From a virus, in IMG/VR virus record IMGVR_UViG_3300028837_002239, positions 1 through 25,520 of that record: a stretch of DNA of 25,520 nucleotides, one strand, 5' to 3'. Below the pieces are notes generated by a model that saw only the letters and a list, made by a program, of their open reading frames with translations, had not been told where the DNA came from and ran no database searches. The position numbers and the translations under genes are program-made. Positions 1 to 25,520 of this stretch are shown in pieces. Positions within the stretch are counted from its first letter, which is position 1. Every line of letters begins with the position of its first letter.

Positions 1-948
1 ATACGATACACCAACTGTTAGATCTGTATTTATATCATCTGTTTCTCTGAGATACGTTTCTGCTCCATTTGCATTATCCTGATAAGTTATTTTTAATGCC
101 CCGTTATCATTCTCAATCTTATTCGTCCCACACGCAGTCCAACTTTCAATTCCGCTATCAAACGTACCTTTCCCGGGGTCCATAATTTTTCGGCTCATTC
201 CATGATCCCGGATGTAATGGAAATCATCCTGTGTACCCCAATTGGTTTCATCCACGCCTACACCATCCAAATGATAATCATTACCAGAAACGTCATAAAC
301 TTTTGTTCCTACGCCTTCGCAGAGAGGATATTCTACAATATCTCCATGTTCAGAAACTGCTTCATTCCATGTTTTTACAGCACTAAAAACTTTAATGTTC
401 CAAGCGCACCCTGTAAAAGACCAGCTTGTCGCTTGAAATAATCTATCGAAAAGAAAATCCTCATTACTAGAAAGTGTCTTCTCAGATTCAACTAATACAT
501 CGTCTATATAAAGATTTAATGCCGTATCGTTTCTTGTAACTAATACACGATGAAATTCTCCATCGTCTAATATGCCTGTTACTAGCCACGCTACATTCAC
601 ACCACCACTAAAATAAATTAAATATCTATTGGTATGATAATAATATAAAGAAGAATCCTCTTTCACACCAGAAGATACAAACATTGATGACGCTGCATTA
701 GTTATACTCGAAACTTCAAAATATATTGAATGTGTTTTACTAATATTTTTATCGGCAGCAGATGTAGATGCATACGCCGCCGCATCTCCATGAAAGCAAG
801 CAGCATCCACACTAATACCATGATATTGAGCCTGACCGGCGTATACTAGATCGTTGCCTAAACAGTCTAAAGTTGGTATAACGCCTGACGACATATCTGG
901 CGGGACCTCATCATAAGTTACATTCTGATTATACCCATACTTATTCAT
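1..948 (-). CDS. LamG-like phage surface/tail protein, partial (C-terminus beyond window)
   Basis: An uninterrupted minus-strand frame runs from an ATG at 948 to the left edge, 316 codons, with no stop seen. Its ATG overlaps the last codons of the upstream LamG gene, which stops at 941-943, so the two are probably translationally coupled. The protein has the sequence texture of a concanavalin A-like/LamG jelly-roll: around residues 75-180 there are stretches such as KTHSIYFEVSS, WLVTGILDDGEFHRVLVTRN and LNLYIDDVLVES, the last two matching the usual 'W H ... v.ng..l YiDG' strands. It is probably a tail-associated receptor-binding or decoration protein that contacts host glycans; this is inferred from the fold and from its place at the end of the virion operon. 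It looks like a diverged paralogue of its neighbour. The missing C-terminus could hold the actual tip or enzyme domain. Confidence 0.8.
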   Translation of the reverse strand, partial: MNKYGYNQNVTYDEVPPDMSSGVIPTLDCLGNDLVYAGQAQYHGISVDAACFHGDAAAYASTSAADKNISKTHSIYFEVSSITNAASSMFVSSGVKEDSSLYYYHTNRYLIYFSGGVNVAWLVTGILDDGEFHRVLVTRNDTALNLYIDDVLVESEKTLSSNEDFLFDRLFQATSWSFTGCAWNIKVFSAVKTWNEAVSEHGDIVEYPLCEGVGTKVYDVSGNDYHLDGVGVDETNWGTQDDFHYIRDHGMSRKIMDPGKGTFDSGIESWTACGTNKIENDNGALKITYQDNANGAETYLRETDDINTDLTVGVSY

Positions 949-1864
949 GAGACTCTGCATCATCAGCTGTTAAAAGTCTCTTGATAACACGAACATCCCG
1001 AATGCTTGGACCATTCCATATATTTGATACACCAGATCCACCTACAGCATTTCTAGCTCCTATTGTAAACTCCCAAGCAGGGCCCATAATATCCATTGTC
1101 TCACCAGTAATGTCAAGAGTAGAACCTACATGTACACCATCTTCATATAACTTAACTTCCTTACTAGTATTATCTATCTGCAAAATATAATGATGCCACT
1201 CTCCATCGTCCTTACCAGAAGTTCCGTAAATACTACGAGAACCACCAGAAGTATTAATAATAGCCCTTACTTGATTACCACTAGTATTCCATAGTATTTC
1301 ATAACTACCCTCACGCACACCCGCAACGCCCTTTCCAGCAAGACCATGATAAGCAGACACGGAAGTTGCTCTTGTCCATATACTTAAACTAAGATCTCCA
1401 TTATTTACTTCCAATTCATTACTAATCTCAGCATACTGAACATAATTTGTTCCATCACCTTCATAAGCCCTACCTGGAAAAATCTCCCCATCTAATAATT
1501 CTCGGTCCTGCTGACCATGCTTATCAGTGACATACGAATCTCTTGGAACTCCACCAAATAACCAAATGGCGAGTGCATTCTTGATTGTGCCGGATAGGCC
1601 TACCTTCTTACGCCGCCTGAATCCCCCTACACGAACAGATCCGGATGCAAGTTGCACACCGGTAAATTTCGTATGGGCAAATATTCTCTCCCCGGCAGAT
1701 TGAACTCCGGATACATTATGACTGGTTATGGGTGTCGTTATCCCGGCCTCATTAATTGTGGTAAATACTGCATCTTCCAGGATCTCAATAACATTACCCT
1801 CAACGGCAACTAAATCAGTTCCTGTGATTTTCTTTGATCCGTATTTTGCTGTTCTCATATACAT
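941..1864 (-). CDS. LamG-domain tail/adhesin protein
   Basis: 307 aa. Residues 1-130 are a virion-attachment-like region with no recognised domain. Residues about 133-300 look like a LamG/concanavalin A-like lectin domain: YVQYAEISNELEVNNGDLSLSIWTR and DDGEWHHYILQIDN followed by VKLYEDGVHVGS are the typical core strands, with the WHH signature and a 'dG' turn. Such domains in phages sit in tail fibres or appendages and bind surface carbohydrate; the family is known, the role here is inferred. The gene follows the last connector gene and precedes a second LamG protein that overlaps its stop. The start is unusual: on the coding strand a run of eleven G lies 8 nt before the ATG (1862-1864), and the preceding gene ends in five TAA codons plus TGA. 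A second ATG two codons later is an alternative start. Confidence 0.82.
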   Translation of the reverse strand: MYMRTAKYGSKKITGTDLVAVEGNVIEILEDAVFTTINEAGITTPITSHNVSGVQSAGERIFAHTKFTGVQLASGSVRVGGFRRRKKVGLSGTIKNALAIWLFGGVPRDSYVTDKHGQQDRELLDGEIFPGRAYEGDGTNYVQYAEISNELEVNNGDLSLSIWTRATSVSAYHGLAGKGVAGVREGSYEILWNTSGNQVRAIINTSGGSRSIYGTSGKDDGEWHHYILQIDNTSKEVKLYEDGVHVGSTLDITGETMDIMGPAWEFTIGARNAVGGSGVSNIWNGPSIRDVRVIKRLLTADDAESHE

Positions 1865-1873
1865 GCTATTGTC

Positions 1874-1884
1874 ACCCCCCCCCC
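1874..1884 (-). repeat. G11 homopolymer tract before the LamG gene start
   Basis: Eleven consecutive C on the plus strand (G11 on the coding strand), preceded on the coding strand by CCCC, 8 nt upstream of the ATG of the 307-aa LamG gene. Such tracts change length by slipped-strand mispairing. At G11 a nearby upstream ATG (1904-1902 on the minus strand) opens a frame that stops right after the tract. At G10 that frame would read straight into the LamG protein with a 14-residue N-terminal extension. Sequencing error in the homopolymer is possible. Confidence 0.7.
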
Positions 1885-1900
1885 CGGGGTATGTACGTCC

Positions 1901-1918
1901 TCATTATTATTATTATTA
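1901..1918 (-). repeat. Tandem in-frame stop codons (TAA x5, TGA)
   Basis: The 263-aa gene ends TAT-TAA-TAA-TAA-TAA-TAA-TGA on the minus strand, a (TAA)n trinucleotide repeat forming six consecutive in-frame stops. The frame after the stops is, at the present G11 length, the same frame as the downstream LamG gene, so the stop array firmly separates the two proteins. Confidence 0.75.
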
Positions 1919-2707
1919 ATAAGCCATTTTCGAATTATATTCGATAATATCCTTCATCTTCTTCGTATCCAGCTCTGCTAATCTTACCTTGGCTTCATAC
2001 CAGGCTCCATTCATTCCGTACTCATCCAACTGCATGGAAGCATCCGTTTGTACGGTACGTAATCTCCGGTTCCCTGTATCATTAACTTTCAGAGTCCGGG
2101 CAGCTTTTTCTACTACCCACAAAGTTACGGCTTTTAATGCAAACGGCGGAATTATTTTTATTTCATCAATATCCAATGCTGATGTGGCATATCCTTTGAA
2201 CCCAATCCGAATATAATCAAAGTATTGACATGCATCAGATAAGTGTATGATACCTGCATCTGTATTGAAATAGTAGGCACTGGTCGGTGACTGTTGTAAA
2301 GTACTGACCTTGAAGAAAGGATCAGTATAATTATATGGATGGTTATTAGCCGTAAATCCAGTATTGGATAAACTACCATCAACATATTCTCTCCCGCGAG
2401 TCTCAAAATTGCGCTTCCAATAAACATTCTCCTGATACCCAATAGCGTCCGGAGTTCCGGTGTATATCCACATATTCTCAATGTTGAATACCCCCTTCGG
2501 AATAGGAAGTTTTAAATCATCTGGCAGTTCAATATCCCGCGTAGCGTCAATAAACATAGCATCGAAAGACAGTTCATCCAACGCCCGTTTAACAGTTTTT
2601 CGGTACCATCCTGGGGTCAGTTGTTGCATTTTTGGATCACCTACTTCCAGGCAGGCATCTGCAATAACCTCCTTTATACTGATTAGATCTTCGTATGAAA
2701 AAGTCAT
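1916..2707 (-). CDS. Head-tail connector / tail adaptor-type protein (263 aa)
   Basis: 263 aa. The N-terminal helical part (residues 5-50, SYEDLISIKEVIADACLEVGDPKMQQLTPGW... and RALDELSFDA) followed by a beta-rich centre and a helical C-terminus with WVVEKAARTLKVNDTGNRRLR resembles the P22 gp4-like adaptor/ring family of short-tailed phages, which docks under the portal. This is a resemblance of layout and phrasing, not a firm domain match. It is the last of three similar-sized genes (243, 224, 263 aa) between the capsid genes and the LamG proteins, exactly where adaptor, stopper and tail-hub proteins sit in podoviruses. The ATG at 2707 lies 2 nt after the stop of the upstream gene, implying co-translation. 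It ends in an unusual array of six stop codons. Confidence 0.6.
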   Translation of the reverse strand: MTFSYEDLISIKEVIADACLEVGDPKMQQLTPGWYRKTVKRALDELSFDAMFIDATRDIELPDDLKLPIPKGVFNIENMWIYTGTPDAIGYQENVYWKRNFETRGREYVDGSLSNTGFTANNHPYNYTDPFFKVSTLQQSPTSAYYFNTDAGIIHLSDACQYFDYIRIGFKGYATSALDIDEIKIIPPFALKAVTLWVVEKAARTLKVNDTGNRRLRTVQTDASMQLDEYGMNGAWYEAKVRLAELDTKKMKDIIEYNSKMAY

Positions 2708-2709
2708 GA

Positions 2710-3384
2710 TTATATATCTTTTTTAGTGACAACGTTAATAGCTGCATCCTTCCTCATCTCTGTATATTCCTGAGGCAACTTTTTCACAAATAAACCCATG
2801 GCCAGCACTTCAGCTTTCACCTGAGGAATCAATTCCTGAGGTATGTCAAATTCTTGATCAAGATCCAGGTCAGCGTCTGCTGCCTGTATATTAGTATATA
2901 AACCAGCCTCTACTGTTGTGAGATCAATTTGTTCACATCCCAAAAAGTATAACCGGTCATCAGATCGGTAGTAATAAGGATCACTTGGTTTGGGTTTTTC
3001 TTCATCACTCATATACAACCTCCTGGATTCTGCGGGGGTTGTCCTGGTAAATTGCACACTGGTAAAAGTAGGACTATCGGGATCTAGAGCAGCCTCATAG
3101 CTAAGGTACTCAATACCACCATCTTCATCAAAATCATAAATGGACGCGGGCAAAATACAGTAATTTCTACCCGTAGTAGGATCAACAAGGGCACTAATGG
3201 ATGGGAAGGTAGTAAGAAACCGTCCACTGCTACCCTGACTTATATGAAGTTTTCTGAGTCTATCTCCATGCAGTATGACCCAAAAAGCCGCCTGGGCCGG
3301 AGAGACATCGGCATCCGGAAAATTCTCCTTGATCGATCTAAGAACGTCATAAACTACTTGTCTTAATGTTGCGTTTGTGGCCAT
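2710..3384 (-). CDS. Virion connector protein, hypothetical (224 aa)
   Basis: 224 aa, soluble, no signal peptide. It starts MATNATLRQVVYDVLRSIKENFPDADVSPAQAAFWVILHGDRLRKLHI, a helical N-terminus like those of small connector or tail-completion proteins, then a beta-rich middle (residues 60-165) with many D and Y residues. No catalytic motif is visible. The gene is packed between two other structural genes (2 nt gap to each side), so it is almost certainly part of the virion assembly operon. Possible roles are ring/stopper protein or tail adaptor; the sequence alone does not decide. Confidence 0.6.
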   Translation of the reverse strand: MATNATLRQVVYDVLRSIKENFPDADVSPAQAAFWVILHGDRLRKLHISQGSSGRFLTTFPSISALVDPTTGRNYCILPASIYDFDEDGGIEYLSYEAALDPDSPTFTSVQFTRTTPAESRRLYMSDEEKPKPSDPYYYRSDDRLYFLGCEQIDLTTVEAGLYTNIQAADADLDLDQEFDIPQELIPQVKAEVLAMGLFVKKLPQEYTEMRKDAAINVVTKKDI

Positions 3385-3386
3385 GA

Positions 3387-4118
3387 TTACCTAAATAATG
3401 ATACTAATTCTTGAACGTCCTTATCGGATATCTGCCAAGCAGCTTGAGCTTGAGGCCCTCCCTGTATCATAATATATTGATATGCTTTCATCAATACAGG
3501 TTGATATAATACATAAGGAAATTCTACTTCCGATTCTTCGGTTGTTACTATGGCAGGCGTCCGAAGATGAATCACCCCTACCTTTGCAGCTACTGGAGCT
3601 GGCCGTATAACCAAATATTGCGCTGGAGTTCCTTCCGGATCAATGGTATTTATGTGCGTATATGAATACATATTAATATCCGCCGCTACTCCAGTATATC
3701 CTGGCTCGAATGGATCGTCATTTACGCCTCCAGAATCAATAAATGGTATAAATTTTGCCAGCCGGGTTCCGGCCATAACATAATCAGTTGTACCACTTAT
3801 AACTGGAGCCGGATCTACGCCCACTAATCTCCAAAGTCTCTCACCTGTAAATAATGGGTTAGTTAATGCAACTTTTACCGCGTCCACTCCAGGCATAGAA
3901 GTTGGAGTGAATAAAAGTCCATACAGCAGCTCACTGAAAATGGTAGGAGCAAGCACGCCGCGATCGAACGCTTGATCGAACGCGGACATGATATATCTTA
4001 CAGCCGCATTAATAGCCGGCTGATGGTCATTCGCAAAACTATACCTTTCGGAATTTTCGTCATCTAACAAAAAATCCAGATCGGTTTGCAAATCAGATGC
4101 AAGGATCATATTAGTCAC
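3387..4118 (-). CDS. Virion connector protein, hypothetical (243 aa)
   Basis: 243 aa. An N-terminal helical segment (LQTDLDFLLDDENSERYSF, AINAAVRYIMSAFDQAF) is followed by alternating beta segments and a C-terminal helix (LYQPVLMKAYQYIMIQGGPQAQAAWQISDKDVQELVSLFR). The pattern resembles head-completion or ring proteins of short-tailed phages that bind the portal. No enzyme motif is present. The ATG at 4118 overlaps the end of the upstream coiled-coil gene (stop at 4111-4113) by 8 nt and the stop is 2 nt from the next gene, so all three connector candidates are probably made from one transcript at coordinated levels. The function is inferred from position. Confidence 0.6.
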   Translation of the reverse strand: MTNMILASDLQTDLDFLLDDENSERYSFANDHQPAINAAVRYIMSAFDQAFDRGVLAPTIFSELLYGLLFTPTSMPGVDAVKVALTNPLFTGERLWRLVGVDPAPVISGTTDYVMAGTRLAKFIPFIDSGGVNDDPFEPGYTGVAADINMYSYTHINTIDPEGTPAQYLVIRPAPVAAKVGVIHLRTPAIVTTEESEVEFPYVLYQPVLMKAYQYIMIQGGPQAQAAWQISDKDVQELVSLFR

Positions 4119-4929
4119 TTGTTGGTTGGCTCAGCAACCTTCTTCTCTCGATATCAGTCTGCAGCGATTTCGCTTGACCAATATATTCTTCAGCATATAT
4201 TACTGCTAACATCCTTCGTAAGTCCTTAATACCTGTTGATTCAATATTCTTGACACCTTTCTGGTAGCAAGTATTAATAACAGACTCGTCTTTCATGGCT
4301 ATTACCTGGGCAGCAGCCTTTACTCTGAACTCACTATACACCGCGTCAGCTGACATGGTTTGATTCATGCTCTCAAAGAATTCGATCCCGTAAAGGGGAT
4401 GCTCCCTCAGAAACTTAATCTCGCCCTTCAGATGCGTTGTAAAAGTACAGGAGTTAACAATAGTCTCCTCATGGCCTTCCTTACGCCTATCACTAGACGC
4501 ATACTGAAGCTTAATCAATTTGTATGGAGGCATTACCTCCACTCCCTTGTGATTAAGGTATGAGCCGATTACATAATAAACTCGTCTCGATGAAAATGTT
4601 ACACCTTCCTCCTGGTAATCATTTGGCGGAACAGGTTTATACCTGATCTTCTGACCATCCTGGACGGTTTGTGAAAACATCATCTGATCCGAAAGAAGTT
4701 TCAATTGAGCCTTTACAGCTTCAAGTTCCATATCCTTAGAATCAGGTGTTACAGCTACTGGGGCCTCCACTGTAGGAGCCTCAGCCTTCGCTTTCTTCAA
4801 TTCGTCGATCTGCTTTTGCAGGTCTTCGTTTTTCTTTTTCAAATCCAAGGCCTCTTTCCTGGCCTTGATGTCATCCGCTGAAAGCTGGGCTTTCGGTGCG
4901 GGTTTAGCTTGCGCTTTTTGATTCGCCAT
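4111..4929 (-). CDS. Coiled-coil virion-module protein (272 aa)
   Basis: 272 aa. Residues 1-15 are rich in Ala, Lys and Pro; residues 18-50 form a strong Lys/Glu coiled coil (ADDIKARKEALDLKKKNEDL...); a Pro/Val/Ala linker and a second short coil (residues 68-85) follow. The C-terminal half (90-272) is a folded domain with no recognised motif. The gene is the first after the capsid terminator and starts the connector cluster. Its leader carries the motif AACGTGATA 13 nt before the ATG, also found before the scaffold-like gene. Possible roles are capsid-associated or head-tail cargo protein; I cannot identify it further. Confidence 0.6.
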   Translation of the reverse strand: MANQKAQAKPAPKAQLSADDIKARKEALDLKKKNEDLQKQIDELKKAKAEAPTVEAPVAVTPDSKDMELEAVKAQLKLLSDQMMFSQTVQDGQKIRYKPVPPNDYQEEGVTFSSRRVYYVIGSYLNHKGVEVMPPYKLIKLQYASSDRRKEGHEETIVNSCTFTTHLKGEIKFLREHPLYGIEFFESMNQTMSADAVYSEFRVKAAAQVIAMKDESVINTCYQKGVKNIESTGIKDLRRMLAVIYAEEYIGQAKSLQTDIERRRLLSQPTSD

Positions 4930-4954
4930 CTTAATTTTACTTTATCACGTTGTT

Positions 4955-4989
4955 ATAAAAAGAAGTGAAGGGGCGCTATGCCCCATCAC
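4955..4989 (-). terminator. Rho-independent terminator after the major capsid gene
   Basis: On the minus strand, 13 nt after the capsid stop codon, stems GTGA/TCAC and GGGGC/GCCCC (with single-nt mismatches between them, loop ATAGC) are followed by TTCTTTTT. This is a classical intrinsic terminator and would cap most capsid transcripts while letting some read through to the connector genes. Confidence 0.8.
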
Positions 4990-5001
4990 CTATATCAATC
5001 C

Positions 5002-6354
5002 TTATTGAGGATTATGAGCAGTGTACAGATCACCTACAATACCAGTGGTATCCATGTAGAAAGATGAGAGCGGGTTGTTGAACTTCATGCTCAGCATACC
5101 TTGAACCCACCATTCTGTGTAATCTTGAATAGAACCATACTGTCCCTTAGGAGCAGTTTGTCCCAGTTCAATGGACTGGTAACCGGTCATACATACTGGA
5201 TGTATAGTCTCGGTATCCAGAACAAAGATACGATGTTGCCATGTAACCGGGAAGCACGAAACTTCTTTGAACAATTCTGTAGATACAGGAACGAAGTTCA
5301 TATCTCCGATCTTGTAGATACTCAGGTTCAGGTCACCAATACGATCATCCGGACGATAACGCAGACCGGTTTCTTTCCAGGCCTTAGACAATTCATACAG
5401 AAGCGCGTTCTGTGCAAAAATGAATCTTACTCCACCTTCAGATTTGTAATCGGTTTCAAAAGCCAGAGCTTCAAAGGATTCCTGTAAGGTAGCCTTGGTT
5501 ACTCCAGAAGCAGAAGCAGATCCAGCAGCAACCATGGCCGGGAAAATTCCCTGCATAGTCATTGCCTTATAAGGAGCAGAACCATCAGTACCAGGTACTG
5601 TGATATTTACTTCGCCTCTCATACCATTCCACAATGAAATGAACATATCTTGAAGTAACAGATCCATCTGTTCTTTCTTGTCCAACTGGAAGTAATTGGT
5701 ATTGGCAAGGTTAGCAAATTTCTGCATTTCCTTACGACTCCAACGCTTATCACGATGCATTAACTGGATGTAATTGTATCTCTCAATTTTGGACATCCTA
5801 TCGTAATGAGTCAGAAAGTTCTGACCATCAGCGATAACTGAAGTCTGGATAGCAAAATAATCATCTTCTGCAACAGCAGGAAGGTTAGGAGCACCATTAA
5901 ACTTCTGAACGGTAATTGTTTCTGTGCCGGTATTAACGACTTTAACAATACCTTTTGAGTTGTCAGGATAAACAATAACCTTATTGATGGTCACATTAGC
6001 GGTTCCGCCTGTAGTCAAGACAATGTCTTGAGTGGCACCACCAGCTACACCAGCAGAAGCCTTAAGAGCTACACGCCCAAAAGTTTTCTCCAGGTAAGTG
6101 AATACATCATTAGCTTCATATTGAACGGGCTTGTCCATAAGCAACCGCAGAGCGGAATACTTCTTGGGTACCGCGTCAAAGATCTCGCGAGCAATCGCTC
6201 TGCGAATCAGAATAGTCTCGTCATAACTAAATTCCGTGGCATATTCTGAACCTATTGGTTGTAGATTCCATGGAGCCGGCGCATGAACCGCTGAGGGTTG
6301 TACCGGTGATGGGGTTGCTACATAGGAATTTGGATTGTTGAAAGGATCAGCCAT
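5002..6354 (-). CDS. Major capsid protein (HK97-fold)
   Basis: 450 aa, the expected size. N-terminal residues 1-40 are Pro/Ala-rich and disordered. The body has HK97-type phrasing: an N-arm helix region (ETILIRRAIAREIFDAVPKKYSALRLLMDKPV), a likely inserted beta domain around residues 85-165 (TGGTANVTINKVIVYPDNSKG... and TETITVQKFNG), a long spine-helix region (YNYIQLMHRDKRWSRKEMQKFANLAN), and the A-domain pattern FIFAQNALLYELSKAWKE plus IYKIGDMNFVPVSTELF. It forms the icosahedral shell. It lies directly after a scaffold-like gene and before a strong terminator, typical for the most highly expressed virion gene. Identification is by context and fold phrasing; no experimental signature is visible. 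Confidence 0.85.
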   Translation of the reverse strand: MADPFNNPNSYVATPSPVQPSAVHAPAPWNLQPIGSEYATEFSYDETILIRRAIAREIFDAVPKKYSALRLLMDKPVQYEANDVFTYLEKTFGRVALKASAGVAGGATQDIVLTTGGTANVTINKVIVYPDNSKGIVKVVNTGTETITVQKFNGAPNLPAVAEDDYFAIQTSVIADGQNFLTHYDRMSKIERYNYIQLMHRDKRWSRKEMQKFANLANTNYFQLDKKEQMDLLLQDMFISLWNGMRGEVNITVPGTDGSAPYKAMTMQGIFPAMVAAGSASASGVTKATLQESFEALAFETDYKSEGGVRFIFAQNALLYELSKAWKETGLRYRPDDRIGDLNLSIYKIGDMNFVPVSTELFKEVSCFPVTWQHRIFVLDTETIHPVCMTGYQSIELGQTAPKGQYGSIQDYTEWWVQGMLSMKFNNPLSSFYMDTTGIVGDLYTAHNPQ

Positions 6355-6392
6355 TTTCTTAAATATTATAAAAAATTAAACACTCATATTAA

Positions 6393-7565
6393 TTAACCAC
6401 TCACGTGCATAAAACTCGTTTCCTTCTTAACTGTTTCAGATATTACATTTTCATCTGCACCACCTGATCCTCCAGCCGGCATCGGCCTCTTATCACTATG
6501 TTCAAGGATTTCTTCTCGGGCTTGGGATACTCCCTGGTTTTGATATCGTGCAACAATGTCCGCAATGGTATGCTGCTGCGCCAGGATAGCCTCCTTACCG
6601 TATTCTTGCATTGCAATACGCTCTGCCGCCTCGGGCTTGTAAGTATAACCGTCTCCATTAAACAATGTGTTCTGCAAATCCGCCGTCATAATGTCTCGTA
6701 TCCGCTTAATCTCGGCCTCACCCATACCAGGGTTGTTGGTCCTCAGCAGCTTGATAGAGTTTTCTACAGATTGGTCGAAGTTTTGCTGCGCCAATTCTGT
6801 GGAACGTTTGGTTTGCTGAATCTGTGCATTGTAAGATGCTTGATCAGTTTCATACTTGGTCTTAGCCAAATCTTTCAAAGCATTGTATTGCCCTTCGTCC
6901 ATCTCCTTAAATTCATCCTGGGTCCTCTTTGTATCACTGTAATGATTAATCATATCATTAATTTGATAATTGGAGAACGACCTGGAAAAATCTAAGGCGC
7001 CACGATTAGCGATGTTCTGGATTAATTGTGTATAATCCTGACCTTTAATCGCGGAGTCTAAGATTAACGATACCTCATTAGGCAACGATTTCAAAGTACG
7101 TTCGTAATTTTCAATTTGTTTTTGGAGCCCTGTTAAATGCTCAAGTTCCGTCTTCAATTTGGCGTGTTCTTTTATAACGCCCTGAAGATCATTAACTTCC
7201 TTAAGTTCAAGGTTATTAACCTTGGCAAAAGTTTGAACATCCTCAAAAGATTGAAGGGTTACTTCTCCCTTTTCATCCTCCTTAACTCCAAATGTCTTCT
7301 GTCCAAAAGGCGTCTTAACCGTAATTGGCTCCACCTTCTTGTCTGGCTTGGCTGCCTCAGCAGCTGCTGCCTGTTGTGCAGCCTGATCTCCTCCTCTAGG
7401 CTGTACTTTCTTTGGCTCAGCAGCCGCTGCTGCTGAAGCTGTTTTTTCTGGAGTTGCTACTGGAGCTACTCCTTTTCCGGCGATTTTACCCAACTTATCG
7501 CTTGATATTAAACCGCCTGCGGCTTCTAATGCGTCCCCGCCGCTAGGTGTTTTCTCGTCTGCCAT
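6393..7565 (-). CDS. Scaffold-like capsid assembly protein
   Basis: 390 aa. The N-terminal 90 residues are low-complexity Ala/Lys/Gly/Pro (AAAAAEPKKV, AAQQAAAAEAAK). Residues about 95-330 are mostly helical with long charged segments (LKTELEHLTGLQKQIENYERTLKSL and others), and the last 50 residues are Gly/basic, all usual for internal scaffolding proteins that template the procapsid and then leave. No protease motif is seen. It lies immediately upstream of the capsid gene (38-nt gap) and downstream of the portal, the normal place for a scaffold. A full Bacteroidota-type promoter precedes it (7613-7644), so scaffold and capsid can be transcribed apart from the terminase/portal genes. Confidence 0.7.
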   Translation of the reverse strand: MADEKTPSGGDALEAAGGLISSDKLGKIAGKGVAPVATPEKTASAAAAAEPKKVQPRGGDQAAQQAAAAEAAKPDKKVEPITVKTPFGQKTFGVKEDEKGEVTLQSFEDVQTFAKVNNLELKEVNDLQGVIKEHAKLKTELEHLTGLQKQIENYERTLKSLPNEVSLILDSAIKGQDYTQLIQNIANRGALDFSRSFSNYQINDMINHYSDTKRTQDEFKEMDEGQYNALKDLAKTKYETDQASYNAQIQQTKRSTELAQQNFDQSVENSIKLLRTNNPGMGEAEIKRIRDIMTADLQNTLFNGDGYTYKPEAAERIAMQEYGKEAILAQQHTIADIVARYQNQGVSQAREEILEHSDKRPMPAGGSGGADENVISETVKKETSFMHVSG

Positions 7566-7579
7566 CTCAATTAAATTTA

Positions 7580-7588
7580 TATCACGTT
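7580..7588 (-). promoter_or_regulatory. AACGTGATA leader motif, copy before scaffold gene
   Basis: The nonamer AACGTGATA lies 14 nt before the scaffold start. The same nonamer occurs 13 nt before the coiled-coil gene start (4943-4951, minus) and directly before the ATG at 15352 (plus). The first two leaders are also alike in their A/T-rich flanks and both end GATGGC. A shared translation or regulatory element is possible. Confidence 0.4.
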
Positions 7589-7612
7589 ATTTTTATTTAG
7601 ACTAATTCCAAA

Positions 7613-7644
7613 CAAATGTACATATACTTTTAGAACCTACCAAA
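7613..7644 (-). promoter_or_regulatory. Bacteroidota-type promoter for scaffold and capsid genes
   Basis: On the minus strand TTTG (7644-7641) and TACATTTG (7620-7613, matching TAnnTTTG) are separated by 20 nt. The predicted start of transcription is near 7609, giving a leader of about 44 nt before the ATG at 7565. Confidence 0.75.
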
Positions 7645-7650
7645 AAAATA

Positions 7651-9861
7651 TTACTGAGGTTGTTTGGCCGTAGCCTTTATTCCTTCACTTATTAACTTAG
7701 TTGCCCGATCTTTATCCTTTTCTCCAGTCTCCCTTGCTTCATCTCGGAGTTGTTCCTGGTAAAGAACTTGACCGGTTTGTTGGTTAGCCTGGGCTTGTAT
7801 TTTAGCCTGGTCTTCAGCTGCAGCTGCTTGCTTCTTCTTAAGCTCGGCAAGCCTTCTATGAAATGCCCTCAATTCAGCCAAAGCTTCCTCATCGGTAGCT
7901 CTACCTGTAAGTATAGCCGCAGTCTCATGGTCTATCAGACCGTACTGGAGCCATGCCAGAGTTCTTTGATCAACATACAATCTTTCACTATCTGGATCTA
8001 TAGTACGAATAAGGCTAGTTCGGAACTGCTCATGTCTCATATCCTTAGAGATCTTAAGAACTTCTGCAGATTCTTCTCCTACAGCATCCACCAATGCGAC
8101 ATCCATATCTATATAATATCTTTTACCAGAGGTAGCAATATTCTGATAACATCCAGAAAAGATAGAATTAATTGCAGCATAGAAAGGCTCCTGCATAATA
8201 GACCCTCTCTGGATAGCCAGTTGCATAACGCCTACCAGCTGATCCGGATTCTGTTGCCCTTTCAATCCTTCATTCACTCCACTGATCTGTTCAATACCCA
8301 AACGGAAATTCTCAATAAGATTTGAGAACACCAGGGTGCTTTCTTTAATTCCTGAATCATATTTTCCTACAGCGTTATTAACACCGCGAGCATGGCCCCG
8401 GACACCAATTGGTTCTCCACGTTTTATTTTAATTGCAATCTCATCCTCAGATCCCAAGTCAAATAAATCTTTATCAAATATCACACCGGCTCCACCAGCG
8501 TTATTAATCTGGTTCTCCATAACAGACATAAATCTGTTGATCATTCGCTGAGGATTAATAACAACATCAACAGGCGCCATGGCTTCTCCATCCATATATG
8601 CCCAGGTTCCTATTTTGTATGGGGGCATCATATTGGTTGGCATGTAAAGATCTGGCTCCTGGTAAGGAATAACTCCATAATCCAATACAATATCATTGGT
8701 GTCTTTTGTTGGATCTTTAAACGACGCCGATAAAATTTCATGTGGAATGAATTTACAATACCTCCAAAGATCTACCTGGAGGTCCCTGGTAGATCCCCCA
8801 CGAAGTACCTTCTTCTGATATGGAGTAAGCTGATCATATGGTACAACATCAGCTTTAGTGTATCTGATTTCGTCTTCTCCTTCATATATATAATTAAGCC
8901 TTTCCAAAACTCTTTGTCCAAATTGGTCCACAACATATCCAAATGTATCCACAACTGTGTCTCTCCATTTAGTAGTATAAACCGGGACCCGATGCCTAAT
9001 ATCAAAGGACTGCCCTGTGGCCTGTGTGCCTATAATTTGTGAAACGTAATGCTCTATCGCTTGTTTCTGCAATAAGGATAAAGTTTGATGTTGCTCATAT
9101 ACATTGGTCGCCAGAGCGTAATCAAACTCATAAAAAAATTCTGCGTCGGATAAATCTTCTTCAATAGCTCCACGGTCCCATCCAAATCTATCAAGCAAGA
9201 CCCGGCGGAATTGCCACTCACCATTGTATGGCATGGGCTCTACGATACCCATACCTCCAAGAGCTACGTCCAGGGCTAATTGTTTCTTAAACCGGTCAAG
9301 CTTTGCTGTCTTTGCAACATATCGTATTAGACGATTCATTGCAATAACATAAGAATCAACCCAGGTATTCTCAAATTTTAAGGCTATATCATCTTCATTC
9401 TCCCCGGTTAAATAACCTTGCCGTTTAAGATAATTTCCGAATTGCGGAGCCAGTTCAGCCGCATATCCATAGGCTTGTAATCTAGCCAGAGATTTATCTC
9501 TCCGGCTTTTCGCCATGGGCGATATAGCCTGTAATTTTACATCAAAGGTCATCCGTTCTGCATTTCCACGATATTGTTCAACCATAGGCTGGATGAAATT
9601 CCGGGTTACTTTGATACGGTTACGATCCTGACCACTCTCATCTTTGAAGAAAGCCTCCAGATCCTCCTTGACGACCCATTGCTTGTTTTTGTAGAAATTA
9701 AGATTCCTGTGATATTTATCAACATGTTCACGTTGTTTCTTACCCATCCCCTCTCCCAGGACCCATCGTCCATAATCAACGTGGTATTTTTCTCTCTTGG
9801 CCGGTTCCGAAGTTTCTATCCGGTTTGGTTTAAATTGTCTTGTTTGAATTAAATGAAGCAT
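7651..9861 (-). CDS. Portal protein
   Basis: 736 aa, the size of large podovirus (P22-type) portals; twelve copies form the DNA channel at one capsid vertex and bind terminase. Supporting stretches: an N-terminal helical arm, RNFIQPMVEQYRGNAERMTFDVKLQAI (residues 86-112, typical portal clip/wing entry), PYNGEWQFRRVLLDRFGWDR, PVDVVINPQRMINRFMSVMENQINNAGG, then IENFRLGIEQISGVNEGLKGQQN (crown/stem transition), and a long charged coiled coil in the last 90 residues rich in Ala, Lys, Glu and Gln. It sits two genes after the large terminase and before scaffold and capsid, the classical order. The C-terminal coiled coil probably projects into the capsid as a barrel. Confidence 0.88.
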   Translation of the reverse strand: MLHLIQTRQFKPNRIETSEPAKREKYHVDYGRWVLGEGMGKKQREHVDKYHRNLNFYKNKQWVVKEDLEAFFKDESGQDRNRIKVTRNFIQPMVEQYRGNAERMTFDVKLQAISPMAKSRRDKSLARLQAYGYAAELAPQFGNYLKRQGYLTGENEDDIALKFENTWVDSYVIAMNRLIRYVAKTAKLDRFKKQLALDVALGGMGIVEPMPYNGEWQFRRVLLDRFGWDRGAIEEDLSDAEFFYEFDYALATNVYEQHQTLSLLQKQAIEHYVSQIIGTQATGQSFDIRHRVPVYTTKWRDTVVDTFGYVVDQFGQRVLERLNYIYEGEDEIRYTKADVVPYDQLTPYQKKVLRGGSTRDLQVDLWRYCKFIPHEILSASFKDPTKDTNDIVLDYGVIPYQEPDLYMPTNMMPPYKIGTWAYMDGEAMAPVDVVINPQRMINRFMSVMENQINNAGGAGVIFDKDLFDLGSEDEIAIKIKRGEPIGVRGHARGVNNAVGKYDSGIKESTLVFSNLIENFRLGIEQISGVNEGLKGQQNPDQLVGVMQLAIQRGSIMQEPFYAAINSIFSGCYQNIATSGKRYYIDMDVALVDAVGEESAEVLKISKDMRHEQFRTSLIRTIDPDSERLYVDQRTLAWLQYGLIDHETAAILTGRATDEEALAELRAFHRRLAELKKKQAAAAEDQAKIQAQANQQTGQVLYQEQLRDEARETGEKDKDRATKLISEGIKATAKQPQ

Positions 9862-9871
9862 GGCTTATATT

Positions 9872-10438
9872 TTATTCTTCAGTTTGCCCTTGATACCAGT
9901 CCCTGGAAAATGATAGGCTTTGCTCGTCTTCCTCCTCGCTCTTTCCGGATATACCGAATCCTTCTTCCATTTTCGCAATCAAGCCTGGTAGTTCCTGGGC
10001 AATCTTAGTTGTTGCATCTACAAATTTCTTAACATTAATCTCTCCGTCTTCACCAGTATATTGAGTTTTATCGCACAGATCCTCATAATTTGCCAGGATC
10101 TTGGAAATCATTAATCTAGCCTTACTTCTTATATTCGGCTCAATTCTTGCCATCCGCTCCATAGCCACAGCAATTTTTTCCGGAAATCGTAATGTCAAAA
10201 AATCATCTAGTAGGCTTTTGGCCGGCGTATAGTTTGATCTTTTGAGCGCTTCCTGGCATCTTTCCATATCGTTCTTGATACTAGCAAGATCAGAAGTAGG
10301 GTTAGCATAATACCAGACAAATTGTAGTTCGATAGCTGTTAAAGTCTCAAACTCCCTAATGCGTTTCAGCTCCGGGTAACGACTCCGATATTCTGCGGGC
10401 CTGACGTTGTGGGGATCGAAAATCTTCTCTTTCCTCAT
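9872..10438 (-). CDS. Hypothetical protein between terminase and portal (188 aa)
   Basis: 188 aa, largely helical, with an acidic C-terminus (KSEEEDEQ). No catalytic motif. Its ATG at 10438 lies inside the terminase gene, overlapping its last 83 nt in another frame, an unusually long overlap for this genome. The stop is 10 nt before the portal start. Position suggests a packaging or portal-associated role, such as a terminase partner or an internal head protein. Small terminases are usually helical and of about this size, so it is one of two candidates for that role (the other is the 89-aa protein upstream of the large terminase). Confidence 0.6.
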   Translation of the reverse strand: MRKEKIFDPHNVRPAEYRSRYPELKRIREFETLTAIELQFVWYYANPTSDLASIKNDMERCQEALKRSNYTPAKSLLDDFLTLRFPEKIAVAMERMARIEPNIRSKARLMISKILANYEDLCDKTQYTGEDGEINVKKFVDATTKIAQELPGLIAKMEEGFGISGKSEEEDEQSLSFSRDWYQGQTEE

Positions 10439-12689
10439 ATTGATGCATGTTATTAATTTCCTTCACAGGAACCCGGATCAAATTAAAATCCGCATCCCTG
10501 ACCAATTTATATCGAATCCTAGTCTTCGAGAACTGACTATTCAATCGATAAGTTCTCATATGGGAACAAGCAATTCGTGCTATGTATGCATATGTAAGCG
10601 CATCCAAAGCATCATCATAATGCATTAACTTGTTCAACGGTTCCCAGGTTTCTTTCCCGGTTGCCGACATTTTATATGCAAAGGTACTCAATTGATCGAA
10701 GAAAACCGAAATATAAATATTATGGTGATAGTTTCTAAATACTTCCGTCATATATTCTATGACGGCATCTGCTCGTAATCCCTTCTTATCCAGACCAATA
10801 TCCCTGGTACCTCCTTGAACTTTGGCCGGGAGTTGTGTATTAAAGATCAGCGAATTCAGGAACCCCTTACTCTCTTTATAGTCACTATAGTTGGTTCCAA
10901 TGTTCGCTTCAATAAGTTCTTTTACTCCTAATTTTACTTTATTTTCTACATCATAGTATAATCCTAACAATACAACTTGTAGGAATGCATACTTATGATC
11001 ATGCTGTTTTCTGAAGTTCACTAAAGCAGGACAAGTTTTTAAATGATCATCCCATATTGCGCTAGACATTTTTGAATGCCCAGTCTCTGTAGCAATGGGG
11101 TCTGTTCCTTGCCAATACCTATTAACCCAAAACTGCTCCGGTTTTTGAAACATCCAGGTTGTAGCCTTGTGATCATGATCCGGATCATCCTCATCGAGAG
11201 CAACAAATCTCGCATCAATGATACGATATGGAACATCACTCTCTGGAGGCATGGGATCATCATAATCATAGATTGGTTCAAAATATCCCAGCGTAGGCCG
11301 GGCCCTGGGTCCCATTAGTCGACATCTTTCCAATCCTCCTTCTATAATTTCCCTAGACACTAAGGTACTTGAGTTACTCAAGAACATATCCTTGAAGCTG
11401 GATGGATAGTGCTGATGGAACTGGATTTTTGATGTCTCCAGATCAATATCTCTTTCCTTGGATCTAGACCCATAATACCAAGCTTTCTCCTTTTCGTATT
11501 CCTCTTTATTCAACCTGCTGTGCCAGCTAAAGAATAAGGGAACGAATCCGGATTCAAACTGTTTGGCTTCCCATAGACCTAAGATCCGGTACCATTCTTT
11601 CTCATAAGCTCCCTTACCTTTGTCCATTTCACCACCAGTACCCCACATCCAAATCTGACGCCTGAGTGTAAACTTGCCAGTCTTTGGATCATTCCAGAAC
11701 ATGGTTGGCCTTGCTTCATTCAGCATGGGACCAAGTATACCAATGTTTCCAATTTCATCCACCAGAGCCAGCTGTGGAGATCCACCATTGATTGCGGTTT
11801 TCTTGGGGGCAACCACATCCACCCTACTATTTGGGTATCCTCTCTTACCTTTCCCAGGTTTATCTGATAACCAAAATCTGGTACCGCTATCTGATTTTAC
11901 GGGAGGCTGCAGCCATCTAGGCAGGGCCCCGAATGGATATTTTAACTTATCGGTGAAGATCTCCTCAACGGTATCCTTATCTTCGGCTATGAACTTAATA
12001 TAATAGTTATTGTGTATCAACATCATTTTCAGGGCTATGATACCCATGGCTGATGTAAAACCAATCTGTCTACCCTTACCACCTATCACATTATAGCGAC
12101 AATCGAATAGATAGTATATAACGGCATGATGTTCTTTTGCATAGTACTTCATCATACCAGAAATGGCATCCCCTTCTTTGAGTTCACCATATTTGTTTGC
12201 AAAGTATAAAGTATTTTCCTTAATACGGTTTCGCTCCTGGTTGGTGTATTCCCGCTTAGAATCATCATCCTTGTAATTGGTTATATTATCCTTCTCCTGG
12301 AGCCAGCGATAGGCTTGTGCTTTATATTTTTCAAATTTGGGATACTTTATGGCTTGAGGAAATGGGCCATAAGTAATAGAATTTATCCAATCAATAAAAT
12401 CTTGTTTGTGGTATAAGTTACTTTCCGGAAGCCAGTCCTCCTTTGTAATCCCTGGTTTGAATCTTGCAAATTCAGCCGGCTTACAAAAGGGATCATTTAC
12501 CCAACGCTTTACTTTCTTCTGTTGGATCTGCTGGCTGGGGGTCATCTTAATAATGGTAGGTCCTTCTTTGATATAGCCCTCCCTGGTCAACACTTCTATC
12601 TGTTGACGATTTAAAGTACCCTTTTGATACTGTTTATGTAGAAATGTAAGGTACCGCGTTTTTGCAGCATCCTTAGCTGAAATAGCCAC
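10356..12689 (-). CDS. terL: Terminase large subunit
   Basis: 777 aa. The ATPase half carries a deviant Walker A, GGKGRQIGFTS (residues 203-213), a Walker B LALVDE (307-312) and the coupling motif GTGG (350-353). The RNase H-like nuclease half has the first catalytic Asp in YWQGTDP (D530) and the distal acidic motif YDDALDALTY (691-700). It cuts concatemeric DNA and drives it through the portal. In T4-type terminases the P-loop usually reads RQxGKTT; here Lys is replaced by Phe (GFTS), and the upstream Lys in GGKGRQ may take its place. The N-terminal 150 residues are longer than in many relatives. The C-terminal 28 codons overlap the next gene. Confidence 0.92.
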   Translation of the reverse strand: MAISAKDAAKTRYLTFLHKQYQKGTLNRQQIEVLTREGYIKEGPTIIKMTPSQQIQQKKVKRWVNDPFCKPAEFARFKPGITKEDWLPESNLYHKQDFIDWINSITYGPFPQAIKYPKFEKYKAQAYRWLQEKDNITNYKDDDSKREYTNQERNRIKENTLYFANKYGELKEGDAISGMMKYYAKEHHAVIYYLFDCRYNVIGGKGRQIGFTSAMGIIALKMMLIHNNYYIKFIAEDKDTVEEIFTDKLKYPFGALPRWLQPPVKSDSGTRFWLSDKPGKGKRGYPNSRVDVVAPKKTAINGGSPQLALVDEIGNIGILGPMLNEARPTMFWNDPKTGKFTLRRQIWMWGTGGEMDKGKGAYEKEWYRILGLWEAKQFESGFVPLFFSWHSRLNKEEYEKEKAWYYGSRSKERDIDLETSKIQFHQHYPSSFKDMFLSNSSTLVSREIIEGGLERCRLMGPRARPTLGYFEPIYDYDDPMPPESDVPYRIIDARFVALDEDDPDHDHKATTWMFQKPEQFWVNRYWQGTDPIATETGHSKMSSAIWDDHLKTCPALVNFRKQHDHKYAFLQVVLLGLYYDVENKVKLGVKELIEANIGTNYSDYKESKGFLNSLIFNTQLPAKVQGGTRDIGLDKKGLRADAVIEYMTEVFRNYHHNIYISVFFDQLSTFAYKMSATGKETWEPLNKLMHYDDALDALTYAYIARIACSHMRTYRLNSQFSKTRIRYKLVRDADFNLIRVPVKEINNMHQYEEREDFRSPQRQARRISESLPGAETH

Positions 12690-12692
12690 GAC

Positions 12693-12962
12693 CTATCTAA
12701 TTATACCGCGTTCCTGCATCTGCCTCAACATAATTAACTGGCTTTCCAGAAAGACGACTTTTGACTTAAGCATCTCCACGTACTCCAATGCAGTCTTTAC
12801 CGCATTTCGGTCACCTGGAGTATTATCTAATTTTGATAGCGCCTCTGGCAGGGTGGAAAAATCATTTGCACCTATATCATCTGCAGGTATATTTCCCACA
12901 CAAAAATCAATTATCCCATCGAGATAATCTAGTACATCAATTTCCATGCCTTGATTTGCCAT
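12693..12962 (-). CDS. Small coiled-coil protein upstream of TerL, possible small terminase
   Basis: 89 aa. An acidic N-terminus (residues 1-50) is followed by a helix with heptad spacing (AVKTALEYVEMLKSKVVFLESQLIMLRQMQERG, residues 55-87) that should form a coiled coil. The stop is 3 nt before the TerL start. Its size and place directly before TerL fit a small terminase or terminase accessory protein, but no DNA-binding helix-turn-helix is evident, so this is only positional inference. Confidence 0.55.
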   Translation of the reverse strand: MANQGMEIDVLDYLDGIIDFCVGNIPADDIGANDFSTLPEALSKLDNTPGDRNAVKTALEYVEMLKSKVVFLESQLIMLRQMQERGIIR

Positions 12963-12975
12963 CTATATGTAAATA

Positions 12976-13683
12976 TTATAAATACGGTTCGTACCGCTTA
13001 TTGTAATTCAATCCTTTAAGTTTTCTGCTACGAGCCAGTCTAATCCCAGCATCCGTTATTTCTAACGGGATCTCCCTGGTAACAGCTTCTTGGTGTTTTG
13101 GTTCCTTCAACTCTGTAAACGGACCAAAAGCACTAAAGTTATTATTATATACTTTTTCTAGCACCTCACGCTTGTTCTCCGCCAGAACCTGGTGTACCGG
13201 CTTCGGATCATCTGTAAAGATAGATGATTGACCGTTGCTAACAAATAAATAATCAACCCCCATACCAAGTTCTACATATCTCCTAAGTATAGTTGAAATA
13301 TCTTCATTATCTATGTATGAACGCTCTTTTATAATCTCTAACAATTCCCCAGGTAATCTAATGGAAGTGCTGGTCAACACAGGTTTAGAAGAATAATTAA
13401 ATTCGTAACTGTTATTGTGCTGAATATTATAAAGTTTATGTGTCTTCTGGTACTCCTTTATCGCCTTCTGTTCCGCACCTAAAGCCAAAGCTCTAGTCCG
13501 ATGAGAGGACAAAACCTCTAACGTGAAAGCCTCCTTACCATGCTCAGCAATGGCCTTCTTGATCTCTTTTCCCGATCCTAGATAGCCATCCCATTCCTTT
13601 CCAGTTTTATGGCATCCTATATATTTCATACCATTAACCGAATTGGTCACTACATAAACACAATATTGTTTTCCGTCTTTCAC
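12976..13683 (-). CDS. GIY-YIG endonuclease with ribbon-helix-helix segment
   Basis: 235 aa from the GTG at 13683. The GIY-YIG nuclease core is residues 8-80: CVYVVTN, KYIGCHK (20-26), a GYLGSGK loop (33-39), then GKEAFTLEVL and an alpha-helical end. Residues 105-141 (TSIRLPGELLEIIKERSYIDNEDISTILRRYVELG) have the strand-helix-helix pattern of an Arc/MetJ-type ribbon-helix-helix DNA-binding domain. Free-standing GIY-YIG enzymes in phages are often homing endonucleases; beside TerL it might also act in packaging. A well-formed promoter (13688-13719) overlaps the codons of two upstream TTG starts (13701, 13698), so translation probably begins at this GTG on an almost leaderless mRNA. The next ATG would remove the GIY motif. 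Confidence 0.75.
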   Translation of the reverse strand: MKDGKQYCVYVVTNSVNGMKYIGCHKTGKEWDGYLGSGKEIKKAIAEHGKEAFTLEVLSSHRTRALALGAEQKAIKEYQKTHKLYNIQHNNSYEFNYSSKPVLTSTSIRLPGELLEIIKERSYIDNEDISTILRRYVELGMGVDYLFVSNGQSSIFTDDPKPVHQVLAENKREVLEKVYNNNFSAFGPFTELKEPKHQEAVTREIPLEITDAGIRLARSRKLKGLNYNKRYEPYL

Positions 13684-13687
13684 ATTA

Positions 13688-13719
13688 CAAAGATACAACA
13701 AATAAATTTAAGAACCAAA
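13688..13719 (-). promoter_or_regulatory. Bacteroidota-type promoter driving the packaging operon
   Basis: On the minus strand TTTG (13719-13716) and TATCTTTG (13695-13688) are 20 nt apart. The start of transcription should be near 13684, one base before the GTG of the GIY-YIG gene. This would be the leading promoter for terminase and portal. Confidence 0.75.
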
Positions 13720-13976
13720 TTACATTGTATTACATTGTGTTAACGTTGAGATACAGCAAGTTACAGCAAAATCTTGTCAGATATATCGTAAACTTTTCTG
13801 AAATTTGCCCCTCGCGCGAGCGCACACATACCTACGCGGGCGTGTCATGGAATTAAGAGAAGACTACTAGGGTCGTAATATATAATCCCCTACGGGGATA
13901 ATTATATATTACTCCCTAATCTAGTTATAAAAGAATCAATGGCTAAAGTTGAAAAAGAATTATTTTTAACATTTGC
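13702..13976. other. Divergent intergenic region with direct repeats and a GC-rich patch
   Basis: No convincing gene. It holds a direct repeat TTACATTGTA/TTACATTGTG (13721-13740), a looser pair TACAGCAAG/TACAGCAAA (13752-13769), a CG-rich patch CCTCGCGCGAGCGCAC (around 13810-13825) that stands out from the AT-rich surroundings, and a large imperfect palindrome described separately. Short repeats beside a promoter may be operators; an origin or packaging signal is also possible. Confidence 0.5.
13867..13917. repeat. Large imperfect palindrome between divergent genes
   Basis: Left arm TAATATATAATCCCC (13876-13890), loop TAC, right arm GGGGATAATTATATATTA (13894-13911). The arms are complementary apart from a 3-nt bulge. 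Flanking TAGGG and CCCTA extend the pairing outside. It could be a bidirectional terminator, an RNA hairpin or a replication or packaging site. Confidence 0.7.
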
Positions 13977-14007
13977 TTGCGTATCTCAGAAATTGTTTAT
14001 ACCTTTG
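13977..14007 (+). promoter_or_regulatory. Bacteroidota-type promoter for the metallophosphoesterase
   Basis: TTG (13977-13979), 20-nt spacer, TACCTTTG (14000-14007). The predicted start is near 14011, 14 nt before the ATG at 14025, which rules out the upstream TTG start at 13977. Confidence 0.75.
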
Positions 14008-14024
14008 CACATAAATTCAAATCT

Positions 14025-14879
14025 ATGGCAAAAACACAATTTGATTTAGAGCTGTATCACCAGATGTACCAGCTTTACAAAATCTCACAAGAGCAAGGCG
14101 TGAAACTGTATGCTGAATCCCTCAGTCACCATTTTGAAATTCCTGACCGTACAGCTCGGTATTATTTCTTCATGGTTGAAAACAATTACCGGATGAACGA
14201 CCAAAGCGGTCAGGAGAATCGTCTGGTCATTCCTGATATCCATGCACCATTTGTCAAGGAGGGGTTTCTGGAACACTGTATGAAAGTCTACCATGACTAT
14301 CGGTGCAATAAAGTGACATTCCTGGGAGATATCCTGGATAATCATTTCACTTCATTTTGGAAAACTGACCCTGATGGATTATCAGCCAAGGATGAAACTG
14401 AGCTGGCCATTAAGATTCTTCAACCATGGTACAATGCATTTCCTGATGCAGAGATTTGTATAGGTAACCATGATGCTAGACCCAGGCGTCAGGCATTTGA
14501 TGCAGGCATTTCTGAAAAATGGATCAAAGATTATTCCGATGTTATTGAAACCCCTGGATGGGTATGGGATGATTACTGGGACCATTATGATGTCCGTTAT
14601 ACCCATGGAGATGGACCAGGAGGGGCTGTTAATGGTGCCTTCAATCGAGTACTCCACTGGAGGATGTCTACCGTACAGGGGCATTGGCATACTAGTTCTT
14701 ATATCCGTTGGAGTGTTTCCGAAAAGGATAGATTATTCGCATTTCAATTAGGATGCGGAATGGATTATAAATCTTATGCTGCCGCCTACGGTAAAAAAGC
14801 ACAAAAGAAACCAGTGATTGGATGTGGTGTTGTTCTGGATTATGGCAGAATCCCGATTCACCTCCCAATGTATCTGTAA
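14025..14879 (+). CDS. Calcineurin-type metallophosphoesterase with N-terminal HTH-like segment
   Basis: 284 aa. All metal-binding motifs of the family are visible: DIH (71-73), GD (101-102, in FLGDILDN), GNHD (147-150), H194 in YTHGDG, and GHWH (219-222). They build a two-metal centre that hydrolyses phosphoesters of DNA, RNA, nucleotides or proteins; the substrate cannot be told. Residues 1-55 (LYHQMYQLYKISQEQGVKLYAESLSHHFEIPDRTARYYFF) look like a helix-turn-helix, as in phage proteins that join DNA binding to this phosphatase. The ATG at 14025 is chosen because the promoter lies just upstream. The gene is immediately upstream of the tmRNA locus, and RNA-repair genes follow further on, so an RNA-end or cyclic-phosphate substrate is conceivable but unproven. 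Confidence 0.85.
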   Translation: MAKTQFDLELYHQMYQLYKISQEQGVKLYAESLSHHFEIPDRTARYYFFMVENNYRMNDQSGQENRLVIPDIHAPFVKEGFLEHCMKVYHDYRCNKVTFLGDILDNHFTSFWKTDPDGLSAKDETELAIKILQPWYNAFPDAEICIGNHDARPRRQAFDAGISEKWIKDYSDVIETPGWVWDDYWDHYDVRYTHGDGPGGAVNGAFNRVLHWRMSTVQGHWHTSSYIRWSVSEKDRLFAFQLGCGMDYKSYAAAYGKKAQKKPVIGCGVVLDYGRIPIHLPMYL

Positions 14880-14908
14880 TTTAGAATCATTTTAAATAAC
14901 TATCCTTA

Positions 14909-14939
14909 TTGCACAGGTCAGAAATTTACTTTAACTTTG
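14909..14939 (+). promoter_or_regulatory. Promoter of the permuted tmRNA gene
   Basis: TTG (14909-14911), 20-nt spacer, TAACTTTG (14932-14939). The expected start of transcription, near 14943, coincides with the first base-paired nucleotides of the tmRNA acceptor piece (14945). Confidence 0.8.
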
Positions 14940-14942
14940 TAA

Positions 14943-15007
14943 AAGTTCTTTGAGATCGATATTTCGAAACGTGTTTGGACCGGGGTTCGAATCCCGCATC
15001 TCCACTA
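14943..15007 (+). ncRNA. tmRNA acceptor piece (3' tRNA-like domain)
   Basis: About 60-65 nt comprising the 3' strand of P2, the T-arm (around 14979-14996) and the 3' acceptor strand ending at the discriminator A (15004). The T-stem is irregular: CGGG/CCCG pairs only if one extra G is bulged or joins the loop. Mature 3' CCA would have to be added after trimming. Confidence 0.8.
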
Positions 15008-15187
15008 GAAAAGTCCAACCGGCAGCTATCTCCAGAAATGGTAGTGTCAGTTCGGCTCTGGCCTTGGGGGATGTCTGAGTGATCTGCAGAGAGTCTACTT
15101 TGAGGAAAGTAAAGATTCGCAGATTTAAGCTCGGGCTTCCTCCCCCCTTGTTCACGTTACGTGGACATTGGAAGAAATTGAACATAT
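15008..15187 (+). other. Internal transcribed spacer of the tmRNA, highly structured
   Basis: The segment between mature acceptor and coding pieces can fold as a closed junction. GGGGGA (15066-15071) pairs with TCCCCC (15141-15146), enclosing a 17-bp hairpin (15082-15124: ATCTGC, GAGTCT and ACTTT with their partners, loop GAGG) and a small hairpin AAGC-TCGG-GCTT (15127-15138). Outside it are GTTCACG-TTA-CGTGGAC (15150-15166) and a CCAGA/TCTGG stem (15032-15061). No protein frame is evident. Confidence 0.65.
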
Positions 15188-15335
15188 GGGGATGAATGTT
15201 TTGACAGCATGGTAGTAGGGTATCAGGAGAGAACAAGCCAATTAACAGGCGAAAATGTTATTCAAATGGAAACTGTCCAGCTCAAGGTAGCTGCATAGAT
15301 TCCGCCCGGGGTCCCTTCGGGGGCTTCCCGGGTTA
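15188..15335 (+). ncRNA. tmRNA coding piece (5' tRNA-like end, P2 strand and tag)
   Basis: Begins with the 5' acceptor strand GGGGATG, then the shortened D-like loop, the P2 5' strands, a small GCC/GGC hairpin candidate and the tag frame. It ends with a strong hairpin CCCGGG...CCCGGG (15305-15332) containing an inner TCCC-TTCG-GGGG stem, a remnant pseudoknot domain or 3' boundary. The exact 3' end is not determinable. Confidence 0.78.
15248..15298 (+). CDS. tmRNA proteolysis-tag reading frame (16 codons plus TAG)
   Basis: Read from the probable resume codon GGC, the frame gives GENVIQMETVQLKVAA and stops at TAG. The start GEN matches tags of Bacteroidota tmRNAs, which as I recall run like GE(T/N)NYALAA. 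The end VAA is a variant of the LAA degron read by ClpXP. It is longer than the usual 9-11 residues. The resume codon is inferred from this resemblance, not proved. Confidence 0.72.
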   Translation, partial: GENVIQMETVQLKVAA

Positions 15336-15351
15336 GCTTAAAACGTGATAA

Positions 15352-16062
15352 ATGAAAAAAGTAATCGAATTATTTCAAGGTCGTGCCAGATCGATCACAT
15401 CCTTTTTGGATAATCTGGACATCAATGCTGAAACTGTAGCAAAGATTAACAAATTGGGAGAGAAAGCCTTTAAGATCTACAATGAACTTCACGGTACAAT
15501 AAAAAATGAGGAGGAGTATAAAAAACTTTCTCCCATTGAACAACAAGCTTTACATGAGAATACCCGAACTTATGCCGAGCTGCTCACCGCAATGAATCAA
15601 GAACTTGCCTACCTTTTACAATCCAAACATCCACTCGCCCTTGGAGATTGCCTGGGTAAAATTACCGAAGTCAATATGCTATTTGATCATATAATCGATA
15701 GATGGGGAGGCCAGGATGGAAAATTCAAATATTCTACCCTCAAACATGTACGTGAAAAAGGTTGGGAAAAAATAAAGTACAAAGATAAAATATTCAACCT
15801 GAGTACCGAACTGGATCTGCTCACTGAAGATGTTGGGGCCCAACTTAATGACAATCCAATACTTATGGAACCTACGGAAAGAACTGTATTGAACGACATT
15901 TATGTGTCCCTTGTTGTAGCACTGGCGTGGCTTAATAGTGAGTATGATCGTATTGAAAAAGAAGGGATGCCTGAAGCGAGAGAATTTACACTCCCTGAAT
16001 TACAGGTACCTAAAATACCTGAAGACGGTGAAAAGGATCAGCCAGAAAAAACTGAGGGATAA
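15352..16062 (+). CDS. Hypothetical helical protein (236 aa)
   Basis: 236 aa, soluble, mostly helical and charged, with an acidic Pro/Glu/Lys tail (VPKIPEDGEKDQPEKTEG). No motif that I recognise. It starts 12 nt after the end of the tmRNA region, so it may be on the same transcript; its ATG is preceded almost directly by the nonamer AACGTGATA seen also in the leaders of two virion genes. That shared leader hints at common regulation with late genes, but the function is unknown. Confidence 0.6.
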   Translation: MKKVIELFQGRARSITSFLDNLDINAETVAKINKLGEKAFKIYNELHGTIKNEEEYKKLSPIEQQALHENTRTYAELLTAMNQELAYLLQSKHPLALGDCLGKITEVNMLFDHIIDRWGGQDGKFKYSTLKHVREKGWEKIKYKDKIFNLSTELDLLTEDVGAQLNDNPILMEPTERTVLNDIYVSLVVALAWLNSEYDRIEKEGMPEAREFTLPELQVPKIPEDGEKDQPEKTEG

Positions 16063-16088
16063 TTCTCTCGCTTTTTAAAACTATACTA

Positions 16089-16337
16089 ATGAGCAACAAA
16101 GACGTACCAACAATTCCAAGATACCGTGTGACAGTTCATTTATTCTATGTATCTGAAATGGGTATCACCACTCAACATCATGTTAAGAAGTTTTTATTGT
16201 TTAATGTTGAATATTCAGAGATACCACATGTTATAGAGAAAATTTATGTGGAATATTATGGCCATTATCTCTGGCATGAGATTAAATCAATAACAACCAT
16301 TAAGGACGAAGTTTATATAAATGGAGAATTGAAATGA
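16089..16337 (+). CDS. Hypothetical small protein (82 aa)
   Basis: 82 aa, rich in Tyr, Val and His, predicted beta-strands followed by a helix (residues 1-25 YRVTVHLFYVSEMG; 40-65 IPHVIEKIYVEYYGHYLWHEI). No known motif. The stop overlaps the start of the next gene (ATGA at 16334-16337), so they are translated together. Confidence 0.5.
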   Translation: MSNKDVPTIPRYRVTVHLFYVSEMGITTQHHVKKFLLFNVEYSEIPHVIEKIYVEYYGHYLWHEIKSITTIKDEVYINGELK

Positions 16338-16531
16338 AAGGTTATTGGGAACACATACAAGGAGCCAGGGACGTTCAAACGTTTGCTTGCGCTGACTACA
16401 GAATGCTGATCATCCCATCCCTTCAGGATGAAATGCATCATGTCATCATTGAGAGGGCAGAAGAAGGAATTACTCTTAGGTGTCTATTAACAAAAGAAGC
16501 CATAGAGGAAGCCTATGACATCAAAATTTAA
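16334..16531 (+). CDS. Hypothetical small protein (65 aa)
   Basis: 65 aa; N-terminal part with aromatic residues, C-terminal acidic helix. Its ATG overlaps the stop of the previous gene and its end overlaps the next small gene by 17 nt, consistent with a tightly packed early-gene cassette. Unrecognised. Confidence 0.5.
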   Translation: MKGYWEHIQGARDVQTFACADYRMLIIPSLQDEMHHVIIERAEEGITLRCLLTKEAIEEAYDIKI

Positions 16532-16664
16532 GTGTTGCGTCTGCCACAAGGAACACTATGGCCTGCAGTTTTATAGATGCAGGGGATATTTTTATCATAT
16601 AAATAAATCAGAGCCTTACACTTGTGAGTGTGGCTCGAAATCATTTATTCAAAAAGATGCCTAA
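16515..16664 (+). CDS. Cys-rich mini-protein, zinc-ribbon-like (49 aa)
   Basis: 49 aa starting MTSKFKCCVCHKEHYG and ending CECGSKSFIQKDA. Cys at 7, 8, 10, 22, 37 and 39 plus His 11 and 14 suggest one zinc site (CxxC/H with a distal CxC). It starts inside the end of the previous gene (17-nt overlap) and overlaps the next start by 8 nt. Such mini zinc ribbons are common in phages, usually of unknown role. Confidence 0.5.
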   Translation: MTSKFKCCVCHKEHYGLQFYRCRGYFYHINKSEPYTCECGSKSFIQKDA

Positions 16665-16794
16665 AGGTTACATTAAATTGCGGAACAAGTTTATCCGGGA
16701 AGGATATAGCCGCAAAGAAGCAGAGAAAAAAGCTGCCAAGATTTGGAATTCCGAACATAAGGGTGACGAAACTGTTGGTCGCGGCAGAGATTAA
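16657..16794 (+). CDS. Small basic helical protein (45 aa)
   Basis: 45 aa, MPKGYIKLRNKFIREGYS then a Lys/Glu/Ala helix (RKEAEKKAAKIWNSE) and a Gly/Arg tail. Its basic, amphipathic character suggests nucleic-acid or protein binding. The ATG overlaps the end of the preceding Cys-rich gene. The run 'F..eGy...eAekkAAkIWN' looks like a short recurring phage protein type, but I cannot name a family. Confidence 0.5.
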   Translation: MPKGYIKLRNKFIREGYSRKEAEKKAAKIWNSEHKGDETVGRGRD

Positions 16795-16821
16795 ATTACA
16801 TACCGCCCACTGAGAAATAAA

Positions 16822-17010
16822 ATGAGTATAGATCACGAAAAATTAATCAAGATGTCCAAAGGACATACCATGTCTGGATCATCCTTACGTAGGCCCATGA
16901 TTCCTGGTTGTACGTTTCTTGTTAAAGGACGATATAGCCTGGAAGGTACCTGGTACAGAGATATTCAATTTATTACCTCAGGTAAACCGGAACAACATCC
17001 ATTATTATGA
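16822..17010 (+). CDS. Hypothetical small protein (62 aa)
   Basis: 62 aa. A basic helical start is followed by likely beta strands (IPGCTFLVKGRYSLEGTWYRDIQFITSG), recalling a small SH3-like or OB-like barrel, though too short to assign. The stop TGA overlaps the next ATG (17007), another ATGA junction. Confidence 0.45.
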   Translation: MSIDHEKLIKMSKGHTMSGSSLRRPMIPGCTFLVKGRYSLEGTWYRDIQFITSGKPEQHPLL

Positions 17011-17171
17011 ACCAAATGGAAAAAGATAGAACTTTTTGCCAGGGAAACGGATGTGAGGTGAAAGAGGAGTGTGGACGCTACCTTGAAAAGCCTTATTACT
17101 TGTATACTTCATTATTTCCTAAAACACCCGGACACGACAAAAGTTGCCCGTACTATTTAGAATCCCTATAA
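17007..17171 (+). CDS. Four-cysteine mini-protein, putative zinc-binding (54 aa)
   Basis: 54 aa with Cys 11, 16, 22 and 48 in the pattern C-x4-C-x5-C ... C-P-Y-Y. This spacing, with ECGRYL following the third Cys and an aromatic run after the fourth, recurs in small Bacteroidota-phage proteins as I recall, probably binding one zinc. Last gene before a clear terminator. Confidence 0.5.
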   Translation: MNQMEKDRTFCQGNGCEVKEECGRYLEKPYYLYTSLFPKTPGHDKSCPYYLESL

Positions 17172-17173
17172 AT

Positions 17174-17191
17174 AAGGCGAAGCCTTTTTTT
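17174..17191 (+). terminator. Rho-independent terminator
   Basis: AAGGC, loop GAA, GCCTT, followed by a run of T to 17191, 3 nt after the stop of the four-cysteine gene. It closes the cassette that begins near the tmRNA; a new promoter follows within 20 nt. Confidence 0.75.
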
Positions 17192-17208
17192 ATCTCGAAA
17201 TAAGTTAC

Positions 17209-17216
17209 TAACTTTG
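17209..17216 (+). promoter_or_regulatory. Bacteroidota-type promoter (-7 box)
   Basis: TAACTTTG, directly after the terminator; the upstream TTTT-rich region stands in for the -33 box, with no clear TTTG at the right distance. The expected start is near 17220, about 47 nt before the ATG at 17267. Confidence 0.6.
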
Positions 17217-17266
17217 TAGGGAATTACAAAACATGAGTTACAAAATGTAAATTAAAACACAACATA

Positions 17267-17719
17267 ATGAAAAGAAAATGGACCTTACAACTAGCGACCT
17301 TCATATTGATGATGGTCTTGTTTATCCTAACAGTTAACAACTGTGCAGCTCGAACTGAATCGTACAAGATTGTTGGTATAGGGTGTACCATCAATGAAAT
17401 GCCAATGCTTTTACCTATAACTACTGCTGCAGTATTTATTATCGATGATGAAACTGATATTATCGGTATTAAGATTAGTTCGGATGTTTCCTATATGTAT
17501 CGTCTTAATAAAGTGATTGATACAGATGAGAATTCAAGATACAAGGAAGCCACATTCGAAGCTATTGATCTAGAGAGTCATCAATATTATATTAATTTTA
17601 GAATGTATAAATCTGGAGAAGTGCAAGTTACTATTGTAGATACAAATGCCACTGCTGCGGTAGTATTTTTTCTGGAGGTTAATAAGGTCGTTGATGATGA
17701 AAATGATATAGTAGCTTAA
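17267..17719 (+). CDS. Exported or membrane-anchored protein (150 aa)
   Basis: 150 aa. Residues 3-5 are basic and 8-24 hydrophobic (a signal or anchor sequence), followed by NNCAARTE with Cys 26; the residues before it (VNN) do not fit a strict lipobox, so it may be cleaved by signal peptidase I or stay anchored. The remainder is beta-rich and Thr/Val/Asp-rich. It is the first gene of a new transcript. As a periplasmic or envelope phage protein it may affect superinfection or lysis; this is inference only. Confidence 0.6.
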   Translation: MKRKWTLQLATFILMMVLFILTVNNCAARTESYKIVGIGCTINEMPMLLPITTAAVFIIDDETDIIGIKISSDVSYMYRLNKVIDTDENSRYKEATFEAIDLESHQYYINFRMYKSGEVQVTIVDTNATAAVVFFLEVNKVVDDENDIVA

Positions 17720-17733
17720 AACATTGATCTATC

Positions 17734-18702
17734 ATGGCAATCTATTCAACGTTCAATCCATCTGCTAAGGATACTCATTTGATTCTGGATGAGTATTACA
17801 TGGCTGTGATCAAAGATGATCCTGCATCTAAAAATGATGCCGGATTCCGGATGGCCATGGCTTACAAGGCCTGGGGTGATTATCACTTATATGAGATTCC
17901 TATATCAACTTGTATAAGAAAGAAATTTGAAAGTCCGAATGCCCATATATATCACATGCAATACCGCCGGCACCCGGCTTTGGAATGGGGTACAGATGAT
18001 ATGTCCAGAGATCATGTTACAGGATTACTTATACTGGCATACTTCGGCGTATTGGATAGCCGGCAGGGCTCCATGGCTCGCCTTAGGAATATGGTTGAAC
18101 ACTCCACCTGGAGGATCTCAAAGAAAGCCGTATTCACTATCGATATGTGGGCCTGGATGAAAGGAATACTTAACAATAGATGGAGAACATTGTTTTATGC
18201 CCTGGAGATCCCTATCATGATTTTCGCCTCTTGGTGGAATGCTTACCTGCTCAAAAAAGGTAACTTCACCTTACCCGAACTCAATCAAACGGACTTTGTG
18301 ATGTCCAGGATCAATTATGACGTTACAGAGGAACAGGCCAGGCTCCGGGAGAAAATGTACCCGTATTACTCAGTTGAGACAGTAGCCTGGCAGAATTACA
18401 TCAACCCTGATAGTCTAGGCAAGCGCTGGTTAAGTAAGATCATCCTGGGAATGACTGGGGAACATAATTACCTTGTACGGCTCCTGTGCGGAGATATGAC
18501 GGTTACAAAGGAACAAGTCCTGATGTATCTTGACATGACCGGATCTCGTTGGGGAGTACTCCTGAATGAGGCCTGTCGCCGGACTGTAAGATTCTTAAGC
18601 TCCGAAGAATCCAAATATAATTGTTTAGAGGGAGATCTATTAATAACCATCTGGAATGAGGTTCATCCTGAAGACCAGATTGAAGAAAGATTGACGATAT
18701 GA
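17734..18702 (+). CDS. Hypothetical protein, 322 aa
   Basis: 322 aa, Trp- and Tyr-rich. Notable segments are EWGTDDMSRDHVTG (residues about 84-97), with clustered Asp/Arg/His that could be a metal or catalytic site, a hydrophobic stretch FYALEIPIMIFASWWNAYLL (around 153-172), possibly one membrane helix or a buried core, and a helical C-terminus. I do not recognise the family. It has a 14-nt gap to the exported protein upstream and an ATGA overlap with the next gene. Confidence 0.6.
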   Translation: MAIYSTFNPSAKDTHLILDEYYMAVIKDDPASKNDAGFRMAMAYKAWGDYHLYEIPISTCIRKKFESPNAHIYHMQYRRHPALEWGTDDMSRDHVTGLLILAYFGVLDSRQGSMARLRNMVEHSTWRISKKAVFTIDMWAWMKGILNNRWRTLFYALEIPIMIFASWWNAYLLKKGNFTLPELNQTDFVMSRINYDVTEEQARLREKMYPYYSVETVAWQNYINPDSLGKRWLSKIILGMTGEHNYLVRLLCGDMTVTKEQVLMYLDMTGSRWGVLLNEACRRTVRFLSSEESKYNCLEGDLLITIWNEVHPEDQIEERLTI

Positions 18703-18899
18703 CACATAAAATGATGCCTCTCAACCCCTGCCCAGGGGTGAACATAAGCGAAGAAGATATGAAGGAGTTGATCATACTCATACGCAAGGTTGGATGGGAA
18801 ATAGCCCTGCTTAATACCGGTAATAGTGCTGATCTTGTAAAGGGCATGATCATCGGAAATAAGGACTATGTTGAATACATTTTAAGCGAATTACCATGA
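18699..18899 (+). CDS. Hypothetical small protein (66 aa)
   Basis: 66 aa, helical (ISEEDMKELIILIRKVGWEIALLNTGN and ADLVKGMIIGNKDYVEYILSEL). It overlaps the genes on both sides by ATGA, so it is translated with the 322-aa protein and the lipoprotein. No motif recognised. Confidence 0.5.
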   Translation: MTHKMMPLNPCPGVNISEEDMKELIILIRKVGWEIALLNTGNSADLVKGMIIGNKDYVEYILSELP

Positions 18900-19375
18900 A
18901 AAAATTAATAACATTATTATTACTTGCAACTTTATTAAGTTGTAAATGTTATCTGCAACAGCCTTTAACACAGTTTATATATGTAGATTCTACCTGCACT
19001 GCCATCATTCCAGATTACCTTCCACTGGCGATTATATGGGATAACTGTGATGGTTACACTGTTACTCAAACTCCTCCGGCTGGGGCTTCTATGGAATCTA
19101 GCTATGGAGTTGTAACGATAAAAGTTATTGATGAATTTCAGAATGCGGATTCAGTAGTGTTTGATATTATCAAAGTTGATACTATAGCACCTACTATAAC
19201 TATTGATACGGCCCTTTGGAATAACTGGGTTCCACCTATAGTGGACAATGATTCTATGATCCTAGTTACCATTACCGGACCGGGTAATGCAGGCTCCTGG
19301 GGATTTCTAACAAATCCAGGAAAGCATGTAGTAGTTATGAATGATGAACAATTTGATAAATATTGGGAACAATGA
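18896..19375 (+). CDS. HYR-like domain lipoprotein (159 aa)
   Basis: 159 aa. It begins MKKLITLLLLATLLSC, a type II signal peptide with lipobox LLSC (Cys 16). Residues about 35-100 follow the HYR (hyalin repeat) pattern: C34 with pD downstream, WDNCDG (C50), TQTPPAGAS, a beta strand, D..GN-like DEFQNAD, then VDTIAPTI. HYR domains are immunoglobulin-like adhesion modules common in Bacteroidota surface proteins. Anchored to the host's outer or inner membrane it could block superinfection or mask a receptor; this is inference. Overlaps its neighbours by ATGA at both ends. Confidence 0.7.
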   Translation: MKKLITLLLLATLLSCKCYLQQPLTQFIYVDSTCTAIIPDYLPLAIIWDNCDGYTVTQTPPAGASMESSYGVVTIKVIDEFQNADSVVFDIIKVDTIAPTITIDTALWNNWVPPIVDNDSMILVTITGPGNAGSWGFLTNPGKHVVVMNDEQFDKYWEQ

Positions 19376-19836
19376 AAAAATATGTAATAGTAGATATTGA
19401 TGGTACAGTTGCGATCAATAAAATACGACAACAGAACATTCTTGAAGGCCTAAAGACCACGAAGGTTGAGGAAATGCCGTGGGAGGACCTGTTTGATGGT
19501 TGTGAGAATGATTCTCCAATTGAGCCAATAGTCGGCCTAGTGAAAAAACTAAGTAATCATTATCAGGTAGTTTTCTGCACCAGTAGAAATATTGCCTTCC
19601 GGGACCGGACCAGGGGTTGGATCGATAGATTTACCGGTTTAAACCTGGCTCCTTTATTGATGCGGAAATCTCCAGATGATCACAGATCCGATACCATAGT
19701 GAAACCAGAACTCCTGGAGGAGGCCGGGATTACAACTGAAAATACAGCATTCATTATTGAGGATAAAAATTCTACGGTACAGGCCTGGAGGGATCTTGGA
19801 TTTACCGTACTGCAGCCGGCCAATAACGAATATTAA
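19372..19836 (+). CDS. Polynucleotide 3'-phosphatase (T4 Pnkp-type HAD domain)
   Basis: 154 aa from the ATG at 19372, which overlaps the previous stop; an upstream TTG is less likely. HAD motifs: DIDGT (8-12, nucleophile D8 and acid D10), TSR (70-72), LLMRKSPDDHRSD and K111, then IIEDK (128-132). The phrasing LMR...D.R.D...K...L and the end VQAWRDLGFTVLQ closely follow the phosphatase half of T4 polynucleotide kinase-phosphatase, which removes 3'-phosphate or 2',3'-cyclic phosphate from broken RNA. The kinase half is absent. The stop is followed one base later by the RNA ligase, so the two form an end-healing and sealing pair. Confidence 0.82.
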   Translation: MKKYVIVDIDGTVAINKIRQQNILEGLKTTKVEEMPWEDLFDGCENDSPIEPIVGLVKKLSNHYQVVFCTSRNIAFRDRTRGWIDRFTGLNLAPLLMRKSPDDHRSDTIVKPELLEEAGITTENTAFIIEDKNSTVQAWRDLGFTVLQPANNEY

Positions 19837-19837
19837 T

Positions 19838-20755
19838 TTGAAAGAATTCGCTAAATATCAACACATTGAACGTTTTGGCCATGATAAGGTAGCCGACATC
19901 AACCTAGGTCTTTGTCACATATTCTCAAAGATCGATGGCGCCAATGCCAGTGTATGGTTAGGAGATGATGGGAAGATACATGCCGGCAGTAGAAAAAAGG
20001 AGCTATCAGAGGAATTTGATAACCACGGCTTTTATAAATATATTACTCAAGACAAGCGCATAAGGGACCTCCTGAATGCCAGACCAGAGCTTCGCCTTTT
20101 TGGAGAATGGCTGGTACCACACACTTTAAAAATATACCGGTTTGACGCCTGGAGGAAGTTTTACGTATTTGACGTTACGTACTTTACACCAGAGATGGGG
20201 ATTCGCCATATGCCATACGATATATACAAGGATCTCTTGGATCAGTATGAGCTTGATTATTTGGCTCCTATAGCTATAATCAAAAATCCGACCTATGATA
20301 GACTAGTGGATCTTCTTGATAAAACTATGGATCTCATCGAAGATGGGAAGGGGCCAGGTGAAGGCATTGTAATTAAGAATTATGATTTTATCAATCAGTA
20401 TGGTAGAACTACCTGGGCTAAGATAGTTCGGGCTGAATTCAAAGAAGAATTCCACAAAGCCATGGGTCCTCCTAACATTAAAGAAAAGGGCATCCTGGAA
20501 GAAAACATAGCCAGGGATTATATCACCGAAGCTATGGTCGATAAGGTTTATGCTAATATCGTCAACGAGCAGGGAGAATGGAAATCACAATATATCCCTA
20601 GATTGCTAAGTACCGTATTCCATGATTTGGTTAATGAGGAGATATGGACTATTATTAAGAAGTATAAGAATCCGACTATTCACTTCGACATGTTATTAAA
20701 ATTCACAATACTCGTAATTAAATCACTTAAATCTGACTTATTCTTAAAAAAATGA
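19838..20755 (+). CDS. RNA ligase (PF09414-like, Rnl2-type nucleotidyltransferase)
   Basis: 305 aa from TTG 19838, immediately after the phosphatase stop; a longer frame from 19757 would overlap that gene deeply. Nucleotidyltransferase motifs in order: I, KIDGAN (K31 is the adenylated lysine); GSRKKEL (50-56); III, LFGEW (87-91); IIIa, FYVFDV (108-113); IV, GEGIVIK (174-180); V, WAKIVRAEFKE (193-203). It joins 3'-OH and 5'-phosphate RNA ends with ATP. Residues beyond 210 form a helical C-terminal domain. With the 3'-phosphatase next door, it likely repairs host or phage tRNA or other RNA cut by host nucleases, as T4 Pnkp and Rnl1 do; the actual substrate is unknown. Confidence 0.85.
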   Translation: MKEFAKYQHIERFGHDKVADINLGLCHIFSKIDGANASVWLGDDGKIHAGSRKKELSEEFDNHGFYKYITQDKRIRDLLNARPELRLFGEWLVPHTLKIYRFDAWRKFYVFDVTYFTPEMGIRHMPYDIYKDLLDQYELDYLAPIAIIKNPTYDRLVDLLDKTMDLIEDGKGPGEGIVIKNYDFINQYGRTTWAKIVRAEFKEEFHKAMGPPNIKEKGILEENIARDYITEAMVDKVYANIVNEQGEWKSQYIPRLLSTVFHDLVNEEIWTIIKKYKNPTIHFDMLLKFTILVIKSLKSDLFLKK

Positions 20756-21186
20756 TTATTAATATGGAAACAATTAAAATATTTTTGTGGGCCTTATGGA
20801 TGACCATGGCTGTAGCCGGCTTGGGCTCCCTAATAGATATTGTACTTATCAAAAAGGGTCACTCAGATAAGCTGAAACCTAAATGGTTATGGAATTTGGT
20901 AGAAGGGGTTATAATTGCTAGTTTGATTTGGCTGAAATTTCCCGGCGCTATTCCATGGTGGTATTTTGCTTGGCTGCTGTTTACAGTGGTACCAATATGG
21001 TCAGCCCTTCATGATTGTTGGATAGGATTGGGCTTAGCAGGAGATCCCTGGTATCTTGGTCTAAGTAAATGGGACCGGAAGATGGCTGCTATATTCAACC
21101 AGTTCGGCGTTAGGCCGGGTAAACTATTTCTGTTATTTAAATTATTCTGGTTCGGTATACTTTCTGCTGGATTTTTTAGCTTGTAA
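20752..21186 (+). CDS. Multi-spanning membrane protein (144 aa)
   Basis: 144 aa, start ATG overlapping the ligase stop (ATGA); a second in-frame ATG four codons on is an alternative. Hydrophobic segments at about 5-28, 48-64, 66-88 and 120-143 suggest three or four membrane helices, many Trp. The loop around 95-115 is rich in Gly/Trp/Arg/Lys. It may be a lysis, exclusion or transport protein; sequence does not tell. It lies before a holin-like gene. Confidence 0.65.
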   Translation: MIINMETIKIFLWALWMTMAVAGLGSLIDIVLIKKGHSDKLKPKWLWNLVEGVIIASLIWLKFPGAIPWWYFAWLLFTVVPIWSALHDCWIGLGLAGDPWYLGLSKWDRKMAAIFNQFGVRPGKLFLLFKLFWFGILSAGFFSL

Positions 21187-21235
21187 TTGAAATATTATGA
21201 TTATCTTTGTAGTTGAACTATTATGATTATCTTTG
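21181..21235 (+). promoter_or_regulatory. Two tandem Bacteroidota-type promoters
   Basis: Promoter 1: TTG (21181-21183), 18 nt, TATCTTTG (21202-21209). Promoter 2: TTTG (21206-21209, inside the first box), 18 nt, TATCTTTG (21228-21235). Starts would be near 21213 and 21239, before the holin-like gene at 21276. Confidence 0.7.
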
Positions 21236-21245
21236 TAGTTGAACT
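21194..21245 (+). repeat. Perfect 26-bp tandem duplication carrying the promoter box
   Basis: Two exact head-to-tail copies (21194-21219, 21220-21245) of a 26-bp unit that contains TATCTTTG; three bases of a third copy follow. The duplication doubles the promoter. Confidence 0.85.
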
Positions 21246-21275
21246 ATTAATCATTTTTTATAAAATCTATGTACT

Positions 21276-21506
21276 ATGTTTAGTTTAAATTTTAAGAAAA
21301 ACCCGATCACTACTGTAGTAGGGGTCTTGTTAATCGCAGTTGGATTATTTCCATTTATTTTCCCTGGCAGGGTAACAGTTGATGAAGCTGAACAGTTGAA
21401 GGGCCTGTTGACCAACCTTGGGGCGAATGTGGAAAGTGTAATTGAAATCTTATTAGGTATTGTAGCCATCTTTGCAAAAGATGTAGCTGCCGTAGCCCAG
21501 GACTAA
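21276..21506 (+). CDS. Holin-like small membrane protein (76 aa)
   Basis: 76 aa. A basic N-terminus (FKKN), a membrane helix at residues 11-31 (TTVVGVLLIAVGLFPFIFPG), a short amphipathic middle, and a second weaker hydrophobic segment (55-67, VIEILLGIVAIFA). Size and topology fit small phage holins, though other small membrane proteins look alike. It has its own duplicated promoter and its own strong terminator, so its level can be set independently, as expected for a lysis-timing protein. Confidence 0.6.
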   Translation: MFSLNFKKNPITTVVGVLLIAVGLFPFIFPGRVTVDEAEQLKGLLTNLGANVESVIEILLGIVAIFAKDVAAVAQD

Positions 21507-21537
21507 AGAGTTGAGTTTTTCCATATGCTGTGTTTTT

Positions 21538-21572
21538 ACCCCCTCGGGCGCCCTGCCGGAGGGGGTTTTTTA
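21538..21572 (+). terminator. Strong rho-independent terminator
   Basis: Perfect 8-bp stem ACCCCCTC/GAGGGGGT with a GC-rich, partly paired loop, followed by TTTTTT. It isolates the holin-like gene from the peptidase gene downstream. Confidence 0.88.
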
Positions 21573-21587
21573 TTGAATGAATTTTTA

Positions 21588-21619
21588 TTTGACATAGTAT
21601 CGAAAAAAAGGTATCTTGC
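21588..21619 (+). promoter_or_regulatory. Probable promoter for the clan CD peptidase
   Basis: TTTG (21588-21591), 20-nt spacer, TATCTTGC (21612-21619), which departs from TAnnTTTG at its last two positions. Start near 21623, about 35 nt before the ATG at 21658. Confidence 0.55.
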
Positions 21620-21657
21620 ATACTTAGATCTGTAAATTTTTGATTATACGAAACCAC

Positions 21658-22860
21658 ATGAAAAAAATCCGTTTAAAAAAGTTATTGGTATTACCTGTGA
21701 TAGCCCTTCAGAAATTGGGACACCTTTCTGTGCAAGTTGTGAAGACCCTTCAGAAATGTTTACATTTTTTTGTTAGGTTATGGCTCCGGATTAGAAAGGT
21801 AGTATTGATTTCAATGTTTTGTTTGTCGATCAGTTTGGGTGGAGTCACTTCTTATTGGTTATATCAGCATTTCAGTCAACCCCATGAAAAATATGTAGTA
21901 TTAATATCTGGAGGTGAAACCAATTATGATAACAGAATGGTCCATTCAGAATACTGGTATGATTTAGTTATGACTTATAAAAGTTACATAGATCAGGGAT
22001 ACACCCATAAAAATATATTTGTGTTTTACGGCCAGGGGCCCGGCCATGATTTCGATAGCCGGTATGATCATTATGATATCGATACTTATTTTCCCGAAGT
22101 GGAAACTATTATTGATTACGATAATAGCTGGGAAACCATACAAAGCGGATTAAAAGAAGTTGATTTTTATGTCACCAAGCATGATAAAATAACTATTCAA
22201 TGGGTCATAGGCCATGGTGGAGTACCCGACGGTTATCGGGGAGATGAATATAATTCGTATAGAGCTTATATTGAGGGAACCAACCAGTCTTATCACACAA
22301 AGGAAGAAATTTATAGGGCCATAAATCAGATTGATGATTTTAAACAGCGTGAAATATATTGGATGACTTGTCATGCTGGCTCAATGGCAGTTGGTGTAAA
22401 TAAATTTTCCGACTTCCGTACAACTATCCTAACCTCATCTAGCTGGGATGAATATTCTTATTCATCTTGTCCAGGCGGTTATGATTATTGGTGGGGGGGA
22501 GGTGTTGGAGGATATCTGTCTGCTGAATTTAATTGGGTTCTATACGGAATCACACATAGACAATATTTTGATGGTACAGAGTATCCTTTCTATCATAGTA
22601 ATTTGGAATATCCCATTACCCCTGCTAAAATGTATAATGAATTAAAGCATTCATCTTATATTACTTCACATGCACAAATTGGTGGGCTATCTCCAGACGC
22701 GGTATATTGCTATGTAGTGGATACGTTAGATGATTGGTATATTAAAGCAAAAGTTCCAATGCACAAAGTACAGCGTTTCTTTAAGCGTATATGGAAATTT
22801 CGGACTCATATTAAAGATACAATGATTTATTTTCTAGGATATGAGCCTATTAATCGTTAA
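21658..22860 (+). CDS. Membrane-anchored clan CD cysteine peptidase (legumain/C13-like)
   Basis: 400 aa from the ATG at 21658. A long basic N-terminus (1-46) precedes one membrane helix (about 47-69), so the rest probably faces the periplasm. The catalytic domain (76-340) opens with KYVVLISGGETNYDNRMVHSEYWYDLVMTY and NIFVFYGQG, like the first strands of legumain-type peptidases. The catalytic His lies after a hydrophobic strand, IQWVIGHGG (H186), and the Cys after the next, IYWMTCHAGSM (C238), the clan CD signature (legumain has a hydrophobic strand, then EACxSGSM). After C238 come Trp/Tyr/Gly-rich SSWDEYSYSS and YDYWWGGGVGG, possibly the substrate pocket. Targets are unknown; envelope remodelling at lysis or cleavage of a host membrane protein are possibilities. 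Its own promoter suggests separate timing. Confidence 0.78.
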   Translation: MKKIRLKKLLVLPVIALQKLGHLSVQVVKTLQKCLHFFVRLWLRIRKVVLISMFCLSISLGGVTSYWLYQHFSQPHEKYVVLISGGETNYDNRMVHSEYWYDLVMTYKSYIDQGYTHKNIFVFYGQGPGHDFDSRYDHYDIDTYFPEVETIIDYDNSWETIQSGLKEVDFYVTKHDKITIQWVIGHGGVPDGYRGDEYNSYRAYIEGTNQSYHTKEEIYRAINQIDDFKQREIYWMTCHAGSMAVGVNKFSDFRTTILTSSSWDEYSYSSCPGGYDYWWGGGVGGYLSAEFNWVLYGITHRQYFDGTEYPFYHSNLEYPITPAKMYNELKHSSYITSHAQIGGLSPDAVYCYVVDTLDDWYIKAKVPMHKVQRFFKRIWKFRTHIKDTMIYFLGYEPINR

Positions 22861-23144
22861 TTAAATTCCAATATAGGTAATCATACTACCGTTATTACAG
22901 TAATTTTACTGATCCTGTAACGTTAGACCTGGTAAAGCGGGGTTTATCACCACATAAGCAGTAAACTATTCAGGATAGTATTATTTTGCAATAAGTATCG
23001 GAATACAGTACTTTCCGCAAAATTTTTATAAAAAATCGATTTTAAGGCCTTCTAACGAACGATCTCCCCTTGAGTGGTACCATACCATTACCCAGGGGGA
23101 GATCGTTGACGTTTTCTGGAGAGGGGTCAGTCAGCTGGACGAAT
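22861..23144. other. Intergenic region between convergent genes
   Basis: About 284 bases without a convincing gene. It holds several small inverted repeats (for example TTACAG/CTGTAA with an inner CAGTAA/TTACTG around 22895-22921) and a 12-bp perfect inverted repeat at 23058-23107. A 67-codon minus-strand frame through the end of it is probably chance. Confidence 0.5.
23058..23107. repeat. 12-bp perfect inverted repeat (hairpin) between convergent genes
   Basis: AACGATCTCCCC (23058-23069) and GGGGAGATCGTT (23096-23107) enclose 26 nt with an inner TGGTA/TACCA pair. No T-run follows on either strand, so it is not a textbook terminator. It could end transcripts by another means, stabilise RNA 3' ends or be a protein-binding site. 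Confidence 0.65.
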
Positions 23145-23489
23145 TTAGAATATGAACCTGAGCCAAGCGTAACGTTTACGATTTGACAAGTATTCGGGTA
23201 CATGTTCAAAACAATTTGCTTCTCGCTCGAATGAAACGGCATCATAAGCTTTGTAATGGTTCCAAAGTAACATAAGCTTTATGATATACTCGATACTGTA
23301 CCAAAAGTAAAATAAGATCCCTCCCATTTCCTTTTGCTGTTCCCAGTGAGTTTTCTCATGACGTACCAGGTCGTTATATAGCTTATAATACAAAACCTTG
23401 GTTTCCTTCCGTAGAAAGATCCCAAGGGGCCATAAACAGATCCCCCAGTACGCTGGACCAGGGAAGTTCTTTGTGTGGTAGATTTTCAT
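23145..23489 (-). CDS. Small zincin-like protein with HExxH motif (114 aa)
   Basis: 114 aa from ATG 23489, which overlaps the stop of the upstream membrane protein (ATGA); a longer frame from 23549 exists but would overlap that gene. The centre reads LVRHEKTHWEQQ, an HExxH zinc motif, and KAYDAVSFEREAN downstream gives a plausible third ligand (Glu), the gluzincin layout. Two hydrophobic stretches (ILFYFWYSIEYIIKLMLLW) lie between. Short proteins of this pattern (HE..H..Qq, Y..Y....FE.EA) recur in Bacteroidota and their phages as I recall; their substrates are unknown. It ends the minus-strand right-arm operon. Confidence 0.65.
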   Translation of the reverse strand: MKIYHTKNFPGPAYWGICLWPLGIFLRKETKVLYYKLYNDLVRHEKTHWEQQKEMGGILFYFWYSIEYIIKLMLLWNHYKAYDAVSFEREANCFEHVPEYLSNRKRYAWLRFIF

Positions 23490-23647
23490 ACGAAATACAT
23501 TATTAAAGCAAACATTACAAATATCGCCAAGAGCAATATCCAGTTCCACGGAGACGGAGGTTTAATTGGTTTCCGACGCCTCGATTTGATGTCTTGCCAG
23601 CCATCATATATATAATGATCACTGAATCCTATAAGTGTATGTCTCAT
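23486..23647 (-). CDS. Small single-span membrane protein (53 aa)
   Basis: 53 aa. A basic, Pro-rich first half (DIKSRRRKPIKPPSPWN) and a C-terminal membrane helix (WILLLAIFVMFALIMYFV, residues 36-53). ATGA overlaps with both neighbours (start in the end of the 87-aa gene, stop in the start of the zincin gene) are strong support for a real gene. Possibly a spanin-like, holin-like or anchoring partner of the zincin. Confidence 0.6.
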   Translation of the reverse strand: MRHTLIGFSDHYIYDGWQDIKSRRRKPIKPPSPWNWILLLAIFVMFALIMYFV

Positions 23648-23907
23648 ACATCCTCCATTTCTTCCAGAATCTGTTCCGGATTTAATCCTTGTTCCTTCAA
23701 GTATTGATAGAATTTAGCCCGGTCCTGGTAATAATGATTGAGCCGGTACATAACATTATATAGGTAAAAGGCAACCACGACTAGTACGCCGTTAACGTTA
23801 GATCCTTTTACCTGGGAGAGAATAAAGAAGAAAATGACTGCCAACCAGAACAACAGATCTACCGTGTCCCGGAATAAACATTTGTAAAGTCGTTTGTTAA
23901 ATTTCAT
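23644..23907 (-). CDS. Two-span membrane protein (87 aa)
   Basis: 87 aa. Basic N-terminus, two hydrophobic segments (about 16-32 and 37-53) joined by SQVKGSNVNG, then a charged helical tail (RLNHYYQDRAKFYQYLKEQGLNPEQILEEMEDV). The topology would fit a class II holin, but there is another holin-like gene on the plus strand. It overlaps the zinc-ribbon gene upstream by 11 nt and the small membrane gene downstream by 4 nt. Confidence 0.6.
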   Translation of the reverse strand: MKFNKRLYKCLFRDTVDLLFWLAVIFFFILSQVKGSNVNGVLVVVAFYLYNVMYRLNHYYQDRAKFYQYLKEQGLNPEQILEEMEDV

Positions 23908-24058
23908 TATTTAAAAGATTATCTAGGCCTTTGCCCGGGAAGTTTGAATATTTCTCTTTTGTTGGCGATCCACAATGCGGGCAGTGCTTCCAGGTGGAAG
24001 ATATCGGCATTGTGCATACGTCGCACTTCTTGTCCATGGTTATCTGGTCGTCGTTCAT
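23897..24058 (-). CDS. Zinc-ribbon mini-protein (53 aa)
   Basis: 53 aa, MNDDQITMDKKCDVCTMPISSTWKHCPHCGSP...: two Cys pairs, CDVC (12-15) and CPHC (26-29), form a clear zinc ribbon. The start overlaps the preceding stop (TGATG at 24060-24056) and the end overlaps the next gene by 11 nt. The role is unknown; such ribbons often mediate protein or nucleic-acid contacts. Confidence 0.6.
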   Translation of the reverse strand: MNDDQITMDKKCDVCTMPISSTWKHCPHCGSPTKEKYSNFPGKGLDNLLNNEI

Positions 24059-24246
24059 CACCATTCACATTGATTTGGCTTGATCTCTACCTTGAAAGGT
24101 TCTCCGCCAGGGTTAATATTTTCTCCAATAACTAAGGAAAAGTTGGGGATAGACGTTATCTTATAGCGCTGTCCCTCATACTGGAACTCCTCGCCTATCC
24201 TAGGGACATGCGGGAAATTCTTTCGTTTCAAATTTGTTGATACCAT
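24058..24246 (-). CDS. Hypothetical small protein (62 aa)
   Basis: 62 aa, beta-rich (PRIGEEFQYEGQRYKITSIPNFSLVIGE), resembling small SH3-like barrels seen in phage proteins. It starts 3 nt after the DHH gene stop (24249) and its stop overlaps the zinc-ribbon start, so it belongs to the same operon. Not recognised. Confidence 0.5.
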   Translation of the reverse strand: MVSTNLKRKNFPHVPRIGEEFQYEGQRYKITSIPNFSLVIGENINPGGEPFKVEIKPNQCEW

Positions 24247-24248
24247 AA

Positions 24249-25091
24249 TTAATTTTTTATTATAATACGATTTAATTTTTCTGTTGTGTCAATCTGGAAC
24301 CCGGCTGCCCCAGCATGGCCTCCTCCACCAAACTCCTTGCAAATGGTAGAAACATCAAGTTTACCATCACTGTATAGGGATACGACCCATTTCTTTCCAG
24401 TATAATGAAAGCAGCCAAAGAACTCCTGAGTATAACCAATATCGAAATTCGATGGATTAAATCGTGTAGCATTGACCATCAGACCTTTATGGCCTAGTAT
24501 CTCGACGGGGAACGCATTCTTAATAGTCGATCCGGCTTCTGTTTTCAGATATCTGAAGATATTCTTTCCGGCAGTAATCCAGGTCTTAGCGCTCAGTGTT
24601 AGTAATTGAGCTGCTTCTTCCGGATTGGAAACATTGGCCCTGGCTGCATATTGGAAATGCATTACCTTTTTCTGTGTTTTTAGAGACTGCTTCATATGCC
24701 GGAATGAATCATACAACCCGGCCAAATGAACCCCCTCTGGCATTTCACCTTCATGGGTGTAGTCCCAGGTCAGCTCACAAGCAGCATATTCGGAATTCCT
24801 GATACCATTTACCAGGGCATATCCATGCTTTTCTGAATCCCGGATAGCGGAAATGTGATGATCAATCCAAATAACGTGACTTGGAAGTATTTGCATGGTT
24901 TCTGGATCGAATGAGATATCCACCAGGAATACCAGGTCGTAGTAGTAGAAATCAATAGTGTCCGGTACCGGATCTCCATAATCCCATCCCATCAGGGTAG
25001 TATCGGGATAACGGTCTTTCACTATGGCCGCACTGGTCCATCCGTCCAGGTCGCGGGAGTGGTAAAAACATAATACTTTCTGCTTATTCAT
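24249..25091 (-). CDS. DHH-DHHA1 family phosphoesterase
   Basis: 280 aa. DHH domain motifs: H11-SRDLDG with D14 and D16, FLVDISF (D58), WIDHH (DHH at 77-79). The DHHA1 domain carries GGGGHAGAAGF (255-265), the usual substrate-binding glycine loop. The family hydrolyses short oligonucleotides (nanoRNase), pAp or linear and cyclic dinucleotides with Mn2+. In a phage it may recycle nucleotides or destroy a host signalling nucleotide used in defence; the sequence does not separate these. It is shorter than bacterial NrnA (about 310-340 aa). Upstream is a 30-nt A/T-rich leader following a zinc-ribbon gene. Confidence 0.85.
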   Translation of the reverse strand: MNKQKVLCFYHSRDLDGWTSAAIVKDRYPDTTLMGWDYGDPVPDTIDFYYYDLVFLVDISFDPETMQILPSHVIWIDHHISAIRDSEKHGYALVNGIRNSEYAACELTWDYTHEGEMPEGVHLAGLYDSFRHMKQSLKTQKKVMHFQYAARANVSNPEEAAQLLTLSAKTWITAGKNIFRYLKTEAGSTIKNAFPVEILGHKGLMVNATRFNPSNFDIGYTQEFFGCFHYTGKKWVVSLYSDGKLDVSTICKEFGGGGHAGAAGFQIDTTEKLNRIIIKN

Positions 25092-25118
25092 TACGTTGTC
25101 TTTAAAAATAAATTATTA

Positions 25119-25304
25119 TTAGAAAAAATTTCCAAAGGAGGTGGGCCGTATTGGCGGATACTCCATTCGTGATATTGTGGCTTTGGCTCCCGTTGGAGAC
25201 GCCTGGCCCCGGCATTTAGGGCAATGCACCTCCCCTATATCCAGATCTAACCATAAAAAGAACTCCCTGGTACATTTCGGATTATTACATTTGTAGTGTA
25301 TCAT
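25119..25304 (-). CDS. Zinc-ribbon small protein (61 aa)
   Basis: 61 aa, MIHYKCNNPKCTREFFLWLDLDIGEVHCPKCRGQ...: C6-x4-C11 and CPKC (28-31) give one zinc site of rubredoxin/zinc-ribbon type. A strong AGGAGG sequence stands 6 nt before the ATG, unlike most genes in this phage. The C-terminus is Pro-rich and unstructured. Confidence 0.6.
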   Translation of the reverse strand: MIHYKCNNPKCTREFFLWLDLDIGEVHCPKCRGQASPTGAKATISRMEYPPIRPTSFGNFF

Positions 25305-25315
25305 GATTTTTCCTC

Positions 25316-25357
25316 CTATTCTTTAACGCACCATTTTTTATCTCCTTTATTTAACAT
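25316..25357 (-). CDS. Tiny reading frame, 13 codons (possible mini-gene)
   Basis: MLNKGDKKWCVKE then TAG. Its ATG overlaps the stop of an 8-codon frame (TAATG) and its stop lies just before the AGGAGG of the 61-aa gene. It may be a real mini-protein, or a leader that couples translation through the chain. Confidence 0.3.
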   Translation of the reverse strand: MLNKGDKKWCVKE

Positions 25358-25383
25358 TATGAGTAATCATCTTCTGCTTTCAT
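25357..25383 (-). CDS. Tiny reading frame, 8 codons (possible leader peptide)
   Basis: MKAEDDYS then TAA, preceded by AGGAGGAAAGACA, a perfect Shine-Dalgarno at good spacing. The same ribosome-binding sequence with ATGAAA stands 40 nt upstream (25421-25437). Confidence 0.25.
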   Translation of the reverse strand: MKAEDDYS

Positions 25384-25419
25384 TGTCTTTCCTCCTTTTA
25401 TATGCAAATACAGATAATT

Positions 25420-25520
25420 TCATTGTCTTTCCTCCTGTTGGTATTTCTTTTTAAATATTTCATAACACTCATCTGAACAAACAGGTGCCTCGGTAGGTAA
25501 TCCCATACAACCACATTCAT
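25420..25520 (-). CDS. Cys-rich small protein, partial (N-terminus beyond window)
   Basis: Minus-strand frame entering at the right edge: CGCMGLPTEAPVCSDECYEIF, then KKKYQQEERQ and TGA. Cys in CxC and CSDEC form a treble-clef-like zinc site with a following basic/acidic helix, a pattern seen in small phage zinc proteins. The start is outside the window. Its stop overlaps an ATG with a strong Shine-Dalgarno. Confidence 0.5.
   Translation of the reverse strand, partial: ECGCMGLPTEAPVCSDECYEIFKKKYQQEERQ

Follow-up and report, generated by a model that had tools for sequence, protein, structure and literature searches.

A tmRNA gene lies on the plus strand of the window (the whole 25,520-nt stretch of phage DNA analyzed here), between a metallophosphoesterase gene and an ORF without PHROG or Pfam matches. 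The 3' half of the tmRNA is located upstream of the 5' half, which is the order of circularly permuted two-piece tmRNAs. The features of the locus are as follows.

13977–14879, plus strand: upstream metallophosphoesterase gene (PHROG 221).
14909–14939, plus strand: Bacteroidota-type promoter, with TTG(CAC) at 14909–14914 and TAACTTTG at 14932–14939, 20 nt from TTG to TAAC; the start site is predicted.
14945–15004, plus strand: acceptor piece, ~60 nt, CCA not encoded (RF04321 match and covariation).
14945–14951, 14958–14963, and 14970–14975, plus strand: P2 3' strands GTTCTTT, GATATT, and CGTGTT of the acceptor piece.
14981–14996, plus strand: T-arm of the acceptor piece, one C short compared with relatives.
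14997–15003, plus strand: acceptor 3' strand CATCTCC, followed by the discriminator A at 15004.
15005–15187, plus strand: intervening segment (IVS), 183 nt, between the two mature ends and predicted to be removed at maturation.
15008–15150, plus strand: conserved structured RNA within the IVS, ~143 nt (alignment, shuffles, and covariance model).
15188–15335, plus strand: coding piece, 3' end approximate (RF04321 match, covariation, and fold).
15188–15194, plus strand: acceptor 5' strand GGGGATG, followed by the D-region; the 5' half starts GGGGATGAATGTTTTGACAG.
15206–15211, 15219–15224, and 15228–15234, plus strand: P2 5' strands AGCATG, GGTATC, and AGAGAAC of the coding piece.
15248–15298, plus strand: tag reading frame GGC...TAG, encoding GENVIQMETVQLKVAA and a stop (seven relatives have homologous tags in the corresponding position).
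15305–15332, plus strand: CCCGGG...CCCGGG hairpin after the tag, where the coding piece probably ends (fold).
15352–16062, plus strand: downstream ORF with no PHROG or Pfam match.

The acceptor stem of the window (GGGGATG/CATCTCC) is followed by A73 and contains a G3.U70 pair. Together with the three P2 helices it gives helices of 7, 6, 6, and 7 bp in nested order, at the positions and with the sizes that the initial annotation had claimed. The Rfam model for permuted tmRNA (RF04321, tmRNA_permuted) aligns to 14945–15298 (plus strand) over the full length of the model, with a score of 44.4 bits (E = 1.2e-7 in a 521-base scan with 4227 families; 1.4e-9 for the record). The curated cut-off of this model is 47 bits, and because the window copy falls just below it, a routine Rfam scan at curated cut-offs reports nothing for the window tmRNA. 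The covariance-model search that the initial annotation had proposed thus yielded a full-length match to the general permuted model, while the window had no match to the alphaproteobacterial and cyanobacterial models and scored 11.1 bits with the betaproteobacterial one (RF01849–RF01851). The best relative on these lineage models, L049, scored 47 bits with the betaproteobacterial model (cut-off 84) and 44.2 bits with the cyanobacterial one (cut-off 70). No member reached the curated cut-off of any of the three models, and the group is therefore no simple copy of those lineages.

Two parts of the window copy are unusual. Its T-stem reads CCCG (14993–14996) as compared with CCCCG in relatives, which results in 4 bp and an 8-nt loop, whereas a T-arm of 5 bp and a 7-nt loop is intact in the seven relatives. 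The missing C is either a real deletion or lesion or an assembly error, and the window copy might therefore be impaired or mis-assembled. In the distant phages L019 and L032 the T-loop is CUCGUUA instead of UUCRANY, with the 5-bp stem intact. The pseudoknot PK1 before the tag seems to be absent from the window, since the resume codon follows the last P2 strand after only 13 nt (15235–15247), leaving no room for it. PK1 is typically retained in two-piece tmRNAs (PMC3985003). However, a small hairpin can replace it, according to work cited in PMC3968760, and pseudoknots are few or absent in the tmRNAs of plastids (PMC3985003). A missing PK1 thus excludes neither membership among tmRNAs nor function. 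In L016, L019, and L021, inspection of the sequence downstream of the tag allows hairpins comparable to the one at 15305–15332 to be drawn.

Relatives were sought among IMG/VR phages through terminase, metallophosphoesterase, portal, and tmRNA patterns. Permuted tmRNAs were found at seven further distinct loci, making eight with the window. Their RF04321 scores range from 37.5 to 71.7 bits around the cut-off of 47 (L016, 48.6, three contigs; L019, 45.8, two contigs; L021, 43.5; L022, 44.9; L032, 37.5; L050, 55.3; and L049, 71.7). ARAGORN called permuted tmRNAs (tmRNA*) in L021, L022, L049, and L050; it called no tmRNA in the window and no permuted tmRNA in L016 or L032. One further candidate with a 21-base T-arm match, the 99-kb phage contig L002, was rejected: positions 1–1450 (minus strand) hold a tRNA cluster in which the anticodon region of several tRNA-like genes is enlarged by long inserts or additional segments, with no convincing tmRNA. 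In Cellulophaga phage phi38:1 (L070, 1715–2074, minus strand), ARAGORN called a nonpermuted tmRNA that is absent from the record features at ~26.6 kb.

Covariation across the eight loci is seen in the acceptor helix, the T helix, and all three P2 helices. Standard pairs occupy 227 of 233 cells (acceptor, 56/56; T, 39/39; P2a, 48/48; P2b, 38/42; P2c, 46/48), a figure that is inflated because the helix strands were picked by eye, as compared with only 50–84% standard pairs when strands were swapped between loci. Changes on both sides of a pair occur in 3 of 7 acceptor columns, 4 of 5 T columns, 4 of 6 P2a columns, and all six columns of both P2b and P2c. The compensatory changes that the initial annotation had suggested seeking in relatives are thus present in the acceptor, T, and all P2 helices. 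Folding without eye-picked strands recovered the same nested set of three P2 helices in most loci, with L050 a clear exception, and binding was stronger between native P2 partners than between swapped ones, the native arrangement ranking 7th among 40320 permutations. The third acceptor pair, G3.U70, which is the alanine identity signal, is G.U at all eight loci.

The tag starts at nucleotide 59–63 of the coding piece in all eight loci, and every tag ends in AA-stop; a random frame had such a stop context in 0.06% of trials. The tags are GENVIQMETVQLKVAA (window), GTKVIQLIPQGRFQEAA, GEKVIALPDRWLKVAA, GENVKLIPHGNFKEAA, GKVVQLSPVWSHKVAA, GESRFDQEHRLAA, GKTINMVERPQELRLAA, and AKVINLFTPQLRVAA. They are variable except for the AA end, with two ending in EAA and the others in VAA or LAA. 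The tag frame noted at first in the window alone, after the P2 strands of the coding piece, thus has homologs in seven relatives.

Several lines of sequence evidence fit hosts among the Bacteroidota, in agreement with the assignment made at the outset. The TATTGCA...TAnnTTT arrangement of the promoter also precedes the tmRNA in L016 and L021, and TAnnTTTG motifs occur four times upstream of window genes (1.1 expected). Shine-Dalgarno-like sites are scarce, with one in 21 window ORFs (0.9 expected). The closest relatives of the window metallophosphoesterase come from phages of Cellulophaga, Flavobacterium, Nonlabens, and Tenacibaculum. At the DNA level, the window had no similarity to deposited phages in the phage collection. 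No SmpB gene was found in related phage records, so the tmRNA would depend on SmpB of the host. Other genes of the window include a GIY-YIG gene near the tmRNA (12976–13701) and an RNA-repair pair (19363–20755) consisting of a PNKP-type phosphatase domain beside a PF09414 RNA ligase. Extra ORFs, of homing-endonuclease type as judged by eye, adjoin the tmRNA in L016 and L021.

The IVS of the window is no inert spacer, and the conserved RNA at 15008–15150 had gone unremarked in the initial annotation. The segment (15005–15188) folds far better than its shuffles (z -4.1). The conserved RNA starts a few nucleotides past the discriminator base, is strongly constrained, and is composed of AAGUCC/GGCCUU and CCG/CGG helices, a variable arm, a GGGGG/CCCCC helix, a covarying stem, and a hairpin whose invariant GAGG loop is able to pair with UUCCUC. 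Six of the eight loci share its core (window, L016, L019, L021, L022, and L050). In an alignment of five copies, 96.4% of cells are canonical and 10 pairs have two-sided changes; none of 500 shuffles reached any of the measures. In L022, for example, a G-C pair of the GGGGG/CCCCC helix is replaced by A-U, with both sides changed. A covariance model built on the five copies (R1) detected the copy in L050, which was not in the training set, with an E of 1.2e-7. The L050 letters corresponding to the GAGG loop and UUCCUC are GAAGA and UCUUC, and a pseudoknot between these elements is possible, as judged from their complementarity.

An Rfam search of the IVS returned no family match for this RNA. 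A group I intron, a self-cleaving ribozyme, and a known riboswitch were each considered and rejected, there being no plausible Rfam match up to an E of 10; the RNA may be an undescribed ribozyme. A search of GTDB genomes with the IVS RNA pattern gave one match, which is GC-rich, lacks a tmRNA, and was judged to be due to chance. Model R1 had no match in L032, L049, or two phage isolates from known Bacteroidota hosts that have permuted tmRNAs, Chryseobacterium phage MA9V-3 and Maribacter phage Panino. The IVS of L032 is unrelated, 281 nt in length, and without unusual folding (z -0.87), and those of L049, MA9V-3, and Panino are short. Because of these short segments in L049 and the two isolates, the long IVS with its conserved RNA looks like a derived state. 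In L050, an intact tRNA-Met(CAT) gene (1614–1689, minus strand) is located within the IVS directly before the 5' acceptor strand GGGG; in L019, a tRNA-Met lies directly upstream of the tmRNA.

Permuted tmRNA in MA9V-3 (PV245944.1) and Panino (PP540027.1) scores above the RF04321 cut-off, at 64.7 and 62.2 bits, respectively. GenBank lists both as 'tmRNA SsrA' without stating the permuted form, and the paper on Panino names the tmRNA gene without giving its form (PMC11590407). These isolates resemble the window in having a permuted tmRNA in a Bacteroidota phage and a similar tag (GNVIDINKYVAKLEVAA in MA9V-3), but differ in their short IVS (~45–60 nt), which lacks the conserved RNA. Two-piece tmRNAs have been described in phages including Methylophilales phage Melnitz, in a study where ARAGORN assigned 53 phage sequences to the two-piece form (2022, PMC9004378). 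Melnitz and the other marine phages of that study share the phage-encoded permuted tmRNA with the window, and an extra RNA element is likewise present. However, that extra RNA is a predicted glutamine riboswitch, whereas that of the window sits in the IVS and belongs to no Rfam family, and the Melnitz ssrA is of alphaproteobacterial type, whereas the window falls below the three lineage cut-offs and has hosts of Bacteroidota type. The claim that such a gene had no prior description therefore holds in part. We found no paper stating a permuted tmRNA in Bacteroidota or their phages, but with phage two-piece tmRNAs already published and the two Bacteroidota isolates deposited with one under a plain tmRNA label, the window tmRNA is a divergent form and not the first of its sort. 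The newest part of the finding is the conserved IVS RNA. With RF04321 (PMC11915505) the window shares gene order, the tRNA-like domain, and acceptor and P2 pairing; it differs in its subthreshold score, its long IVS, and its lack of room for PK1. A permuted tmRNA with a tRNA-Ala gene in the IVS is known from one nominally archaeal metagenome-assembled genome (PMC11915505). L050 is similar in having a tRNA gene within the IVS, although there it is tRNA-Met and accompanied by the conserved IVS RNA.

We consider it very probable that the phage carries a true circularly permuted two-piece tmRNA gene at this locus, and that the RNA from this gene is processed and used in ribosome rescue in the following way. 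The Bacteroidota-type promoter would drive synthesis of a single precursor RNA. RNase P would cut at 15188 and tRNA 3' processing would act behind 15004, cuts expected by analogy with the two-piece tmRNA of Caulobacter (PMC3985003), thereby removing the 183-nt IVS. Two products are predicted, the acceptor piece at ~60 nt and the coding piece at ~148 nt, which would remain joined through the acceptor stem and the three P2 helices; the initial annotation likewise proposed two processed RNAs, together with a putative non-host tag. CCA would be added by the host, and AlaRS would charge the RNA through G3.U70. Host SmpB would then deliver the tmRNA to stalled ribosomes, where A-GENVIQMETVQLKVAA would be appended for proteolysis. 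As for the IVS RNA, it is most likely either a putative separate small RNA freed from the precursor or a putative guide for pre-tmRNA folding and processing. More tentatively, with the odds somewhat against it, the IVS may house a new structured-RNA family released on precursor cleavage, such that one transcript would give rise to the two-piece rescue RNA as well as an independent small RNA of the phage with a job of its own.

Other explanations bear on the copy in the window or on the use of the RNA. That the window copy is decaying or mis-assembled, and thus broken within a functional family, is suggested by its T-stem, one base short compared with L016 and L022, and by the failure of ARAGORN to call it. 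Yet the other helices, G3.U70, the tag frame, and the promoter are all intact, and L016 is missed by ARAGORN as well despite its full T-stem; we regard a broken copy as quite unlikely. The score just under the curated Rfam cut-off could also be taken as a chance resemblance, arising from remnants of tRNAs or from a structured region of another kind, but five helices that covary over eight loci, a conserved tag, and independent ARAGORN calls reduce this to a negligible probability, and the covariation rules it out.

A different use of the RNA would be to counter host trans-translation, by competing with the host tmRNA and, through an altered tag, sparing or redirecting proteins. The freedom with which the tags vary save for the AA end, two of them having EAA rather than VAA or LAA, is consistent with this. 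Selection has nevertheless kept the tag frame, mostly VAA or LAA ends, and G3.U70, as real tagging predicts, and we judge a countering role unlikely. The RNA ligase and the adjacent PNKP-like phosphatase encoded in the window raise the idea that the two pieces are rejoined, but an RNA ligase is present in none of 11 other related or tmRNA-bearing records (some of them fragments), which makes rejoining very improbable.

Two-piece tmRNA has been described in alpha- and betaproteobacteria, in cyanobacteria, and in some phages of these bacteria. The gene widens this range to include a group of Bacteroidota phages, in which standard annotation partly overlooks it. In the isolates identified here, the benefit that a phage draws from its own rescue RNA can be tested. 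If the IVS RNA is indeed released, its possible jobs would include regulation, acting as a decoy for a host factor, and control of tmRNA maturation. Its conservation indicates that strong selection can act on a segment of a permuted gene that is supposedly discarded.

Follow-up and report, generated by a model that had tools for sequence, protein, structure and literature searches.

Legumain-family (C13) proteases are known from eukaryotes and as secreted bacterial proteins. Within this family, GPI8 is a component of a multi-subunit complex of eukaryotes, and its membrane anchor sits at the end opposite to that of the phage protein described here. The catalytic triad of human legumain consists of Cys189, His148, and Asn42, the last of which is essential for protease activity (PMC9604545), and the S1 pocket of the enzyme is lined by Arg44, His45, Ser216, and Asp231 (PMC4357240). 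As annotated caspases are present in giant viruses of protists, clan CD peptidases in viruses as such are already known. A phage C13 peptidase is not described in the open literature that we searched (preprints and subscription papers lay outside its scope), and a search of the 50,697 phage records of INPHARED with four queries yielded no C13 homologue.

The gene considered here lies on an IMG/VR virus record of 25,520 bases, which was analyzed over its whole length and is called the window in the following: It occupies positions 21658–22860 of the plus strand, to which all its features given below refer, begins with ATG (an in-frame TTG is found upstream at 21640), and encodes 400 amino acids followed by a stop codon. 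The sole hydrophobic segment of the protein is a predicted membrane anchor at residues 48–70 (21799–21867), where the best 19-residue hydropathy window begins at residue 48 (48–66), and the 47 residues N-terminal to it carry a net charge of +12. Because of this charge an N-in/C-out orientation is expected, which would place the catalytic domain in the periplasm. A sequence-only reading of this DNA had proposed a single anchor in the membrane and a place at the envelope, and prediction agrees with both. The anchor is followed by a predicted extracytoplasmic peptidase domain (residues 74–355; 21877–22722), which is the best-conserved part of the protein, and by a basic amphipathic C-terminal segment (residues 364–381; 22747–22800; hydrophobic moment 0.68). 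With the ATG as start codon, the putative catalytic residues carry the numbers that the same reading had given them, namely His186 (22213–22215) in a strand-HG motif, GHGG, and Cys238 (22369–22371) in a strand-Cys motif, TCHAGSM; they align with His148 and Cys189 of legumain, respectively.

Searching IMG/VR, we found five homologous loci. As several of them are identical, they add two different sequences to that of the window: L001 (identical to L002 and L003) shares 76–78% of its residues with the window peptidase, and L005 (identical to L004) shares 51–53%, with 164 of 283 positions identical over residues 73–355. Further profile scans of viral contigs with family alignments returned the same five loci. 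Together with the empty INPHARED search, a total of three distinct sequences in IMG/VR agrees with the supposed rarity of such enzymes in phages. His186 within GHGG and Cys238 within TCH[AS]G[SC]M are invariant in all three. Between the window and G001, the record that contains L001, we obtained a dN of 0.13 and a dS of 0.59, and the resulting dN/dS of approximately 0.22 indicates that the peptidase is under purifying selection. Both this ratio and the presence of homologues in other phages argue that the open reading frame is a genuine coding frame.

The assignment to a peptidase family had to be approached via profiles: The phage proteins have no direct family match in Pfam, PHROGs, or NCBIfam, none of the three matches the curated C13 model PF01650, and direct Pfam matches to C11 clostripain or C25 gingipain, which had also been named as relatives, are likewise missing. 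A phmmer search of the PDB with the single peptidase sequence gave chance matches only. The best match of a profile built from the three phage proteins among all PDB sequences is legumain (6xt5), weak at E = 0.21, with the Cys motif in register; against the PDB legumains and GPI8, this profile scores 36.9, whereas the best of 100 column shuffles reached 25.8. In the profile–profile alignment, His186 and Cys238 fall on the C13 catalytic residues. When compared by hhalign with an enlarged C13 set, which includes proteins reached via the phage profile, the phage profile obtained a probability of 97%, a single-comparison E-value of 2e-11, and a score of 80.9 (shuffle maximum 21.2), whereas a bacterial C14 set, small with n = 4 sequences, yielded a probability of 25% and a score of 31.4. 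Owing to this composition of the C13 set and the single-comparison nature of the E-values, our argument rests on the shuffles and on the independent Pfam match of a bacterial protein, L049.

This protein was reached through intermediates. A profile search of 395 Bacteroidota genomes retrieved the secreted proteins L032 (E = 1e-24) and L033 (E = 2e-14), whereas a single phage protein as query found no match in the genome contigs. L032 matches PF01650 with E = 9e-4, just short of the curated cut-off, and a profile that includes L032 and L033 led to L048 and L049, the latter of which exceeds the PF01650 cut-off with 45 bits versus 22.8. The chain of intermediates to C13 hence runs from the window via L032 to L049. 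In a phylogenetic tree the phage sequences come together as a single clade (support 100/99). This clade and the Bacteroidota proteins share a group (96/95), which lies on the C13 side of the tree and separate from C14. A viral scan with the host relative L032 matched no virus. C14-type matches to the profile with the Bacteroidota relatives (L051–L054, L057) were set aside as distant, and other weak matches in Bacteroidota genomes (E between 4e-5 and 0.07) were not counted: Several are broken by stop codons, most are short, and one, L031, is an open reading frame without the motifs. Taken together, the sequence comparisons support the placement of the phage protein in clan CD with C13 (legumain/GPI8) as the nearest family and C14 scoring lower. 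The clan assignment of the sequence-only reading accordingly stands through the profile–profile match and the intermediates reaching PF01650, and weakly through the comparison of folds.

For this comparison we used AlphaFold2 models of the phage protein, one computed from the three phage sequences (pLDDT 42.5) and one from seven sequences, among them C13 domains of Bacteroidales (pLDDT 44.4). These low-confidence models predict strands at residues 177–184 and 230–237, ahead of His186 and Cys238. Foldseek placed legumain and GPI8 first for the seven-sequence model (E = 1.5e-4), the input alignment of which contained C13 sequences; for the phage-only model it returned weak matches only, caspases among them. 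VIA-align ranked legumain/GPI8 chains first for the phage-only model with a top Z-score of 9.3 and an rmsd of 4.4 Å over 165 aligned residues, which is near chance level, as are generally the model matches to legumain and GPI8 at 4–5 Å. Giant-virus caspases appeared as weak fold matches. With a pLDDT of 42–44 the models do not independently demonstrate a clan CD fold; they weakly suggest likeness to legumain/GPI8, which is agreement and not proof.

A comparison of the active sites shows what the phage protein shares with legumain and where the two part. Common to both are the order of strand-HG and strand-C-x-[SA]-G-S-M, an alignable first strand and helix region, and an alignable Cys loop (TSSSWDEYSY versus TAANPRESSY). 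In the S1 pocket, the Ser216 column of legumain corresponds to the invariant phage Ser267, and the Asp231 column is insecurely aligned. The segment His96-Ser97-Glu98-Tyr99 (21943–21954) aligns with legumain Asn42-Tyr43-Arg44-His45, so that in the phage proteins the Asn42 column is occupied by His96 (an alignment-dependent assignment), Arg44 by Glu98, and His45 by Tyr99. Glu190, the activity brake of legumain, is replaced by His239. Moreover, legumain has a cleaved signal peptide and a C-terminal prodomain, in place of which a membrane anchor at the N-terminus is found in the phage protein. As Asn42, Arg44, and His45 are all replaced, a specificity for Asn is not expected and the protein is not a typical legumain; judging from these residues, the phage enzyme probably accepts a P1 residue other than Asn, and the charge reversal at S1 perhaps favors a basic one.

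GPI8/PIGK, which is among the best fold matches, likewise has a membrane-tethered C13 catalytic domain, and its TCQ..[ST]M motif is close to TCH.GSM; the phage protein differs in being anchored N-terminally and in having no known partners. Both the profile search and the tree identify the secreted C13-like proteins L032, L033, L048, and L049 of Bacteroidota as the closest relatives of the phage protein. L032 shares with it the motif SEYWYD, including a Glu at the position of Arg44. In these four proteins we recognized apparent signal peptides as well as additional modules at the C-terminus (beta-helix, coathanger domain), but neither the retained anchor nor the basic C-terminal helix of the phage protein. 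A further type of C13 architecture is found in the lipoprotein-like Bacteroidales proteins L024–L030, in which an apparent periplasmic ligand-binding region is fused to a legumain-like C13 domain with intact RHQAD. C14 caspases and metacaspases, including those of giant viruses, have the clan CD dyad and the predicted core topology in common with the phage protein, but reach clearly lower profile scores than C13 and stand on the opposite side of the tree.

We then considered the locus. The peptidase gene is preceded on the plus strand by a 76-codon small membrane-protein gene (21276–21506), the intrinsic terminator of that gene (approximately 21539–21573; 21550–21566 in the scan), which is also found in the sister phages G001 and G698, and a promoter-like site, TTGACA-17-TATCTT (21589–21617), conserved in G001. 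This site scores best in the region, but since the scan yields no more sites than shuffled sequence, its conservation is the better evidence. It is mainly this conservation, together with that of the preceding terminator in G001, which bears out the earlier proposal that the gene has its own promoter. G698, 88% identical to the window in a conserved structural protein (window 5002–6354), has the same neighbors and terminator, yet the next gene follows immediately and the peptidase is absent from the site; a profile search of the whole G698 record, which contained no positive control of its own but used a profile that was strong in another search, found no peptidase either. Its absence from an otherwise conserved site identifies the peptidase as an accessory gene of the lineage.

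Several other genes of the window deserve mention in their own right. Together, a PNKP-like phosphatase (Pfam HAD_PNKP) and the RNA ligase adjoining it (19363–20755, plus strand) make up an RNA-repair pair; as neither G001 nor G698 has a match to the ligase, this is another accessory gene in the vicinity of the peptidase. A small predicted lipoprotein (18896–19375, plus strand; lipobox LLSC) is conserved at 68% in G698 and weakly in G001. On the minus strand, positions 23145–23549 encode 134 residues that include a hydrophobic segment and an HEKTH motif resembling that of zinc metalloproteases; we found no family match for this protein and, by tblastn, no match in G001 and G698. A homing-endonuclease-like protein is encoded beside large structural and packaging genes (12976–13701, minus strand), with a weakly related stretch at a different place in G698, and a DHH/DHHA1 phosphoesterase-like protein, possibly a nucleotide or cyclic-nucleotide hydrolase, is encoded at 24249–25091 (minus strand).

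Outside this lineage, a C13-like gene is carried by G005, which a muzzle protein match (E = 1e-199) identifies as a crAss-like phage (Crassvirales). When the window or G001 was compared with G005 by tblastn (threshold 1e-5), the peptidase was the only matching gene. Being the one gene in common with an otherwise unrelated phage, it has crossed between phage lineages. Crassvirales is described as an order infecting Bacteroidota (PMC10136315), and this link, along with the phylum of the cellular relatives, leads us to infer a Bacteroidota host for the window phage as well. G005 further contains, at 11990–29023 of its record (L061–L062), a single open reading frame of 5677 codons with many domain-like segments, of the polyvalent-protein or virion RNA polymerase type.

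From these data we propose the following mechanism. The phage protein would be a clan CD cysteine endopeptidase on a divergent branch next to C13, held in the inner membrane by a non-cleaved N-terminal signal anchor with its catalytic domain in the periplasm. Cys238 would attack the peptide bond and His186 would protonate the leaving group. Given Glu98 and Tyr99 in S1, the P1 residue at which it cuts is probably not Asn and perhaps basic. The gene would be of the accessory (moron) type, acquired from secreted Bacteroidota C13-like proteases, exchanged between phage lineages, and, in the lineage of the window, expressed from its own promoter. During infection the enzyme would cut host envelope or exported proteins, for example altering surface receptors against superinfecting phages or disarming an envelope-located host response. 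An accessory, self-promoted, and transferable envelope protease is best explained by modification of host envelope proteins during infection, and we consider this reading as a whole reasonably probable; that it serves superinfection exclusion or anti-defence in particular is possible but the smaller chance.

Other functions have to be weighed against it. The peptidase might mature or release a structural or ejected phage protein, such as the giant protein of G005: In that phage the C13-like gene starts 24 nucleotides after the 5677-codon frame, on the same strand and among virion genes, an arrangement that a virion or processing role fits at least equally well. The lineage of the window, however, has no homologue of the giant frame, its peptidase gene lies among non-structural genes on the strand opposite to the structural genes, a signal anchor would hold the enzyme in the membrane, and G698 manages without the peptidase, which renders a phage-protein substrate unlikely. 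The predicted envelope location and the adjoining small membrane-protein genes (20752–21186 and 21276–21506) would also suit an accessory to lysis that disrupts the envelope or degrades periplasmic proteins late in infection, together with the neighboring small membrane protein. The latter had been called holin-like, a link that did not hold up, as the 76-residue protein matches no Pfam or PHROG family and the recognizable endolysins of the lineage are encoded elsewhere: In G001, an amidase endolysin and a glucosaminidase lie 13–19 kb from the peptidase. Given this distance of some 13 kb to an endolysin, the terminator between the peptidase gene and its small neighbor, and the fact that G698 retains this neighbor without the peptidase, we do not favor a holin and lysis cassette and regard a lysis role as rather improbable.

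Two further explanations concern the chemistry itself. With its TCxxSM-like motif as in GPI8, the replacement of Asn42, and the existence of ligases within C13, the protein might be a pseudo-enzyme or a transamidase or ligase of the GPI8/butelase type, joining instead of hydrolyzing; the invariance of His and Cys within the most conserved part of the protein argues against this, and we know of no GPI-like acceptor in bacteria, so that we give this explanation little credence. The missing direct family match and the low-confidence models could finally mean that an unrelated membrane protein resembles a peptidase by chance. This is very improbable, since the profile–profile scores lie far beyond those of shuffles, the dyad is conserved, and the chain of intermediates to PF01650 largely refutes it.

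The envelope-protease reading can be drawn further: The phage proteins may constitute a phage-specific C13-like branch with a charge-reversed S1 pocket, tethered to the inner membrane of Bacteroidota and spreading as a single-gene cassette between unrelated phages, Crassvirales included, which sheds or inactivates host envelope proteins against competitors or envelope defence. In this full form the idea is speculative and we would not expect every part of it to hold. That selection keeps a membrane-tethered form in two phage lineages unrelated to each other points to a host envelope protein that is worth cutting during infection. The gene offers a single-gene, testable way into host-surface modification by Bacteroidota phages, crAss-like phages included, and possibly a protease of new specificity.
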